Shown: piece after piece, positions 1-64,000 of the stretch | Layout: every line of letters starts with the position of its first letter | How positions within the stretch are numbered: position 1 is the first letter of the stretch | DNA from: Pantoea vagans | GTDB taxonomy: Bacteria; Pseudomonadota; Gammaproteobacteria; Enterobacterales; Enterobacteriaceae | Length of the DNA: 64,000 nucleotides | Direction of reading: 5' to 3' | Assembly: GCF_004792415.1 (NCBI RefSeq) | Contig: NZ_CP038853.1 | Span: 2,976,001-3,040,000 of the forward strand | Translations under genes and position numbers: made by a program | Notes under the pieces: model-generated | Databases searched by the model: none | Seen by the model: only the letters and a program-made list of their open reading frames with translations | Told to the model about the DNA's origin: nothing

Positions 1-975
1 CACATTCTCGGTTATGAAATTGTCAGCCATGAAGCCTCGCCCACTGAAATCGATGGCTGGGTTGCGCGCTGGCGCGGTCATGTTGATCGGGTGGTCGCGA
101 TTGGCGGAGGCAGCGTGCTGGATGCGGCGAAAGCCTTCAGCGCCATGATCCAACACCCGCTGCCTACGGCCCGCTATCTGGAGAAGGTAGGTGACACTGC
201 GGTTCAGCCCATTACGCTGCCGCTGATTGCGGTTCCGACAACGGCCGGGACCGGCAGCGAAGTCACGCAAAATGCGGTGGTGACAGACCAGCAGGATATT
301 CAGATCAAAGCGTCACTGCGTCACCCGGTCTTTGTGCCGGAGGTCGCGATTCTTGATCCGGATCTGCTGAAAGGCGCGCCTGACCAGGTGCTGGCGACCT
401 GCGGCATCGATGCTTTTACCCATCTGTTTGAAGCGTATCTCTCCGGCAAAGGCAACCTCTTCACCCGCCAGCTGGCGCTGACCGGCCTGCGTCAGTTTGT
501 TCAGGCGTGGCCTGCCCTCAATCGCGAGGATGCGGCGGGTGACGCGGCACGTGAAGCAATGATGATGGCCTCATGGCTGGGGGGCGTCAGTCTCAGCAGC
601 GCGGGTCTGGGGGTGATCCACGGTATTGCCGGGGAACTGGGCGCGATTAAACCGTTCCATCACGGTGAAGTGTGCGGACGCCTGCTGTTTCCGTTCCTGA
701 ATCTGCTGTCTGACAGCCAGCAGCCGCTGCAGCGTACGCTGATGGAGGAGCTGCACCCGCAGCTCTTCAGCGAATCCACAGATTCACCGGCACAGTTTCT
801 GAAGCAGTGGCTGCAGCAGCAGGCCATCACGTCATTCTGGCAGGATGGCCCGTCGCTGAGCCGCACTGAGGTGGAGTGGATCCTGGCGCGAGCCAACAGC
901 AAAAATTCGCTGGTGAATTACAGCCGCGAACAGATGCAGACAATGATTGCGCAGGCCTGGCACATCACGGCGTGA
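1..975 (+). CDS. Iron-containing alcohol dehydrogenase, 5' end cut by the window
   Basis: The frame is open from base 1, so the start lies outside the window; 324 residues are visible. The NAD-binding motif GGGSVLDAAK is encoded from about base 103 and TTAGTGSEVT from about 238. Metal-ligand segments typical of group III Fe-dependent alcohol dehydrogenases follow: CGIDAFTHLFEA (Asp and His) and GVIHGIAGELGAIKPFHHGE (two His). The family reduces aldehydes or oxidises alcohols with NAD(P) in the cytosol. I cannot name the substrate: the segment fits the FucO/EutG/maleylacetate-reductase-like branch in general. It faces supH, and a 23-base near-perfect palindrome at 998-1020 lies between the two stops. 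The family call is secure; the specificity is unknown. Confidence 0.88.
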   Translation, partial: HILGYEIVSHEASPTEIDGWVARWRGHVDRVVAIGGGSVLDAAKAFSAMIQHPLPTARYLEKVGDTAVQPITLPLIAVPTTAGTGSEVTQNAVVTDQQDIQIKASLRHPVFVPEVAILDPDLLKGAPDQVLATCGIDAFTHLFEAYLSGKGNLFTRQLALTGLRQFVQAWPALNREDAAGDAAREAMMMASWLGGVSLSSAGLGVIHGIAGELGAIKPFHHGEVCGRLLFPFLNLLSDSQQPLQRTLMEELHPQLFSESTDSPAQFLKQWLQQQAITSFWQDGPSLSRTEVEWILARANSKNSLVNYSREQMQTMIAQAWHITA

Positions 976-997
976 TCAACGCGCTGACCTCCTTCAC

Positions 998-1020
998 TGA
1001 CCTGCCAGCCTGGCAGGTCA
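998..1020. terminator. Palindrome between convergent genes, possible terminator
   Basis: TGACCTGCCAG is followed at once by CTGGCAGGTCA around one extra base. It lies between two convergent stop codons. There is no T-run, so a role as terminator is inferred from position only. Confidence 0.35.
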
Positions 1021-1055
1021 TGCAGCAGCTCAGCGCTATCCTGGCACGTTCAGTC

Positions 1056-1892
1056 TCAGCGCCGCGGGGCGGCAAAAGGTCCCTCACCTGCCAGCATCTG
1101 CTCCATGATCTGCAACACGCCCTCCTCATTATTAGACGCCGCGGCATAACGTGCCGCCTGCTTCACCCGCTCTGGCGCATTGTCCATGGCAAAACTGAAG
1201 CCGGACTGTTTCAGCATCTCCAGATCGTTACCGCCATCGCCAAAGGCCAGCACCTGGTCGTGCGTGATCCCCCAGCGTTTTGCCAGCAGATCCAGACCGT
1301 GCGCTTTGTGATTTCCCGGCACGATCAGATCGACCGAGCCATGACCGCTTGACGTCGCGGCCACGCGTCCCTGGTGCAGTCGCTCAATATCCGCCATCAG
1401 TGGCTCGATGTAATCATCCGAGAGGTTCAGCGCGAACTTAAACAGCCGGTCATCCTGCACCTCATCCAGATGATGAATCGGCTTCAGCCGGTGACAGTAA
1501 TGGCGCATCTTCTTCAGCCAGCTCTCTTCCATGCCGTCGAAGTAATACGCGCTGTTACGACCACACAGCAGGTAACGCAGGCCAGGGTAATTGCCGTTTT
1601 GCAGAGTGCTGATTACCGCTTCTACATCGCGGCGTTCAAAGGCACCGCAAAACAGCTCCTCGTCACGATCGATAATCCATGCGCCGTTTTCCGCCACAAA
1701 GGCGATATCGCTGGCGATCTCCGGGAAAAAGGATTTGAGCTGGTAATACTGATTGCCGCTGGCCACCACAAATTTGATGTCGCGGGCGGTGAGTTGCTGA
1801 TAGCAGGCGAGAAAGCGGGATCGATTGTACTGCTTGTTATCGTCCAGAAACGTGCCATCCATATCGACTGCAACCATCTTAACCGTCGTCAT
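1056..1892 (-). CDS. supH: HAD-family sugar phosphatase SupH (YbiV-like)
   Basis: Cof-type HAD phosphatase of about 278 residues, acting in the cytosol on sugar phosphates. The nucleophile motif DMDGT stands near residue 10 and the C-terminal metal-binding motif is GDGGNDLEML. The segment FVVASGNQYYQL and the tail pattern RYAAASNNEEGV match E. coli YbiV/SupH as I remember it, and the length (271 there) agrees. Two adjacent ATGs exist at 1895 and 1892. AAGGAG lies only 2 bases before the first and 5 before the second, and the second also fits the family N-terminus better. The gene is convergent with the upstream dehydrogenase, and the repeat region at 1968-2220 lies upstream. Confidence 0.85.
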   Translation of the reverse strand: MTTVKMVAVDMDGTFLDDNKQYNRSRFLACYQQLTARDIKFVVASGNQYYQLKSFFPEIASDIAFVAENGAWIIDRDEELFCGAFERRDVEAVISTLQNGNYPGLRYLLCGRNSAYYFDGMEESWLKKMRHYCHRLKPIHHLDEVQDDRLFKFALNLSDDYIEPLMADIERLHQGRVAATSSGHGSVDLIVPGNHKAHGLDLLAKRWGITHDQVLAFGDGGNDLEMLKQSGFSFAMDNAPERVKQAARYAAASNNEEGVLQIMEQMLAGEGPFAAPRR

Positions 1893-1967
1893 CATGACTC
1901 CTTACACAGGAAATTTTCAGCGTGGAGTCTCAGGATAGCCGCTGGCGCAGCAAAACGGAAAGAAAGA

Positions 1968-2220
1968 GGGATGGCCGTAGCCATCCCCGAGATTTTTGAC
2001 AAACTCCGGCCCGGTAGCGGTAAGACCGGGCCTGCTTAGGAAACCCGGTCAGATCGGAAAGACGCAAAAGCTGTCATCCATGACACGCTCGGCCCGCGCC
2101 ATCCGTGGCGCGGGACGCTTTCCTCTTCTGACCGGGTTCCCTGCGCTTTTAGCTATTACTTTGCTGTCAGAGCAACCCTGATTGGGTTTGTCAGCAGTCT
2201 GGGATGGCCGCAGCCATCCC
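1968..2220. repeat. Composite inverted repeat enclosing MITE-like copy 1
   Basis: A 20-base palindrome, GGGATGGCCGTAGCCATCCC (1968-1987), recurs with one base changed at 2201-2220. The bases next to each palindrome are also related in opposite orientation: a TTTGACAAAC-like segment follows the first and GTTTGTCA precedes the second. The pair therefore forms a long interrupted inverted repeat. Between the arms lie a separate hairpin (GGCCCGG with CCGGGCC, about 2007-2034) and MITE-like copy 1 (2038-2145). No gene is visible in this stretch. Confidence 0.75.
2038..2145 (+). repeat. MITE-like element, copy 1
   Basis: The left end reads CGGTCAGATCGGAAAGACGC and the right end CTTTCCTCTTCTGACC followed by GGGTTCCCTGCG, so the ends are imperfect inverted repeats of about 24 bases. 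An internal hairpin, CGCGCCATCCGTGGCGCG, lies at about 2096-2113. Copies 2 (57389-57487) and 3 (53741-53921) share ends and core. It has no coding capacity, although it gives rise to spurious open frames. Confidence 0.8.
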
Positions 2221-2227
2221 TGGGGGA

Positions 2228-2710
2228 TTAGTTCAGGGCGCTGTTCAGCACCAGCGCGGTAATCACACCGGTCGCGGCAGCAATCAGCACATAGTTGCCG
2301 TCGATGTTTGCCCAGTGATAACCGCGCGGCGGTTCACGCAGACCGCGTTCATGCCAGTCGGCTACGCGATAATGGTCGCCGCGATATTCCTGCGGGACAG
2401 GATGGCCGCGACGAAAATCGTGACCCTGCCAGGCGAAATGGTCACGGTCATTGCGGGATTCTCTGCCACGATGGTTGTTATCTTCATCATGCCGATTATT
2501 GCCCATGTCGTGAGGCTTTTTATCATCATGGCGATTGTTGCCGCGGTCTCGATTCTGATCGGGGCCGCGATTGTCAGGGCGTTTATCACTGTTCTGATGC
2601 GGCACCGGCTTACGCTGACCGTCATCATGATCGTCTGCCAGTGAAACCTGAGAGAAGAGCGTGCTGCATGTTAAAAGTGAAGCGATAAGCGTTAATGTTG
2701 TTTTTTTCAT
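2228..2710 (-). CDS. RcnB-family periplasmic protein
   Basis: A 160-residue exported protein. Residues 1-25 form a signal peptide (MKKTTLTLIASLL, cleavage probably after SLA). A long hydrophilic stretch, very rich in Asp, His, Arg and Asn (about 26-95), follows. The C-terminal RcnB-like domain carries DHYRVADWHERGL and PPRGYHWANIDGNYVLI and ends in a hydrophobic helix. E. coli RcnB is a periplasmic protein of nickel/cobalt homeostasis; the His/Asp-rich linker here could bind metal, but that is inference. GGAGG lies 7 bases before the ATG. No rcnA or other metal exporter is adjacent, so the gene stands alone. The 271 bases upstream hold no gene that I can see. Confidence 0.8.
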   Translation of the reverse strand: MKKTTLTLIASLLTCSTLFSQVSLADDHDDGQRKPVPHQNSDKRPDNRGPDQNRDRGNNRHDDKKPHDMGNNRHDEDNNHRGRESRNDRDHFAWQGHDFRRGHPVPQEYRGDHYRVADWHERGLREPPRGYHWANIDGNYVLIAAATGVITALVLNSALN

Positions 2711-2981
2711 GATACTGCCTCCGAAAATAACGGCTGTTCAGGCACCGTTGATCGGCATCATGGCAATAATTCTGGCGGGAGACATCTGTAAAAGTCTTAA
2801 AATCCGGTAACTTACACAGTATTACGCTTGCTTAGCGATTTCTTAACACAGGTCATATCTTTAAAACTCTTCTGACGCAATCCAGATGTTAACCAGGCAG
2901 CCTGAACATCACGCCTCAGGCTGACCCGTTAAAACCTGTTCAACGTCAGGGTGCTGAAATGCACCCCGACGCTTTACCCGG

Positions 2982-4079
2982 TTATGGCGTGCTGAGGATC
3001 ACCGGCGCATCCGGCAACGCCGTGAACTGTTTTACGATATGGTGATAATCGGCCGTCGGATCGAGATCACGGAATACCTCTGGATAGAGATCTTTTGCCA
3101 GAATTTCCATACCGATGATGTTGTAAGGGTGATTATAAAAATGGTGATAAACGCCATAGACCCGTTTCTGTTTCACCGGTTCGATCTGTTCCAGCCCGGT
3201 ACGGCTCTGCAGGCGGTTAAAGGTGGCGGTCACGTCGGTCTGACTGGCACCGTAACCAAACGGCAGCACGTTGCTGTTCGGACGCTTCGAACCGGTCATG
3301 ATGTAAACGTCCGGCTTCATGGCGATAATCTTCTCCAGCGACACAAAACCTGAGCTGCCGGGCAGCAGCGCTGAGCCGATATTTTTCCCGCCGACCGCTT
3401 CCACCAGCGCACCCCAGCCGTTATGACCATGGGTAAAACAGCAGTTGTCGCTGTTACCGGCAATCGGTTCAATAAATACCGTCGGCTTGTGCGGCACCTG
3501 CGCAATCTTCTGCTGAAGCATCTGCCAGCGCTGCTGATAAAAATCGGCGTAGGCTTTTGCTTCGGTTTCGCGATTCAGAACGGTACCCAGCACTTTCACA
3601 CTCTTCAGGGTGTTCTCTTTGGGGTGAAGCTCATCATCCAGGAACAGCACCGGGATATGCAGATTTTTCAGGGTAGCCAGCACGCCCGACTGCGCCAGTG
3701 CCGGTTTGGCACGCAGCTGCGCAATCATCAGGTCGGGCTGCTTCGCCAGCACGCTCTCCAGATTGACCTGCCCCTGATCGTTAAAGCCCATATCTACAAT
3801 CGATGCCGCCTGCGGCCAGCGCTGCTTCAGCAGATCCCAGGTCTGGGTATCCTGCTTTTTCGGCAGGTTATTCCAGGCAACGACCCGCTGAAACGGGTTC
3901 TGTCGATCCAGTAAGGCCAGCGCCATCACGTCGCGTCCGTCCTGTAAAATCACATGCTGCGGCTCCTTTTGCAGGGTAATTTTCTGACCATCCATGTCGG
4001 TCACTGTGACCGGATAGGTGGTCGCCGCACAGGCGGTTGACAGTAACAGCGTAGTGGCAGCAACAATCCCGATTTTCAT
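2982..4079 (-). CDS. Siderophore-type ABC transporter substrate-binding protein
   Basis: A 365-residue periplasmic binding protein of the FepB/BtuF (TroA-like) fold. I start it at MKIGIVAATTLLL, because AGGAGAAAA directly precedes this ATG and a clean signal peptide follows; the frame continues further upstream without such signals. Typical features are PVTVTDMDGQKITL near the mature N-terminus, KQPDLMIAQLRAK mid-protein, HNGWGALVEAVGG, and SLEKIIAMKPDVYI in the C-lobe. The family captures ferric siderophores or haem/cobalamin for an inner-membrane ABC importer. No permease or ATPase is adjacent, so it must share a transporter elsewhere. A near-perfect Fur box lies 20 bases upstream of the start, which argues for iron control. 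The exact ligand cannot be told. Confidence 0.85.
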   Translation of the reverse strand: MKIGIVAATTLLLSTACAATTYPVTVTDMDGQKITLQKEPQHVILQDGRDVMALALLDRQNPFQRVVAWNNLPKKQDTQTWDLLKQRWPQAASIVDMGFNDQGQVNLESVLAKQPDLMIAQLRAKPALAQSGVLATLKNLHIPVLFLDDELHPKENTLKSVKVLGTVLNRETEAKAYADFYQQRWQMLQQKIAQVPHKPTVFIEPIAGNSDNCCFTHGHNGWGALVEAVGGKNIGSALLPGSSGFVSLEKIIAMKPDVYIMTGSKRPNSNVLPFGYGASQTDVTATFNRLQSRTGLEQIEPVKQKRVYGVYHHFYNHPYNIIGMEILAKDLYPEVFRDLDPTADYHHIVKQFTALPDAPVILSTP

Positions 4080-4099
4080 TTTTCTCCTGTCCTTTAAAG

Positions 4100-4114
4100 G
4101 AATAATAATTATTC
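4100..4114. promoter_or_regulatory. Fur box
   Basis: GAATAATAATTATTC is a 7-1-7 palindrome matching the Fur core TGATAATNATTATCA at 13 of 15 positions. It lies about 20 bases upstream of the binding-protein start. Iron repression is inferred from this site. Confidence 0.75.
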
Positions 4115-4309
4115 GCGTTAACTCTACCATGTGAAAAAGTAACAAATGTAAATATTGCTGACGAGATGCGTCTGACAGAGAGGGGTTACTGTGCGGCGGC
4201 TGGTTAAAACAGGGAGACCAGGGCTGGCGATACATGGAGAAATGACGCGTGGCGGGCAGAACAGCAGACGCCTCTCAATACCGCGGAGAGGCGCCTGTTG
4301 ATTGATCTG

Positions 4310-5596
4310 TTACTTCACCAGTGAATAGAAAATCGCGGAGATGGCAATCAGACCAATCAGCACCACAAACAGGTTACTGATTTTCCCGCTGTACTTTCGC
4401 ATCGCCGGGACTTTGTGAATGGCATACATCGGCATCAGGAACAGGATCATGGCAATCACCGGCCCGCCCAGCGTCTCAATCATGCCGAGAATATTCGGGT
4501 CCAGCGTTGCCACCAGCCAGGTGGTGAGCAACATAAAGAGTGACGTCAGACGATTCAGTCTGGCAGGCGCAATGGTTTTACCGCGACTGCGTAGCGCCTT
4601 ATTGACCATACCATTAAACCCTTCACGCGCGCCCAGATAGTGGCCGAGGAACGATTTGGTGATCGCCACAATGGCAATCAGCGGCCCGAGCCAGGCAATC
4701 ATCGGCACCTGAAAATGGTTCGCCAGATAAGAGAGAATGGTAATGTTCTGCGCCTTGGCGGCATGGAGATCGTCAGGCGACAGGCTCAGCACGCAGCTGA
4801 AGACAAAGAACATCACCGTCACCACCATCATCAGGTGCGAGCAGGCCAGAATGCGCGAGCATTTTTTCTCGGCGGCGTCGCCATACTCTTCGCGCTTCGC
4901 CAGGGCAAAGGAGGAGATGATCGGTGAGTGGTTAAATGAAAAGACCATAACCGGTATCGCCAGCCACAGCGTCATCCACAGGCTGCTGCCCGCAGGCTGA
5001 ACGTTCAGGGTTGAGAGTGCAGCCCCGTGCCAGTGAGGGATCAGATAGCAGGCCATCAGCATCAAAACCGCCACAAAGGGGTAGACCAGCACGCTCATCG
5101 CTTTGACGATCATCTTTTCGCCGAAGCGCACAATGGTCATCAGGCCGACAATCAGCAGCAGCGACAGCAGCACACGCGGCGGTGGCACAAGGCCGAGCTG
5201 ATTCACCATCAGGCTCTCAACCGTGTTGGTGATCGCCACGCTGTACATCAGCAGAATCGGGTAAATCGCGAAGAAATAGAGCAGCGTAATCAGCTTGCCC
5301 GCGCCGACGCCGAAATGCTCCTCGACCACCTCAGTGATATCACCCGCCGGATTTTTACCGGAAAGGACAAAGCGTGTCAGGGCGCGGTGCGCGAAGAAGG
5401 TCAGCGGAAAGGCCAGCACCGCCATGATAATCAGCGGGATCAGCCCGCCGACACCGGCATTGATGGGCAGGAACAGCACACCGGCTCCGATTGCGGTGCC
5501 GTATAAACCCAGCATCCACATCGTGTCGGTTTTACGCCATCCCGTATCGACGTCACTCTCAAGCGCGCCCAGCGTGCCAGTTTGCGTGGTTTTCAT
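4310..5596 (-). CDS. sdaC: Serine transporter SdaC (HAAAP family)
   Basis: Inner-membrane H+/serine symporter of about 428 residues with 11 predicted membrane helices. Long stretches match E. coli SdaC as I recall it, among them WRKTDTMWMLGLYGTAIGAG near the N-terminus, FSFNHSPIISSFA, and LGHYLGAREGFNGMV near residue 330. Length (429 in E. coli) also agrees. The frame stays open to 5740, but homology begins at MKTTQTGTLG, so I place the start at 5596; the SD there is weak (GGAC). The partner serine deaminase sdaB, which follows sdaC in E. coli, is absent here. Substrate assignment rests on similarity. Confidence 0.87.
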   Translation of the reverse strand: MKTTQTGTLGALESDVDTGWRKTDTMWMLGLYGTAIGAGVLFLPINAGVGGLIPLIIMAVLAFPLTFFAHRALTRFVLSGKNPAGDITEVVEEHFGVGAGKLITLLYFFAIYPILLMYSVAITNTVESLMVNQLGLVPPPRVLLSLLLIVGLMTIVRFGEKMIVKAMSVLVYPFVAVLMLMACYLIPHWHGAALSTLNVQPAGSSLWMTLWLAIPVMVFSFNHSPIISSFALAKREEYGDAAEKKCSRILACSHLMMVVTVMFFVFSCVLSLSPDDLHAAKAQNITILSYLANHFQVPMIAWLGPLIAIVAITKSFLGHYLGAREGFNGMVNKALRSRGKTIAPARLNRLTSLFMLLTTWLVATLDPNILGMIETLGGPVIAMILFLMPMYAIHKVPAMRKYSGKISNLFVVLIGLIAISAIFYSLVK

Positions 5597-5962
5597 CAGA
5601 TAGTCCGTGTTAAAAGCCGCCAGTAAACCTGAGCCGTCAGGCAGGTAAACGTATGCCCCGCTCTCAGCCTCAGCTGCAGACGGATCGGTGAAGCGTAAAA
5701 ATGATCCGCGCATGCAGAGGTAATCGATTGCGTGCGCCACTTTTTACACTACCTGACGATAAAAGTTCAAGCCACGAAGACAAGCACGCATGGATTGCTG
5801 AAAAAACCGTCAGGTTGTGCAAAGTGACTGCGCGGCGATCATGCCATTTTTGCGCCCGCTTTACTGCCCCTGAAAAGGTGATCCCTGTAACGATTAAGCG
5901 TAACGGGCTACGCTTTATCTGACGCTGTCGCGATCACGCCGACAGGGAAACAGGAGAAAAGA

Positions 5963-6553
5963 ATGAAAATTGCCTGCCTGGGATGGGGATCGTTAATCTG
6001 GAAACCTGGCGCACTGCCGGTGGCCAGTCAGTGGCATCATGATGGACCTGCCGTTCCGATTGAGTTTGTGCGCATCGCTGACGGCGGTGAACTGTCAACG
6101 GCGATCTGTCTCAACGCCCGCCCGGTGCCAGTGTTCTGGGCCTGGCTGAACACCGCCTCACTGGAGAGCGCCTGCCGCGCGTTGCGCATTCGGGAGGCGA
6201 TACCAGACAGCCGCGTTGACGGTGTCGGCATGATGACGGTGACAGAAACCTCAGTGGGACCGCTGGCGGAATGGGCGCAGGCGAAAGGCATCGAAGGATT
6301 AATCTGGACCGGTCTGCCTGCCCGCATGGCGGGTGTTGAAGGGCAGATACCGACGCTGGATGATGCGCGACACTATCTGCAGAATCTCACCGGTGAAACA
6401 CGTGAGCATGCTTTTCACTACCTCGGGCAGGTTCCGGCACAAATCGACACCCCTTACCGGCGCGCGCTGGCTGATCTCACCGGCTGGCAGCCGGATGCGC
6501 TGTCCGTTACTGCCGCCACCCTGCAAAGGCATTCACCCAGCCCGCCGGTCTGA
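5963..6553 (+). CDS. Gamma-glutamylcyclotransferase-like protein
   Basis: A 196-residue cytosolic protein starting LGWGSLIW, which resembles the YGSL/N loop that opens gamma-glutamylcyclotransferase-fold proteins. A Glu in the central segment (KGIEGLIWTGLP) could serve as the general acid/base, but I cannot assign it firmly. It is shorter than ChaC (about 230) and of a different subtype. CAGGAGAAAAGA stands before the ATG. It is divergent from sdaC, with 366 bases between the two starts that hold no gene. It may belong to glutathione or gamma-glutamyl metabolism, or may be an uncharacterised relative with another function. Confidence 0.55.
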   Translation: MKIACLGWGSLIWKPGALPVASQWHHDGPAVPIEFVRIADGGELSTAICLNARPVPVFWAWLNTASLESACRALRIREAIPDSRVDGVGMMTVTETSVGPLAEWAQAKGIEGLIWTGLPARMAGVEGQIPTLDDARHYLQNLTGETREHAFHYLGQVPAQIDTPYRRALADLTGWQPDALSVTAATLQRHSPSPPV

Positions 6554-6703
6554 AACTGCCCCGCCTCCAGCACCGCTCTGCTTACTCCTCAAAGGGTTAC
6601 TACACTTCAGGCAGGTTTCGATTTCAGATTCCCTGAGTCTTCCTCGCAGGCAGCCACATCTTCTGGTCTGGCCGCCCTTCCCCCGTCAGCAGGAGATCAA
6701 CCA

Positions 6704-7897
6704 ATGAAAGCATTAACGTATCACGGCCCGCATAAAGTCAGCGTGGATAACGTGCCCGATCCGGGCCTGGAAGCGGCCGATGACATCATCCTGCGCGTGA
6801 CCGCTACCGCCATTTGCGGTTCAGACCTGCACCTTTATCGCGGCAAAATTCCCGGCACCGGGCATGGCGATATTTTTGGTCATGAGTTTATGGGCGAAGT
6901 GGTTGAGGCGGGCAGCGCAGTGACTGCCGTCGCCAAAGGCGATCGGGTAGTCATTCCGTTTGTGATCGCCTGTGGCGACTGCTTTTTCTGCCTGCTGAGC
7001 CAGTATGCCGCCTGTGAAAATACCAACAGCGGACGGGGCGCTATTCTGAATCGCAAGAACATTACGCCGCCCGCGGCGCTGTTTGGTTTCAGTAAGCTCT
7101 ATGGCGGTGTGCCCGGCGGTCAGGCGGAGTATGTCAGGGTGCCGAAAGCCAATACCGGTCCGTTCAAAGTGCCGGCTGTGCTGTCAGATGAGAAAGTGCT
7201 GTTCCTGTCGGACATTCTGCCCACCGCCTGGCAGGCGGTTAAAAATGCCGAAGTTAAACCCGGCTCCAGTCTGGCGATTTTCGGTGCCGGCCCGGTGGGC
7301 CTGCTCAGTGCCGCCTGCGCCCAACAGCAGGGTGCCGAACAGATTTACATGATTGACCACAACAACTACCGCTTAAACTTTGCCCGCGATCGCTACGGCG
7401 TCATCCCGATTAACTTCGATGAGATCGATGATCCGGCTGGCTGGATTATCGAGCACAGCACCGGCAATCGCGGTGTGGATGCCGTGATCGATGCCGTCGG
7501 GTTCGAGGCGAAAGGCAGCCTGACTGAAACCGTGCTCACCAATCTCAAGCTGGAAGGCAGCAGTGGTAAAGCGTTGCGTCAGTGTATTGCTGCGGTGCGG
7601 CGTGGCGGTATCGTCAGCGTGCCGGGCGTCTACGCCGGATTCATTCACGGCTTCCTGTTTGGTGATGCCTTCGATAAAGGGCTGACCTTTAAGATGGGAC
7701 AGACACATGTGCATGCGTATCTGCCCGATCTGCTGAAGCTCATTGAGCAGGGGCATCTGACGCCGGAAGAGATTGTGACTCATCATCTGCCGCTGGAAGA
7801 TGCTGCACGCGGCTACGATATTTTCGCTAAACGCGAAGAGGAGTGCCGGAAGGTGATTCTGGTGCCTGGCATGGCTGCTACACAGGCCACGATTTAA
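6704..7897 (+). CDS. Zinc-dependent alcohol dehydrogenase (MDR family)
   Basis: A 397-residue cytosolic medium-chain dehydrogenase. Catalytic zinc ligands sit in ICGSDLH (Cys near 38) and GHEFMGE (His-Glu near 60-61). A structural zinc loop, [15 protein letters not shown], gives four cysteines near 86-100. The Rossmann motif GAGPVGLL lies near 193. The insertion between the zinc site and the Rossmann fold, together with the C-terminal layout, resembles the glutathione-dependent formaldehyde dehydrogenase-like branch of NAD enzymes that oxidise aldehydes or alcohols. CAGGAG precedes the ATG. It is probably monocistronic, with a strong terminator 20 bases after the stop. The substrate is unknown. 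Confidence 0.85.
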
Positions 7898-7917
7898 TCG
7901 CCTGAACCTCACTACCG

Positions 7918-7946
7918 GATCCCCGGCAGAGCTCGCTGCCGGGGAT
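7918..7946 (+). terminator. Rho-independent terminator of the Zn-dehydrogenase gene
   Basis: GATCCCCGGCAG pairs with CTGCCGGGGATC around a short loop and is followed by ATTTTAAT. It lies between two convergent stop codons and may serve both. Confidence 0.8.
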
Positions 7947-7952
7947 CGCATT

Positions 7953-8159
7953 TTAATACGGCTTGCGCTGCAGACTGCTTCGCCACTCCCGTCTCTCCAG
8001 CAGATGTTCATCCGGCGAGTCCGCCGTATCGACCTGACTTCCCTGCTCCAGCAGTCGCGCACTGCGTGAATGGGGATGACTTTCGCTGATCACCTGTTGT
8101 GAAAATGCACCAAACGATAACAGTAAAAACAGTAATGCACTGGCCGCCCTCACTTTCAT
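7953..8159 (-). CDS. Small secreted protein of unknown function
   Basis: A 68-residue protein. The N-terminus MKVRAASALLFLLLSFGAFS is a clear signal peptide. The mature part is short, polar and charged (SRSARLLEQGSQVD, LLERREWRSSL) with no cysteine or known motif. GAGAGG lies 7 bases before the ATG at 8159; a GTG two codons upstream is less well placed. It converges with the zinc dehydrogenase across a shared terminator. I do not recognise a family. Confidence 0.55.
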   Translation of the reverse strand: MKVRAASALLFLLLSFGAFSQQVISESHPHSRSARLLEQGSQVDTADSPDEHLLERREWRSSLQRKPY

Positions 8160-8298
8160 ACGCACACCTCTCTGGTAACGGTGTCGCTATGCTGCCCGAC
8201 GGGTTTTCATTTTCTGTCAGTAACAGGCAAAGTTATGTGGAGAGCGGGAACAAGCTGCGACGGGTTTAATCGCGGTTTAGCCCGATGCTCTGATACCG

Positions 8299-8991
8299 CT
8301 AGTGCAGCCGACGTACGCTCAGTGCCGCAGACCAGCGCTGTCGCTGACAGCGCGGACAGACGGCCTGCTGCTCCGCCTCGATCCTCTGCGTCTGGCCACA
8401 ATGGGTGCAGGCGTAGAGCGCGCTGACCGGCACGGTGCTGTAATCCTGTCGGTGCTCTGGCGGCAGCACGCTTAATCCGGCGCGCATCTCGTCATCATCA
8501 TAGAAATAGAGGCTGAGCTGACCATCGACTTCCACCAGCGCCAGCCGGATCTGCCCCAGATGCTCTACGCCGCTCTGGCGCAACTCCATATAGAACTCAT
8601 CTTCAGAAATATTCAGGTGATCCAGACTTTCCAGCACATACAGGCCATCTTTAATCAGCGTAATGACGTCGCCCTGTATCAGCCGTGAAAAGCGCGGACT
8701 GTGTGACGTCAGCCAGGTGGTCAGGCGGTAGAGCGCCAGCAATACCACAAACACCATAATCACCGGCAGCACCGGTACATCGTCATAAAACGTGACGTCA
8801 CCGGACGCAGAACCCAGCGTCAGGATCACCACCAGTTCGAACAGCGACAGCTGACGCACGCCGCGTCGTCCTGACACTTTCAGAAAAGTAAAAACCACCA
8901 GATAAGCGATCAGAACCCGCGCCACCACTTCAAATAAAAAGGTGGCTGGTTGATCGTTAAGTAAAAAACGGTGCCAGTCGAATGAGAACAT
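8299..8991 (-). CDS. DUF421 (YetF-like) membrane protein with C-terminal zinc ribbon
   Basis: A 230-residue inner-membrane protein. Three N-terminal helices (about 20-95) hold the DUF421 signature SGRRGVRQLSLFELVVILTLG. A cytosolic DUF421/YetF domain (VITLIKDGLYVLESL, LALVEVDGQLSLYF) follows. At the C-terminus two CxxC pairs, CTHCGQ and CPRCQ, about 14 residues apart, form a probable zinc ribbon, which is not part of the usual domain. DUF421 proteins have no firmly known role; YetF has been linked to membrane and spore-coat functions in Bacillus. A second, shorter DUF421 gene lies at 17970-18419. The start at 8991 has only a weak SD. Confidence 0.82.
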   Translation of the reverse strand: MFSFDWHRFLLNDQPATFLFEVVARVLIAYLVVFTFLKVSGRRGVRQLSLFELVVILTLGSASGDVTFYDDVPVLPVIMVFVVLLALYRLTTWLTSHSPRFSRLIQGDVITLIKDGLYVLESLDHLNISEDEFYMELRQSGVEHLGQIRLALVEVDGQLSLYFYDDDEMRAGLSVLPPEHRQDYSTVPVSALYACTHCGQTQRIEAEQQAVCPRCQRQRWSAALSVRRLH

Positions 8992-9569
8992 AGTCGGTTA
9001 AACATCCTGTTTTAAGAGGCGCACCGCTTAACCCGCCGCCCGTTGATCGCCCGCAGATTCAGGCCAGTAATAAGTAAATCTTGTCGCCAGCCCGTTAAAA
9101 GGCAAGCGAAGCAGTAACGTTAAAACAGGTAAGTCTGACCGCTCTGCATGTTGAGGAAAAGGTTAACAAAGCTGAAAATAACGCTGACGCGCTTCACGCT
9201 GCGCTTATCAACCCGACAGCGCAGGCAATAGTGAAAAATTCCTGTTTCTGAATGGATGACTTTTGCCGCTGCGCTTTTTCGTTTTCACTTCAATAATTTG
9301 CGAAGCACACCTCCCTGTCTATACTTTCCAGTAAGGCTTCCGCAAAATCCGTTAACATTCAGAGAAGCCACTCTTTTTCCTGCCGATAGCGCCGCACCTT
9401 TAGTTCTGCTATCTCACGCATCCAAACCGTCACAGGCTCTGTTGCCTGCAATTTAGCGTCTGTGACTTATGGCAAGGATCGCCAGTCTGCTTTGCATACC
9501 TGTAACGCCCTGACCCGTTTCACAACGGCTCGTCAGCGGGAAGCGTGTTGCTTTTTTTCGGGAGATGCC
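8992..9569. other. 578-base intergenic region with a promoter
   Basis: No gene supported by codon pattern or homology is visible between the divergent DUF421 gene and the glycan-enzyme gene. The part near 9290-9330 carries a good sigma-70/sigma-S type promoter, which would give a leader of about 240 bases before the GH-GT-UGM gene. Confidence 0.6.
9298..9325 (+). promoter_or_regulatory. Promoter of the GH-GT-UGM fusion gene
   Basis: TTGCGA, 16 bases, TATACT. The -10 context CTATACTT also resembles sigma-S promoters. Predicted transcription starts near 9332, leaving a leader of about 240 bases. No riboswitch is recognised in it. Confidence 0.5.
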
Positions 9570-12500
9570 ATGACGCCCTTTTCCAGTTTCTGGCAGGCCG
9601 GCTATGAAGGTGCCGATCATATCAATCCGGCCGGTTTTGCGCTGTCGATGAACGATCTGAACCAGCATCAGGCGCGGGCGGCAGAAGATTATGCAGCGCT
9701 GAGCCCCTTTGCCATTCGCACCGTGCGGGAAAGCGTCGGCTGGCGGCTATGTGAATGCGACGGCCGCTATGACTTCTCCACGGTCGCTGCACGGATGCAG
9801 GCCGCAGAGCAGCAGGGTATTCAGCTGAGCTGGACAATCTGTCACTACGGCTGGCCCGCGGGCGTCAGCCTGTTTGATCACGACTTTATCCCCCGTTTCG
9901 CTGCCTTCTGTGGCGCACTGGCCCGCTTCCTGGCGCCCTGGTATCAGCAGGCACCGATCTACTCTCCGATGAATGAGATCTCCTTTGTCAGCTGGGGCAT
10001 CTCAGTCGGGCTGTTTGCCTGTGAGGCGATCCCGGAGCCGGATCGGGCCGATGCCGCCAAGCGGCAGCTGGTGCGCGCTACCCTGGCCGCCTGTGATGCG
10101 ATCTGGCAGGCCGATCCGCGCGCCCGTGTGCTGCACTGCGATCCGCTGATCCATATCGTGCCCGACCCCGCCGATCCCGACAGCGACCGTCTGGCGCGTG
10201 AGATGTGTGACACCCAGTATCAGGCGTGGGACATGCTCAGTGGCCGCCGTAATCCGGAGCTGGGCGGCGCACCCCGCTATCTCGATCTGATTGGTGTCAA
10301 TTACTACCACGACAACCAGTGGGAACAGGGTTCAAACCGGCGGCTTTACTGGCATCTGGGCGACAGCCGACGCCAGCCGCTGCATCAGCTGCTGCTGCAG
10401 GTCTGGCAGCGCTATCAGCGGCCGCTGCTGCTGGCGGAAACCAGCCACGTCGGCAGCGGCCGTGGTGCCTGGATCCGTGAGATCGCCACACAGGTTGCAC
10501 AGGCGCAGCTGGCGGGCGCGAACCTGCTCGGCATCTGCCTCTATCCGATTCTGGATCGTCCCCTGTGGGAGGAAACCACCTTCTGGACCCGCAGCGGCCT
10601 GTGGGATCTCGATCTTATGGGCGCCGATCCTTACGCCCGTCAGTTACAGCAGCCTTATGCCGACGCCTTGCGTCAGGCGCAGCGCTTTTTGCAGCACATT
10701 ACGTCCCTACAACATCCCAGCCAGGAGCACACCATGAAACCACCTGTTCTCATCGTTTTCAGCCATTTACGCTGGGGTTTTGTTTTTCAGCGTCCGCAGC
10801 AGCTACTGACACGCCTGGCGCAGCACTATCGCGTGCTGTTTGTCGAGGAGCCGGTCTGGCAGGCGGGGCCACCAGGTCTGCACCAGAGCTCGCCTGCCGC
10901 CAACATCACGGTGATCCAGCCACATACCGACAGCGACGCGCCCGGCTTTCACGACAGCCAGATCGCCCCGCTGCTGCTGCTGCTGACGCCGCTGCTGGAG
11001 GAGGACGATCAGCCGCTGATCTGGTTCTATACGCCAATGGCACTGCCGCTGCTGACGCCTTTTGATCCGGCACTGGTGATTTACGACTGTATGGATGAGC
11101 TTTCGGCCTTTCAGAATGCGCCGCGCCAGCTGCAGCAGCGCGAATCGGCGCTGATGACCCGCGCCGATCTGGTCTTTACCGGCGGCTCCAGCCTCTATGA
11201 AGCGAAGCGTGATAAACACGCTCAGGTTTACTGCTTCCCCAGCAGCGTTGATGCCATTCATTTTGAACAGGCGCGCGATCGCACGAATCGTCATCCGTTA
11301 CAGGATGCCATTCCGTCGCAGCGTCTGGGCTATTACGGCGTGCTGGATGAGCGTATCGATCTGCCGCTGATAGCCGCGCTGGCAGACAGCCATCCCGAAT
11401 GGCAGATCATTATGGTCGGGCCGGTGGTGAAAATTGATCCCGCCAGCCTGCCGCAGCGCGCCAATATTCACTGGCTCGGTCAGCAGCCCTATCAGGCACT
11501 GCCGCAGTTTCTGGCAGGCTGGGATGTCTGTCTGATGCCGTTTGCCATCAATGCTTCGACCCGCTACATCTCTCCGACCAAGGTGCTGGAGTATATGGCG
11601 GCGCAGCTACCGATTGTCAGTACTGCCATTGTCGATGTGGCGCGCCACTACGCAGAAGAAGTGGCGGTTGCAGAGACGCATGCGGAATTTATTGCCGCCT
11701 GTGAACAGGCAATGGCAATCAGTGCCACAGAACGGCTGGCGCTGGCGGGACGGATGCAGGCCAAAGTCGATGCCACCTCCTGGGATCACACCGCAGAGCA
11801 GATACATGGCCTGATCCAGCAGGCGCTGACGCAGCGTCAGCCTGCTCTGAAGTCAGCCAGCCAGACCCGCGCGCAGGCTGACGTCACGCCTTTAACGCCA
11901 GCGATGCTGGAGAGCGATGCGGTGCCCTGCCTGATTATCGGCGCCGGACCGACGGGTCTGAGCGCCGGGTATCACTATGGCGAAGGCGCGGTGCTGCTGG
12001 AGAAAAACAGTACGCCTGGCGGCTGGTGCCGCTCGATTGACGATCAGGGGTTCACCTTCGACTATGCCGGTCACATCATGTTCTCGCAGGATCCCTACGT
12101 GTTGCAGCTTTATGAGATGCTGCTGGGCGACAATCTGCACTGGCAGGCGCGCGAGGCCTGGGTTTACAGCGATGGTGTTTATACCCGCTATCCCTTCCAG
12201 TCCGCGCTGCACGGCCTGCCGGTTGAGGTGGTAAAAGAGTGCGTGCTGGGCGCTATCGAAGCGCGTTATGGCGAAACAGCGGCGGCGGCCGTGCCGCTGG
12301 ATCGGGCGCGGGCGCGGCGGGATTGCTGTGCGGATGGCGCAATCCCCGATGAGGGCAGCAGCACCGGCGTGGTGGAGGGCGAAGAGGATTTCCAGCACTT
12401 TATTATGCGCACCTGGGGTAAAGGCATCGCGCGGCATTTCGCCCTGCCCTACAACCAGAAGCTGTGGAAGGTGCCGCTGACCGACATGGAAACCTCATGG

Positions 12501-13331
12501 CTCGGCGGACGTGTGCCGCTGCCCGATCTGTCACAGATCATCGATGGCGCGCTGCAACCGCTGGCGAAACCGGTCGGCCCCAACGCCCGTTTCGGCTATC
12601 CACTGCGCGGTGGCTTCCAGGCACTGATGTCAGGCTTTTTACCGCACCTGAAATGCACGCTGGAGACCGACACGACCCTGACCCGCATCTACCCACAGGC
12701 GCATGTCGCCCTGCTGGCGGATGGTCGCCACTACCGGTATGAGCAGTTGATCAGCACCATGCCGCTGCCGGAGCTGATTAAGCTGATGGGTGATGAGGTA
12801 CCGGAGAGCGTCCAGCTGGCGGCTCAGCAGTTGCAGTTTGTGTCGGTGCGCTGTGTGAATCTGGGCATTGGCCGGGCTGACCTCACTGAAAAACACTGGA
12901 TTTACTACCCTGGCGATACGCTGTTTCACCGCATCTTTGTACAGGGTAATGCCAGTCCGCACTGCAATCCGCCGGGCGGCTTCGGCTTAACCTGTGAAAT
13001 CACCTACAACGCGGCTAATCCGCTGCCGCTGGAGGGTGATGCGCTGATTGAGCGCTGCCGTCAGGATTGCATCCGGGTTGGCATGATCACCGCTAACGAT
13101 CCGCTGCTCTGCGCATCTGAGGTTGATATGCCTTACGCCTACGTGGTCTATGACCATGCGCGCAGCGAGAACGTGGCGCTGATCCGCCAGTGGCTGCTGA
13201 CCCAGGATATCCATCTGTCGGGTCGTTACAGCGAGTGGGAATATTACAACTCGGATCACGCCTTCCTGGCCGGTAAACGCGCGGCCGAAAATGTCCGTTT
13301 GCAACATGTCAGCGCAGGGACGCTTGGCTGA
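9570..13331 (+). CDS. Fusion protein: glycoside hydrolase + glycosyltransferase + UDP-galactopyranose-mutase-like flavoprotein
   Basis: 1253 residues from the ATG at 9570, which follows GGGAGATGCC; the frame is open further upstream but shows no start signal there. Residues 1-388 form a clan GH-A beta-glycosidase-like barrel, with SPMNEISFV (Glu136, presumed acid/base) and LLLAETSHVG (Glu290, presumed nucleophile). Residues 389 to about 745 form a GT4-like glycosyltransferase (HLRWGFVFQRPQQLL near its start; TKVLEYMAAQLPIVST near the sugar-nucleotide site). From about 785 follows an FAD domain like UDP-galactopyranose mutase (IGAGPTGLSAG at 790, then PGGWCRS, DYAGHIMFS, and NQKLWKVPL). No signal peptide or membrane helix is evident, so it is probably cytosolic. 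A well-placed SD (AGGAGCACACC) and an in-frame ATG at 10734 begin the second domain, suggesting that separate genes fused by loss of a stop. A role in a surface or storage glycan is inferred. Confidence 0.8.
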   Translation: MTPFSSFWQAGYEGADHINPAGFALSMNDLNQHQARAAEDYAALSPFAIRTVRESVGWRLCECDGRYDFSTVAARMQAAEQQGIQLSWTICHYGWPAGVSLFDHDFIPRFAAFCGALARFLAPWYQQAPIYSPMNEISFVSWGISVGLFACEAIPEPDRADAAKRQLVRATLAACDAIWQADPRARVLHCDPLIHIVPDPADPDSDRLAREMCDTQYQAWDMLSGRRNPELGGAPRYLDLIGVNYYHDNQWEQGSNRRLYWHLGDSRRQPLHQLLLQVWQRYQRPLLLAETSHVGSGRGAWIREIATQVAQAQLAGANLLGICLYPILDRPLWEETTFWTRSGLWDLDLMGADPYARQLQQPYADALRQAQRFLQHITSLQHPSQEHTMKPPVLIVFSHLRWGFVFQRPQQLLTRLAQHYRVLFVEEPVWQAGPPGLHQSSPAANITVIQPHTDSDAPGFHDSQIAPLLLLLTPLLEEDDQPLIWFYTPMALPLLTPFDPALVIYDCMDELSAFQNAPRQLQQRESALMTRADLVFTGGSSLYEAKRDKHAQVYCFPSSVDAIHFEQARDRTNRHPLQDAIPSQRLGYYGVLDERIDLPLIAALADSHPEWQIIMVGPVVKIDPASLPQRANIHWLGQQPYQALPQFLAGWDVCLMPFAINASTRYISPTKVLEYMAAQLPIVSTAIVDVARHYAEEVAVAETHAEFIAACEQAMAISATERLALAGRMQAKVDATSWDHTAEQIHGLIQQALTQRQPALKSASQTRAQADVTPLTPAMLESDAVPCLIIGAGPTGLSAGYHYGEGAVLLEKNSTPGGWCRSIDDQGFTFDYAGHIMFSQDPYVLQLYEMLLGDNLHWQAREAWVYSDGVYTRYPFQSALHGLPVEVVKECVLGAIEARYGETAAAAVPLDRARARRDCCADGAIPDEGSSTGVVEGEEDFQHFIMRTWGKGIARHFALPYNQKLWKVPLTDMETSWLGGRVPLPDLSQIIDGALQPLAKPVGPNARFGYPLRGGFQALMSGFLPHLKCTLETDTTLTRIYPQAHVALLADGRHYRYEQLISTMPLPELIKLMGDEVPESVQLAAQQLQFVSVRCVNLGIGRADLTEKHWIYYPGDTLFHRIFVQGNASPHCNPPGGFGLTCEITYNAANPLPLEGDALIERCRQDCIRVGMITANDPLLCASEVDMPYAYVVYDHARSENVALIRQWLLTQDIHLSGRYSEWEYYNSDHAFLAGKRAAENVRLQHVSAGTLG
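10722..10736 (+). promoter_or_regulatory. Internal Shine-Dalgarno and ATG at the hydrolase/transferase junction
   Basis: AGGAGCACACC directly precedes ATG at 10734, in frame with the fusion, exactly where the glycosyltransferase domain begins. It could yield a second product of about 865 residues lacking the hydrolase domain. Confidence 0.6.
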
Positions 13332-13345
13332 TCTGACGCAGCCCG

Positions 13346-13675
13346 TTATGAAAGACGCTGGCTGCATTTTGCGGCTTTCAGTGACTGCAACGCAGTGACC
13401 CGATTTTCCGCTTTCCGGGTGGCATTGTATTTTGCAATGCCATTGCCCAGTCCGAAATCCCCGACAAAGCCCAGCACGGTCAGGGCATTAAACTGGCCGG
13501 TCTGCTCAATATCACTCTGCACGCCGTGCGCTTTGCTCAGCTCCTGATCCAGGGCGTTGCAGTTCAGCGTCGCTGTCTCTTGCGGCGTCACCGCAGCCGC
13601 CTGTGGATAATGCTTGGTTGCGCAGCCGGTCAATACCAGCGTCACCAGCACCACTAAGACTCTCTGTTTACTCAT
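13346..13675 (-). CDS. Small outer-membrane lipoprotein of unknown function
   Basis: A 109-residue lipoprotein. Residues 1-17 are a type II signal peptide with lipobox LTGC (Cys17); the residue after Cys is Ala, consistent with outer-membrane sorting. The mature part has two further cysteines (LNCNALDQEL and LKAAKC), a central Gly-rich hydrophobic segment (VLGFVGDFGLGNGIAKYNA) and a basic C-terminus with the pattern TRKAENRVTALQSL. I know similar short proteins only as hypothetical lipoproteins. It converges with the fusion gene (14 bases apart). Confidence 0.65.
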   Translation of the reverse strand: MSKQRVLVVLVTLVLTGCATKHYPQAAAVTPQETATLNCNALDQELSKAHGVQSDIEQTGQFNALTVLGFVGDFGLGNGIAKYNATRKAENRVTALQSLKAAKCSQRLS

Positions 13676-14027
13676 TTCTCACTGCCTGTTTTTTGCTCAC
13701 TTAATAATGTTATCGGCAGCATACACCCGGAACATGAGTCTCTGACCTACCAATAATGGTCGAAACCGCTACGCTAATGTAGGATTCAGCGCGCTGCCGT
13801 CAGAGGCAGCCCGCTACCGACCGGAAGTCACGCAGCGAACGCACCTTACCCGTTCATCACTTCTGCAAGACCTTTCAAACAGTTAGCCAGCATGATGCTG
13901 CCCGCAGCAGCATTTAACGAGCAAAGCCTGAGCGTTAATTTGTCACGAAGCTGCCGCGCAAGCGAAGCCGGACACAGCAAATTTGCGCGTCGGGTTTATC
14001 AGAGTTTGTTCCAGATGAGGTTTCTCC
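13676..14027. other. 352-base intergenic region
   Basis: Lies between the divergent lipoprotein and AI-2E permease genes. I see no gene, no clear repeat and no convincing promoter match; only a weak hairpin, CTGCC/GGCAG, near 13795-13811. Confidence 0.5.
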
Positions 14028-15266
14028 ATGCGTTTTAAAGGATTGAACATCGGGTTTTTCATTTTGATTCTGGCTATTGCCACCGTCGCATTTTTCGAGG
14101 TGCTTTCGCCCTATTTCTCGCCGATTTTATGGGCGGCGATTCTGGCGGTGATTTTCCATCCGCTGAAAACCTGGCTGCGCAACCGACTGGGTGACCGCAA
14201 CGGCGTGGCCGCGTTAATTACCCTGTTCTGTATCTGCCTGATTGTCTTCACACCGCTGGCGATTATCGCCTCCTCGCTGGTGGTTGAAACCAACGCGGTC
14301 TATCACAAACTGCAGACCAACTCGTCGCAGTTCCCGGCCGTGTTCGCCGATCTGCTGCAGCATCTGCCGCGCTGGGCGAAGCATTTCCTGGCTGAAAATA
14401 ATCTGGATAACGCCGAACAGATTCAGCAGAAGCTCTCCTCGTTTGCGCTTAAGGGCGGTCAGTATGTGGCGGGCAGCGCCTTTATCATCGGTAAAGGGAC
14501 GTTCAGCTTCACCGTCGGCTTTGGCATCATGCTCTATCTGCTGTTCTTTCTGCTGAAAGATGGGTCCTATCTGGTGCATCTGATTCTGGAAGCGCTGCCG
14601 CTTTCTACTTACGTGAAGCATCACCTGATGGTGAAGTTTGCTGCCGTGGCGCGCGCGACGGTGAAAGGTACGGTGGTGGTCGGTATCGTGCAGGGTATTC
14701 TCGGCGGGCTGGCCTTCTGGTTTACCGGCATCGACGGCAGCCTGCTGTGGGGCGCGCTGATGGCGTTCCTCTCCCTGATTCCGGCGGTCGGTTCCGCCAT
14801 CATCTGGGTGCCTGCGGCGATCTTCTTCTTCGCCACCGGCGCACTGTGGAAAGGGCTGTTCCTGGTCGGTTTCTTCGTGGTGATTGTCGGTCTGGTAGAT
14901 AATATTCTGCGTCCGCTGCTGGTCGGCAAAGACACCAAAATGCCTGACTATATGATCCTGATCGCCACGCTGGGCGGCATGGAGATTTACGGCATTAACG
15001 GTTTTGTGATCGGTCCGGTCATTGCTGCCCTGTTTATCGCCTGCTGGAACCTGCTCTCCGGCCGCGATAACCGCGAAAACATCGAAGTCATCGACGAAGA
15101 AGTAATCGAAGAAGGCAAAAAGCAGTCTGAGACAGCCGCAGAAGCCGCAGCTGAAGCGGCGTCTGCGGCAGCCGATGCGGCCGCTGAAGCGGAAATCAAA
15201 GTGTCGGCGTTAGCGGCGGCGGAAAGAGAAGCTGCAGAAAGAAAGGCGGCGGAAAACAAAGCGTAA
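14028..15266 (+). CDS. AI-2E family (YdiK/PerM-like) permease with Ala/Glu-rich tail
   Basis: A 412-residue inner-membrane protein of the AI-2E transporter family, which includes TqsA, YdiK and ion antiporters. Helices cluster at the N-terminus (10-90) and from about 150 to 345. The family segments GIVQGILGGLAFWFTGI, FLSLIPAVGSAIIWVPAA and DNILRPLLVG are present. After about residue 350 it has an unusual cytosolic tail of alternating Ala and Glu/Lys (for example AAEAAAEAASAAADAAAEAE), probably a helix or coiled coil; E. coli YdiK (370) lacks it. GAGG lies 7 bases before the ATG. A strong terminator follows. The substrate is uncertain. Confidence 0.85.
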   Translation: MRFKGLNIGFFILILAIATVAFFEVLSPYFSPILWAAILAVIFHPLKTWLRNRLGDRNGVAALITLFCICLIVFTPLAIIASSLVVETNAVYHKLQTNSSQFPAVFADLLQHLPRWAKHFLAENNLDNAEQIQQKLSSFALKGGQYVAGSAFIIGKGTFSFTVGFGIMLYLLFFLLKDGSYLVHLILEALPLSTYVKHHLMVKFAAVARATVKGTVVVGIVQGILGGLAFWFTGIDGSLLWGALMAFLSLIPAVGSAIIWVPAAIFFFATGALWKGLFLVGFFVVIVGLVDNILRPLLVGKDTKMPDYMILIATLGGMEIYGINGFVIGPVIAALFIACWNLLSGRDNRENIEVIDEEVIEEGKKQSETAAEAAAEAASAAADAAAEAEIKVSALAAAEREAAERKAAENKA

Positions 15267-15280
15267 TCCGGTTCAGCCAT

Positions 15281-15312
15281 AAAAAAACCCACCTTTCGGT
15301 GGGTTTTTTTTT
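15281..15312 (+). terminator. Rho-independent terminator, probably bidirectional
   Basis: AAAAAACCCACC, loop TTTCG, GGTGGG and a run of nine T. A-run and T-run flank the stem, so it can act on both convergent genes. Confidence 0.9.
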
Positions 15313-15329
15313 ATCTGAAAACCAGCGGC

Positions 15330-15647
15330 TTAGTTGGTCGCTTTGTTTTTCAGATCTTCAGCACCCTGCTTGGTTTTATCCCAGCCTTTTTCAGTGCCTT
15401 CTTTGGTTTTGTGCCAGCCTTTCTGAGCACCTTCGGTGATTTTGCTACCGGTGGTGTGGCTTTTGCCTTCAGCGGCGTGCTCAGACTTCAGCTTCAGCTC
15501 TTTGCCTTCGTTCTGGGTCTGATGCAGTTTTTCTTTCGCGGTGTCAGCGCCTTTATGCGCTTCCGCAACGGTGTTATCGGTAGTGGTAGCAGCAAATACT
15601 GGCGAGGCCAGCAAAATAGCAGACAGTGCAATAATTGATTTCTTCAT
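15330..15647 (-). CDS. Exported small Lys/Glu-rich repeat protein
   Basis: A 105-residue protein starting MKKSIIALSAILLA, a signal peptide cleaved after VFA. An ATG six codons earlier exists, but AGAGGGA stands before this one. The mature chain is highly hydrophilic and ends with three degenerate 10-11-residue repeats with Gly-Trp cores (AQKGWHKTKEG, TEKGWDKTKQG, AEDLKNK), recalling the amphipathic repeats of LEA-like or YjdC/CsbD-type stress proteins. It probably acts in the periplasm under osmotic or stationary stress, but that is inference; I know no characterised orthologue. Confidence 0.65.
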   Translation of the reverse strand: MKKSIIALSAILLASPVFAATTTDNTVAEAHKGADTAKEKLHQTQNEGKELKLKSEHAAEGKSHTTGSKITEGAQKGWHKTKEGTEKGWDKTKQGAEDLKNKATN

Positions 15648-15785
15648 AATTCCCTCTGTATTCATCGTTGCCGTGTAGGTTTTAATCCTGGCATAGCCTT
15701 CCCAGGAAAGATTTAAGAATAAACCAGGAATGAAAAAGGGCCAGTTTTCACCAGAAAAAGCCGCTGACTGTAGCTTTTTTATCCA

Positions 15786-16211
15786 TTACCAGAGTGCCAG
15801 CTGCGGATCGTCGTCCGGTTTCGGCTTATTCCGGCTCACGCGGGCGGGCGGTGCGGGCTGCTGCATCTGCCGGGTGATCCACGCCAGTAACACCGTCACG
15901 ACATACTCCTGCTGCTCAGCACTCAGCGGCTGATGCTGCCCGATGTTGTGCCACTTGCTCAGACAGCCACGACAGCAGGTCGCGGTGGCGTGCTGGGCGA
16001 TAAACACCGGATGACCGCGCATCGGCGTCTGTTTGCCATCATTTTCCGGCTGAGCAGGCGCCAGTCGCTGTGCGACAAACTCTGCGGCGTGCTGTCGCAA
16101 AACCGGCTCGCCTTTGCTGCTCGCATAATCGTACTCAGCGCGTCCCAGGCGAAAGCGCTGACGAAACGGCGAACGTGCCAGCCGGGTAAAGAGTTCATCA
16201 GACACGTTCAT
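15786..16211 (-). CDS. DUF4186 family protein
   Basis: A 141-residue protein whose body matches DUF4186: LFTRLARSPFRQRFRL at the N-terminus, RGHPVFIAQHATATCCRGC in the middle (two Cys and His could bind metal) and a helical QQEYVVTVLLAWITRQM segment. The last 25 residues are Pro/basic rich. The function of the family is unknown. It lies 12 bases downstream of a cupin gene on the same strand, so the two are probably one operon. Confidence 0.75.
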   Translation of the reverse strand: MNVSDELFTRLARSPFRQRFRLGRAEYDYASSKGEPVLRQHAAEFVAQRLAPAQPENDGKQTPMRGHPVFIAQHATATCCRGCLSKWHNIGQHQPLSAEQQEYVVTVLLAWITRQMQQPAPPARVSRNKPKPDDDPQLALW

Positions 16212-16223
16212 ACTGATTGCCGG

Positions 16224-16496
16224 TTACTCATATTTACGCCCCGCCAGATAGCTGACGCCCTGTGGTCCGAACGCTTCGCGATGCAGTTCATTCGGCTGCA
16301 GGTGAAACGTCTCGCCGGGATGATAGGTGGTGTCGCCCTGCTCGGTACTGATAGTAATGTCACCAGTGAGAATCAGGGCCAGCGCTTCAAAAGGATGGAC
16401 ATGATTATCAAGCTGGGCTGATGCGGCACGCTCAATCAGCAGTGGCTCATCAAAACCCTGTTCAACTAACAATTTTCTGAATTCGTGTTCTGTCAT
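16224..16496 (-). CDS. Small cupin protein
   Basis: A single-domain cupin of 90 residues. The metal-binding motif 1 is seen as NHVHPFEALALILTGD and motif 2 as HPGETFHLQPNELHREAFGPQG. Proteins of this size bind a metal or small ligand in the cytosol; the reaction is unknown. It is probably the first gene of a two-gene operon with the DUF4186 gene. It is divergent from the lipid kinase gene, with 168 bases between them that contain no further gene. Confidence 0.75.
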   Translation of the reverse strand: MTEHEFRKLLVEQGFDEPLLIERAASAQLDNHVHPFEALALILTGDITISTEQGDTTYHPGETFHLQPNELHREAFGPQGVSYLAGRKYE

Positions 16497-16664
16497 CGCA
16501 ACGCCTCAATATGGAACTGACCCTAAGCAGTGTAGACGATCTTTATCGCCGCTTATGGCACGGAACGGGTACGTAAAGTCGCGCAAACAGGGTTGTTCAC
16601 GGGTCAGGCCGATGCTGTACTTGCCGTCTCGTTCCCCATTTTGACAGCAGGATGACGAAAAAGT

Positions 16665-17561
16665 ATGTCTTACCCTCAAAGAACGGCTCTGCTGCTGATT
16701 AATCAGCGCTCACGTAAAGGGCGCATTGAGGCCAGGCGGGCACAGACGCTGCTGGCTCAGGCTGGCTTCACCCTGCTGCAACCGGACGAGAATGAGACAC
16801 GCAGCTACAGCCAGCTCATCGCGGCGTATGCCGGTCGCGTCGATGCGGTGATCGTCGGCGGTGGTGATGGCACGCTTAACGCAGCCGCGCCGGGACTGAT
16901 GCAGACCGGCCTGCCGCTGGGCATTTTACCGCTGGGCACCGCCAACGACTTTGCCCGTACGCTGGGCATTCCCGCCAGCCTTGAACAGGCGGTGAAAATT
17001 ATCGCAGACGGGCAGTTGCGCGCCGTGGATCTGGGGGAAGTGAATCAGCACCTGTTTCTTAACGTCTCGAGCATCGGCTTTTCGGCCGAGCTGGCGCGAA
17101 ACCTTACGGCAGAATCGAAAAAACGCTGGGGTGTGGGCGGGTATGCCCTGGCGGCGTTGCGGTTGCTGCGGCAGAGCCGTCCGTTCAGCGCCACGCTGGT
17201 GCATCAGGGTCAGCGGGTACCAATCAAAACGGTTCAGGTATCGGTGGGCAACGGGCGCTTCTACGGGGGTGGCATGACGGTGGAACAGCGCGCAGCACCC
17301 GACGATGGGTTACTGGATGTCTACAGCCTGGAGTTGCAGCACAGCTGGCAGCTGATTGCGCTACTGCCCTTTCTGCGGCGCGGCACCCATGGCCGCTGGC
17401 GCAACGTGCGGGCATTCAGCACCACGGAGCTGACCATTGAGACGCGTCGTCCTCACTACATCAATGCAGATGGCGAGATTATCGGTCAGACACCCGCGCA
17501 TTTTCGCCTGCTCGCCCGTGCGCTGCGGGTTTATGCACCCGCCGGTCAGTCTGTCAGATAA
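16665..17561 (+). CDS. YegS/DgkB-like lipid kinase
   Basis: A 298-residue diacylglycerol-kinase-catalytic-domain protein. The nucleotide loop VGGGDGTLNAA lies near 64-74 and the second motif GILPLGTANDFARTLGIP near 86-104. The C-terminal beta-sandwich contains VGNGRFYGGGM and the conserved NADGE near 265. Members phosphorylate diacylglycerol, phosphatidylglycerol or related lipids at the membrane. E. coli YegS has 299 residues, but identity cannot be measured here, so I give no symbol. CAGGATG lies about 10 bases before the ATG. The gene converges with the BssS-like gene, with only 7 bases between stop codons. Confidence 0.85.
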   Translation: MSYPQRTALLLINQRSRKGRIEARRAQTLLAQAGFTLLQPDENETRSYSQLIAAYAGRVDAVIVGGGDGTLNAAAPGLMQTGLPLGILPLGTANDFARTLGIPASLEQAVKIIADGQLRAVDLGEVNQHLFLNVSSIGFSAELARNLTAESKKRWGVGGYALAALRLLRQSRPFSATLVHQGQRVPIKTVQVSVGNGRFYGGGMTVEQRAAPDDGLLDVYSLELQHSWQLIALLPFLRRGTHGRWRNVRAFSTTELTIETRRPHYINADGEIIGQTPAHFRLLARALRVYAPAGQSVR

Positions 17562-17568
17562 CGCAGGA

Positions 17569-17802
17569 TTAATGCTTAGCGACGTTATTCTCGGCGTATT
17601 CGATCTGTTCGGCGAGGTTGCTGACCAGCGCTTTCGCCATCTCAATCGTCAGGCCAAAAAAGCGCGTCTCGCGCATCGGCTGTTCGGGCGAAGCTTGTGG
17701 ATCGACGTAGCCGAACTGCAGCACCAGCGCCTGATGACCGCTCAGCGGTCCGATGTGCCAGCCGGTGACCGGATAGAAGGTAAAACGGTTAAATTCATTC
17801 AC
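17569..17802 (-). CDS. BssS-like biofilm regulator family protein
   Basis: From a GTG at 17802 the product has 77 residues: YPVTGWHIGPLSGHQALVLQ, then LQFGYVDP, then FFGLTIEMAKALVSNLAEQI. This pattern (P-x-GW, ALxLxxxY, then a helix with TxxxA) matches the E. coli BssS family (84 residues), implicated in biofilm formation and signalling. The frame remains open to 17931, but the upstream residues look unlike the family and no SD is seen there; the GTG has a weak CAGG. Assignment is by pattern memory only. Confidence 0.55.
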   Translation of the reverse strand: MNEFNRFTFYPVTGWHIGPLSGHQALVLQFGYVDPQASPEQPMRETRFFGLTIEMAKALVSNLAEQIEYAENNVAKH

Positions 17803-17969
17803 TTTAAACCTGACTGTGAAGCATAACGCTGATGGAGTGTCAGGCCAGCTCTGATAATAAAACATGGGTGGATGACTGAGCCTGGCGCAAATTCGCAGAA
17901 TAACAAGGCAAAGGACGGTATCTGCAGGCAACGGGGGCTGAACCCGCAGCCCGGCGAAGCGTGCTGCGG

Positions 17970-18419
17970 CTACTTTTCCGCACGCGGAATGATGGAGATA
18001 TGGCCGTTGACCTCCAGCACCGCATATTTAATCTGATCGAACCGCTCCAGCCCCGGCCCGGATCGCGCCGCTTCCAGCACATCGTCAGGATTAATGCCGG
18101 TCATCTTCATGCGCTCGGTCAGCAGATTGCCGTTTTCCACCAGGATCACCGGACCGCCATCGATGACCTGTTCCACCACCGGAAAACGACTTTTCAGCTT
18201 GCCCAGCACGATATCAATGGTGACCAGCGTAATGATGGTCAGCGCCGCGCCGGTCACCGAAAAATCGTCACCCAGCAGCGCCTGCTGGGTCGCTTCACTA
18301 ATAATCAGCAGCAGAATCAGATCGAAAGAGGTCATCTGCAACAGGGTGCGTCTGCCGGCAATTTTGAACACCACCATCAGCACCAGATAAATGGCTGCCG
18401 CACGTAATACCGTTTCCAT
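17970..18419 (-). CDS. Short DUF421 membrane protein
   Basis: A 149-residue DUF421 protein with AGRRTLLQMTSFDLILLLIISEATQQ, two or three helices in the first 70 residues, and the cytosolic domain PVILVENGNLLTERMKMTGI and YAVLEVNGHISII. Unlike the 8.3 kb paralogue it has no zinc ribbon. GAGG lies 6 bases before the ATG. It follows a single-span membrane protein gene by 12 bases, so the two probably form an operon. The function is not known. Confidence 0.8.
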   Translation of the reverse strand: METVLRAAAIYLVLMVVFKIAGRRTLLQMTSFDLILLLIISEATQQALLGDDFSVTGAALTIITLVTIDIVLGKLKSRFPVVEQVIDGGPVILVENGNLLTERMKMTGINPDDVLEAARSGPGLERFDQIKYAVLEVNGHISIIPRAEK

Positions 18420-18431
18420 AACGCGCCTCTG

Positions 18432-18941
18432 TCAGGGATAGATCCATTGGGTAAAACGAACCGGAGGATGGTCGCCGCCGTTAATGGCAACGTGAACACG
18501 GCCCGGATTACGTGGCTGCAGGCCGAGCCAGATGGCGTGATCCGGCCCGGTGTCGCGGGCTGAAAAGGTCAGCCGCAGATCGCTGCCGATCGTCACCGCC
18601 TCCAGCGGCTGAGGCTGCAGCGTCTGGATTTGCAGGTTATCCAGTGCGCCACCGCCAATCGTTACGTTAAAGCGATCGGCTACCGGGGCGTTGTAGCGTA
18701 TGCGCATATCCATACTGCTCTCGACGCGGCCAAACCGCTCATAGTCCACCTGAAGGGTGCCGTCGGGCGAGCGGGCGCTGGTGTCGCTCAGCACGCCTTT
18801 GGAAAAGAGTCCGCATGCACCGAGGATGACCAGCAGGATTAACAGATACTCCCCTGCCCGCTGAATCAGCCATTCGCGGCGCACCCAGCGAAGATCCTCT
18901 TTTATCGGGCTATCCCCGGCCGCTGTATGATCTTTTTTCAC
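18432..18941 (-). CDS. Single-span membrane protein of unknown function
   Basis: A 169-residue protein if started at the GTG at 18941, which follows GGAGGGAATGAGAGC. The frame extends to 19028, overlapping the end of the oxidase subunit gene. A single membrane helix (YLLILLVILGACGLF) near residues 30-45 follows a basic N-terminus. The rest is probably periplasmic and rich in beta pattern (TLQVDYERFGRVESSMDMRI, ARDTGPDHAIWLGLQP, HPPVRFTQWIYP). Its position directly before a DUF421 gene suggests they work together, perhaps as an envelope pair. I know no domain name. Confidence 0.65.
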   Translation of the reverse strand: MKKDHTAAGDSPIKEDLRWVRREWLIQRAGEYLLILLVILGACGLFSKGVLSDTSARSPDGTLQVDYERFGRVESSMDMRIRYNAPVADRFNVTIGGGALDNLQIQTLQPQPLEAVTIGSDLRLTFSARDTGPDHAIWLGLQPRNPGRVHVAINGGDHPPVRFTQWIYP

Positions 18942-19008
18942 GCTCTCATTCCCTCCTCCCGGTACACCCGATCCGATGACGCTCTGGCTGAAGCATAGTG
19001 GACAGCCG

Positions 19009-19944
19009 TTATTTCGCCCGTCGCTCAACCCAGAACGACCAGCTGTGGTAGAGCAATGTCAGCGGCATAGCAATCGCAGCCCCCACCAGCACAAAGCCCT
19101 GCGTGACCGGCGATGAGGCACTTTCACCGATGCTGAACTGATGTGGCACCAGCCAGGGATAGAGGCCGCACAGCAGCCCGGTAAAAACGGCACCGATGAG
19201 CATCAGCGTCAGGATGAGCGGGAACAGCGGACGGGCTCGCCACAGGGCCAGCGGCACGGCGATCCAGAGCAGGATAATCGCCACGACAGCGATTTTACCC
19301 GGCAGCCGCTGCCAGCTTTGCTGCCAGATATCCGCATTGAGGTAGCATTCGACAAGGAAGATCATCAGCGCCAGCAGCCACCACAGCCAGCTCTGTGCCG
19401 TCGCCAGCGGTTGCACCCTGTCGCCAATTCGCCAGCCAATCCAGCAGCAGGCCAGCAGCGAATTGATCGCCATGAGGCCCGCGCCGCTGATCAGCGGAAC
19501 CAGGCTCAGGCCATCCGGCAGGCCGGTTTGCGGCTGCGCGCTGATGATCATCCCGGCGCACCAGCCCTGAATAAAGGTCGCCAGTGCTGAACTGCCCGCC
19601 ATGACGCGGTCCAGCCAGTGACGCAGTTGTGAAGAACTCTGAGCGCGGTACTCAAGCGCCATCGCCCGCACCAGCAGCGCCAGTAACATGGCAAACAGCG
19701 GTACGCTCAGCTGACTGAACAGCAGCGCGTAGACCGGCGGAAACAGCGCCAGCAGCGCGCCCGCCGCCAGCACCAGCCAGGTCTCATTCGCATCCCATAC
19801 CGGCAGAATACTGTGGGTCATCTGCTCACGCTGTTCATCATCATGAAACCAGCAAAACAGCATACCCACGCCCAGGTCAGTGCCGTCCAGCAGCAAATAA
19901 AGCAGCAGGGAGAGGCAGATAATCAGCGCGGAGAGATCGGCCAT
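19009..19944 (-). CDS. Cytochrome bd-type quinol oxidase subunit II (CydB/CioB)
   Basis: A 311-residue multi-helix subunit. Family landmarks are LLLDGTDLGVGMLF at the N-terminus, LPVWDANETWLVLAAGALLALFPPVYALL near residues 47-75, and LVRAMALEYR near 90-99. It is short for the family (335-380 residues), mainly through a compact C-terminal half. Together with subunit I it forms the quinol:O2 oxidoreductase of the inner membrane. Its ATG lies 9 bases after the subunit I stop, so the genes are cotranscribed. No cydX-like small ORF is evident downstream. Confidence 0.87.
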   Translation of the reverse strand: MADLSALIICLSLLLYLLLDGTDLGVGMLFCWFHDDEQREQMTHSILPVWDANETWLVLAAGALLALFPPVYALLFSQLSVPLFAMLLALLVRAMALEYRAQSSSQLRHWLDRVMAGSSALATFIQGWCAGMIISAQPQTGLPDGLSLVPLISGAGLMAINSLLACCWIGWRIGDRVQPLATAQSWLWWLLALMIFLVECYLNADIWQQSWQRLPGKIAVVAIILLWIAVPLALWRARPLFPLILTLMLIGAVFTGLLCGLYPWLVPHQFSIGESASSPVTQGFVLVGAAIAMPLTLLYHSWSFWVERRAK

Positions 19945-19953
19945 CGCAGACTC

Positions 19954-21318
19954 CTAGTGTGGCGTTTTTAACTCAATGACGACCGGCTGTCCCGACGGCA
20001 GTTCACCCTTAACCCGGCGCAGCAGATAGTGTAAGCCGAGGGCGAAGACCAGCGCGTAGATCAGCAGCACGGCCACAAAAATGACCAGCGTAGTGGCGAA
20101 CGACAGCGGAGAGACGCTCTCTGCGGTGCGTAACATGCCGTAGACCGTCCACGGCTGACGCCCCACTTCCGTCACGACCCAGCCTGAGAGCAGTGCGATA
20201 AAGCCCGCCGGCGAGAGCCATACCAGCCAGCGCATTAACCGCCCTGATGCGGCCAGCCGCCCACGCCAGCGCTGGAAATTAGCTATCAGTGTAGTGAGTA
20301 AGATGATCAGTCCCAGCCCCACCATCAGGCGAAAGGCGAAAAAGACCGGCAGCACCGGTGGAATGGCCTCTGCAGGAAATTCACTCAGGCTTTTGATGTG
20401 ACCCGTGAAGTTGTGTCGCAGATAGAGCGAGCCAAGATTGGGCAGGCGCACTTCCAGATGGTTACGCTGCGCCTGCTGGTCCGGTAGCGCGAACAGGCGC
20501 AACGGTTCCCCCTCACCCTGCGCAGGTGGACGCCAGCTACCCTCCATCGCCGCGAGTTTAGCGGGCTGATAGTCGCGGGTATTTTCACCGTGCAGATCGC
20601 CGAGTACGATCTGCAGCGGAACGGCAAACAGCAGAAAGGTCAGCGCGCTGTTGAGCATCAGGCGTGAAGCAGGCTCCCCCTTAAACTGCCGCAGTCGCCA
20701 GGCCGCAACCCCCATCATCAACACCGCGACGGCAATCAGCGACCCCACCACCATATGACCGAAACGCCAGGGAAAAGAGGGCGACAGCAGAATTGACCGC
20801 CAGCTTTCGGCCAGAAATACACCGCTCTCATTACGCGTAAATCCGATCGGCGTCTGCATCCAGGAATTGGCAGCCAGAATCCAGAATGCGCTTAGCAATG
20901 CCCCAACCGCCACCAGACAGGTCACGGCAAAATGGATGCCAGGCCGGATTTTATTGAAGCCAAACAGCATCACCCCGGTCAGCGCCGATTCCAGAAAAAA
21001 AGCGACCAGCACCTCATAAAACATTAACGGCCCAATCACGCCACCAGCCTGATGAGAAAAGCGCGCCCAGTGCGTACCAAACTGGAATTCCATGACTACG
21101 CCAGAGGCGGCACCAATCGCCACCGTCAGGGAAAAAATGTTCAGCCAGAAGTGAAGCGCATCCCGGGCGACCTGCTGCTTTCCCCACAGCCAGCGCGCCT
21201 CAAACCAGACCAGAAACGGGGCCAGCCCCAGCGTCAGCGCCGCCAGCGTGATATGCATGCCCATGGTCAGCGCAAACTGCGTCCGGGCAATAATCAGAAC
21301 CCAGTCGCTGTCATTCAT
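19954..21318 (-). CDS. Cytochrome bd-type quinol oxidase subunit I, short Q-loop (CIO type)
   Basis: A 454-residue subunit. His22 in GMHIT is the expected b595 ligand, and EVLVAFFLES carries the two conserved Glu near 100-107. The quinol-binding loop (GDLHGENTRDYQPAKLAAME onwards) is short, as in cyanide-insensitive oxidases (CioA). GRQPWTVYGMLRT is the conserved C-terminal motif. The enzyme reduces O2 without pumping protons and supports growth at low oxygen or with respiratory inhibitors. E. coli CydA (522) is longer because of its long Q-loop. The SD is weak, and a 27-codon ORF with a strong SD overlaps the start, suggesting translational coupling. Confidence 0.9.
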   Translation of the reverse strand: MNDSDWVLIIARTQFALTMGMHITLAALTLGLAPFLVWFEARWLWGKQQVARDALHFWLNIFSLTVAIGAASGVVMEFQFGTHWARFSHQAGGVIGPLMFYEVLVAFFLESALTGVMLFGFNKIRPGIHFAVTCLVAVGALLSAFWILAANSWMQTPIGFTRNESGVFLAESWRSILLSPSFPWRFGHMVVGSLIAVAVLMMGVAAWRLRQFKGEPASRLMLNSALTFLLFAVPLQIVLGDLHGENTRDYQPAKLAAMEGSWRPPAQGEGEPLRLFALPDQQAQRNHLEVRLPNLGSLYLRHNFTGHIKSLSEFPAEAIPPVLPVFFAFRLMVGLGLIILLTTLIANFQRWRGRLAASGRLMRWLVWLSPAGFIALLSGWVVTEVGRQPWTVYGMLRTAESVSPLSFATTLVIFVAVLLIYALVFALGLHYLLRRVKGELPSGQPVVIELKTPH

Positions 21319-21394
21319 AAGGGGAGTGTTCCGGCGCAGACACGCTGGTGTAAGTGCCTGGCGTGAACAGACACGCAGGCAGCCGTACTTTCAT
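21311..21394 (-). CDS. Putative 27-residue leader ORF overlapping the oxidase start
   Basis: ATG at 21394 is preceded by AGGAGAGAGTCAG. It encodes MKVRLPACLFTPGTYTSVSA plus seven more residues and stops within the first codons of subunit I (8-base overlap). The downstream gene has no good SD of its own, so ribosomes finishing this ORF could reinitiate. There is no homology support; it is a prediction from position and SD only. Confidence 0.4.
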   Translation of the reverse strand: MKVRLPACLFTPGTYTSVSAPEHSPYE

Positions 21395-21702
21395 CTGACT
21401 CTCTCCTGGCCGGAAAATAATCGCGCCTGCCGGGGCTGCATGACATCAGCATCAGGATTAATTCACCAGCAGAAAGCGGATATATGACGTTATCTGTTTA
21501 TCGTAGTGAAGAAATAAAAAACCAGCCAGTTCCGGCGAGCCTGTAATAACGAACGCGCTGAAGATGATTTTATTGCGACAACGTAAAGAGCGGAGAAATA
21601 AAGTTATTATCGCGGGCCATTCCCGCCTCGCTTAAATAAAGGAAAATAAAACTAAGCGAGGCGGATAATTAATCCAGCCCCGCCGTTACGGAACGGGCTG
21701 CC
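21395..21702. other. 308-base intergenic region with a long-stem inverted repeat
   Basis: Lies between the oxidase operon and the CorA-like gene (its stop is at 21703). The only structure seen is a 12-base perfect inverted repeat, CCGCCTCGCTTA and TAAGCGAGGCGG (21623-21634, 21653-21664), around an AT-rich 18-base loop. It could terminate the CorA-like transcript, although no T-run follows. No gene is seen. Confidence 0.55.
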
Positions 21703-22668
21703 TTACAGCCAGCCCGCTCGGCGCAGTTTAGCCCACAACCCGCCGCAGGCCAGCAGCGTCAGCCCAACCGCCAGCGGATAGCCATACAGCGACTTCAGCT
21801 CCGGCATATGTTCGAAGTTCATGCCGTACATGCTGAACACCACGGTCGGGATCACCAGGATCGCGCCCCAGCCCGCCAGCTTTTTGACCACCTCGTTCTG
21901 CTGCACCGTCACCAGCGCCAGGTTGACCTGCATGGCGCTGGTCAGCATCTCGCGCATATCTTCCGCGTCGGTGACCACATGACGGGCGTGATCCTGCACG
22001 TCGCGGATATAGGCGCGCAGCGGACGCGGGATCAGATCTTCATGCAGGTGGATAAGCTGATTACAGATCTCTTCTACCGGCAGCGCTGCATTGCGTAGTG
22101 ACAGCAGATGACGCCGCATGGTGTAGACCGACTGGACCGACTTACGGTCAAATTCGCTGGTAAAGAGATCGTTCTCCATCTGCCCCACCCGCTCATTCAG
22201 AGAAGTGGAAAGTTGAGCATAGCGATCCACGACAAAATCGAGCAGACAATAGAGCGGATACGCCGGGCCAAACTTCAGCAGCGCCGGGTTCTCAGAGGCA
22301 CGCTGTCGCACCGGGGTATAACTTTCCGATGCGCCGTGACGGATGCTGATCAGGAATTTTTTTCCGACAAAGAAGTGGGTTTCGCCCAGTTCGCAGCTGT
22401 CATCCTTTGCACATACTGTCTTGACCACGATAAACAGTGAGTCACCGTAATGTTCGATTTTAGGTCGCTGATGGGCATTAAGCGCATCTTCAACCGCCAG
22501 TTCGTGCAGGCCGAACTCCTCTTTAATCTTTGCCATAAATTCAGCGTCTGGCTGCCACAGCCCGAGCCAGATAAACGCTTCCGGCTCTTTGATCACTTCA
22601 CTGATATCTTCGACGTCGACCTCTTCGCCCGCACTTCCAGGACGATACACCCTGCTGCTTACGATCAT
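21703..22668 (-). CDS. CorA-family divalent-cation transporter
   Basis: About 321 residues. The N-terminal cytosolic domain contains GLHELAVEDALNAHQRPKIE and a long helix follows. At the C-terminus are two membrane helices, the first ending in the signature YGMNFEHMPEL (GMN motif, near residue 285). The family carries Mg2+, Co2+, Ni2+ or, in the ZntB branch, Zn2+. The sequence is not E. coli CorA, and I cannot separate Mg uptake from Zn transport. Two ATGs exist: 22677 lies one base after GGGA, while 22668 has proper spacing. It stands alone between intergenic repeats and the YdiY-like gene. Confidence 0.85.
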   Translation of the reverse strand: MIVSSRVYRPGSAGEEVDVEDISEVIKEPEAFIWLGLWQPDAEFMAKIKEEFGLHELAVEDALNAHQRPKIEHYGDSLFIVVKTVCAKDDSCELGETHFFVGKKFLISIRHGASESYTPVRQRASENPALLKFGPAYPLYCLLDFVVDRYAQLSTSLNERVGQMENDLFTSEFDRKSVQSVYTMRRHLLSLRNAALPVEEICNQLIHLHEDLIPRPLRAYIRDVQDHARHVVTDAEDMREMLTSAMQVNLALVTVQQNEVVKKLAGWGAILVIPTVVFSMYGMNFEHMPELKSLYGYPLAVGLTLLACGGLWAKLRRAGWL

Positions 22669-22771
22669 CTTCTGCATTCCCGTTGTGACAGTACATGCAG
22701 CTTAGCTAATGCCGGGCCTGTAACCGGATAAAAACAGTAAGGATTTGCTGCGACGCTGCGCGATCAGCGGG

Positions 22772-23791
22772 TTACCACTTCAGGCCTAATCCGGTGGAGA
22801 AGATGCCTTCGTTAAGGGTATCGGGAATGCCGCTGACCAGATTGCGATGATAACCAAGGTGCAGCGTTGACCAGGAGGTCAGGCTGTAACGCATCCCGAC
22901 TTCGGCATCCAGCATAAATACTCCGTCATCATCCAGTGAATGACCCACATCGCCGTTGCTGTAAAGCGTGACCGACTTGCCCAGCAGATAGCGCTGATAG
23001 TTCCAGCGCAGCGAGCCGCCAAAGTGCCGCTCTTCGCGATCGTCGCTGTAGCCATACTCAAAGGCACCGCCAAGCAGCGAGAGTGAGAAGGAACTGAGTT
23101 CGGTGTCCCACAGCTGATAACCGGGGCCGGTACCGAGCAGCGCCTGCCGTGACAGATTCTCTACCCAGTCGCGCTTGTAGGTCGCGCGAGTCTGCCAGAA
23201 GAACTGCTCACTGACTAGATAGTCGAAGGCGTAGCGCAGGCTGTAGTTATTGGTGTTGATGCTCGCGTTTTCCTGCTCGCGATTGTAGGTCGCACCGATG
23301 TCGTGCCGCCATTTGCCCTGGTTCAGTTTAGTGTTGAGCGCAAAGCTGTAGTCGTCGGTCTTGGTCGAGGCTTTTTTGACCTTCACACCGGCATCGATAT
23401 TGCCGGTCCAGGCGAGCTGATCGGTGCGGACTTTGGCTTTCATAAACTCATCGATGCGACTGACGGAGACCTGCTGCTCCTGCTCATTGCGTTCCACCCA
23501 GACATAACCGGGATCGGACGAAGAGAGCCGCACCTGATAGTGTTCGCCGGTCTTTTTGTTTTCGACATTAACCGGATTATCGCTGGCGAGCGTACTGACC
23601 GCATTCCACGCCAGGGTGACGGTGCCCGCGTAGTGTGTCTCAATCGCCAGCTTGCCGTCGCTGAGATAACGGATCGTGCCGGTCAGCCGATCGCCATTAT
23701 TCAGCCAGACGGTATCGGCTGCGGCCTGCTCTGCCCATCCGGTACAGCAGAAGATGACCAGCAGCCGGGTCAGTAAGATGGCGCAACGCAT
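22772..23791 (-). CDS. DUF481 outer-membrane protein (YdiY-like)
   Basis: A 339-residue exported protein. The signal peptide runs to about residue 25 (WAEQAAA). An SH3/OmpW-like N-terminal section reads TVWLNNGDRLTGTIRYLSDG. From about 120 the DUF481 beta-barrel follows, with alternating strands and many aromatic residues (DVGHSLDDDGVFMLDAEVG, HLGYHRNLVSGIPDTLNEG), and it closes with ...GLGLKW, the terminal aromatic typical of outer-membrane barrels. E. coli YdiY (252) lacks the N-terminal extension. The function of DUF481 proteins is not established; salt or acid induction is known for some. Probably monocistronic. Confidence 0.8.
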   Translation of the reverse strand: MRCAILLTRLLVIFCCTGWAEQAAADTVWLNNGDRLTGTIRYLSDGKLAIETHYAGTVTLAWNAVSTLASDNPVNVENKKTGEHYQVRLSSSDPGYVWVERNEQEQQVSVSRIDEFMKAKVRTDQLAWTGNIDAGVKVKKASTKTDDYSFALNTKLNQGKWRHDIGATYNREQENASINTNNYSLRYAFDYLVSEQFFWQTRATYKRDWVENLSRQALLGTGPGYQLWDTELSSFSLSLLGGAFEYGYSDDREERHFGGSLRWNYQRYLLGKSVTLYSNGDVGHSLDDDGVFMLDAEVGMRYSLTSWSTLHLGYHRNLVSGIPDTLNEGIFSTGLGLKW

Positions 23792-23887
23792 AGCTTTCCC
23801 TGTAAAGGCGTCGTTCGGTATGGACGACGCGTCACCGCAAATCCGGCCCTGATAATTAAGCGGATTCCGCGATGATATGCAATGAAG

Positions 23888-24484
23888 TCAGGAAAGGTCG
23901 TGCAGGGCTTTGCCGGATGGCGGACCCAGCGTGAAGTCGCTGAAACGGATCGCCAGCCCCTCGCGTTCAGGCGAACAGCCCATCACGCCGACAAAACGCC
24001 GCGCCTGACCCGGCCACGGGCAGAGTCGCAACAGCGGCCAGGTCAGGCCGTCGGTGGAGTACTGGATTCTCAGCGCCCCTTTTTCCAGCGTGGCGCGCAG
24101 CCAGAACTGACGCGCATCACCAGGGAATACACCGGTAGACCAGTCAGAAAACTCACGCGTGACCACGCTGCCGATAGCAGGCTGGTCATCGTTAAACTCA
24201 ATGCCCGCTTTAACCCAGTGCCTTTCACTGTCCTGAATAAACAGACCGGCCTGATCATAGAGCTGGCTGAAGTCCGCCCTCACCTGCACCTGAACGGTAA
24301 AATCGTTTTCCACCCAGAAGCCAAAAGCGTGGCCGCTGTGCCGTTCGAAGCCGTACCAGGTGCGCTGCCAGAAATCGCTGTTTAACGCGGTTTCGAACTG
24401 TAGCGTATCGCCATCCAGACTGTGTACTGGCGGCTGATTAATCCAGACGCCGCCTTCGGTGGTCAGTGAGCTGACTGCAGACAT
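23888..24484 (-). CDS. DUF1349 domain protein (concanavalin-like fold)
   Basis: A 198-residue cytosolic protein of DUF1349. Typical segments are FWQRTWYGFERHSGHAFG near 38, then FTVQVQVRADFSQLYDQAGLFI, EFNDDQPAIGSVVTREFSDWS, and the C-terminal PEREGLAIRFSDF. The fold is a lectin-like beta-sandwich related to the glycan-binding regions of some hydrolases; no enzyme activity is known. AAGGAG lies 7 bases before the ATG at 24484, better than the GTG two codons earlier. It is divergent from the DUF2171 gene. Confidence 0.8.
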   Translation of the reverse strand: MSAVSSLTTEGGVWINQPPVHSLDGDTLQFETALNSDFWQRTWYGFERHSGHAFGFWVENDFTVQVQVRADFSQLYDQAGLFIQDSERHWVKAGIEFNDDQPAIGSVVTREFSDWSTGVFPGDARQFWLRATLEKGALRIQYSTDGLTWPLLRLCPWPGQARRFVGVMGCSPEREGLAIRFSDFTLGPPSGKALHDLS

Positions 24485-24826
24485 AGGCACTCCTTTATGT
24501 GAGTTAAATCGCCTGCGTTCGGGCAGACCCGGGCGCGGCGATTGACCTGATTATCATAGCGTTGATTGGTGAAACAGCCGGAGAGGATCGCGGCAAATCT
24601 GAACATGCCGGAGTGGAAAGTGCTTAGCTGAGCAGACCCGAAACTGCGAACATCGGGATCGGTTAGCGGTTTCGTTTTTTCGTGTCGCGTAAACAAATAA
24701 CCGCGTTCAGGTCCAGTCGGCTTAACTATTTCATTTTGTTAATTGCCTGGCGCAAACCGTGTTTAACAACCAGGCTTGTTCTGTCTGAGGGCAACTGAAT
24801 TCATCAAATATAAGGATTAAGTCAAC
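24485..24826. other. 342-base intergenic region
   Basis: Lies between divergent DUF1349 and DUF2171 genes. I see no gene in it. The AT-rich part near 24690-24830 probably holds the promoter of the DUF2171 gene, but no clear -35/-10 pair stands out. Confidence 0.5.
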
Positions 24827-25063
24827 ATGGTAGATAAATCAGAGATTCTGGATCACGCACAGGTTGTTGATGTGAATGGCGAACATGTCGGAATTGTTGA
24901 CCATTTCGAAGGCGACGACAAAATTAAGCTGGCGAAAAGCGATCCTGAAGCAGGCGGCAAACACCACATTATTCCATTCAGCTGGGTGAAAGAAGTCGAT
25001 GACAATAAAGTCATCCTCTCTAAAGCCAAAGCGGATGTTGAAAGCGAGTGGCAGTCTGCATAA
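24827..25063 (+). CDS. DUF2171 protein
   Basis: A 78-residue soluble acidic protein of the DUF2171 family, with a PRC-barrel-like beta fold: HAQVVDVNGEHVGIVDHFEG, then KIKLAKSDPEAGGKHHIIPF and WVKEVDDNKVILSK. Such proteins are common in stress-responsive operons of enterobacteria, without known biochemical role. AAGGA stands 10 bases before the ATG. A hairpin terminator follows within 10 bases, so the gene is monocistronic. Confidence 0.82.
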   Translation: MVDKSEILDHAQVVDVNGEHVGIVDHFEGDDKIKLAKSDPEAGGKHHIIPFSWVKEVDDNKVILSKAKADVESEWQSA

Positions 25064-25069
25064 AGCGTT

Positions 25070-25100
25070 AGCCGTGGCACCTGTCACGGCTTATTTCTTT
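25070..25100 (+). terminator. Rho-independent terminator of the DUF2171 gene
   Basis: GCCGTG, loop GCACCTGT, CACGGC, then TTATTTCTTTT. Confidence 0.75.
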
Positions 25101-25231
25101 TGTGCGCGTTACGCTATTTTTGGTTATCACCCAGCATAAACCCGCTCATTTTATCGCTCTGCCCTTCTGGTCATCTGCAGGAATACCGCTTTCTGCATTT
25201 CCCCTGAATATACCTAAACTGTTCTGTCTTC

Positions 25232-25813
25232 TCAGAGGCTGATATTTTCTGCCTGCGGTGAGGAATAACAGCCAAATTCGCCGTCGATCAGCGGATAGCT
25301 TTCTGAACCGGGTAATTCAAAATGCCACCATTCGGTCGCAATGCCGGTAAAGCCACCACCCAGCATGATGGCATTAAGCATCAGCCGGTTGCGCTGTGCC
25401 TGAAGTGGCACCGCAGGATGATAAGGATGGGAGTGTTCACTCATCTCATCGAAACCGGTCCCCATATCCACGATTTCACCACGTTCGTCAATCAGCGTCA
25501 CGTCTATTGCGGTGCCGCGGCTGTGATTTGATCCGCGCGTCAGCGGTGCGACATAGTCCTGATTCGGGCAGGCCTGCCACAGAATTGCCTGCGCGGCAGG
25601 TGGCCGGTACGCATCGAGGATCAGCAGCGAATAGCCCGCCACGTTTGCAATATCGATACTTTTCGCCAGCGCTTTCGCCGCATCAGCGTGCAGCAGACAG
25701 CGCGCATCGCGGTAGATGGGCTGTCCGGTGAGGTTGTCGGCGGTGGCGTATTTCAGATCGATGGCTGACTGAGGAAAGGCCTCAGCAATATCAACAAGAT
25801 TTTTACTTTCCAT
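25232..25813 (-). CDS. ddpX: D-alanyl-D-alanine dipeptidase (VanX/DdpX family)
   Basis: A 193-residue zinc dipeptidase that splits D-Ala-D-Ala. The signature GSNHSRGTAIDVTLID gives the His and Asp zinc ligands near 95-105, and EWWHFELPGSES supplies the catalytic Glu and the third ligand His near 165. LLILDAYRPPAAQ is the substrate-binding Arg segment. Length equals that of E. coli DdpX (193). In E. coli the enzyme recycles D-Ala-D-Ala with the ddp transporter; no transporter gene is adjacent here, and no vanH/vanA genes, so a role in peptidoglycan recycling is more likely than glycopeptide resistance. GGGAG precedes the ATG. Confidence 0.88.
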   Translation of the reverse strand: MESKNLVDIAEAFPQSAIDLKYATADNLTGQPIYRDARCLLHADAAKALAKSIDIANVAGYSLLILDAYRPPAAQAILWQACPNQDYVAPLTRGSNHSRGTAIDVTLIDERGEIVDMGTGFDEMSEHSHPYHPAVPLQAQRNRLMLNAIMLGGGFTGIATEWWHFELPGSESYPLIDGEFGCYSSPQAENISL

Positions 25814-26234
25814 GACGGAGTGCTCCCTGTTTATGTGCTCTTTGGCGGGCTGGCCGGAGAGGATGGTTATGAGGCGGCTATCATGGCATTGCGGCGAGAG
25901 GAAAAAAAGGTGTGATGGTTTTCTGCGTTTGTGCCTGATGTGGAATTTTGTTTACCGGGGATTCTGGCTGGCAGCGTTTATGGCTTCAGGGATCGGTACA
26001 AGCGAGATAATCAGTCCGGTGACGTCAGGATAGATCGCGCTTTATAAATAAGCGTGGTCAGGTGAAAATCGTTATTTCATTTACGCTAAACAGAATCGAC
26101 TGTCTGTTTTACATTGCCTGAAGTGTTGCAGTTGATTACTTTAATCTGAGATCTTCGCCGCAAAAAATAGCCTTTTAACCGTAAGGAAAGTTGCTGATTT
26201 ACATCGATTTTCATCTGGACTTTATTCGTATTAG
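25814..26234. other. 421-base intergenic region upstream of symE
   Basis: No gene with homology is recognisable. GC content falls through this stretch, marking the left edge of the AT-richer patch. It presumably holds promoters for ddpX and symE. Confidence 0.45.
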
Positions 26235-26250
26235 TTGATTATATGTACAG
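26235..26250. promoter_or_regulatory. Candidate LexA box upstream of symE
   Basis: TTGATTATATGTACAG matches the LexA consensus CTGTATATATATACAG at 12 of 16 positions; the right half is intact and the left half degenerate. E. coli symE is SOS-induced through a LexA site in the same place. Confidence 0.5.
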
Positions 26251-26256
26251 GTATTT

Positions 26257-26332
26257 AGCGCGATCCAGAGGTGTTGGAGCACCCCTGGATCGCTAATCAC
26301 AATCCTATTTAACAGGAATAGAGATCATGACT
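26257..26332 (-). ncRNA. symR: SymR antisense small RNA
   Basis: Antisense to the symE leader and start codon. Read on the minus strand it begins AGTCATGATCTCTATTCC at the symE start, passes a GATTGTGATTAGCG segment and ends in a hairpin of about 14 pairs (GCGATCCAGGGGTG with CACCTCTGGATCGC). This matches the order and the conserved segments of E. coli SymR (77 nt) as I recall it. A -10-like TACACT lies 7 bases upstream of the predicted 5' end, inside symE. In E. coli SymR blocks symE translation and destabilises its mRNA. Confidence 0.75.
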
Positions 26333-26635
26333 GAGTCAGAGTGTAATGCAGTTGGTTTAAATCCAGAAGCCCCTTCCGTTACCCGGCGTAAATTAACGGT
26401 GAGTTACGCCAGCCGGTATCCAGACTATATCCGTATTCCCTCGATCATTATGAAAGGCCAGTGGCTGGCAGCCGCCGGATTTACTACCGGCACCGAAGTC
26501 GAGGTGAACGTTACAGAAGGCCGTATTGTGCTGACCGTGAAACCACCCGAGCCGGTCGATGAGCAACTGGTTAATGCGTTAGCGCAGCTGAATAAGCTGC
26601 CTGTCAGGAAACAGAAGCAAGTGCTGGCGTTGTAG
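26327..26635 (+). CDS. symE: SymE-family type I toxin
   Basis: 102 residues. The core matches E. coli SymE: RKLTVSYASRYPDYIRIPSI, then MKGQWLAAAGFTTGTEVEV and EGRIVLTVKPP, an AbrB/SpoVT-like swapped-hairpin fold. E. coli SymE (113) is an SOS-induced toxin reported to condense nucleoids or cleave RNA. Here the protein ends 11 residues earlier, in RKQKQVLAL, so the last basic tail is missing. The antisense RNA SymR covers the start, and a degenerate LexA box lies upstream. Downstream are orphan immunity-like genes; SymE relatives often sit near Rhs loci, and that may be the origin of this patch. Confidence 0.88.
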   Translation: MTESECNAVGLNPEAPSVTRRKLTVSYASRYPDYIRIPSIIMKGQWLAAAGFTTGTEVEVNVTEGRIVLTVKPPEPVDEQLVNALAQLNKLPVRKQKQVLAL

Positions 26636-26943
26636 GGTGTGGCTGCGGGTTAATGGCGTTGAGGTGAAGGGATGCCGCTTCTGGTTGGGGAGCGGCAGAT
26701 TGAGGACGCTAGTGTCACAAATAATGATGAGGCCTGCATGCTAATAATCCGTTATTCAAATCCTTTTTCTTTAGTCAGGTGTTATGGATTAAGCTCAGCA
26801 TCTCTGTATACCCTGGCCAGGATTTTTTAAATCAGTTAAGAAAAATAACCCTACCTCGTCGATTTCCCAACAGTATACCAGGCATTTTGGAGGGCGATTT
26901 TATCGCTCTGTCGATGAACCACATATGAACCCATTAAGCATTC
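26636..26943. other. 308-base AT-rich region with a possible toxin-domain remnant
   Basis: No complete gene. On the plus strand a frame without stop codons runs from 26793 to 27029. Its section HFGGRFYRSVDEPHMNPLSI (about 26871-26930) looks protein-like, although the frame has no start, and it then runs into the antisense of the next gene. It may be the leftover of a larger coding region. Confidence 0.35.
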
Positions 26944-27348
26944 CTATGGAAATGGAATATGTAAATGACATAATTCGCGCCCCAGAACCTTATGATTTTT
27001 GCACCCAGCCATCCTGCACTTTTCTGAACTAAATCCACCATGCGCAAGTATGCATAGATACTGTTTGGCCGCCTGTACCTCGTTCTCTGAAGGTAGCCGC
27101 ATTAATTCGTTTACCTTAAAGGCAAACGCTGGAAAAGGTGTCTGTTCCGGAGAACACTCAATATACCATTCCTGACCGCATTCCAGACAGCGATACCGGG
27201 AATGAGAATAATCAAGCTGTGGTTCAAGATAGTCACTTTCCGGTGTTTCGAAATAGTGCTTATGAATTAAAGCCCCTGAAAATGCAAAACCCCGCTCAAT
27301 GGATTCAATTTCAGCCACCCAGGGTGGCAACTGTCTGCAATTACACAT
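26944..27348 (-). CDS. Cysteine-rich orphan protein, immunity-like
   Basis: 134 residues from the ATG at 27348, preceded by AAGGGATATCT. It starts MCNCRQLPPWVAEIESIERG and has a central CLECGQEWYIECSPE with aromatic neighbours. The tail, KCRMAGCKNHKVLGRELCHL, spaces Cys and His like a small zinc knuckle. It has no signal peptide. I have seen similar short Cys-tailed proteins beside polymorphic-toxin loci, so an immunity role is a guess. No intact toxin gene is adjacent. Base composition is lower in GC than the flanking core genes. Confidence 0.55.
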   Translation of the reverse strand: MCNCRQLPPWVAEIESIERGFAFSGALIHKHYFETPESDYLEPQLDYSHSRYRCLECGQEWYIECSPEQTPFPAFAFKVNELMRLPSENEVQAAKQYLCILAHGGFSSEKCRMAGCKNHKVLGRELCHLHIPFP

Positions 27349-27452
27349 AGATATCCCTTTAATTTTTCTCACTACAAGGCAACAGTTCTGCGAGTGGAGA
27401 TTTCTGTCAACTGAACGAATGCTCACTCAGGTTCGCATTGATAGCAGATTGA

Positions 27453-27755
27453 TTATTCCAGGATCTCCTGAATCCAGTCACTCCAGCACTCGCTGTTAAG
27501 TGGAGATTCAACCGTGCCTGGGCGAGATGAAAGCCACCATGCCTTCACCTCTTCATATTCGGAGATCGTAAGTGTAAAGGGACGCCAGCAACTCATCCTG
27601 CCATCCTGGTCACAGGGATCACTGCCAGCGATGAAGAATTCATTCAGGAAAGGCAAGGGAGGAAAGTAGCCTGAAACATCAATGATGCCAAAGATACCGT
27701 AGAGCACTTTAGTATTTTCTTCTAAAACTCGTCTGGCATTATCAATGTTATCCAT
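27453..27755 (-). CDS. Orphan acidic protein, immunity-like
   Basis: 100 residues if started at the ATG at 27755 (weak GGA before it); the frame extends to 27806. The protein is acidic and rich in Trp and aromatic residues: YGIFGIIDVSGYFPPLPFLN, then SEYEEVKAWWLSSR and ECWSDWIQEILE. There are no cysteine pairs, signal peptide or membrane segment. Size, acidity and location resemble immunity proteins of contact-dependent or Rhs toxins, but no toxin is next to it. I do not recognise the family. Confidence 0.5.
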   Translation of the reverse strand: MDNIDNARRVLEENTKVLYGIFGIIDVSGYFPPLPFLNEFFIAGSDPCDQDGRMSCWRPFTLTISEYEEVKAWWLSSRPGTVESPLNSECWSDWIQEILE

Positions 27756-27946
27756 AGGAATCCATGTGTGAATAGATCTGTGTTGGCTTAGGGTATCACA
27801 TTGCACGGGTCAACCTGTATCAGAGACAACACGCTGTATTTTAAAACCGGGAAAATTCACAAAGATATACTTTGGACTGTGAACCTCGCAGTAAGTAATG
27901 CTCGATTATATCTACTGGACAGCAGAGGCTATATCTATATACCGTG

Positions 27947-28132
27947 TCAATACCGTCTCTGATCTGAATCTAACGTAGTTATCGATGGATTGCCAAAGCA
28001 GGAAATGATCTCCTGCTTAGTGGCCTCCCTTTTATTCACATTCGCTAGCTTTGATTCATCGAAGTTAATGCCTGTATAGACCCAACCGGAAAACAATGTT
28101 TCAATTACCGCACCAAAAATCAGCCCCTTCAT
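27947..28132 (-). pseudogene. Decayed BamE/SmpA-like lipoprotein gene
   Basis: From ATG 28132 (SD GGGGATAGGGAT) the frame gives 61 residues: a hydrophobic N-terminus, LFSGWVYTGINFDESKLANV, then NKREATKQEIISCFGNP and a final TTLDSDQRRY. This follows the SmpA/OmlA-like pattern K-x-G-x-T-xx-E-V-xx-xFG-P. Two lesions are suggested: the lipobox Cys expected after LFSG is Trp (TGG), and the frame ends at a TGA where a Trp would normally continue the domain. Either it is a truncated pseudogene or a short unrelated protein. Confidence 0.5.
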
Positions 28133-28266
28133 ATCCCTATCCCCAAAAAAGATGAGATGAATCATAGTATGGAGTGGTCGCAACAAAGGGGAAAATGGTC
28201 AATTTTGCTAAAATTCATAGCGCGACTGCCGATATACCAGAGAAGGCAAATCAAGGAGAAATCACA

Positions 28267-28458
28267 ATGGAACAACCAAACCCACTCGCAGCGATGACGT
28301 TTATAATCTGGTTTTTCATGTTTATTCCATGCTTTCGTATGGCTCAGAAAGCGGGATTTGGATGGAAAATGGCTCTGCTACTATCATTCCCCGGCTTGCA
28401 CTTCTTTACCCTCTATGTCTTCGCTTATAAGAAGTGGCCCAACGTACCCAATGCATGA
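28267..28458 (+). CDS. Small two-helix membrane protein
   Basis: 63 residues from the ATG at 28267, preceded by AAGGAGAAATCACA. Two membrane helices: residues about 9-24 (AAMTFIIWFFMFIPCF) and 32-50 (MALLLSFPGLHFFTLYVFA), joined by a short loop AQKAGFG and ending in a polar tail. It has no known family. It is followed after 55 bases by another small gene on the same strand, so the two may be coexpressed. Confidence 0.6.
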   Translation: MEQPNPLAAMTFIIWFFMFIPCFRMAQKAGFGWKMALLLSFPGLHFFTLYVFAYKKWPNVPNA

Positions 28459-28513
28459 GAACCTAGAGCAAAATGTCACCCGCTTGGTTTGGTAATTTAA
28501 AAAGGAGAATGTT

Positions 28514-28717
28514 ATGGAATGGATTATTGGCATCGTTGTCCTTATGATCATCGCAGGAATATTTAAACCAAGGCGATGTGATATTTGCGGTACTGGATTT
28601 AAAAAGAAATACTTCACCTGGAAGATAGATGGCAAAAAGCAGCATCTTTGCCCGTATTGCAATAGCAAGATGAACCGTAGAAACAGCGATCGTAAATTCA
28701 AAGACAGGTTTGGCTAG
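28514..28717 (+). CDS. Small membrane-anchored zinc-ribbon protein
   Basis: 67 residues. An N-terminal membrane helix (WIIGIVVLMIIAGIF) is followed by a zinc ribbon with CDIC and CPYC separated by 21 residues, with a basic tail (NSKMNRRNSDRKFKDRF). AAAGGAG is well placed before the ATG. The layout suggests a membrane-tethered cytosolic ribbon. I know no functional relative; similar proteins occur in prophage and island DNA. Confidence 0.65.
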   Translation: MEWIIGIVVLMIIAGIFKPRRCDICGTGFKKKYFTWKIDGKKQHLCPYCNSKMNRRNSDRKFKDRFG

Positions 28718-28768
28718 CAAAAAGTCCACCTGAGTGCGCTACTCTGCTTTGCCTGTCGCCTTTCCGCT

Positions 28769-29005
28769 TTAATGGCGCTGTAACTGGCGAACCTTTGCCT
28801 TACTGTTTTCATGGCAATGCATAGAATTGCGCTCTACGAACTCTGTTGAGCACTGACTGATAACGCTTCGTGTTTTTAGGAGCACGTCGTTGTGGTGCTT
28901 GCCAAACGTCAGCGCCACTTTGAAAGTGTTAGTGTATGACCCCGCACCGGTCAGGAATACCAGCTAACGGAGGTCCATACCATTCACTACAGTTGGATAT
29001 GTCAT
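28769..29005 (-). pseudogene. Prophage Rha-family regulator, amber-interrupted and truncated
   Basis: The frame from ATG 29005 to TAA 28769 reads as the N-terminal half of a phage Rha protein: MTYPTVVNGMDLR, a TAG at codon 14, then LVFLTGAGSYTNTFKVALTF followed by GKHHNDVL, SQCSTEF and VERN. The family pattern is VAxxFGKxHxxVLxxI, then C-S-x-E-F and R-N. Apart from the amber codon the frame is uninterrupted. The C-terminal half of the family is missing. It lies 140 bases from the 3' end of argU, as expected for an eroded prophage at that site. Confidence 0.65.
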
Positions 29006-29077
29006 TGCATTTCTATCTTTTAGAAAAGTGACCCTGTTTGCACAGAAAAGCCGCCCGCGAGAGGTTTTGGGGTGAAA

Positions 29078-29097
29078 ACGACACAAATACGACACAA
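29078..29097. repeat. Tandem ACGACACAA repeat, possible integrase arm sites
   Basis: ACGACACAA occurs at 29078-29086 and again at 29089-29097, an 11-base period, about 50 bases from the 3' end of argU. Arm-type sites of tyrosine recombinases are often short direct repeats at this distance from tRNA attachment sites. That role is inference. Confidence 0.4.
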
Positions 29098-29144
29098 GGA
29101 AATAATCAGGCAGGATTGAAGCTGGCGTAAGTCATTGAAGGAAT

Positions 29145-29221
29145 TGGTACGCCCTACAGGATTCGAACCTGTGACCTACGGCTTAGAAGGCCGGTGCTCT
29201 ATCCAACTGAGCTAAGGGCGC
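29145..29221 (-). tRNA. argU: tRNA-Arg(UCU)
   Basis: 77 bases including an encoded CCA. The anticodon arm is CCGGCCTTCTAAGCCGT, with anticodon TCT. The D-arm TTAGCTCAGTTGGATAGAGC and T-arm GGTTCGAATCC are standard, and the acceptor stem is GCGCCCT with AGGGCGT (one G-U pair). It reads rare AGA codons. E. coli argU occupies the same chromosomal region and is a known prophage attachment site (DLP12). The 3' end points toward the accessory patch at 26-29 kb. Confidence 0.97.
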
Positions 29222-29315
29222 ATGGAGATGGCACGGATTATACGTCGGGAAGCGGGTACGTCAACGTTTTTGCCGTTTTCCCGCAGCGAAGTGCTGCGGT
29301 AATAACCAATTAGCG

Positions 29316-29819
29316 TCAGTGACGCCTGCGCCATTCGCTGAGCGACACGAGTTTACTGGTTCCGGAAAATTCTCCTTCCAGCTCAATCCCTTGTGATGTG
29401 AAACGCGCATTGTATTGCTCACGAAGTGCGTGCAACTCCTGGCTGTCCGGCTCCAGCTGGCGCAGAAAGCCCAGCGCGAGCAGCAACTGCTGGCGGCTGA
29501 TAAGCGGTGGAAAACCGGCACGACTGAGAATGGCATGCCAGCGCTGGCTGTTCTCCTCGCTGCCGTCAACAATCAACACCTGCCAGATCAGCAGTACCGC
29601 TGCGCCGTTTTGCAGGTGCGTTTCATTATCGCTGCTGAGATAGTCGGTAAACTCCTTCGCCGCCTCTTTCCCCATCATAGAGAGCATTGATTCCACCTGT
29701 ACCGGTGGCAGCTGCAGCCGTTTGCTGAGCCGCTGAGCGGCGTGGCGTGAGCCAGCGGTGAGCAGCTGAAAGCCAGCGACAAACACCACCGCCAGCGTAG
29801 CAAGCATTATCCAAATCAT
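29316..29819 (-). CDS. DUF1198 family protein (YicN-like)
   Basis: 167 residues starting MIWIMLATLAVVFVAGFQLL, one N-terminal membrane helix. Then VESMLSMMGKEAAKEFTDYL, ETHLQNGAAVLLIWQVLIVD and LLLALGFLRQLEPD, which match DUF1198 (E. coli YicN, about 150 residues). The frame continues upstream, but those residues are unlike the family. The function is unknown; it is probably an inner-membrane-anchored cytosolic protein. It lies on the same strand as argU, 94 bases upstream of the tRNA, and is divergent from folD. Confidence 0.8.
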   Translation of the reverse strand: MIWIMLATLAVVFVAGFQLLTAGSRHAAQRLSKRLQLPPVQVESMLSMMGKEAAKEFTDYLSSDNETHLQNGAAVLLIWQVLIVDGSEENSQRWHAILSRAGFPPLISRQQLLLALGFLRQLEPDSQELHALREQYNARFTSQGIELEGEFSGTSKLVSLSEWRRRH

Positions 29820-29992
29820 TACATCGTCCCCGGATTGTCCTGCAGATATCATACGCATGCAGGCAGGCGCTCGTCGCGACGAAAAAGCCGGAAAGCGCAT
29901 ACGCGGCTGAAACTGTGACTGACAGCGCGCCGCGCTTCTGACAAAATAGCCCCCTTCCCCGATTCAACACAACACAGTGGATTTCCTCTCTG

Positions 29993-30859
29993 ATGGCAGC
30001 AAAAATTATTGACGGTAAAACGATTGCGCAGCAGGTGCGCGTTGAGGTTGCGGAAAAAGTGAAGCAGCGTCTGGCCGCCGGAAAACGTGCGCCAGGTCTG
30101 GCAGTGGTTCTTGTGGGTGAAAACCCGGCATCGCAGATCTATGTGGCCAGCAAACGCCGCGCCTGTGAAGAGGTCGGTTTCCACTCCCGCTCTTACGATC
30201 TGCCTGCCACCACCCGCGAAGCTGAGCTGCTGGAGCTGATCGATAAGCTCAATCAGGACGACGAAATCGATGGCATCCTGGTGCAGCTGCCGCTGCCAGC
30301 GGGCATCGATAATGTGAAGGTGCTGGAGCGCATCACGCCGGATAAAGATGTCGATGGCTTCCACCCTTATAACGTCGGTCGCCTGTGTCAGCGTGCGCCA
30401 ACCCTGCGTCCCTGCACCCCGCGCGGTATCGTGACGCTGCTGGAGCGCTACAACATCGACACCTACGGCCTGAACGCTGTGGTGGTCGGGGCGTCTAACA
30501 TTGTTGGTCGTCCGATGAGCATGGAGCTGCTGCTCGCAGGCTGCACCACCACCGTGACCCATCGCTTTACCAAAGATTTGCGCCATCACGTTGAGCATGC
30601 CGATCTGCTGGTCGTTGCGGTGGGCAAGCCAGGCTTTATTCCGGGCGACTGGATCAAACCCGGTGCCATCGTCATTGACGTGGGCATTAACCGTCTGGAC
30701 AGCGGCAAAGTGGTGGGCGACGTTGATTTTGACAGCGCATCAGAGCGCGCCTCCTACATCACCCCGGTGCCGGGCGGTGTCGGACCGATGACAGTCGCAA
30801 CACTGATTCAAAACACGCTGCAGGCGTGCGAAGAGTTTCACGATAAAGAGGACGTTTAA
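29993..30859 (+). CDS. folD: Bifunctional methylene-THF dehydrogenase/methenyl-THF cyclohydrolase FolD
   Basis: 288 residues, the same length as E. coli FolD. It converts 5,10-methylene-THF to 10-formyl-THF with NADP in the cytosol, feeding purine and formyl-Met synthesis. Motifs: [14 protein letters not shown] (catalytic Lys), [14 protein letters not shown], and the NADP-binding [18 protein letters not shown] near 165-182, with [15 protein letters not shown] at the C-terminus. The stop is immediately followed by the ybcJ start, so they are one operon. Confidence 0.97.
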
Positions 30860-31072
30860 ATGGCAAGTTTTTCACTGGGTAAATTCCCGCATGTCGATCT
30901 GTGTGACCTGCTGAAGCTGGAAGGCTGGGTTCAGAGCGGCGCACAGGCGAAAGTCGTGATTGCCGAGGGTGAAGTGAAGGTCAACGGCGCGGTAGAGACC
31001 CGTAAGCGCTGCAAGATCGTTGCCGGTCAGACCGTGGAATTTGCCGGTTTCCGCATCACTGTAGTCGAATAA
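30860..31072 (+). CDS. ybcJ: S4-like RNA-binding protein YbcJ
   Basis: A 70-residue S4-domain protein: VDLCDLLKLEGWVQSGAQAK, then EGEVKVNGAVETRKRCKIV. The S4 alpha-L fold binds RNA; YbcJ is thought to act in ribosome or RNA metabolism. It begins on the base after the folD stop codon, so translation is coupled. In E. coli it has the same neighbour. Confidence 0.92.
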   Translation: MASFSLGKFPHVDLCDLLKLEGWVQSGAQAKVVIAEGEVKVNGAVETRKRCKIVAGQTVEFAGFRITVVE

Positions 31073-31079
31073 TTCCCGG

Positions 31080-31097
31080 GCGTCCCTGCGGGGACGC
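31080..31097. terminator. Hairpin between ybcJ and the convergent AAA gene
   Basis: GCGTCCC, loop TGCG, GGGACGC. There is no clear T-run on either side, so it is a modest terminator candidate. Confidence 0.5.
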
Positions 31098-31099
31098 TG

Positions 31100-32206
31100 T
31101 CACAGCAGTTCATCCCCCGCCACACTCGTCTCCCCTTCCCGCTGTTCCAGTGCAATATGATTCACCGCCATATGCTGCGCAATCAGTGTCGCGAGGCGGG
31201 GTGAATGGCTGGTGATCCAGAGCTGGCTGTACTGACTGGCTTCGGCGATTAAACGCGCCAGCGCAGGCAACAGATCTTCATGCAAACTGTTTTCCGGCTC
31301 ATTCAGTGCCATAAAGGCGGGCGGACGCGGGCTGAGCAGCGCCACAACCAGACAGAGAAACCGCAGCGTACCATCCGAAAACTCCGCGCTCTCCAGCGGA
31401 CGCAGAATGCCATGGCGGGACATCAGCATCTGAAAGCGACCGTTCTGCACTTCGACGTCAAACTGGCTGTCGGGAAACGCCTGCGTCATCACCTCAGACA
31501 ACAGTTCTGAATGACCACGCTCAACAATGGTTGCCCAGGCTGCCGCCAGATTGCTGCCATCGTGGCTCAGCACCGGCGCACGCACCCCAATCTGCGGCGC
31601 ACGTATCGGTGAGCCAGGCCAGACGGCGAACTCATGGTAGAAGCGCCACTGCTGCAGCCGCTCGCGCAGCTGGGAAAGTTCCGGGTAGAGATGCGGTTCG
31701 CCAAGCTGACCAAACAGCGATTCTTCAGGATGCAGCACCGCCGGATAAGCGACGCGATCCCCTTCAACGTTGTGCAGAAAAGCAGTCTGATTTTCGCGCT
31801 GCATGATGCAGGCAGAAAGACGACGACGCTGACCGCTGAGCCAGAGCCGCTCCTGCTTCACCAGCGGATCGAGGTTGAACAGGCTGGTCGACAGCGGCTC
31901 GGGAAAGCCAATCTCCAGCTGGTAATCCATATCATCCATCACCACGGCCAGCTCCAGCCGCTTTGGATCGTGTCGGCGATCGCCCCGGCGCAAGCCACCC
32001 GCCCACATCGTTTTCTGAATGCCGCCTTCATCAGCCAGTGCCAGCGCCAGACGACCGCTGGCCGCTTCGTGCAGCAGCCGCACTGCTTTGTAGAGGTTGG
32101 ATTTACCGCAGCCGTTGGGACCGCTCACCACATTCAGCTGCTGCAGTGACAGCGTCAGGTTACGTATTGAGCGGAAGCCACGGATCTGAATCTGTTCAAT
32201 CGCCAT
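31100..32206 (-). CDS. SMC/RecF-like AAA ATPase (AAA_21 type)
   Basis: 368 residues. It starts MAIEQIQIRGFRSIRNLTLS, with Walker A GPNGCGKSNL near 30-39, signature-like LESAEFSDGTLRFLCLVVAL near 270-290, Walker B-like FMALNEPENSLH (Glu-rich, unusual Asn for Asp) near 300, and a switch His in WITSHSPRLA. This is the RecF/OLD-like ATPase core found alone in many proteobacteria, and as a subunit of some anti-phage systems. No partner nuclease or toxin gene is next to it. It follows cysS by 33 bases, with the cysS terminator lying directly before its ATG. Confidence 0.82.
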   Translation of the reverse strand: MAIEQIQIRGFRSIRNLTLSLQQLNVVSGPNGCGKSNLYKAVRLLHEAASGRLALALADEGGIQKTMWAGGLRRGDRRHDPKRLELAVVMDDMDYQLEIGFPEPLSTSLFNLDPLVKQERLWLSGQRRRLSACIMQRENQTAFLHNVEGDRVAYPAVLHPEESLFGQLGEPHLYPELSQLRERLQQWRFYHEFAVWPGSPIRAPQIGVRAPVLSHDGSNLAAAWATIVERGHSELLSEVMTQAFPDSQFDVEVQNGRFQMLMSRHGILRPLESAEFSDGTLRFLCLVVALLSPRPPAFMALNEPENSLHEDLLPALARLIAEASQYSQLWITSHSPRLATLIAQHMAVNHIALEQREGETSVAGDELL

Positions 32207-32208
32207 AA

Positions 32209-32231
32209 TAAAAAAGGGCGATTGCTCGCCC
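32209..32231 (-). terminator. cysS terminator abutting the AAA gene start
   Basis: On the minus strand GGGCGA, loop GCAA, TCGCCC, then TTTTTTATT and directly ATG of the AAA gene. GGAGA lies just before the hairpin, so folding would bring it close to the ATG. Confidence 0.8.
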
Positions 32232-32239
32232 TCTCCGGT

Positions 32240-33625
32240 TTATTTTCGACGCCAGCTGGAGCCCTGTGGTCCATCCTCGACGATGACACCCAGCGCGTTA
32301 AGCTTGTCGCGCGCGATGTCCGCTTCCGCCCAGGCTTTGGCGGCACGCGCATCGGCACGGGCTTTCACCCAATGCTCAATCTCAGCAACCTCTTCGTCAT
32401 TGACCTGCGCGCCACTTTGCAGGAACAGCTCAGGATCCTGCTGCAGGATGCCCAGCACGTTAGCCATCTCACGCAGCTTCGACGCCAGACCGTGCGCTGA
32501 CGCGCCATCTTCGCTTTTCAGGCGGTTAACTTCACGCGCCATATCGAACAGCACCGAGTAGGCTTCCGGGGTGTTGAAATCATCGTCCATCGCGCTGCGG
32601 AAACGCGCTTCAAACGCTTCGCCGCCGCTTGCTGGCACGCTGCTGTCGGTGTGACGCAGCGCGGTATAAAGACGCTCCAGCGCCGCACGCGCCTGGTTCA
32701 GGTTATCTTCGCCATAGTTAAGCTGGCTGCGATAGTGACCAGACATCAGGAAATAACGCACCGTTTCCGCATCATAGTGTTGCAGCACGTCTCGCACGGT
32801 GAAGAAGTTGCCGAGCGATTTAGACATCTTTTCGCGGTCAACCATCACCATGCCGGAGTGCATCCAGTAGTTAACGTAAGGACCGTCATGAGCGCAGCTC
32901 GACTGGGCGATTTCGTTTTCATGGTGCGGGAACATCAGGTCTGAACCGCCGCCGTGGATGTCGAAATGGGTGCCCAGCTGTTTGCAGTTCATCGCCGAGC
33001 ACTCGATGTGCCAGCCAGGACGACCGTTGCCCCACGGCGATGACCAGGCAGGCTCATCCGCTTTGGACATTTTCCACAGCACGAAGTCCATCGGATTGCG
33101 CTTCACGTCCGCGACTTCAACGCGTGCGCCTGCCTGCAGCTGCTCCAGATCCTGACGCGACAGCGCGCCATAATCGGTGTCGCTCAGCACATCGAACATC
33201 ACGTCGCCATTGTCCGCCACATAAGCGTGATTGCGGGCGATCAGCGTCTGCACCAGCTCAATGATTTCAGCAATGTGGCGGGTGGCTCGCGGCTCCTCAT
33301 CAGGTGGCAGGATCCCCAGCGCAGCGAAGTCGTTGTGCATCTCGCCAATCATACGGTTGGTCAGCGTTTCGATGCTCTCACCGTTTTCATTGGCGCGTTT
33401 GATGATTTTGTCATCAATGTCGGTGATATTACGTACATAGTTAAGCTGATAACCGAGGTAACGCAGGTAGCGCGCCACCACGTCAAACGCCACGAACGTC
33501 CGCCCATGACCAATGTGACAGAGGTCATACACCGTGATGCCGCAAACATACATCCCGATTTTACCGGCATGAATGGGTTTGAATTCCTCTTTCTGTCGAC
33601 TCAGGGTGTTATAAATCTTAAGCAT
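32240..33625 (-). CDS. cysS: Cysteinyl-tRNA synthetase
   Basis: 461 residues from [12 protein letters not shown] at 33625, equal to E. coli CysS; the frame extends upstream without homology. It charges tRNA-Cys with cysteine. Class I motifs: CHIGHGRTF (HIGH, near 35) and the KMSKS loop in [12 protein letters not shown] (near 265-270). The zinc ligands that select cysteine are Cys28 (VCGITVYD), Cys209, His234 and Glu238 ([14 protein letters not shown]). Essential, cytosolic, single-copy gene. It is divergent from ppiB. Confidence 0.97.
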
Positions 33626-33837
33626 TGAACGGTTCCGTTTTCGCGTGTGGTTGGCTTTTTTAAGTATCCAGACATTGTGCCGTATTTTTATCGCTCGCGC
33701 GACGCAAAGCAAGCCAACTGCGCCGTGCTGCTGACGCGTCATTGGAAATTATGATATAAGAACGGTCGACTAAAAGGGGTACGCCAGTTAACAGCGCGAT
33801 CCCGGCAACTGATCACAACCTTTACAGGACAACAAAA

Positions 33838-34332
33838 ATGGTAACTTTCCAGACGAACCATGGCGATATCGTAATCAAAACTTTCGATGATAAAGCGCCG
33901 GCAACCGTACAGAACTTCCTGGATTACTGCCGTGAAGGTTTTTACGACAACACCATTTTCCACCGTGTTATCAACGGCTTTATGATTCAGGGCGGCGGCT
34001 TCGAGCCGGGCATGAAGCAGAAAGCGACCAAAGATGAAATCCAGAACGAAGCGAACAACGGTCTGAAAAACACCAAAGGTACGCTGGCAATGGCACGTAC
34101 CTCTGCGCCGCACTCTGCGACCGCACAGTTCTTCATCAACGTGGCTGACAATGACTTCCTGAACTTCCGTGACGAAAGCGTTCAGGGCTGGGGCTACTGC
34201 GTATTCGCAGAAGTGGTTGAAGGCATGGACGTGGTCGAGAAGATCAAAGCCGTTTCTACCGGCCGCAGCGGCATGCACCAGGATGTGCCAAAAGATGACG
34301 TCGTGATCCAGAAAGTGACCGTTAGCGAGTAA
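33838..34332 (+). CDS. ppiB: Cytosolic peptidyl-prolyl cis-trans isomerase B
   Basis: 164-residue cyclophilin without signal peptide. Catalytic residues stand in [16 protein letters not shown] (Arg of FHRV) and [34 protein letters not shown] is the conserved core. It accelerates proline isomerisation in folding. The stop codon overlaps the lpxH ATG by one base (TAATG), so the two are cotranslated, as in E. coli. Confidence 0.97.
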
Positions 34333-35048
34333 TGTCCCGCACGCTGTTTATCGCAGATCTCCATCTGTGTCAGGAAGAACCGGCGATTACCGCCGGTTTT
34401 CTGCATTTTTTACAACGCGAAGCGCCCCACTGCGACGCGCTCTATATTCTCGGCGATCTGTTTGAAGCCTGGATTGGCGACGACGATCCTAATCCGCTGC
34501 ATCAGCAGATTGCCCGTGCCCTGCGCGCCCTGCCGGTTCCGGTTTACTTTATCCATGGCAACCGCGACTTCCTGATTGGCCGACGCTTTGCGCGCGCCAG
34601 CGGCATGACGCTGCTGCCGGAAGAACAGGTACTGACGCTCTACGGCCATCGGCTGCTGATCATGCACGGCGATACGCTCTGCACGGACGATGCGGGTTAT
34701 CTGCGCTTTCGTGCCAAAGTGCATAATCCGTGGATTCAGCGACTGTTCCTGGCGCTGCCGTTGTGGATACGCAAACGCATCGCCGCCCGGATGCGCGCCG
34801 ACAGCAAACAGGCCAACCAGCATAAATCCCAGACCATTATGGATGTGAATCAGGATGCCGTGGCCGCCACGATGCTGCGCCAGCAGGTGCCGCTGCTGAT
34901 CCACGGCCACACCCATCGCCCGGCAATCCATACGCTGAGCTTAAAAGGTGAAACGGCGCAACGCGCGGTGCTGGGTGCCTGGCACAGCCGGGGTTCCATG
35001 ATTCAGCTCGACGCCAGCGGCATTCAGCTTATCCATTTCGACTTCTGA
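34332..35048 (+). CDS. lpxH: UDP-2,3-diacylglucosamine diphosphatase LpxH
   Basis: 238 residues. It hydrolyses UDP-2,3-diacylglucosamine to lipid X, the fourth step of lipid A synthesis, at the inner membrane. The metallophosphoesterase motifs are IADLHLC (residues 5-11), [12 protein letters not shown] (about 40), HGNRDFLIG (about 78), MHGDTLC (about 112) and HGHTHRPA (about 195). They supply the two-Mn site. The start overlaps ppiB. Confidence 0.97.
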
Positions 35049-35077
35049 TCGCCGGTTAAATCCACGACATCTGGCCG

Positions 35078-35093
35078 ACGCAACCGTTTTCCT
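35078..35093 (+). promoter_or_regulatory. PurR operator of purEK
   Basis: ACGCAACCGTTTTCCT matches the PurR consensus at all but one position and is identical to the E. coli purE operator as I recall it. It overlaps the -35 region; TATTCT at 35110-35115 is the likely -10. Confidence 0.9.
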
Positions 35094-35178
35094 TGCGTCG
35101 TTGTCATGCTATTCTCGGTGCCCTTCAAAACCTGTCCGCCCGGCCAGGTCTGTTTGTTTATTCACAGGAGTTGACCGC

Positions 35179-35685
35179 ATGTCATCCAACGCCCCGGCCC
35201 GCATCGCCATTGTTATGGGTTCCAGAAGTGACTGGGCCACCATGCAGTTCGCCGCTGAAATCCTCACCAGCCTGGACGTCCCTTTTCATGTTGAAGTGGT
35301 CTCTGCGCACCGCACCCCGGATAAACTGTTCAGCTTCGCCGAAACAGCAGCGGACAACGGTTTGCAGGTGATTATTGCTGGCGCAGGTGGCGCGGCGCAT
35401 CTGCCGGGAATGCTGGCAGCAAAAACCCTGGTGCCGGTGCTGGGTGTGCCGGTTCAGAGCGCAGCCCTGAGCGGCGTCGATAGCCTCTATTCGATTGTGC
35501 AGATGCCGCGCGGTATTCCGGTCGGCACGCTGGCGATTGGCAAGGCGGGCGCAGCCAATGCCGCCCTGCTGGCCGCGCAGATTCTGGCGCTGCATGACAG
35601 TGCGCTGGCATCCCGCCTGAATACCTGGCGTCAGACTCAGACCGATGAGGTGCTGAACCATCCCGATCCGCGGGTGGATGCATGA
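35179..35685 (+). CDS. purE: N5-carboxyaminoimidazole ribonucleotide mutase PurE
   Basis: 168 residues (E. coli 169). It rearranges N5-CAIR to CAIR in purine synthesis. I start it at the ATG at 35179 after CAGGAG; the frame is open earlier but that part lies upstream of the promoter. Motifs: [11 protein letters not shown] (phosphate loop, residues about 12-22), [10 protein letters not shown] (His near 45) and [14 protein letters not shown]. The purE stop overlaps the purK ATG by four bases (ATGA). Confidence 0.97.
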
Positions 35686-36746
35686 AGCCGGTCTGCGTAC
35701 TGGGCAACGGCCAGTTAGGCCGTATGCTGCGCCAGGCGGGTGAGCCACTGGGCATCGCGGTCTATCCGGTAGGCCTGGACGCCGATCCTGCCGCCCTGCC
35801 GATCGCTGACAGCGTGATCACCGCCGAAATTGAACGCTGGCCGGAAACGGCGCTGACGCGTGAGCTGGCGAGTCATCCGGCTTTTGTGAACCGTGATATT
35901 TTCCCACGTCTGGCCGATCGCCTCACGCAGAAACAGCTGCTGGATCAGCTGGGGCTTGCCACGGCACCGTGGCAGTTGCTGGCGGATAAAAGCGAATGGC
36001 CAGCGGTGTTTGATTCACTAGGCGAGCTGGCGATTGTGAAAAGCCGCACCGGTGGTTACGACGGGCGGGGTCAGTGGCGTCTGCGTGCTGATGAAACGCA
36101 CCAGCTGCCGGATGCGTGTTATGGCGAATGCATCGTTGAGCAGGGCATTAACTTTTCCGGTGAAGTGTCCCTGGTAGGCGCGCGCGGTCACGATGGCTCG
36201 GTGGTGTTCTATCCGCTGACGCATAACCTGCATCAGGACGGCATTCTGCGTACCAGCGTGGCACTGCCGCAGGCGGATCAGGCACAGCAGCAGCAGGCCG
36301 AAGCGATGCTGAGCGCAATCATGCAGGCGCTGAATTACGTGGGCGTGATGGCGATGGAGTGTTTTGTGACGCCAGCCGGACTGTTGATCAATGAGCTGGC
36401 ACCGCGTGTGCACAACAGTGGTCACTGGACGCAGAACGGTGCGTCGATCAGCCAGTTTGAGCTGCATCTGCGCGCCATTCTGGGCCTGGCCTTACCGCAG
36501 CCGGTGGTGTTTGCGCCGTCGGTAATGGTGAATCTGATTGGCACCACCGTGAATCTCAGCTGGCTGCAGCAGTCGCTGGTGCATCTGCACTGGTATGAGA
36601 AAGAGGTGCGTCCAGGTCGTAAAGTGGGCCACCTCAATCTGACCGACAGCGATGCAGAGCGGCTGAAAGCGGCGCTGAATGCGCTGGTGCCTCAGCTACC
36701 GGCAGAGTACGCCAGCGGCATCGCCTGGGCCGTTGAAAAGCTGTAG
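35682..36746 (+). CDS. purK: 5-(carboxyamino)imidazole ribonucleotide synthase PurK
   Basis: 354 residues (E. coli 355), ATP-grasp enzyme that carboxylates AIR to N5-CAIR, the substrate of PurE. Motifs: [19 protein letters not shown] at the N-terminus, [14 protein letters not shown] in the ATP-binding lid (about 117-130), and the metal-site region [13 protein letters not shown] (about 232-244). Last gene of the PurR-controlled operon; two hairpins follow. Confidence 0.97.
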
Positions 36747-36754
36747 TTTCCCGT

Positions 36755-36823
36755 AACCCGTTACCCGATTGCGGGTAACGGGTGCGTCTGGATAAAGGTC
36801 AAAGGCGGCTTCGTGCCGCCTTA
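36755..36823. terminator. Two hairpins between purK and ybbP
   Basis: First ACCCGTTACCCG with CGGGTAACGGGT (36756-36783), then AAGGCGGC, loop TTCG, GCCGCCTT (36802-36822) with T-rich bases on both strands. The second looks like a bidirectional terminator for these convergent genes. Confidence 0.75.
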
Positions 36824-36836
36824 TTTCAGCCCTGCC

Positions 36837-39254
36837 TTATGCCGCATCAAACTTCCTGAAAAGCGCCTTCCCTTTCAGTAACCGGACTCCCAGCCAGCCG
36901 CCACACAGCGACAGCAGCAGCGCGCCACACAACGGCAATGCCAGCCACAGGGTCCAGTCCGGCTGCCATGGGAAGTCGAAAATCTTCGTCTGTAATCCCC
37001 ACAGCGCGGCTTCTGCCCCCATCGCCGCCGCCACGCCAGAGACCACGCCGAGCAGCGCGAACTCACACCACAGCGTCGTGCGCAGCAGTCGTTTCCCCGC
37101 ACCCAGCGTGCGATAGACCACCAGCTCCTGCCGACGCTGGCGCATTCCGACCTGAATCTGCGCCAGCAGCAGCAGCACACCGCAGGCGGTGACCAGCACC
37201 ACCATGATCTCCAGCGCCCGGCTGACCTGCGTCAGTACCTGACCGATCTGCCGCATAATGCTGCCGATATCCAGCAGACTCAGCGTCGGAAAGGCGCGGT
37301 TCAGCTGCGCCAGCAGAGCAGGATTCGCCTCCATGTGGAAGCTGGTGAGCCAGGTCTGCGGCTGGCTGTCGAGCGCACCTGGCGGGAAGATAAAGAAGAA
37401 GTTCGGCTTCAGGCTTTCCCAGTCCACTTTACGCAGGCTGGTGATACGGGCGCTGAACGTCTGCGTATCACCGTCGAACGTCAGGGTATCGCCGAGCTTC
37501 AGCCCCAGCCGATCCGCCAGCTCCACTTCCATCGACACTTCACCCGCTTTTGGCGGCCAGTTGCCTGCCACCAGCGGATTGTGATCCGGGCGATCGGCCA
37601 GCGCCGTCAGGTTAAGCTCGCGGTTAAGGGCATTATCCAGTTTCGGATCGGCCGGTTTGCCGTTGAGTTCGCTAAGCCGCACCCGCGCAATCGGATAAAA
37701 GGTTTCGGGCTTGATCTGGTGCGCTTGCAGGAAATCACGCACCTGCGGCACCTGATCCGCCGTCATGTTGAGCAGGAAGAAGTTCGGGCTATCTGCCGGT
37801 AACTGCTGCTGCCAGCGATCCAGCAGATCGCCGCGCATCACCAGCAGCAGCGCCAGCAGCATAAACGACAGCGAAAAGGCCGCGAGCTGGCTCAGCGTCA
37901 TCCCGGGCTGGCGCAGCAGCCGGTTGATCGCCAGTCGCAGTGCCAGATTGTGTACCACCAGCCGACGCAGCAGCAGCAGGGTTCCCCAGCCGAGTAACGC
38001 CAGTAATCCCGCCAGCACCACCACACCCGCCAGCAGCGCCCAGAGCATTTTACTGCCGCCGACCAGCAGCGCTAACAGCGCCACCACCACCACGAGCATT
38101 ACCGGAATATAAAATTTCAGCGGCCAGAGATTTGCCACCGCATCGCGCCGCAGCACCCGCAGTGGCTGGGTTGCCAGCAGCAGACGATAGGGACGCAGGC
38201 CCACCAGCAGCGAAATCACAAACAGTGAACCCACCGCCCAAATCCACGGCCAGACGCTGGCCGCCGGTAAGCTGGCAGGCAACACCGGTTTCAGCATCGT
38301 CATCAGAATCGCTTCCACGCCCTGCCCCACAACGCTTCCGGCAATCGCCGCCAGCAGCAGCACCGCCAGCCACTGGCCGATGATCAACCGCTGCAACGCG
38401 CCCTGCGTCGCGCCCAGGGTTTTCAGCACCGCCACCAGATCGTAGCGGCTGCGGCAATAGTGGCTCATGGCAACCGCCACAGCCGCAATCGCCAGCATCA
38501 GCGTCAGTAAGGCCGAGAGCAGCAGGAATTGCTGCGCGCGCTGCATCGAACGGCCCAGCGCATCTTCTGAGTTATCTACGCTGATCCAGCGCTGATCCGC
38601 CTTCAGCTGTGGTTGAATCCAGCGGTCATAGCGGGTCAGCTGCTCAGGATTGCCGGAAAATTTATAGCGCCAGGTGATGCGACTGCCGGGCTGAATCGCA
38701 CCGGTTCTGGCGGCATCCGCCAGATTGATCAGCAGACGCGGGGCCATCTCAAACGGGTTAAAGCCGCCATCCGGCTCCTGAATCACCTCACCGCTGATGC
38801 GCAGCTGGGTATCCCCCACTTCCAGCATGTCGCCCACTTTCAGATTCAGCAGCGCCATCAGGCGCGGGGCTGCCAGCGCGGTGCCTGCCTGGGGCCGCAG
38901 CCCCGGCGGCTGCGTCTGCAACGTGCCAAACATCGGGTAGCGGTCATCCACCGCTTTGACGGAGGCGAGCTGCGGTGACTGATCCGCAAAGGTCATGGTC
39001 ATAAACGTGAGCTGAGAACTGACCGTCAGGCCGGTTTCCCGCGCCTTTTCCAGCCAGGCTTCGGGCGCAGCATCGGTGCTGCGCAGCGTGCGGTCACCGG
39101 CCATAAAGTCACGGCTCTGCTGATTCAGCCCTTTTTCCATGCGATCGCTGATCGACCCCAGCGCCAGTACGCAGGCCACCGCCAGCGTCAGGGCCAGCCA
39201 GACAATCAGCAGCGAGGGCGAACGCCACTCGCGCCAGAACCAGCGCCAGATCAT
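36837..39254 (-). CDS. ybbP: FtsX-like ABC transporter permease YbbP
   Basis: 805 residues, close to E. coli YbbP (804). The start MIWRWFWREWRSPSLLI at 39254 overlaps the ybbA stop (ATGA), which fixes it over an ATG four codons upstream. Topology: one N-terminal helix, a large periplasmic domain, FtsX domain near 250-370, a second membrane block and periplasmic domain, then FtsX domain 2 near 680-800. It is the permease half of the YbbA-YbbP exporter of the MacB/LolCDE type, thought to act on lipids or envelope compounds; the substrate is not known. Confidence 0.93.
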   Translation of the reverse strand: MIWRWFWREWRSPSLLIVWLALTLAVACVLALGSISDRMEKGLNQQSRDFMAGDRTLRSTDAAPEAWLEKARETGLTVSSQLTFMTMTFADQSPQLASVKAVDDRYPMFGTLQTQPPGLRPQAGTALAAPRLMALLNLKVGDMLEVGDTQLRISGEVIQEPDGGFNPFEMAPRLLINLADAARTGAIQPGSRITWRYKFSGNPEQLTRYDRWIQPQLKADQRWISVDNSEDALGRSMQRAQQFLLLSALLTLMLAIAAVAVAMSHYCRSRYDLVAVLKTLGATQGALQRLIIGQWLAVLLLAAIAGSVVGQGVEAILMTMLKPVLPASLPAASVWPWIWAVGSLFVISLLVGLRPYRLLLATQPLRVLRRDAVANLWPLKFYIPVMLVVVVALLALLVGGSKMLWALLAGVVVLAGLLALLGWGTLLLLRRLVVHNLALRLAINRLLRQPGMTLSQLAAFSLSFMLLALLLVMRGDLLDRWQQQLPADSPNFFLLNMTADQVPQVRDFLQAHQIKPETFYPIARVRLSELNGKPADPKLDNALNRELNLTALADRPDHNPLVAGNWPPKAGEVSMEVELADRLGLKLGDTLTFDGDTQTFSARITSLRKVDWESLKPNFFFIFPPGALDSQPQTWLTSFHMEANPALLAQLNRAFPTLSLLDIGSIMRQIGQVLTQVSRALEIMVVLVTACGVLLLLAQIQVGMRQRRQELVVYRTLGAGKRLLRTTLWCEFALLGVVSGVAAAMGAEAALWGLQTKIFDFPWQPDWTLWLALPLCGALLLSLCGGWLGVRLLKGKALFRKFDAA

Positions 39255-39937
39255 TGCTCCTCCCATAATTTACCGTCGCGCAGCCGCAGACGACGATCGC
39301 AGCGCGCCGCCAGTTGCTCGTCATGCGTCACCAGAATCAGCGTGGTGGCGAAGTCGCGATTAAGGGAAAAGAGCAAATCGGCGATGCGATCACCGGTTTT
39401 ACGATCGAGGTTGCCGGTCGGCTCATCGGCAAACAGCAGCCCCGGACGACCACTGAAGGCGCGGGCCAGCGCGACACGCTGCTGTTCGCCGCCTGACAGC
39501 TGAGCGGGCAGATGATGCAGACGTTCACCCAGCCCGAGCAGCGTCAAAAGTTCCCGTGCCTGTTCGCGGCTCTGGCGGTCGCTGTCGCCGCGCAGGAGTG
39601 ATGGCAGCTGGACGTTCTCCTGCGCATTCAGGGTCGGCACCAGCATGAATGACTGAAACACAAAGCCGACCTGCCGGGCACGCAGGGCCGCACGCTGCTC
39701 TTCGTTCATCTGGTGCAGCGGCTGCCCCAGCAGATGAACTTCGCCGCTGCTGCCATCGTCCAGCCCGGCCAGAATGCCCAGCAGGGTTGACTTGCCGGAG
39801 CCGGACTCGCCAATCAGCGCAATGGTCTCAGCTGGTTTGACAACCAACTCAACTCCGGTGAGGATGGTTAACTGATGCTCTCCCTGACCGACGGACTTAG
39901 TAAGATGATGAACTTCAACAATGTTTTCCGCTGGCAT
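39251..39937 (-). CDS. ybbA: ABC transporter ATPase YbbA
   Basis: 228 residues. Walker A GESGSGKSTLLG near 44, Q-loop FVFQSFMLVPTLN, signature LSGGEQQRVALARAF near 145, Walker B LLFADEPTGNLD near 168 and switch VTHDEQLA. It matches E. coli YbbA from its first residues (MPAENIVEVHHLTKSVGQGE). It powers YbbP, whose gene overlaps its stop. Its start region overlaps the divergent tesA start by about 33 bases, as in E. coli. Confidence 0.95.
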   Translation of the reverse strand: MPAENIVEVHHLTKSVGQGEHQLTILTGVELVVKPAETIALIGESGSGKSTLLGILAGLDDGSSGEVHLLGQPLHQMNEEQRAALRARQVGFVFQSFMLVPTLNAQENVQLPSLLRGDSDRQSREQARELLTLLGLGERLHHLPAQLSGGEQQRVALARAFSGRPGLLFADEPTGNLDRKTGDRIADLLFSLNRDFATTLILVTHDEQLAARCDRRLRLRDGKLWEEQ

Positions 39938-40531
39938 TATCCCTTCCTGTTATTGATTCTTCTGATGGTGTCGCGTCTTGCTGCTGCAGATACCCTGATG
40001 GTGCTGGGCGACAGCCTGAGTGCAGGCTATCGTATGTCTGCCACGGCGGCCTGGCCCAGCCTGCTCGATAAGCAGTGGCAGCAAAAACCGAAAGTGGTCA
40101 ACGCCAGCATCAGCGGCGATACTGCCGCACAGGGACTGGCGCGTCTGCCTGCGCTATTAAAACAGCATCAGCCGCAATGGGTGTTAATCGAACTGGGCGG
40201 TAACGATGGTCTGCGCGGTTTTCCGCCAGATGCTATCGCGCAGAATCTGAGTAAAGTCATTGACGATATCAAAGCCGCCAATGCTAAGCCGCTGCTGATG
40301 CAGATCCGCCTGCCCGCCAACTATGGCCGCCGCTACACCGAGGCGTTCAGCGGCATCTACCCTGGCCTGGCGCAGCAGCATGATATTCCTCTGGTGCCCT
40401 TTTTCATGGAGCAGGTCTATCTGAAGCCCGGGTGGATGCAGCAGGATGGCATTCATCCTAATCCTGATGCCCAGCCATTTATCGCCGGATTAATGGCAAA
40501 AGAACTGGCTCCCTTAGTTAAGCAGCCGTAG
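39905..40531 (+). CDS. tesA: Thioesterase/lysophospholipase/protease TesA (acyl-CoA thioesterase I)
   Basis: 208 residues (E. coli 208), SGNH hydrolase of the periplasm. The signal peptide is MMNFNNVFRWHYPFLLLILL, cleaved after AAA. The blocks are GDSLSAGY (nucleophile Ser), Gly in SISGDT, ELGGNDGLRG (Asn) and DGIHPN (Asp and His). It hydrolyses acyl-CoA thioesters and lysophospholipids. I start at 39905 by homology to MMNFNNVFRW; the SD is weak. The first 33 bases overlap the start of ybbA on the other strand. Confidence 0.94.
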   Translation: MMNFNNVFRWHYPFLLLILLMVSRLAAADTLMVLGDSLSAGYRMSATAAWPSLLDKQWQQKPKVVNASISGDTAAQGLARLPALLKQHQPQWVLIELGGNDGLRGFPPDAIAQNLSKVIDDIKAANAKPLLMQIRLPANYGRRYTEAFSGIYPGLAQQHDIPLVPFFMEQVYLKPGWMQQDGIHPNPDAQPFIAGLMAKELAPLVKQP

Positions 40532-40561
40532 CGCGCCTGGATGCGCAAAAAGGGTAAAGAA

Positions 40562-41335
40562 ATGCAAAAAACCATTCTGATTACAGGTTGTTCCAGCGGT
40601 ATTGGCCTGGTCGCCGCGCACGATCTGCTGGCGCGGGGTTATAAGGTGATCGCCGCCTGCCGAAAAGCCGACGATGTCGCCCGCATGAACACGCTGGGTT
40701 ATACGGGCATCCAGCTCGATCTCGACGATCCGCAGAGTGTCGATCGGGCAGCGGATGCGGTGCTCGCGCTCTGCGATAACCGTCTGGCCGCGCTATTCAA
40801 CAATGCCGGATTTGGTCTCTATGGCCCGCTGCATACGCTCTCGCGTCAGCAGCTGGAGAAGCAGTTTTCCAGCAACTTTTTCGGCGTCCATCAGCTGACG
40901 CTGCGGCTGTTACCTGCGCTGCAGGCCAGCGGTGATGGCCGCATTGTTAATACCAGCTCGGTGCTGGGACTGATCTCCACGCCTGGCCGGGGTGCTTATG
41001 CCGCCAGTAAATATGCGCTGGAAGCCTGGAGCGATGCGCTGCGGCTCGAAGTGCGCAATAGCGGCATCCGGGTCAGTCTGATTGAACCTGGCCCGATTGA
41101 GACCCGCTTTACCGATAATGTGACGCAGGGGGAACAGCATAACCCGGTGCGTAACCCGGGTATCGCGGCACGCTTTACCCTGCCAGCGGAAGCCATTCTG
41201 CCTAAACTTCGTCACGCACTCGAGAGTAAACATCCACGTTTGCGCTATCCGGTGACGCTGGTCGCACACGTAATGAGCCTGCTGAAACGGTTACTGCCAG
41301 GCTGGATGCTGGATCGCATTTTGCGCAGCCATTAA
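40562..41335 (+). CDS. ybbO: Short-chain dehydrogenase YbbO
   Basis: 257 residues from the ATG at 40562 (AGGGTAAAGAA before it). Classical [11 protein letters not shown] nucleotide loop at 9-16, NNAGFG at about 80, catalytic Ser in [13 protein letters not shown] (Tyr and Lys) at about 147-151. The C-terminal helix is basic and hydrophobic ([14 protein letters not shown]). E. coli YbbO is an NADP-dependent aldehyde reductase with broad substrates. It lies 30 bases after tesA and may share its transcript. Confidence 0.93.
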
Positions 41336-41414
41336 TCAGCCATGCGCAATAGCGCTTGAAGCCGGGCCAGTTGGCCCCATATTCTTAGAACACTTTTTGC
41401 AAAGAGACTTATCC

Positions 41415-42272
41415 ATGTCACCACACGCTTCTATCATCGACATCAACGAATCTAACCTGCAGCAGACCCTTGAGCAGTCGATGCAGCTGCCGGTGCTGTT
41501 CTACTTCTGGTCTGAGCGCAGCCAGCACTGTCAGGAGCTGACACCTGTGCTGGAGCGTCTGGCGCAGGAGTACGCGGGTCAGTTTATTCTCGCAAAACTC
41601 GATTGTGACAAAGAGCAAAGGGTGGCGTCGCAGTTTGGTCTGCGTTCAATCCCGACCGTCTACCTGTTCCAGGATGGTCAGCCGGTTGATGGCTTCCAGG
41701 GACCGCAGCCGGAAGAGGCGATCCGTGCCCTGCTGGAAAAAGTGCTGCCGCGTGAAGAAGAGCTGAAAGCGCAGCAGGCGATGGCACTGATGCAGGAAGG
41801 TAAACCGCTGGAGGCGCTGCCGCTGTTAAAAGATGCATGGCAGCTGAGCAACCAGTCCAGTGAGATTGGTTTCCTGCTGGCAGACGTGCTGATTACCCTG
41901 AACCGCAGCGATGAAGCGGAGGCGGTGCTGAAAGTTGTCCCCCTGCAGGATCAGGATACCCGCTATCAGAGCCTGATGGCGCAGATCGATCTGCTGAAAC
42001 AGGCTGCGGATACGCCGGAGATTCAGCAGCTGCAATCCGAGCTGGAAGCGGACCCGACTAACGCCGGGCTGGCTGCTAAACTCTCGTTACAGCTGCATCA
42101 GGTGGGTCGTAATGAAGAAGCACTGGAACTGCTGTTCAGCTTCCTGAAATCCGATCTCAATGCCGCTGATGGCCAGGCGCGTAAAATGCTGCAGGAGATT
42201 CTGGCGGCGCTGGGAACCGGCGATGCACTGGCTGCGCGTTATCGTCGCCAGCTCTATTCCCTGCTGTACTAA
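41415..42272 (+). CDS. cnoX: Chaperedoxin CnoX (YbbN)
   Basis: 285 residues. The N-terminal thioredoxin-fold domain has SQHC in place of CGPC ([11 protein letters not shown], near 30), so it lacks thiol-disulphide exchange, as in E. coli Cno[17 protein letters not shown] is the cis-Pro region. TPR-like helices follow from about 115 to the end. CnoX binds proteins under oxidation (chlorine stress) and hands them to DnaK/GroEL. The start is at the ATG at 41415. A terminator hairpin follows the stop. Confidence 0.95.
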
Positions 42273-42284
42273 ACAGCACCACCA

Positions 42285-42312
42285 CGGGCCGAAGCGACTC
42301 GGCCCGTTAATC
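42285..42312 (+). terminator. Terminator after cnoX
   Basis: CGGGCCGA, loop AGCGAC, TCGGCCCG, then TTAATCT. Confidence 0.65.
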
Positions 42313-42330
42313 TGACAATGCGGAGGTTGT

Positions 42331-43245
42331 ATGATAACAGTGATTCCTGCCCTGATTATTCTGGCACTGGTTGCGGTCTGGGCGACCGTCAAGATCGTGC
42401 CACAAGGTTTTCAATGGACGGTTGAGCGCTTTGGCCGTTATACCCGCACGCTACAGCCAGGATTAAGTCTGGTGGTGCCGTTCATGGATCGCGTTGGTCG
42501 CAAGATCAACATGATGGAACAGGTACTGGATATCCCCTCGCAGGAGATCATCTCCAAAGATAACGCCAACGTCACCATCGATGCGGTCTGCTTTATTCAG
42601 GTCGTTGATCCCGCGCGTGCCGCCTATGAAGTCAGCAATCTTGAGCAGGCGATTCTGAACCTCACGATGACCAATATGCGTACCGTGCTGGGCAGCATGG
42701 AGCTGGACGAAATGCTGTCACAGCGCGACAGCATTAATACCCGTCTGCTGCATATCGTGGATGAGGCGACCAATCCGTGGGGCGTTAAGATTACCCGCAT
42801 CGAGATTCGCGACGTGCGCCCACCGCAGGAGCTGATCGGTGCAATGAATGCACAGATGAAAGCAGAGCGAACCAAGCGCGCCGATATTCTGACGGCCGAA
42901 GGGGTACGACAGGCGGCGATCCTGCGCGCTGAAGGGGAGAAGCAGTCGCAGATCCTCAAAGCGGAAGGTGAGCGTACCTCGGCATTCCTGCAGGCAGAAG
43001 CCCGTGAACGTCAGGCTGAAGCGGAAGCTAACGCCACTAAAATGGTCTCGGAAGCGATCGCCGCGGGTGACATTCAGGCTATCAACTACTTCGTGGCGCA
43101 AAAGTATACCGATGCGCTGCAAAAAATCGGTGAAGGCACTAACAGCAAAGTCGTGATGATGCCGCTTGAGGCAAGCAGTCTGCTGGGGTCGATCGCGGGC
43201 ATCGGTGAACTGCTGAAGGAATCGCGTACCGAGTCGAAACGCTGA
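42331..43245 (+). CDS. qmcA: SPFH/band-7 membrane protein QmcA
   Basis: 304 residues (E. coli 305). An N-terminal membrane helix ([20 protein letters not shown]) is followed by an SPFH domain (about 22-185: [30 protein letters not shown], then [12 protein letters not shown]) and a long Ala/Glu/Arg coiled coil to about 265. Stomatin-like scaffold at the inner membrane; a modifier of FtsH-related quality control. It overlaps the ybbJ start by one base. Confidence 0.95.
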
Positions 43246-43691
43246 TGCTGATGGAAATCATCGCGCATCCGCACTGGTTCTGGCTGACGCTGGGTGGATT
43301 ACTGCTGGCGGCTGAGATGCTGGGCACCAGCGGTTATCTGCTGTGGAGCGGGCTGGCGGCAGTTATTGTCGGCATCTTTGAGTGGCTGGTGCCGGTGAGT
43401 TGGACGACGCAGGGGTCACTGTTTGCCGTGCTGACGCTGGTGTGCGTCTTTCTGTGGTATCGCTGGATGCGCCACCGTGAAACGCGTCAGACGCCTAATG
43501 CCCTGAACCAGCGCGGCAGCCAGATGATCGGGTTGCAGCTGACGCTGGATACCGCGCTGCATAACCGCACCGGGCACATACGCATCGGTGACAGCAGCTG
43601 GCGGGTTGAGGCGGAGCAGGATCTGCCTGCCGGCACGCCGGTCGTCGTGGTCGGCATTGAGGGGATTACTCTGCGAATTCAGCCACGCTGA
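43245..43691 (+). CDS. ybbJ: NfeD-like membrane protein YbbJ
   Basis: 148 residues. Three helices in the first 75 ([40 protein letters not shown]), then an OB-fold NfeD domain ([20 protein letters not shown], then [16 protein letters not shown]). NfeD proteins pair with SPFH partners; here it overlaps qmcA at a TGATG junction, so the two are translated together. Its end overlaps the convergent cueR stop by about 13 bases. Confidence 0.93.
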
Positions 43692-44083
43692 CCGCAGCAC
43701 CCGGCCAGATTATTGATAATCGGGCACTCTGCGCTCTCATCGCCCGGACAGGCGTCTGCCAGCGCCAGCAGACGAGCACGCATGGCATGCAGCTCTTCAA
43801 TGTGCGCCGCAATTTCATCGGCTTTCTGCAGCGTACGGGCTTTGACATCGGCACTGTGTCGCGACGGATTATTAAACAGCGCCACCAGCTCGCGGCACTC
43901 ATCCAGGGTGAAGCCCACCTGCCGCGCCTGTCGTAACAGGTTCAGTTCATCCAGATGGTGACCGTCGTAATGGCGGTAACCATTTTCACTGCGCAACGGC
44001 GGCGTCACCACGCCTTTCTCTTCGTAGAAACGAATCGCCTTGCTGGTCAGTCCGGTCTTTTTCGCCACATCGCTGATGTTCAT
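43679..44083 (-). CDS. cueR: Copper efflux regulator CueR
   Basis: 134-residue MerR-type regulator (E. coli 135). [20 protein letters not shown] is the winged-helix start, with ENGYRHY in the second wing. The Cu(I)-binding cysteines are in [13 protein letters not shown] near residues 111-119, and a CC pair ends the protein. It activates copA when it binds Cu+. The start at 44083 is fixed by homology; an ATG 16 codons upstream lies inside the copA promoter region. Divergent from copA. Confidence 0.96.
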
Positions 44084-44093
44084 TTTCGCCCCC

Positions 44094-44124
44094 TTGACCT
44101 TCCCCTTGATGGAAGGTTTATGCT
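44094..44124 (+). promoter_or_regulatory. CueR-regulated copA promoter
   Basis: -35 TTGACC, then a 19-base spacer typical of MerR-type promoters, then -10 TATGCT. The spacer contains the CueR palindrome ACCTTCC-N7-GGAAGGT (44097-44117). Confidence 0.92.
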
Positions 44125-44180
44125 TAAGCATGAATCGAAACTGACTAATCGGTCAAATGGGATCACAAGAGGAGTTGATT

Positions 44181-46694
44181 ATGTCACACACTATTTCTCT
44201 GGCACTGGACGGCTTGTCCTGCGGCCACTGTGTCAAACGCGTCAAAGAGGCACTGGAACAGCGCGACGACGTTGACCAGGCCGAGGTGACCCAACAGGAA
44301 GCACAGGTCTCGGGTCACGCGGATGCGGCTGCACTGATCGCCACGGTTGAGCAGGCGGGCTATCACGCGACGCTGAAAACGGCGGACGCGTCCCCAAAGT
44401 CTGAACCGTTGACAGCATCGGAGCCGCCGCCGGAGGCGCTGACAACGGAGACCCCTTCTCATCCGGCAGAAAAAACATTATCTGCCCATATGCTGCTGAT
44501 TGAAGGCATGACCTGCGCCAGCTGCGTAAGTCGGGTGGAAAAAGCGCTACAGCAGGTCGCAGGCGTCAGCCAGGCGCGGGTCAATCTCGGCGAGCGCAGT
44601 GCGCTGGTGCTGGGCGATGCTGACCCGCAGCAGCTGGTCGCTGCCGTTGATGCCGCGGGTTATGGCGCGCAGGTGGTGGATGACGAGCAGGAGCGACGTG
44701 AGAAGCAGCAGCACAGCGCCCGCAGCGCGATGCGGCGTTTCAGCTGGCAGGCGGCTGTCGCGTTAGCCTTTGGCGTACCGCTGATGATCTGGGGCATGGT
44801 GGGCGACAACATGATGCTCACCGACCATAACCACGGCATCTGGCTGACGCTGGGCGTCGTGACGCTGCTGATCATGGTCGTGACCGGCAGTCACTTTTAT
44901 CGCAGCGCCTGGCGCAGTTTACGTAATGGCAGCGCCACCATGGATACGCTGGTGGCCCTCGGCACCGGCGCGGCCTGGATTTACTCCTTTAGCGTGGTGC
45001 TGTGGCCCGACTTTTTCCCGCCGCAGGCGCGCCATCTCTATTTCGAAGCCAGCGTGATGATTCTGGGCCTGATCAATCTGGGGCATGCCCTGGAGCAGCG
45101 CGCGCGTCAGCGATCGTCTAAAGCGCTGGAACGACTGCTGGATCTGACACCGGCTCAGGCGCGGCTGGTCGATCAACAGGGCGACAGACTGATCGCGGTC
45201 AGCGACGTCCAGCCCGGCATGACGCTGCGGCTGGTCACCGGCGATCGGGTGCCGGTCGATGGCGAAATTGCTGCGGGTGAAGCCTGGTTTGATGAAGCGA
45301 TGCTCACCGGCGAAGCGGTGCCGCAAAGCAAAAGTCCGGGTGCGGCGATCTTCGCTGGTACCCTGGTGCAGGATGGCGCGGTAGAGTTTATCGCCCGGGC
45401 GACCGGTAATCACACCACCCTGTCGCGCATTATCCGGCTGGTTCGTCAGGCGCAGAGCAGCAAACCGGACGTGGGCCGCCTGGCCGATCGCATCTCCGCT
45501 GTGTTTGTGCCGGTGGTGGTATTGATTGCGCTGCTCAGCGGCGCAATCTGGTATCTGTTCGGGCCGCAGCCACAAATCGCCTACATGCTGGTGATCGCGA
45601 CAACCGTCCTGATTATCGCCTGCCCCTGTGCGCTGGGACTGGCGACGCCGATGTCGATTATTGCCGGTGTGGGCCGCGCGGCCGAGCTGGGTGTACTGGT
45701 GCGCGACGCCGATGCCCTGCAGCGCGCCAGCCAGATCGACACCCTGGTGTTTGATAAAACCGGTACCCTGACGGCCGGAAAGCCGCAGGTCAGTGAAGTG
45801 CTGGTCTGGGGTAATGCCAGCCGTGAATCGGTGTTAACGACTGCGGCTGCGCTGGAGTTCGCCTCGGGTCATCCGCTGGCGAAAGCGATTGTCGCCGAAG
45901 CGAAGCTGACTCAGCCAGCGTCGTTAACGCAATTTCGTACAATACGCGGCAAAGGGGTCAGCGGTAGTCTGGATGGCAGAACGCTGCTGCTGGGTAACGC
46001 TGCACTCTTGCAGGATAACGGCGTTGATTGCCGGGCGGCAGAAGCAGCGATTACACGCCTGACGCAACAGGGTGCCACGCCGGTGTTACTGGCGGAACAG
46101 GGGCAACTCACCGGGCTTATCGCGCTGCGCGATCGGCTGAGACCGGAAAGCAGTGCAGCCCTTAAGCGACTGCATCAGCAGGGTTATCGCCTGATTATGC
46201 TGACCGGCGACCATGAAAGTACCGCACGCGCCATCGCTGCCGAAACCGGCATTGATGAAGTGATTGCAGGCGTATTGCCTGAAGGCAAAGCGGCTGCAAT
46301 CGAACAGCTACAGCAGCAGGGTCGTCGCGTCGCGATGGTCGGTGATGGCATCAATGACGCACCTGCACTGGCGCAGGCGGATGTGGGCATTGCGATGGGT
46401 GGCGGCAGCGATGTGGCGGTAGAAACCGCGGGTATTACGCTGATGCGCGCCGATCTTAACAGCGTAGCAGATGCGTTAGCGCTCTCTTCCGCGACGCTGC
46501 GCAATATCCGGCAGAACCTGTTTGGCGCATTTATTTATAACAGTATTGGTATTCCGGTAGCCGCGGGCGTGCTCTATCCGCTGACCGGCACCCTGCTCAG
46601 CCCGATAGTGGCAGGTGCGGCGATGGCGCTCTCCTCCATTACCGTGGTCAGCAATGCTAACCGCCTGCTGCGTTACCGGCCACCGCGCCAGTAA
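44181..46694 (+). CDS. copA: Cu(I)-exporting P1B-type ATPase CopA
   Basis: 837 residues (E. coli 834). Two N-terminal metal-binding domains: GLSCGHC (14-20) and GMTCASC (about 110). Six to eight membrane helices, IACPCALG (Cu path) near 480, the phosphorylation motif [11 protein letters not shown] near 524, TGDH and [10 protein letters not shown] near 715-730. It pumps Cu+ to the periplasm. AGAGGAG stands before the ATG. A slippery CCCAAAG near codon 72 should give a short chaperone product by -1 frameshift, as in E. coli. Confidence 0.97.
44393..44399 (+). other. Programmed -1 frameshift site in copA
   Basis: CCCAAAG is read C-CCA-AAG in frame. A -1 slip reads CCC AAA GTC TGA and ends after 74 residues, giving the first metal-binding domain alone, a CopZ-like copper chaperone. 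Heptamer and location match E. coli CopA(Z). A GC-rich segment downstream (about 44410-44450) could fold. Confidence 0.8.
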
Positions 46695-46765
46695 TCGCCG
46701 TTTCAGCGCTGTTTTTCACGCTCTGAAGTCGCTAGCATGGGGTTTTGAATCGCAAAGGACCGGGA

Positions 46766-47569
46766 ATGACAGGCAACATCTGGCGCTCACTGCGCGGCTT
46801 TATCAGCCAACTTTTTCCCGCCAGTTACCGCTGGCCTGCGCTGGATGTCCGGCTTGGCGATCGTCAGCTGCATCTGGTGGGCAGCATCCACATGGGAACG
46901 CGTGACATGCAGCCGTTGCCCGCTCGCCTGCTGCGGCAGTTGCAGCAGGCGGATGCGCTGATTGTGGAAGCGGATATTACCCAGGGTGGTTCACCCTTTG
47001 ACCATTACGGCGATCGTCCTGCGCTCTCTGAACGACTTGAGAGTAGCGCGATGCAAACGCTCACCGCACTGTGTCAGGAGATGAGCCTCACGCTTAGCCT
47101 GCTGGATAATCTGCCTGCCTGGCAGGTGGCGCTGATGTTACAGGCTCAACAGGCACAGAGGCTGGGATTACGGCCTGACTACGGCATTGATTATCAGCTG
47201 TTGCAGGCAGCGAAAGGCCTGAACAAACCCGTGATTGAACTGGAAGGCGCCAATGCGCAGATCGCCCTGCTGACCGCGCTGCCGGATGATGGCATGGCAC
47301 TGTTAAAGGATACGCTGCTGCACTGGCATACTAATGCACGACTGCTGCAGATGATGGTGAGCTGGTGGCTTGATACACCGCCACGCCAGCCGGAAATCAC
47401 CCTGCCCGCGACGTTCAGTCAGGCGCTGAATGATACGTTGATCGGTCAGCGTAACGCGCAGTGGTGTGACAGGCTGCAGGGGTTAGCGGCGGGAAACTAT
47501 GTGGTCGCGGTGGGTGCTTTGCATCTTTACGGCGAAGACAATCTGCCTGAGATGCTGAAGAAGCCCTGA
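46766..47569 (+). CDS. ybaP: TraB/GumN family protein YbaP
   Basis: 267 residues (E. coli 264) from the ATG at 46766. The TraB/GumN fold shows an N-terminal HLVGSIHMGTRDMQPLP (His and Gly-Ser-x-His), DALIVEADI, LEGANAQIALL and a C-terminal AVGALHLYGEDNL. The family resembles Tiki-type metalloproteases, but no activity has been proved for YbaP. There is no signal peptide in this start. Its stop codon overlaps the end of ChiX on the other strand. Confidence 0.88.
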   Translation: MTGNIWRSLRGFISQLFPASYRWPALDVRLGDRQLHLVGSIHMGTRDMQPLPARLLRQLQQADALIVEADITQGGSPFDHYGDRPALSERLESSAMQTLTALCQEMSLTLSLLDNLPAWQVALMLQAQQAQRLGLRPDYGIDYQLLQAAKGLNKPVIELEGANAQIALLTALPDDGMALLKDTLLHWHTNARLLQMMVSWWLDTPPRQPEITLPATFSQALNDTLIGQRNAQWCDRLQGLAAGNYVVAVGALHLYGEDNLPEMLKKP

Positions 47570-47657
47570 AAAAAAGAGAGCCGATAAGTTTATCGGCCCG
47601 TCAAAGAGGAATTTGTTTATGATTTTGGTTATCGCTCAGCAATCAGATTGCTGGCGC
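47569..47657 (-). ncRNA. chiX: ChiX (MicM/SroB) small RNA
   Basis: Between ybaP and ybaK, as in E. coli. On the minus strand: a 5' hairpin CCAGCAATCTGATTGCTG, an AT-rich spacer, then AAATTCCTCTTTGACGGGCC, which is identical to the E. coli ChiX pairing region, and a terminator GCCGATAAACTTATCGGC with a seven-T run (47569-47575). A -10-like TAAAAT lies at 47665-47670. The hairpin sequences differ from E. coli, but their pairing is kept. ChiX silences chitoporin (chiP) and dpiBA mRNAs by base pairing with Hfq. Confidence 0.88.
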
Positions 47658-47742
47658 GCGGCCAATTTTACGCAAAGAACAAAATTTCGCCACCTTTTTC
47701 CCTGATTCTGCGCAATAAGATTTTTCTTAGTAAGGAACCTGT

Positions 47743-48222
47743 ATGACGCCCGCCGTAAAATTGCTGGAAAAACAAAAGGTCAGCTTTACTCTGCATCCTT
47801 ATGAGCATGACAGTAACGAAACGCATTTTGGTGACGAAGCGGTCCGCAAGCTTAATCTTGATGCGCGCCAGGTCTATAAAACGCTGCTGGTGGCACTGAA
47901 TGGTGAGGCGAAACAGCTGGCGGTAGCAATTACGCCGGTATCGACCCAACTCGATCTGAAAAAGGTGGCAAAAGCGCTGGGCGCCAAGAAAGCGGATATG
48001 GCCGATCCGCAGCTGGCACAGCGGGTTACCGGCTATCTGGTGGGCGGCATCAGTCCGCTGGGGCAGAAAAAGCGTCTGCCCACGGTAATCGATGACTCTG
48101 CCAGCGCGTTTGACGCCATGTTTATCTCTGGCGGCAAACGGGGCCTGGATATTGAACTGGCGCCTCAGGATCTTTCACGCCTGCTGGACGCGCCATTTGC
48201 GGATATCGCCCGCCACGACTAA
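47743..48222 (+). CDS. ybaK: Cys-tRNA(Pro)/Cys-tRNA(Cys) deacylase YbaK
   Basis: 159 residues (E. coli 159). ProRS trans-editing family: [26 protein letters not shown] (the Lys of KTL near 46 is catalytic), [19 protein letters not shown] near 86-104 and [17 protein letters not shown]. It clears mischarged Cys from tRNA-Pro in the cytosol. Its stop overlaps the convergent LysR-type gene by four bases. Confidence 0.95.
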
Positions 48223-49097
48223 ACCCGCGGCTGGGCGCACAGCTGATCGATCATCCAGCGCCCCGCCGGACCGGGCGGCGTTCGTCGTGACCAGACGACT
48301 TCAACGGCGATGTGCTGTGGCCAGCCCGACATCGACAACTCTTTCAGCACGCCATGCCCAAACTGTTTCACCAGCCAGCGTGGCAGAATCGTCCAGCCAA
48401 ATCCCTGCTCCGCCATCTCCAGCAACAGTAAATAGGTGGGCGCTGACCAGATGCGACCCATGGGCGCGGGTTCATGTGCCTCAACCCAGGTGTTAAGTCG
48501 CAGATGCCGCACGCTTTCCAGTTCGCTTTCGCTCAGGGTATCAGGCTGTGCCAGCGGATGATCGCGATGTAAGAAGACCGCCATCTGCGCTTCAACCTGC
48601 AGCCGCGCCACTGCGATATCAACCGGCAGATTGGGCTGCGCCCGCACAACCCCCAGATGTACCCGCCCGGCCTGCAGCAGATCCAGGACATCCCCATCTT
48701 CAGCAATCATGACTTCCAGTTCGATCTCCGGATAACGGGCATCAAATTGCCTCAGCAGATGTTCATGATGATCGGTTTGCCAGAAATCGGACATGGCAAA
48801 ACTGAGCCGCGGTTCAACGCCCTGCGACAGACGTATCGCCAGCGCATCCAGCCGCTCGCTGGCCGACAGAATCTGCTGAACCTGAGGAACAACCCGGCGT
48901 CCCTGCTCGGTGAGGATCGGCTGACGGCCCGTGCGATCGAACAGCTCAAAGCCGAGGTCATCTTCTAAATTTGCCACCGCTGCGCTGATGGTGGACTGAC
49001 TTTTACCCAGCGCACGCGCGGCCGCCGAAAAGGAGCCACTCGCCACGGTCTGCATAAACGCCTCAAGGGATTCCGGGGAGTATCGCATCTGTTCCAT
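48219..49097 (-). CDS. LysR-type transcriptional regulator
   Basis: 292 residues. The helix-turn-helix is in the first 65 ([40 protein letters not shown]), and the effector domain runs from about 90. It starts [10 protein letters not shown]; an internal ATG at the fourth codon is also possible. It is divergent from a PACE-family efflux gene 80 bases away (from 49097 to 49178). In Acinetobacter AceR/AceI and elsewhere this regulator-transporter pair is linked, so it likely controls that gene. The inducer is not known. Confidence 0.87.
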
Positions 49098-49177
49098 CGC
49101 TTTTTTCGATAGGTGTTCATTTTATCTTAGCATTCTGACATGTGAAAATGCGCCGCATTATTGAAGGAGAACAAACA

Positions 49178-49609
49178 ATGCGTACCCGCTCACTTAAAGA
49201 ACGTATTCTTCATGCTGTCTGCTTTGAAACGCTGGCGATTCTGACCGTTTCGCCGCTGGCAGCATGGATCATGAATAAACCGCTGTTTCAGATGGGCTCG
49301 CTGGCGATCATGCTCTCTACGGTCGCGATGCTATGGAATATGATTTACAACAGCGGGTTTGATCGGATCTATGCGCCAGGCCAAAAACGCGGTCCGGGCG
49401 TGCGCGTGTTACATGCGCTGGGATTTGAAGGGGGATTTATCCTGATTGGTCTGCCGATCGCTGCCCTGATGCTGGATATCACCTTGTGGGAAGCTTTCCT
49501 GGTCGAAGTGGCCTTCTTCCTCTTCTTCCTGCCTTTCACCATGGCTTACAACTGGGGGTGGGACAAACTGCGCGAGCGCTGGATCAGACGTCACCCCTGC
49601 CGGGCATAA
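49178..49609 (+). CDS. PACE-family multidrug/biocide efflux protein
   Basis: 143 residues from the ATG at 49178, preceded by GAAGGAG. It consists of two tandem bacterial transmembrane-pair (BTP) domains, four helices: ERILHAVCFETLAILTVSPL, then MLWNMIYNSGFDRIYA, LHALGFEGGFILIGLPIAAL and AYNWGWDKLRERW. The Glu in helix 1 (FE) and the WN and DR motifs are PACE signatures. Relatives such as AceI export chlorhexidine or polyamines with protons. The substrate here is unknown. It is divergent from a LysR regulator. Confidence 0.88.
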   Translation: MRTRSLKERILHAVCFETLAILTVSPLAAWIMNKPLFQMGSLAIMLSTVAMLWNMIYNSGFDRIYAPGQKRGPGVRVLHALGFEGGFILIGLPIAALMLDITLWEAFLVEVAFFLFFLPFTMAYNWGWDKLRERWIRRHPCRA

Positions 49610-49637
49610 GAAAAACGGGAGGCGCAAGCGCCTCCCG
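49610..49637 (-). terminator. Rho-independent terminator of ushA
   Basis: On the minus strand CGGGAGGCG, loop CTTG, CGCCTCCCG, then TTTTTCTT. It may also halt transcripts of the convergent PACE gene. Confidence 0.88.
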
Positions 49638-49643
49638 GTCAGT

Positions 49644-51410
49644 TCAATGCGTGGCGGCTGTTTCGTTCCCCCACGGCCAGATCCACGCCAGAATCATTTT
49701 GGGATAGTTACGCTTCCGCGCTTTCTCTGCTGCCTCATCCCGCGCACGAATCTGCTCATCGGTCAGATGCACGATCTCGCCTTTCGGCTGATAGTCACTG
49801 GCTTTAACCGGTGAATGCGCCTTAATGAAGTCGCGCAGCACCTGCGCATCGACTGCTCCGCTGTTGACGTACCCGGCATGATTATCCAGACGCGGATAGC
49901 CGTCGCCGCCCGCCGCATTAAAGCTGTTGGTCGCCATGCGATAATGCTGCGTATCTTCAATCGGTTTGTCGTCAATACGGACGTTACTGACATGCTTTCC
50001 GTCGGCGGTCAGGCTGATACCAGCAAACTGGGCATAGCCACCTGAGTCAGGCTGAATATTGGCGACCACATCCAGATATTTTTTGATCTCTGCGCCGGTC
50101 AGGCTGACCGAGACCACCTGGTTGCTGAACGGCTGGACCTGAAGCAGGTCACGCCAGCTCAGCTTGCCCGATTTCAGCGAGGTGCGAATACCGCCGCCGC
50201 TCATCACCGCAAAATCGGCTTTAGTATGCGCCATCTGGGCGCGCAGAATCAGCTGGCCGAGATTAGTCTGCTCAAACCGAACCTGCTCTTTTTCACCACT
50301 GAAGTCGCCGTCAACGCTGCCGACATTCAGGGTCAGCTTCACCTCTGCCCGCTTCTGAAACGGCATCAGCAGCTTCATCATCGCGGTATTTTTCGGGATC
50401 TCTTCCTGCCAGGTGAGCCAGGTTTCACTGCCATCTGCATTCTTCACCTGATGTTTGAGGTTGACCGGCACCAGCTGATAAGCCTCCAGCGACACCTCTC
50501 CATTACGGAAGGTGAAGTCGCCACGGCCGACATATTTGCCCCACTTGTCGGCCTGCATAATCCAGATGCCGTTCTGCTGATCGGGTTTGCAGGGCTGGCC
50601 GGGCTGATAATTTTTAACGCTGACGTTCTCTTTTTCCATGCAGACCGCATCATGGGAATGTCCACCCACAATCAGGTCGATTGTGCCGGCAGGCAGGCTG
50701 CGGGCCAGAGTGACGTCATCGATGCCGTTGCTGCCATGCTTGCCGTCGTCATAGTGGCCAAGGTGAGTCAGCGCGACAATCACGTCCGGCTTCTCGGCGG
50801 CACGCAGTTCAGCAACTGCCTTCACCGTCTCCGCGACAGGATCGCGGAACTCAGTATCTTTCAGCCCAGCCGGGTTAGCCAGTTTTGCGGTGTCCGGGGT
50901 AATTAACCCGACGACAGCAATTTTCAGCCCGAGACGGTTGAATACCGCCCAGGGTTTAAACAGGCGCTGATCGGTGCCTTTCTGATAAACGTTGGCGGCC
51001 AGCAGCGGGAATCGCGCCCACTTCTCCTGCTTGCGCAGAACCGCAATCGGCTTGTCGAACTCATGATTGCCCAGCGCCATCGCGTCATAGCCAATCAGGT
51101 TCATCGCGCGAAAATCGGGTTCAGCATCCAGCTCGTCGGACTCCGGCACGCCGGTATTTACATCTCCGGCAGAGAGAATCAGTGCGCCTCCACCTCTGGC
51201 CTGGACATCGTAGCGCATGGTATCCATCAACGTTTTCTGCGCCGCCAGACCATATTCGCCCTGCGCATTAAACCAGAAGTGGCCATGCTCATCGTTGGTG
51301 TGCAGCAGGCTGAAACGATAGGTGCGGTCGGCCTCGGCGGCCTGTGAAAACAGCGGCATCAGGGCCACCAGTAGCGCCACACCTGCCCCTGTCCATTTTG
51401 ATAACAACAC
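49644..51410 (-). CDS. ushA: Periplasmic 5'-nucleotidase/UDP-sugar hydrolase UshA
   Basis: 588 residues from the GTG at 51410 (AAGGAGAATCACC before it; E. coli has 550). The signal peptide is LLSKWTGAGVALLVALMPLF, cleaved after SQA. Metal-site motifs: LLHTNDEHGHF, SAGDVNTGV, ALGNHEFD, THLGHY and GGHSHD. C-terminal substrate domain: MSGGGIRTS, then ATNSFNAAGGDGYP. It degrades extracellular nucleotides and UDP-sugars for purine and pyrimidine salvage. The C-terminal tail (ARKRNYPKMILAWIWPWG) is longer and Trp-rich compared with E. coli. Confidence 0.95.
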   Translation of the reverse strand: MLLSKWTGAGVALLVALMPLFSQAAEADRTYRFSLLHTNDEHGHFWFNAQGEYGLAAQKTLMDTMRYDVQARGGGALILSAGDVNTGVPESDELDAEPDFRAMNLIGYDAMALGNHEFDKPIAVLRKQEKWARFPLLAANVYQKGTDQRLFKPWAVFNRLGLKIAVVGLITPDTAKLANPAGLKDTEFRDPVAETVKAVAELRAAEKPDVIVALTHLGHYDDGKHGSNGIDDVTLARSLPAGTIDLIVGGHSHDAVCMEKENVSVKNYQPGQPCKPDQQNGIWIMQADKWGKYVGRGDFTFRNGEVSLEAYQLVPVNLKHQVKNADGSETWLTWQEEIPKNTAMMKLLMPFQKRAEVKLTLNVGSVDGDFSGEKEQVRFEQTNLGQLILRAQMAHTKADFAVMSGGGIRTSLKSGKLSWRDLLQVQPFSNQVVSVSLTGAEIKKYLDVVANIQPDSGGYAQFAGISLTADGKHVSNVRIDDKPIEDTQHYRMATNSFNAAGGDGYPRLDNHAGYVNSGAVDAQVLRDFIKAHSPVKASDYQPKGEIVHLTDEQIRARDEAAEKARKRNYPKMILAWIWPWGNETAATH

Positions 51411-51964
51411 GGTGATTCTCCTTAATTTACTTTCTGGCCCGATTATCTGCCGCTTTGCCCCACTGTGTCGCATATTCCCCCGGCGAACTCAAGGCCAATG
51501 CACATCTGCGTGCATGCAGGTGCTCACGCTTTTCGTCTCTGCTTCCCCTTTGCAGAGCAGGAAAGTGGCCGCAGAGTGACCCCGTGCAAAAGCGGGTTAT
51601 CGTGCCAGCCCGGGTCCGGTTTCTCACGGCTGAGCAGGAACAGGCAGTAAACCATGTTGTTAACCGATTGTTTACTGCTGCAAAAGTGCCGCTGGCAGGC
51701 TTTAACCTCTCTGCATGCACATTTCACCCATATTCGTGCCAGACCGGCGTAATTTACTGAAGCTAATTTTTATTTATCCGGCCCTGTTTAAAGCGTCAAA
51801 TCAGCCAATATTATGGATAATGGACAAAAACACCCTTTCGATTGTGGTTTTGACTTTTTTTCATGATTTTTTAAGGTATTCCCGCAAATTGCTCAGCGAA
51901 AGAGGTGATTTTGTTTTAAACTCATTTGTTACAAGCGGATACATTTGTATACAAGGAGACAGGC
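51411..51964. other. 554-base intergenic region between ushA and ybaL
   Basis: The divergent region where E. coli has the fsr gene (fosmidomycin resistance transporter), which is absent here. I see no gene; several overlapping short frames are without homology or SD. The AT-rich right part, from about 51700, probably holds the ybaL promoter. No repeat was noticed. Confidence 0.55.
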
Positions 51965-53659
51965 ATGCATCACACCACACCGTTGATCACTACCATTGTC
52001 GGAGCGCTGGTTCTGGCATTTCTCCTTGGGATGCTGGCAAACCGCCTGCGTATTTCGCCCCTCGTTGGCTATCTGATGGCCGGCGTGCTGGCTGGCCCCT
52101 TTACGCCCGGCTTTGTCGCAGATACCAATCTGGCCCCTGAACTGGCAGAACTCGGCGTTATCCTGCTGATGTTTGGTGTCGGCCTGCACTTCTCAATGAA
52201 AGATCTCATGTCGGTAAAGTCGATCGCCATTCCCGGTGCCATCGCGCAGATAGCAGTCGCGACGTTACTGGGAATGGGATTGTCATGGACGCTGGGATGG
52301 TCGTGGATGACCGGCCTGGTGTTTGGTCTCTGCCTCTCTACCGCCAGTACCGTGGTGTTACTGCGCGCGTTAGAGGAACGACAGCTGATTGACAGCCAGC
52401 GCGGACAGATAGCCATCGGCTGGCTGATTGTCGAAGATCTGGTGATGGTGCTGACGCTGGTGCTGCTGCCAGCCATTGCGGGCATGATGGAACAGGGCAA
52501 CGCCAGCGCCGGACTACTGGCCTGGGACCTGCTGTGGACCATCGGCAAAGTCGCTGCGTTCATGGTGCTGATGATGGTGGTGGGACGCCGTGCCGTGCCC
52601 TGGATCCTCGCCCGCAGCGCCGCCACCGGCTCACGCGAACTGTTTACGCTGGCGGTGTTAGCGCTGGCATTGGGCATCGCCTTTGGGGCCGTTGAATTCT
52701 TTGATGTGTCGTTTGCGCTGGGTGCTTTCTTCGCCGGTATGGTGCTGAACGAGTCGGAACTGAGCCACCGCGCCGCACGCGATACCCTGCCGCTGCGTGA
52801 TGCGTTTGCCGTGCTGTTCTTTGTTTCGGTCGGCATGCTGTTCGATCCGTCGATTCTGGTGACGCAGCCGCTGGCAGTGCTGGGCGCACTGGTGATTATC
52901 GTAGTAGGCAAGTCGGTCGCCGCGTGGCTGCTGGTGTCACTGCTCGGCCATTCGCGCCGCACAGCACTGACCATTTCGGTCAGCCTGGCGCAGATTGGTG
53001 AGTTCGCCTTTATTCTGGCCGGTCTGGGCATCTCGCTGGGCCTGCTGAGTGATGAGGGCCGCAACCTGGTGCTGGCCGCCGCCATTCTGTCGATTATGCT
53101 TAACCCGATTCTGTTTACCCTGCTGGAGCGTTTCCTGGCCAAAACGGAATCCATGGAAGAGCAGACGCTGGAAGAAGCGATCGAAGAAGAGAAGCAGATC
53201 CCGGTGGATTTCTGCAATCACGCAGTGATTGTGGGCTATGGCCGGGTTGGCAGCCTGATTGGTCAGAAGCTGCTTGAGGCTAATGTTCCGCTGGTGGTGG
53301 TTGAAAACTCCCGTACACGGGTCGAAGCGCTGCGCGAACAGGGCATCAAGGCGGTGCTGGGGAATGCCGCTCGCGCGGACACCATGGAACTGGCACGGCT
53401 CGACTGCGCCCGCTGGCTGTTACTGACCATACCGAATGGCTACGAAGCGGGTGAAGTGGTGACGGCGGCGCGTGAAAAACATCAGAATATCGAGATTATC
53501 GCCCGCGCTCACTATGACGATGAGGTGGAGTACATCATGGAGCGTGGCGCTTCGCGCGTGGTGATGGGTGAACGTGAGATTGCCAGCAGTATGCTGCAAA
53601 TCCTGCAGGATGAGATGACGCAGGGCGAAGATTTACAGCCCTGCGACGTCGTGCGCTGA
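51965..53659 (+). CDS. ybaL: KefB/KefC-type cation:proton antiporter YbaL
   Basis: 564 residues (E. coli 558) from the ATG at 51965 after AAGGAGACAGGC. About 12 helices of the CPA2 family to residue 395 (VGYLMAGVLAGPFTPGFV, LMFGVGLHFSMKDL, STASTVVLLRALEERQLI), then a TrkA-N/RCK NAD-binding domain (HAVIVGYGRVGSLIGQKLLE near 420) to the end. It is presumed to export K+ or another monovalent cation in exchange for H+; the role of YbaL is not settled. Confidence 0.92.
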   Translation: MHHTTPLITTIVGALVLAFLLGMLANRLRISPLVGYLMAGVLAGPFTPGFVADTNLAPELAELGVILLMFGVGLHFSMKDLMSVKSIAIPGAIAQIAVATLLGMGLSWTLGWSWMTGLVFGLCLSTASTVVLLRALEERQLIDSQRGQIAIGWLIVEDLVMVLTLVLLPAIAGMMEQGNASAGLLAWDLLWTIGKVAAFMVLMMVVGRRAVPWILARSAATGSRELFTLAVLALALGIAFGAVEFFDVSFALGAFFAGMVLNESELSHRAARDTLPLRDAFAVLFFVSVGMLFDPSILVTQPLAVLGALVIIVVGKSVAAWLLVSLLGHSRRTALTISVSLAQIGEFAFILAGLGISLGLLSDEGRNLVLAAAILSIMLNPILFTLLERFLAKTESMEEQTLEEAIEEEKQIPVDFCNHAVIVGYGRVGSLIGQKLLEANVPLVVVENSRTRVEALREQGIKAVLGNAARADTMELARLDCARWLLLTIPNGYEAGEVVTAAREKHQNIEIIARAHYDDEVEYIMERGASRVVMGEREIASSMLQILQDEMTQGEDLQPCDVVR

Positions 53660-53740
53660 TGCGTTTTTAGCAAGGCCTCGCAGGCTACTGATATATCAAA
53701 ATCAGGGTAAATTTTACCGCAAATAATAAACTCAATACGC

Positions 53741-53921
53741 AGGGAACATGGGCAGAGGAGGAAAGCGTCCCGCGCCATGGACAAAAACGCCGGGAGCGTT
53801 TTTGAACAACGCAACGCGTTGGCCCTGCAACGGGCGCACCTCAGGGATGAGGTGCGTAATCGTGCGGGCCGAGCGGCCAGGGATGGTTTAAGCGCCTTTC
53901 CGATCTGACCGTGTTCCCTTA
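53741..53921 (-). repeat. MITE-like element, copy 3 (long form)
   Basis: About 181 bases with ends AGGGAACATGGGCAGAGGAG and, inverted, TAAGGGAACACGGTCAGATC. It shares TCCCGCGCCATGG and CTCGGCCCGC (inverted) with copies 1 and 2, but carries about 75 extra bases with their own hairpins (CAAAAACGCC with GGCGTTTTTG-like; CGCACCTCA with TGAGGTGCG). Confidence 0.8.
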
Positions 53922-53968
53922 GCAGGCTCGATCTCACCGCTAAACGAGCCAGACATTGCCAGTCATCT

Positions 53969-53999
53969 AAGGCCCTTCTGTTCAGAAGGGCCTTTTTTA
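53969..53999 (+). terminator. Rho-independent terminator of ybaL
   Basis: AAGGCCCTTCTG, loop TT, CAGAAGGGCC, then TTTTTT. Confidence 0.9.
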
Positions 54000-54018
54000 T
54001 GCGTGGCAATGACCCGCG

Positions 54019-55320
54019 TTACCGATCCCAGTAAGACTCTTCCAGACTGTCTTCCCGCTCCGGCAGGCCGCGGGTTAAACGCGGTGAATGCTGATTCAGC
54101 ACCTGATAGCTGACGCGGTTGGCATACTTACACACCTGTGCCAGCGACGAATAGGTCAGATACGGACGCGCATGTTTACTGGAGTTCGGCACATTCAGGC
54201 TGTGATAGTTGTTGGCCGTAATGTCATGCAGCAACGCCGCCAGCGCACCATCTCCGGCACCGTTAGTGTTCATGATCTTTTCTGGTCCGCCCATATAAGG
54301 CGCGATGTGCGAGAAGATGCGCAGCGGCTGCTGGCAATCCTGCTGGCGCATCACGCGGCTGAACTCATACTGGTTGAATTCCGCAATCGCGCCAGGCAGC
54401 AGCGGGTGGTTGGTTTTGCGTTTGAACTCGTCTTCGGTATAGCCCGCCATATAAAGCCCAATCGGGCCAGCGGTGCAGAGCACCAGATCCACCCAGTCCA
54501 GCGCCATATTGGAAGCAAGCAGCGGATCGGATTCGCCGGTCAGCGCCAGCGCTTCCTCCTCGTTCATCGCCACGATGCTGACGTGCTCGCGCAGGAAATC
54601 CCGCCAGAACTGAGGATTGTCGCCAATCACATGTTTGGTGCCCAGCGTCAGCACCACCGGCACGTTGTGGCGTTTGGCATATTCAATCGCCTGTAACGTT
54701 GCCTGCGGCATGGGTTCACCTTCGGCGCAGCGCACCAGATAGGAGGTCAGCACCAGCGCAGACGCTCCGGCAATCACCTCTTCCGGCACATTATCCGGAT
54801 GCAGCTGGTTCATCTGGCCGGGGCTGATCGCGAAGGTGCGCTCGCCATGTTCGCCAATCAGCGTAAAGCAGCGGCCAATGGCGCCATCAACGCCCTGCAG
54901 ATAGTTAAGATCGACCCGGCTTGAGGTGTTGCAGAGATAGCGATAGGCGTAGCCGCCAATCTGGATATTGTTGCACATTACGCCCAGCAGCACGGAGCGG
55001 TCATCGGCCAGCACCGAGAAGTTGTGCAGCGTGTTACCAATGGTGCCACCGGCAAACTGATGGGTGATCAGCGCATCGCGCATCAGCTCGTTGTACAACG
55101 CTTCCGCGACGGCATTATCGATAACCAGCGAGTGCCCGGCACTCAGGCCGTAACGGGCGAGAAAGTCGTCATCGACTTTGGCTTCGATATCCACCAGCGT
55201 CTGGTCGATACCCACCACCCAGCTGCCGGCATCAACATCGTGCTGAGCGGGCTGTAACAGGGGATCGCGTGCGCTGACGGGAAAGTAGTGTTTGGATTTG
55301 CGTTTGCCGGGAAATTTCAT
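54019..55320 (-). CDS. gsk: Inosine-guanosine kinase
   Basis: 433 residues (E. coli 434). PfkB/ribokinase family enzyme phosphorylating inosine and guanosine in purine salvage. Motifs: FAGGTIGNTLHNFSVLADDR near 90, CNTSSRVDLNYLQGVDGAIG, and the anion-hole and base NTNGAGDGALAALLHD near 350-365. It starts MKFPGKRKSKHYFPVS, as in E. coli. The hemH terminator lies directly upstream, so it has its own promoter. Confidence 0.95.
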   Translation of the reverse strand: MKFPGKRKSKHYFPVSARDPLLQPAQHDVDAGSWVVGIDQTLVDIEAKVDDDFLARYGLSAGHSLVIDNAVAEALYNELMRDALITHQFAGGTIGNTLHNFSVLADDRSVLLGVMCNNIQIGGYAYRYLCNTSSRVDLNYLQGVDGAIGRCFTLIGEHGERTFAISPGQMNQLHPDNVPEEVIAGASALVLTSYLVRCAEGEPMPQATLQAIEYAKRHNVPVVLTLGTKHVIGDNPQFWRDFLREHVSIVAMNEEEALALTGESDPLLASNMALDWVDLVLCTAGPIGLYMAGYTEDEFKRKTNHPLLPGAIAEFNQYEFSRVMRQQDCQQPLRIFSHIAPYMGGPEKIMNTNGAGDGALAALLHDITANNYHSLNVPNSSKHARPYLTYSSLAQVCKYANRVSYQVLNQHSPRLTRGLPEREDSLEESYWDR

Positions 55321-55335
55321 CGGGAATGCCGTCTG

Positions 55336-55372
55336 GAAAAACAGGCGGAGAATGATATCACACTCTCCGCCT
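55336..55372 (-). terminator. Rho-independent terminator of hemH
   Basis: On the minus strand GGCGGAGA, 12-base loop, TCTCCGCC, then TGTTTTTCC. It lies just before the gsk start. Confidence 0.8.
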
Positions 55373-55377
55373 TCGCT

Positions 55378-56337
55378 TTAACGGCGTGCGTCGACCAGTT
55401 GCACCATCATGTCGATATGCGCCTCATCGGCGTTCAGCGCAGGGATATACTCAAACTTCTCACCGCCGGCATGCATAAAGATTTCGCAGTTTTCACCACT
55501 GATCTCCTCCAGCGTTTCCAGGCAGTCAGACGAGAAGCCCGGACTCATGACCTGAACATGTTTGATCCCTTTGGCAGGCAGACTTTCCATGGTCTTGTCG
55601 GTGTAAGGCATCAGCCACGGCTCACGACCAAAACGCGACTGGAAGGTCATCATGTACTGATCCTCACGCAGACCCAGCGCTTTGACCAGCGCCGCCGTGG
55701 TATCAGCACAGCGCTGCGGATAGTCATCGCCTTCGTTGGCGAAGCGCTGCGGAATGCCATGGAACGACAATACCAGCAGATCGGGCTGACCGTGCCGCTC
55801 AAACGAGCGCTCTACCGTCGCTTTCAGTGCAGCGATATAGGCCGGATGTTCGGCGTAATCACGGATAAACTGCACATCGGGCAGCGAGCGATACCCTCTG
55901 AAGACGGTGGTCAGGCCATCCCAAACCGCGGCCACGGTAGAGCAGGAGAATTGCGGATAGAGTGGCAGCACAATCAGGCGGGTGACGCCCTGCGCCATCA
56001 GCTTATCCACTGCGCTTTTCAGGCTCGGATTGCCATAGCTCATACCCAGCTCGACAGGCATATCGACGCGAGCCGCCAGGGCATCGCGCTGACGCTGACT
56101 GTAAACCAGCAGCGGTGATCCACCTTCCATCCAGACCGATGCGTAGAGCTTCGACACGCGCGGCGAGCGAAACGGCAGAATGACAGCATTGAGAACCGGC
56201 CACCAGAGCCAGCGTGGTGCATCGACCACGCGCGGATCGCTTAAAAACTGTTTCAGATAGCGTTTAACTGCAGGTGTGGTTGGGGCGTCTGGCGTACCTA
56301 AATTAACCAATAACACGCCGGGCTTATCTTGCCTCAT
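55378..56337 (-). CDS. hemH: Ferrochelatase
   Basis: 319 residues (E. coli 320). It inserts Fe2+ into protoporphyrin IX, the last step of haem synthesis, at the inner face of the membrane. Motifs: [12 protein letters not shown] at the N-terminus, [17 protein letters not shown] near 190-206 (catalytic His) and [16 protein letters not shown] near 265 (Glu pair). No Fe-S cluster cysteines at the C-terminus are expected in this group. adk lies upstream, on the same strand. Confidence 0.97.
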
Positions 56338-56416
56338 TTGAGTTCCTTGATGACAACGGGGATGCGTGAAAACAGGGAAATTGTAGCGGAATTAGTGGGA
56401 GGTAAAAGCAATTACT

Positions 56417-56443
56417 GCAAAAGGGGCCAGTGATACCGGCCCC
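56417..56443 (-). terminator. Rho-independent terminator of adk
   Basis: On the minus strand GGGGCC, loop GGTATCACT, GGCCCC, then TTTTGC. Confidence 0.75.
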
Positions 56444-56450
56444 ATTGAGC

Positions 56451-57125
<675 letters not shown>

Positions 57126-57303
57126 CTATCTTAGAAGCGGAAGAACATACCATTATGACCCGCTCATCACAAGGAAGGGCGAGGATCGCGCGAGGCGACA
57201 TTAATCGCTTTTTGGCCCTGAACCCGACCCGGCTGGCTGGCCTGCCGTATTTTCAGATTTACCGCCTGCGCTGAGCAGGAATGGCGGGATGCCGCACAGC
57301 TAT

Positions 57304-57331
57304 AAAAAAAGCCGGTGATTATCACCGGCTT
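57304..57331 (-). terminator. Rho-independent terminator downstream of htpG
   Basis: On the minus strand GCCGGTGATAATCACCGGC, then seven T. The htpG transcript would cross MITE-like copy 2 before ending here. Confidence 0.8.
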
Positions 57332-57388
57332 GATTTTGATGACTGCGTCAAGCCTTGACGGCTGTCTGATCGAGCCAGCGCAAAAAAC

Positions 57389-57487
57389 ACGGTCAGATCG
57401 GAAAGACGCTAAGGCCAGTCCGTGACACGCTCGGCCCGCGCCATCCATGGCGCGGGCCGCTTTCCTCTTCTGACCATGTTCCCTGCG
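57389..57487 (+). repeat. MITE-like element, copy 2
   Basis: About 99 bases. The left end is CACGGTCAGATCGGAAAGAC and the right end CTTTCCTCTTCTGACCATGT, with the core GACACGCTCGGCCCGCGCCA and a hairpin CGCGCCATCCATGGCGCG. It is nearly identical to copy 1 over the core. Confidence 0.82.
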
Positions 57488-57574
57488 CACTGGGTTCATT
57501 CTTTGCGGCCAGAATCCCACTGCTTTGACTTTATCAGCCGTCTGAGACCGGTGAAATTCACCGGCCTGTTGCCG

Positions 57575-59443
57575 TTATGCCGTCAGCAGCTGGTTCATGC
57601 GACGGATAAACTGGTTAGGATCCTCCAGCGTGCCGCGCTCGGCCAGCAACGCCTGATCCAGCAGCAGCTCAATCCACTCACCGAAGCGTGCTTCATCCTG
57701 CGTATCCGCAACACGTTTCACCAGCGGGTGATCCGGGTTGATTTCAAACAGGTACTTCACTTCCGGCACTTCCTGTCCGGCCGCCGCGAACAGCTTCGCC
57801 ATCTGCGTGGTCATCTCGTTGGCGTCGGTAGTCACAATCGCTGGCGTATCGGTCAGACGATGCGTCAGACGCACCTCTTTCACACGCTCGCCCAGCAGAT
57901 TTTTCACCCGCTCAACAAACGGCTCCAGCGCTTTTTCCGCCTCTTTCTGCTCTTCGGTCTCTTCATCTGCCAGCTTGCTCAGCGACTCATCCGCTTTGCT
58001 GACCGACTGGAAGGTTTTACCGTCGAACTCGGTGAGGTAGCTCATCATCCATTCGTCGATGCGATCGGAAAGCAGCAGCACCTCAATGCCTTTTTTGCGG
58101 AACAGTTCCAGATGCGGGCTGCTCTTCGCGGCGGCATAGCTGTCAGCGGTGATGTAGTAAATCTTCTCCTGACCTTCCACCATGCGGCTGACGTAATCTT
58201 CCAGCGAAATGGTCTGTGCCGAACCTTCGCTCTGGGTGGTGGCGAAGCGCAGCAGTTTTGCAATGGTTTCCTGGTTGGCGTTATCTTCCGCCGGGCCCTC
58301 TTTCAGCACCAGACCGAACTCATTCCAGAAGGTCTGGTATTTCTCGTTATCTTCTTTCGCCAGTCTTTCCAGCATCTGCAGGGTACGCTTAGTCAGCGCA
58401 GCACGCAGACTCTGGGTCACGCGGCTATCCTGCAGGATCTCACGGGAGACGTTCAGCGGCAGATCGTTCGAGTCAATCAGACCACGCACAAAGCGCAGGT
58501 AGTTCGGCATAAACTGCTCAGCGTCATCCATGATAAAGACGCGCTGCACGTAGAGTTTCAGGCCATGCTTCTGATCGCGGTTCCACATATCGAATGGCGC
58601 ACGCGCCGGAATGTAGAGCAGGCTGGTGTACTCCTGCTTACCTTCCACCCGATTGTGGCTCCAGGCGACCGGATCGCTGTAGTCATGGGCGATATGCTTG
58701 TAGAACTCGTTGTACTCGTCGTCGCTGATCTCAGATTTGTTGCGGGTCCACAGCGCCTGGGCTTTGTTGATTTTCTCCCAGTGCGTTCCCTCGCCCTCTT
58801 CATCTTTGCTCTCAATCTCAACCGGCAGCGCAATGTGATCGGAATATTTGCTGATGATGCTGCGCACGCGCCATGCGTCCAGGAACTCATCTTCGCCTTC
58901 GCGCAGATGCAGGGTGATCTCAGTACCGCGATCGGCTTTCTCAATCTCCGCCAGGGTATATTCGCCCTCGCCCGCGGATTCCCAGAACACGCCCTCATCG
59001 GCTGATGCGCCAGCGGCACGGGTACGCACCGTGACTTTGTCCGCCACGATAAAGGCAGAGTAGAAACCGACACCGAACTGACCGATCAGCTGGCTGTCTT
59101 TCGCCTGATCGGAACCCAGGGATTCCAGGAAAGATTTGGTGCCTGATTTGGCGATAGTCCCGAGGTTCTCAATGACCTCATCGCGACGCATACCGATGCC
59201 GTTGTCGCTGAGCGTGATGGTACGGTTGTCCTTATCAACAGAGAGACGAACACGCAGCTCGCCATCACCTTCATACAGGCTGGAATCTGACAGCGCACGG
59301 AAGCGCAGTTTGTCTGCCGCATCCGAGGCGTTGGAGATCAGCTCACGCAGGAAAATCTCTTTGTTTGAATAGAGAGAATGGATCATCAGGTGCAGAAGTT
59401 GTTTTACTTCCGACTGAAAGCCACGGGTCTCTTGTCCTTTCAT
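57575..59443 (-). CDS. htpG: Molecular chaperone HtpG (Hsp90)
   Basis: 622 residues (E. coli 624). N-terminal GHKL ATPase: [43 protein letters not shown]. Middle domain with [20 protein letters not shown] and [12 protein letters not shown]; dimerisation domain to the end. It remodels client proteins with DnaK. I prefer the ATG at 59443 ([10 protein letters not shown], family start); an ATG two codons earlier, with GAGGT closer, is also possible. A sigma-32 promoter lies upstream. Confidence 0.97.
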
Positions 59444-59489
59444 GGTCATTGCTACCTCAACAAAACAGGTTGAACAAACGTTGAGGTTG

Positions 59490-59517
59490 ATGTGGGGATG
59501 ACAGGAGGAATTTCAAG
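59490..59517 (-). promoter_or_regulatory. Sigma-32 heat-shock promoter of htpG
   Basis: On the minus strand CTTGAAA (59511-59517), 13 bases, CCCCACAT (59490-59497), a good match to the sigma-32 consensus. The -35 lies at the edge of a hairpin (GCCGGTGT with ACACCGGC) after the recR stop. Confidence 0.9.
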
Positions 59518-59546
59518 CCGGTGTCTGTCACAACACCGGCAAGTGA

Positions 59547-60152
59547 TTAAAATTTAAACTTCTGGCGGCCTGCCAGCGAGTGGGACAGCGTGGTGCCATC
59601 CACCATCTCAAGCTCTCCGCCTACCGGTACACCGTGCGCGATACGGCTGGCGTCGACGCCATACTGACCACAGAGCTCCGCGATGTAGTTTGCGGTTGCC
59701 TCACCTTCTACCGTCGGGTTGGTGGCGAGGATCACTTCCTGCAGCGTTTCACTCTCCAGCCGCTGCTCCAGACGATCCAGACCGATGTCCGCCGGACCGA
59801 TGCCGTCGAGCGGCGAGAGATGCCCCATCAGCACAAAGTAGCGACCGCCAAACTGGCCGGTTTGCTCAATGGCGTGGATATCTGCCGGGCTTTCCACCAC
59901 GCAGATTTGACCATTCTGCTGACGCCGCGGATTGGCGCAGATGGTGCAAATTTCCTGCTCGGTGAATGTCCGGCAGTCGGAACAGTGTCCGATCTCCGAC
60001 ATCGCCCGGGTCAGCGCCTGTGCCAGCCGCATACCACCGCTGCGATCGCGCTGCAGCAGCTGAAAAGCCATGCGCTGTGCCGACTTCGGCCCAACGCCAG
60101 GCAGACAGCGCAGCGACTCCATCAATGATTCAAGCAGTGGACTGGTTTGCAT
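59547..60152 (-). CDS. recR: Recombination mediator RecR
   Basis: 201 residues (E. coli 201). Helix-hairpin-helix [20 protein letters not shown] near 18, a zinc finger with [16 protein letters not shown] (57-72), and the Toprim domain [17 protein letters not shown] and [20 protein letters not shown]. With RecFO it loads RecA on gapped DNA. Its ATG shares a base with the ybaB stop. Confidence 0.97.
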
Positions 60153-60484
60153 CAGAACGGCATCTTAAAGCCTGGTGGCAGCTGCATGCCTGAGGAGACA
60201 GACGCCATCTTCTCTTTCTGGGTTTCATCAATGCGACGTGCCGCATCGTTGAACGCCGCGGCAATCAGATCTTCCAGCATATCTTTGTCATCTTCCAGCA
60301 GGCTGGGATCGACTTCCACGCGACGGCAGTTGTGCGCGCCGTTAATGGTGACTTTTACCAGGCCAGCACCCGATTCACCGGTGACTTCAATCGCGGCGAT
60401 CTCTTCCTGAACCTTGGCCATTTTGTCCTGCATCTGCTGGGCCTGTTTCATCAGGTTGCCCAATCCGCCTTTACCACCAAACAT
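60152..60484 (-). CDS. ybaB: Nucleoid-associated protein YbaB (EbfC)
   Basis: 110 residues (E. coli 109). The N-terminus has [20 protein letters not shown] and the EbfC core is [20 protein letters not shown]. Small dimeric DNA-binding nucleoid protein, linked to recR in most bacteria. It lies between dnaX and recR in one operon. Confidence 0.95.
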
Positions 60485-60539
60485 AGTTTTCTCTCTCAGC
60501 TGAGGCTACAACGCTATCGTTACGATAGCAGCAGCGTGT

Positions 60540-62609
60540 CTAAACAGGTCGGATACTCTCCTCATCCAGATCGGCATCAAAAAATCGCTGCAGCGTCTGA
60601 ATGTGGGTATCACAGGTGATCGACTGACGCGCCTGCGCCAGTTTCTCTTCGTAAATGGCCTGACGCCACTCCAGTGGCGTCAACACCGATGAATTATCGT
60701 CTTCAACGACAGAGAGTTCAACTTTCTGCCCGGCACTCTGGCTAAGCGCATCACTTAACACCTGCTGCGCCGACGGTGAATTAAGGTGACGCTGGCTGCT
60801 TCGCAGATGCAGGCAGACACCATTTTCAGTTGTCTCTTTCCAGGCATTTAACGCCAGCTGCTGCACCAGCTTCGGCAGCGGCAGGGTTGCAATCTCTGCG
60901 GCCCAGGGATCGCGCTGCTGCGCCTCTTCGGCCAGACGCGCCGCCAGCTCAGGGGTTTTCTCATGCTCCAGTGCGGAACGCAAGGCCTTAGGCGTCGCCA
61001 CCGGCTCCGCCACTTCAACCGGCTGATTAACCGCTTTCCAGCGGTATGCTTCCTCTTTTACCGGGGCAGCGGGCTCACGATCGCGGATACGCTGCTGACT
61101 GCGCTCGGTAACCGAGGCCAGCCGCTCCAGCGCGGAGTTGGCCGGCCGCGCACCTGGCGCCGCCGGCTCACTCTTTTTTGGCTTGTTCGCTCCCTGACGC
61201 AGCAACTGAGTGCGCGCCTGCAGGAGCTGGCTGGTGGAACTGGAAAGTGCCTTGTCAGGCATCGCATCCGGTGGCGGCGCAGGCTGCGGAGCCGGATCGG
61301 GCGCGGCCATCTGTGGCTGAGCGGCAACCTGCTGTTGCGGCGCAGGCACCGGCTGCTGCGCTACGGGCGACCTTGTCTGAGCAGGTGACGATGTGGCTGG
61401 CTGTGCTGTCGTGGGTCGTGCTACTGGTGCAGAACCGGATGGTGCCGGTGACGTCTGCGCCGGAGCAACAGGTGCCATCTGTTCCGTTAACGCGGGACGC
61501 GCAATGGGTTCTGCCACCGCCGCTTTAGGATGAAACGCCAGGGCGCGCAGCAGCGTCATCTCAACGCCCATACGGCGATCGGGCGCAATCGGCAGATCCT
61601 TACGGCCCATCAACAGGGTCTGATAATAGAGCTGCAGATCGGCTGGCGGCACCACGCGGGCCAGTTCACGCAGCCGGATTGCATTGCTTTCTTCGTCATC
61701 GTTGAGCGAGGCCGGCAGCAGTTGCACCATCGCAATCTGATGCAGCAGGCGCAGCATCTCGACCAGCAGCGCCTCCCATTCCACCCCGCGTGACGCGGCC
61801 TGGCTCAGCAGGTTCATTACCTGCTGACCGTTACCGTCAACCAGCGCTTCCAGCAGACCCAGCGGCTGTTCATCATCCAGCGTGCCGAGCATAACGCTGA
61901 CCGTGCTGCTGGTCACAGCGCCCTGCCCCATGGCAATCGCCTGGTCGGTGAGGCTCAGCGCATCACGCATACTGCCATCGGCGGCACGCGCCAGCAGCTG
62001 CAGCGCCCGGGTCTCGCTCTCAATCTGTTCCTGCTTCAGGACATGCTCAAGCTGCTGACGGATTTGATCAACATCCAGCGCTTTGAGGTGGAACTGCAGG
62101 CAGCGCGAAAGAATGGTCACTGGCAGTTTCTGCGGATCGGTGGTCGCCAGCAGGAATTTAACGTGTGAAGGTGGTTCTTCCAGCGTCTTTAACAGCGCAT
62201 TGAAGCTGTGACGCGACAGCATGTGTACTTCATCGATCAGATAGACTTTGAAGCGGCCACGCGCCGGGGCGTACTGCACGTTGTCGAGCAGATCGCGGGT
62301 GTCTTCAACTTTGGTGCGTGAGGCGGCGTCAATCTCAATCAGATCGACAAAGCGGCCCTGCTCAATTTCACGGCAGTTATCACACTGACCACAGGGCGTG
62401 GCGGTGATGCCGGTTTCGCAGTTAAGGCCTTTGGCCAGCAGACGCGCAATGGTGGTTTTCCCTACGCCGCGGGTGCCGGAGAAGAGATAAGCATGATGGA
62501 TGCGTCCCAGAGACAATCCATTCGCCAGCGCCGTCAGAACATGTTCCTGACCGACAACATCAGCAAAAGCCTGGGGACGCCATTTTCGCGCAAGTACCTG
62601 ATAGCTCAT
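60540..62609 (-). CDS. dnaX: DNA polymerase III subunits tau and gamma
   Basis: 689 residues (E. coli 643). AAA+ clamp-loader subunit: Walker A FSGTRGVGKTTIAR near 45, zinc-binding CGQCDNC near 73, DEVHMLSRHSFNALLK (Walker B) near 126, SRC at 169. Then a Pro/Ala/Gln-rich linker (about 370-470), longer than in E. coli, and the tau C-terminal domains IV-V. A -1 frameshift at A-AAA-AAG yields gamma. Operon head of ybaB-recR. Confidence 0.97.
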   Translation of the reverse strand: MSYQVLARKWRPQAFADVVGQEHVLTALANGLSLGRIHHAYLFSGTRGVGKTTIARLLAKGLNCETGITATPCGQCDNCREIEQGRFVDLIEIDAASRTKVEDTRDLLDNVQYAPARGRFKVYLIDEVHMLSRHSFNALLKTLEEPPSHVKFLLATTDPQKLPVTILSRCLQFHLKALDVDQIRQQLEHVLKQEQIESETRALQLLARAADGSMRDALSLTDQAIAMGQGAVTSSTVSVMLGTLDDEQPLGLLEALVDGNGQQVMNLLSQAASRGVEWEALLVEMLRLLHQIAMVQLLPASLNDDEESNAIRLRELARVVPPADLQLYYQTLLMGRKDLPIAPDRRMGVEMTLLRALAFHPKAAVAEPIARPALTEQMAPVAPAQTSPAPSGSAPVARPTTAQPATSSPAQTRSPVAQQPVPAPQQQVAAQPQMAAPDPAPQPAPPPDAMPDKALSSSTSQLLQARTQLLRQGANKPKKSEPAAPGARPANSALERLASVTERSQQRIRDREPAAPVKEEAYRWKAVNQPVEVAEPVATPKALRSALEHEKTPELAARLAEEAQQRDPWAAEIATLPLPKLVQQLALNAWKETTENGVCLHLRSSQRHLNSPSAQQVLSDALSQSAGQKVELSVVEDDNSSVLTPLEWRQAIYEEKLAQARQSITCDTHIQTLQRFFDADLDEESIRPV
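61168..61195 (-). other. Programmed -1 frameshift signal in dnaX (gamma subunit)
   Basis: On the minus strand AGGGAG (61190-61195), 10 bases, AAAAAAG (61173-61179). A slip reads AAA AAA GAG TGA and stops at 61168-61170, giving a 480-residue gamma ending in Glu. The SD-like stimulator, spacing and heptamer equal the E. coli signal. Confidence 0.9.
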
Positions 62610-62767
62610 GTGGAGTTCGACGAAGTTGGATGGAAAGATGAGCGCAGACGCTCTGCAACCCCTGTATAAGATTGCAGTAGTCTATCAGCTACGCTTTTGG
62701 CTGGCACTCGTTATCTTGACGCCGGAGGCGTGACGGCCTCGCCGGGTGGCGAGACCGAAAGCGTGGC

Positions 62768-63319
62768 TTAGTGACCGGGGAATTTGACCAGGCTGTAGCT
62801 CTCAACGCCCAGGGCATTGAGACGCGATTCACCGGCCAGATCGAACAGGTTAATAATGAAGGCTGCGTCTTTCACTTCACCGCCAGCACGGCGAATCAGT
62901 TTAACGGTCGCTTCAATGGTGCCACCGGTCGCCAGCAGATCGTCAACCACCAGCACCAGATCGCCTGGCTGGATGGCATCTTTGTGCAATTCCAGCTTAT
63001 CGGTGCCGTATTCCAACTCATAGGATTCGCTGTAAACCTCACGCGGCAGTTTGCCAGGCTTACGAACCGGAACAAAACCGACACCAAGACCTAATGCCAC
63101 GGGTGCACCAAACAGAAAACCGCGCGCTTCCGTACCCACCACTTTGGTGATGCCTTTATTACGGTAACGCTCAACCAGCAGCGCAATCGACGCGGCGTAG
63201 GCTTTCGGATTTTCCAGCAGGCTGGTGACATCGCGGAACAGGATGCCTGGCTTAGGATAATCGGGGATACTTTTAATGCTGTTTTTAATGAATTCAAGCT
63301 GCTGCGCAGTGTCGGTCAT
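62768..63319 (-). CDS. apt: Adenine phosphoribosyltransferase
   Basis: 183 residues (E. coli 183) from the ATG at 63319; the frame extends 14 codons upstream. Converts adenine and PRPP to AMP. Motifs: [36 protein letters not shown], and the PRPP loop [19 protein letters not shown] near 122-140. Precedes dnaX on the same strand, with 158 bases between them. Confidence 0.97.
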
Positions 63320-63463
63320 AATGATACGCCTGGTAAAAAATTCTGTTTCGCGCAGCTTCAAAAGCGCTAATACCTGGTAAAAGGCTCAGCGGAAGTTAAT
63401 TCACAAAGGGAAGCCACGCACGAAGACGCCCAAATCTAAGCAAATGACCGGCTAAATGCAACT

Positions 63464-63853
63464 TTATCGCGGCGGCGGCGGTGCGTCCGCTGTTTCTGCC
63501 ACCACCGGAATACGCCACATAAACAGCAGCAGCGCCGCCAGCATGATCAGCAGCATGATGCGAACCCAGAGCTGATGCACCAGAAAAAGTGAGAGACTAA
63601 AGGTGGCGACAATCAGGCAGATAGCGCGCATTTTGGCACCCGGCGGCATGGCGCGATGCTGTTGCCAGTGACGCAGATAGCGGCCAAACGGCGATTTCCA
63701 CAGCAGCCAGTGATGGAAGCGCGGCGATGAACGGGCAAAACACCAGGCCGCCAGCAGCATGAATGGCGTGGTGGGTAATAAAGGTAATACAATGCCCAGC
63801 GTCCCCAGCACAATCGCCAGCCAGCCGAGGGTTAATAACAGAATGCGTTGCAT
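63464..63853 (-). CDS. ybaN: DUF454 inner-membrane protein YbaN
   Basis: 129 residues (E. coli 125). DUF454: LGWLAIVLGTLGIVLPLLPT, then TPFMLLAAWCFARSSPRFHH and a further pair of helices near 80-115 (AICLIVATFSLSLFLVHQLW). Four helices in the inner membrane; function unknown. Directly upstream of apt in E. coli as here. Confidence 0.9.
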   Translation of the reverse strand: MQRILLLTLGWLAIVLGTLGIVLPLLPTTPFMLLAAWCFARSSPRFHHWLLWKSPFGRYLRHWQQHRAMPPGAKMRAICLIVATFSLSLFLVHQLWVRIMLLIMLAALLLFMWRIPVVAETADAPPPPR

Positions 63854-63910
63854 GAATCTTGCCCAGCTCTTTCCTCATCAGCGTACGTTAGCACAACTCA
63901 GGGCCAGACG

Positions 63911-64000
63911 ATGAGTGCGATCGCTGTACAACAGCGCCTGCACCAGCTCCTTATTGCCCTGCGTCAGGAGATTGCCCGCCATCCCGATGGCGTTTGCCGT
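63911..64000 (+). CDS. Start of a divergent gene cut by the window, possibly priC
   Basis: ATG at 63911 with AGGG seven bases upstream opens a frame to the window end: MSAIAVQQRLHQLLIALRQE and ten more residues. The position, divergent from ybaN and 57 bases away, is that of E. coli priC (primosome restart factor), and the leucine/glutamine pattern of the first helix is compatible. Only 30 residues are visible, so the identity is tentative. A competing frame on the minus strand ends near 63878. Confidence 0.4.
   Translation, partial: MSAIAVQQRLHQLLIALRQEIARHPDGVCR

Follow-up and report, generated by a model that had tools for sequence, protein, structure and literature searches.

A single gene of Pantoea vagans joins a hydrolase, a glycosyltransferase and a UDP-galactopyranose mutase (UGM) in one chain, and at the junction of the first two it carries a conserved internal Shine-Dalgarno (SD) sequence and start codon. 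The gene lies in a window of 64,000 nucleotides, which is the whole stretch of DNA that was analysed (Table 1). We consider it reasonably probable that it encodes a galactofuranose-handling enzyme in two nested forms and that the module to which it belongs is part of the general stress response. A wider reading is more tentative and is placed a little short of an even chance: that this is a widespread and unnamed general-stress pathway for a galactofuranose compound, with shuffled enzymes, in which the hydrolase/synthase ratio of the triple fusion is set by a conserved internal ribosome binding site in beta- and gammaproteobacteria. Beyond an earlier, sequence-only reading of the same DNA, the analysis adds a conserved start site inside the frame, a stress-promoter signature in relatives, the replacement of UGM by the bacterial glf in other loci and the spread of the fusion. 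No published description of the fusion was recognised, from titles and the beginnings of abstracts, among the open-licence PMC papers listed, and a search of the available text of PMC7083833 gave no match.

Table 1. Features of the fused gene and its upstream region (positions in the window)
Feature	Position	Strand	Remarks
Putative promoter TTGCGA-N16-TATACT, C ahead of -10	9298..9325	+	-10 kept in closest clade
Whole fused gene	9570..13331	+	1253 aa + stop; GH1-like hydrolase, GT4-type transferase, UGM
GH1-fold hydrolase domain	9570..10664	+	residues 1-365
Hypervariable linker	10665..10733	+	residues 366-388
Internal Shine-Dalgarno AGGAG	10723..10727	+	6 nt ahead of internal ATG
Predicted nested frame GT4-UGM	10734..13331	+	internal ATG 10734-10736; 865 aa + stop
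GT4-type glycosyltransferase domain	10734..11804	+	residues 389-745
Eukaryotic-type UGM domain	11919..13298	+	residues 784-1243
DCCADG motif in UGM domain	12321..12338	+	residues 918-923; variable low-confidence loop

A probable second start at the hydrolase/transferase junction

The sequence AGGA(G/A), followed by six bases and ATG, was present in all 39 close rows of the alignment (38 distinct), in a linker where most bases nearby vary, and its AGGA was invariant (39/39). Start-type codons reached 90% of rows in sixteen columns of this alignment. At the internal ATG column the SD core was in register in 38 of the 39 rows, and in the 39th (L071) it was present, shifted by an indel. Other than at the true start, the next best column had an SD core in 19/39 rows and the remaining 13 columns in 0-2. 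The true start at 9570 had one in 30/39, so the internal site is the better kept of the two. As a background, an SD core was found ahead of 52 of 1405 other in-frame ATGs (3.7%).

In 28 more distant fusions the ATG was always present and the SD core was retained in 23 (18/19 triple fusions and 5/9 hydrolase-transferase fusions, the contig end truncating one of the latter, L104) and missing in five; many of these rows are related and the counts do not represent independent events. A 1.1-Mb genome of the same family (G101) also retains both elements. The SD sequence sits in two codon phases: in Pantoea it encodes (Q/K/E)-E, and in Nitrosospira, Herminiimonas, Janthinobacterium and Variovorax it encodes x-G. 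Protein sequence is therefore not the conserved thing, and amino-acid constraint was ruled out as the cause of the motif. The mRNA near the internal ATG was less folded than the gene average, with a mean z of 1.28 over 58 genes and 2.14 in the P. vagans gene (z was >1 in 34/58 and <=1 in 24/58). At the transferase/mutase junction no comparable SD and start were found, and Rfam at gathering score matched no RNA element at 8900-14050 of the window.

With an SD sequence and start codon conserved within the frame, the gene probably yields a nested transferase-mutase chain in addition to the complete one. Ribosomes starting at 9570 would make the 1253-residue GH1-GT4-UGM chain and those starting at 10734 the 865-residue GT4-UGM chain; given two start sites in one frame, the hydrolase would be below the transferase-mutase in amount. 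The nested start is thereby a testable case of a fusion enzyme keeping unequal amounts of its parts. Similar arrangements are described for phage endolysins, where a single gene gives a nested in-frame product with a common stop (PMC9430671), and for Cas11b, where an in-frame internal start gives two polypeptides with one stop (PMC11899642). The same is predicted here, but with the difference that the nested form would carry two of three enzyme domains.

A plain trifunctional fusion made only as the full-length chain, with the junction SD as a relic of separate genes or a folding pause site, is fairly unlikely. A separate hydrolase gene does lie directly ahead of the transferase gene in one locus (L146) and is a neighbour gene in two others (L155 and L156), so that an old SD could persist after loss of the stop; the architectures are also interleaved on the transferase tree and some fusions may be young. 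Against it, the SD and its ATG are invariant in the close rows while most of the surrounding linker varies. Nearly all distant triple fusions retain the SD core, its codon phase being one of two and its spacing to the ATG being preserved, and it is better kept than its counterpart at the true start.

The fused frame and its three domains

Translation gave a single open frame of 1253 codons and one stop. The dN/dS values were 0.09-0.15 for the hydrolase, 0.03-0.08 for the transferase and 0.02-0.06 for the mutase in seven of eight pairs (dS of the eighth was not computable), and strong purifying selection acts on all three domains. The central claim of the sequence-only reading, that one polypeptide unites a hydrolase, a transferase and a flavin mutase, is confirmed by this frame and its three conserved, selected domains. 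The domains were also rightly called complete, with key catalytic residues retained in all three rather than lost from two or more, and the gene, said to stand between unrelated genes, is indeed solitary in the window. Pfam matched a group-1 glycosyltransferase domain and the flavin domain, with no match to residues 1-388 at E 0.01, and NCBIfam gave distant matches to TuaH and PRK07208, all under cut-off. In the P. vagans genome itself the one further match was a stand-alone hydrolase paralogue (38% identity), and bacterial Glf (PF03275) had no match there.

The hydrolase domain has a GH1 fold, and PF00232, the sequence family of GH1, did not match it at E 0.1; it is therefore named GH1-like and not GH1. 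It is like GH1 beta-glycosidases, e.g. Thermus Ttb-gly (3zjk), in fold and, by motif, in the positions of the catalytic glutamates, but differs in its low identity (20%), in having no Pfam GH1 match and in being fused to GT-UGM. By analogy with GH1 the putative acid/base is Glu136 (9975-9977) and the putative nucleophile Glu290 (10437-10439). In a 25-row alignment these residues, in NE and E-T motifs, were present in 23/25 and 25/25 rows respectively; both exceptions at Glu136 were solitary paralogues with Gln. The transferase has a GT-B fold resembling GT4 enzymes as well as the group-1 Pfam match. A similar GT4-type transferase is the teichuronic acid protein TuaH (NF047676, 85 bits), although the score is far under the 550-bit equivalog cut-off and the transferase here is fused. 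Among the UGM and transferase key positions counted, 16/17 were invariant across the 39 close rows.

Among PDB structures the flavin domain matched UGMs of Aspergillus and other eukaryotes (E ~1e-45), with sequence and fold similarity across the whole domain and ~28% identity to characterised UGMs. Its closest known systems are the eukaryotic-type UGMs of Aspergillus fumigatus (AfUGM, 3ute) and of 4dsg/4dsh, the latter presumably from Trypanosoma cruzi. From the alignment to these structures, H835, R981, Y1112, R1121, R1219, Y1225 and N1227, present in 39/39 close rows, pair with what we take to be AfUGM H63, R182, Y317, R327, R447, Y453 and N457, presumed substrate-contact or flavin-site residues. 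The residue that we number Tyr334 in AfUGM is not matched, being Ala1128 here (Ala in 38/39 close rows and Thr in one). This one residue lowers confidence in the substrate, so that we call the domain UGM-type for its fold and, for its function, UGM-like. It differs further from the eukaryotic-type enzymes in lying behind a GT4 domain in one chain and in an extra variable loop with DCCADG. A fixed GT-UGM channel was without support (pTM 0.54 for the predicted GT-UGM).

These differences bear on whether the flavin domain acts on an NDP-sugar other than UDP-galactose, with the module handling a different furanose. The modest identity, the missing tyrosine and the family-specific DCCADG loop would allow it, but the remaining substrate-contact positions match UGM, and galK-galT lie beside the module in some loci and bacterial glf in sister loci; we regard it as unlikely.

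The full-length, stop-free frame was found in 36 of 99 genomes searched (own included), all within 60 Pantoea genomes. Three more Pantoea genomes had broken copies (G003, G005 and G017) and one further copy was split by contig ends. Near-whole-length matches occurred on plasmids recorded under Pantoea, Erwinia and Chimaeribacter and on one with an Acinetobacter label; the copy on one Ewingella plasmid was frameshifted. An intact fusion was also present in a 1.4-Mb genome (G051). In a draw of 295 genomes of the order the full fusion occurred in three, all Pantoea (own included), and in a draw of 398 genomes of the phylum there was any match at 1e-60 in 17 and a whole-length match in two, both Pantoea (own included). 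The fusion is therefore patchy and not common. The sequence-only reading had allowed that close relatives might all have a stop before 10734; 0/39 close rows had a junction stop, which was seen only in distant relatives with separate genes. Assembly error, or loss of a stop by sequencing error, is ruled out by independent genomes with the intact frame, and the wider suspicion of error or of a decaying gene, for which the broken Pantoea and Ewingella copies might speak, is scarcely credible against the 36 intact Pantoea copies, the low dN/dS and the intact copy in the 1.4-Mb genome.

Fused and separate forms of the module

A profile search of genome contigs with the transferase alignment matched at least 593 stretches, 579 of which were confirmed, and the best 80 loci were analysed together with 6 kb of flanking DNA on each side; absence refers to this stretch (16/80 were under 11 kb). 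Triple fusions numbered 20 among these best 80 loci (one, L089, is on the same contig as the close row L077), transferase-UGM fusions without a hydrolase of this type 19, such fusions with a separate hydrolase gene beside them two, and loci with all three genes apart one. There were six hydrolase-transferase fusions, three of them with glf; glf also occurred once with a separate hydrolase and seven times without one. The other 24 had neither a hydrolase of this type nor a mutase. By mutase type, 42 of the best 80 had UGM, 11 glf, none both and 27 neither. A Pfam scan of four next-door frames, some of which may not be genes, in the mutase-less L102, L131 and L142 gave no match.

Bacterial glf stands in for UGM in some loci. 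Its product (PF03275) was joined to a relative of this transferase, or encoded next to one, in Azospirillum, Sinorhizobium, Sphingobium and Deinococcus, and has the same genomic partner and the same expected reaction as the UGM domain but belongs to another branch of the flavoprotein family. G101 has kept the hydrolase-transferase part, has no UGM domain of this type and has glf elsewhere in the genome, and is one case fitting a swap of one mutase for the other; its glf adjoins epimerase and 6-phosphogluconate dehydrogenase genes and from this position may serve another glycan. Of 36 Pantoea genomes examined for glf three had it (G010, G023 and G027), the last two together with the fusion.

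Outside Pantoea, triple fusions were found in further gammaproteobacteria and in betaproteobacteria. On a 103-row transferase tree the triple fusion required 14 state changes, at least nine of them forced by well-supported branches, and has therefore been gained or lost repeatedly. It represents one arrangement of a widespread module of transferase, mutase and hydrolase, fused or separate. The survey proposed in the earlier reading found both forms, and the separate adjacent genes mentioned there exist in Deinococcus, Chryseobacterium and Skermanella.

Among the best 80 loci, at >300 bits in each case, a GH2 enzyme was found in 23, a second GH1-like hydrolase fused to an RmlD-type domain in 12, galK and galT in 10 each (Massilia is one example) and an ABC exporter in nine. 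Methylomagnum has GT-UGM, GH2, galT, galK and the hydrolase in one row. A Streptomyces GH2 enzyme is reported to be a Galf-specific galactofuranosidase (PMC4560423).

From family chemistry the UGM domain, with reduced flavin, would convert UDP-galactopyranose to UDP-galactofuranose, the tethered GT4 domain would transfer galactofuranose to an acceptor, and the hydrolase would trim, proofread or remodel the product in the cytoplasm; the product may be exported or membrane-bound where the ABC exporter is present. Both galK/galT beside the module in some loci and the finding of UGM or glf but never both in a locus (0/80) were counted as support for the UDP-Gal route. The earlier suggestion that one chain makes and trims an unusual glycan is consistent with these expected activities. 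In the loci viewed, a galactofuranose pathway is indicated away from capsule and O-antigen clusters. Mammals do not make galactofuranose (PMC5583699).

Promoters and a probable link to stress

The EcfG (general-stress) motif, GGAAC-N17-20-GTT (PMC6599016), was found ahead of all four alphaproteobacterial transferase genes tested first and was absent ahead of both hydrolase genes tested (0/2). Eight further loci, picked by genus from plasmid listings, had it in six, giving 10/12 transferase genes in all, with a background of 158/3124 windows of the same loci. The search pattern allowed N15-20 and all ten matches were within N17-20; the motif was missing in Paracoccus and in one other locus. From these promoter sequences the gene sets of alphaproteobacterial relatives look to be switched on by general stress. 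PMC6599016 also lists adjacent EcfG-dependent genes of Sphingomonas melonis, 'Glycosyltransferase' (#1750) and 'Glycosidases' (#1751), which may be this transferase-hydrolase pair; an exact search of the genome contigs for the 25-nt motif of #1751 gave no match. Catalase, ferritin-like or DUF892 genes were near the module in 5/24 annotated regions (Ewingella, Erwinia, Phyllobacterium, Agrobacterium and Mesorhizobium), and in neither the other 19 nor the window. Because stress neighbours were this few, confidence in the preferred explanation and in the stress-pathway reading was lowered slightly.

In Pantoea, CTATACT lay 247-307 bases upstream in 12/12 printed rows with at least 76% identity to the P. 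vagans protein, and this strict -10 was absent in the 10/10 more distant rows printed; a TATA(A/C)TT box had a similar setting in 13/13 aligned rows of the other Pantoea clade. With a C before its -10 the putative promoter is compatible with what we take to be the sigmaS consensus, and it may be sigmaS-driven. The stress programme would then be EcfG in alphaproteobacteria and perhaps sigmaS-like in Pantoea, judging by relatives' promoters and some neighbours. The predicted pathway occurs in plant-associated, radiation-resistant and insect-associated bacteria, and it is apparently tied to stress in at least one class. NHEJ genes adjoin the module in Paracoccus. A table in PMC7022480 shows the Deinococcus radiodurans UGM gene dr_A0367 reduced in a strain with a mutated heat-tolerance RNA.

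The paired cysteines of the mutase domain

The UGM domain of the fused protein carries two neighbouring cysteines in a loop with the motif DCCADG (see table), and this pair is kept in 36 of the 39 aligned rows of close relatives. In the window and in alignment A4 the loop is variable outside the motif, and its structure is modelled with low confidence. The form CC.DG was found in 77 of 84 UGM frames scoring above 300 bits, duplicates being included among the 84, and is present as well in two Terriglobia loci. The cysteines may possibly serve as a redox or metal handle of the reduced-flavin enzyme.

Coordinates of features in the window and in related loci
Feature	Location	Strand	Remark
Leader, ~240 bases	window 9319-9569		separates putative promoter from start codon; contains conserved blocks
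DCCADG motif	window 12321-12338		loop of UGM domain
Small frame	window 15330-15665	-	weak likeness to glycine-rich GrrA/OscA1 RiPP precursor
Solitary hydrolase paralogue	L002 / G000:C1:2550940-2551926
Second GH1-like hydrolase + RmlD-type reductase	L067:4603-6837 (Sphingobium); L070:4388-6589 (Caballeronia)		fused
Acyl-CoA dehydrogenase (by annotation) + hydrolase domain	L069:5758-8271 (Deinococcus sp. D7000)		one frame
GT-glf, then two more large glycosyltransferase genes	L066:9337-14855; also L171, L172		rhizobial

Relatives of the hydrolase domain

A solitary hydrolase paralogue is widespread within the genus, and in both such sequences aligned Asn-Gln replaces the expected acid/base Glu position; next to the copy at L002 lie a gene for a PLD-like protein and one for a ketoacyl synthase. 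The GH1-like/RmlD-type fusion points away from the transferase gene in the Sphingobium and Caballeronia loci, and was found in 12 of the 80 loci (the best 80 of at least 579 confirmed transferase matches). At the rhizobial locus L066 the hydrolase domain sits in the last of the two extra glycosyltransferase genes.

Leader, small frame and a reduced genome

The leader of the fused gene had no match in Rfam. The small frame scored 20.1 bits against the GrrA/OscA1 model, under the cut-off of 31. The fusion is still intact in the strongly reduced 1.4 Mb genome G051 (L077 / L089, on a contig labelled Pantoea sp. Nvir).
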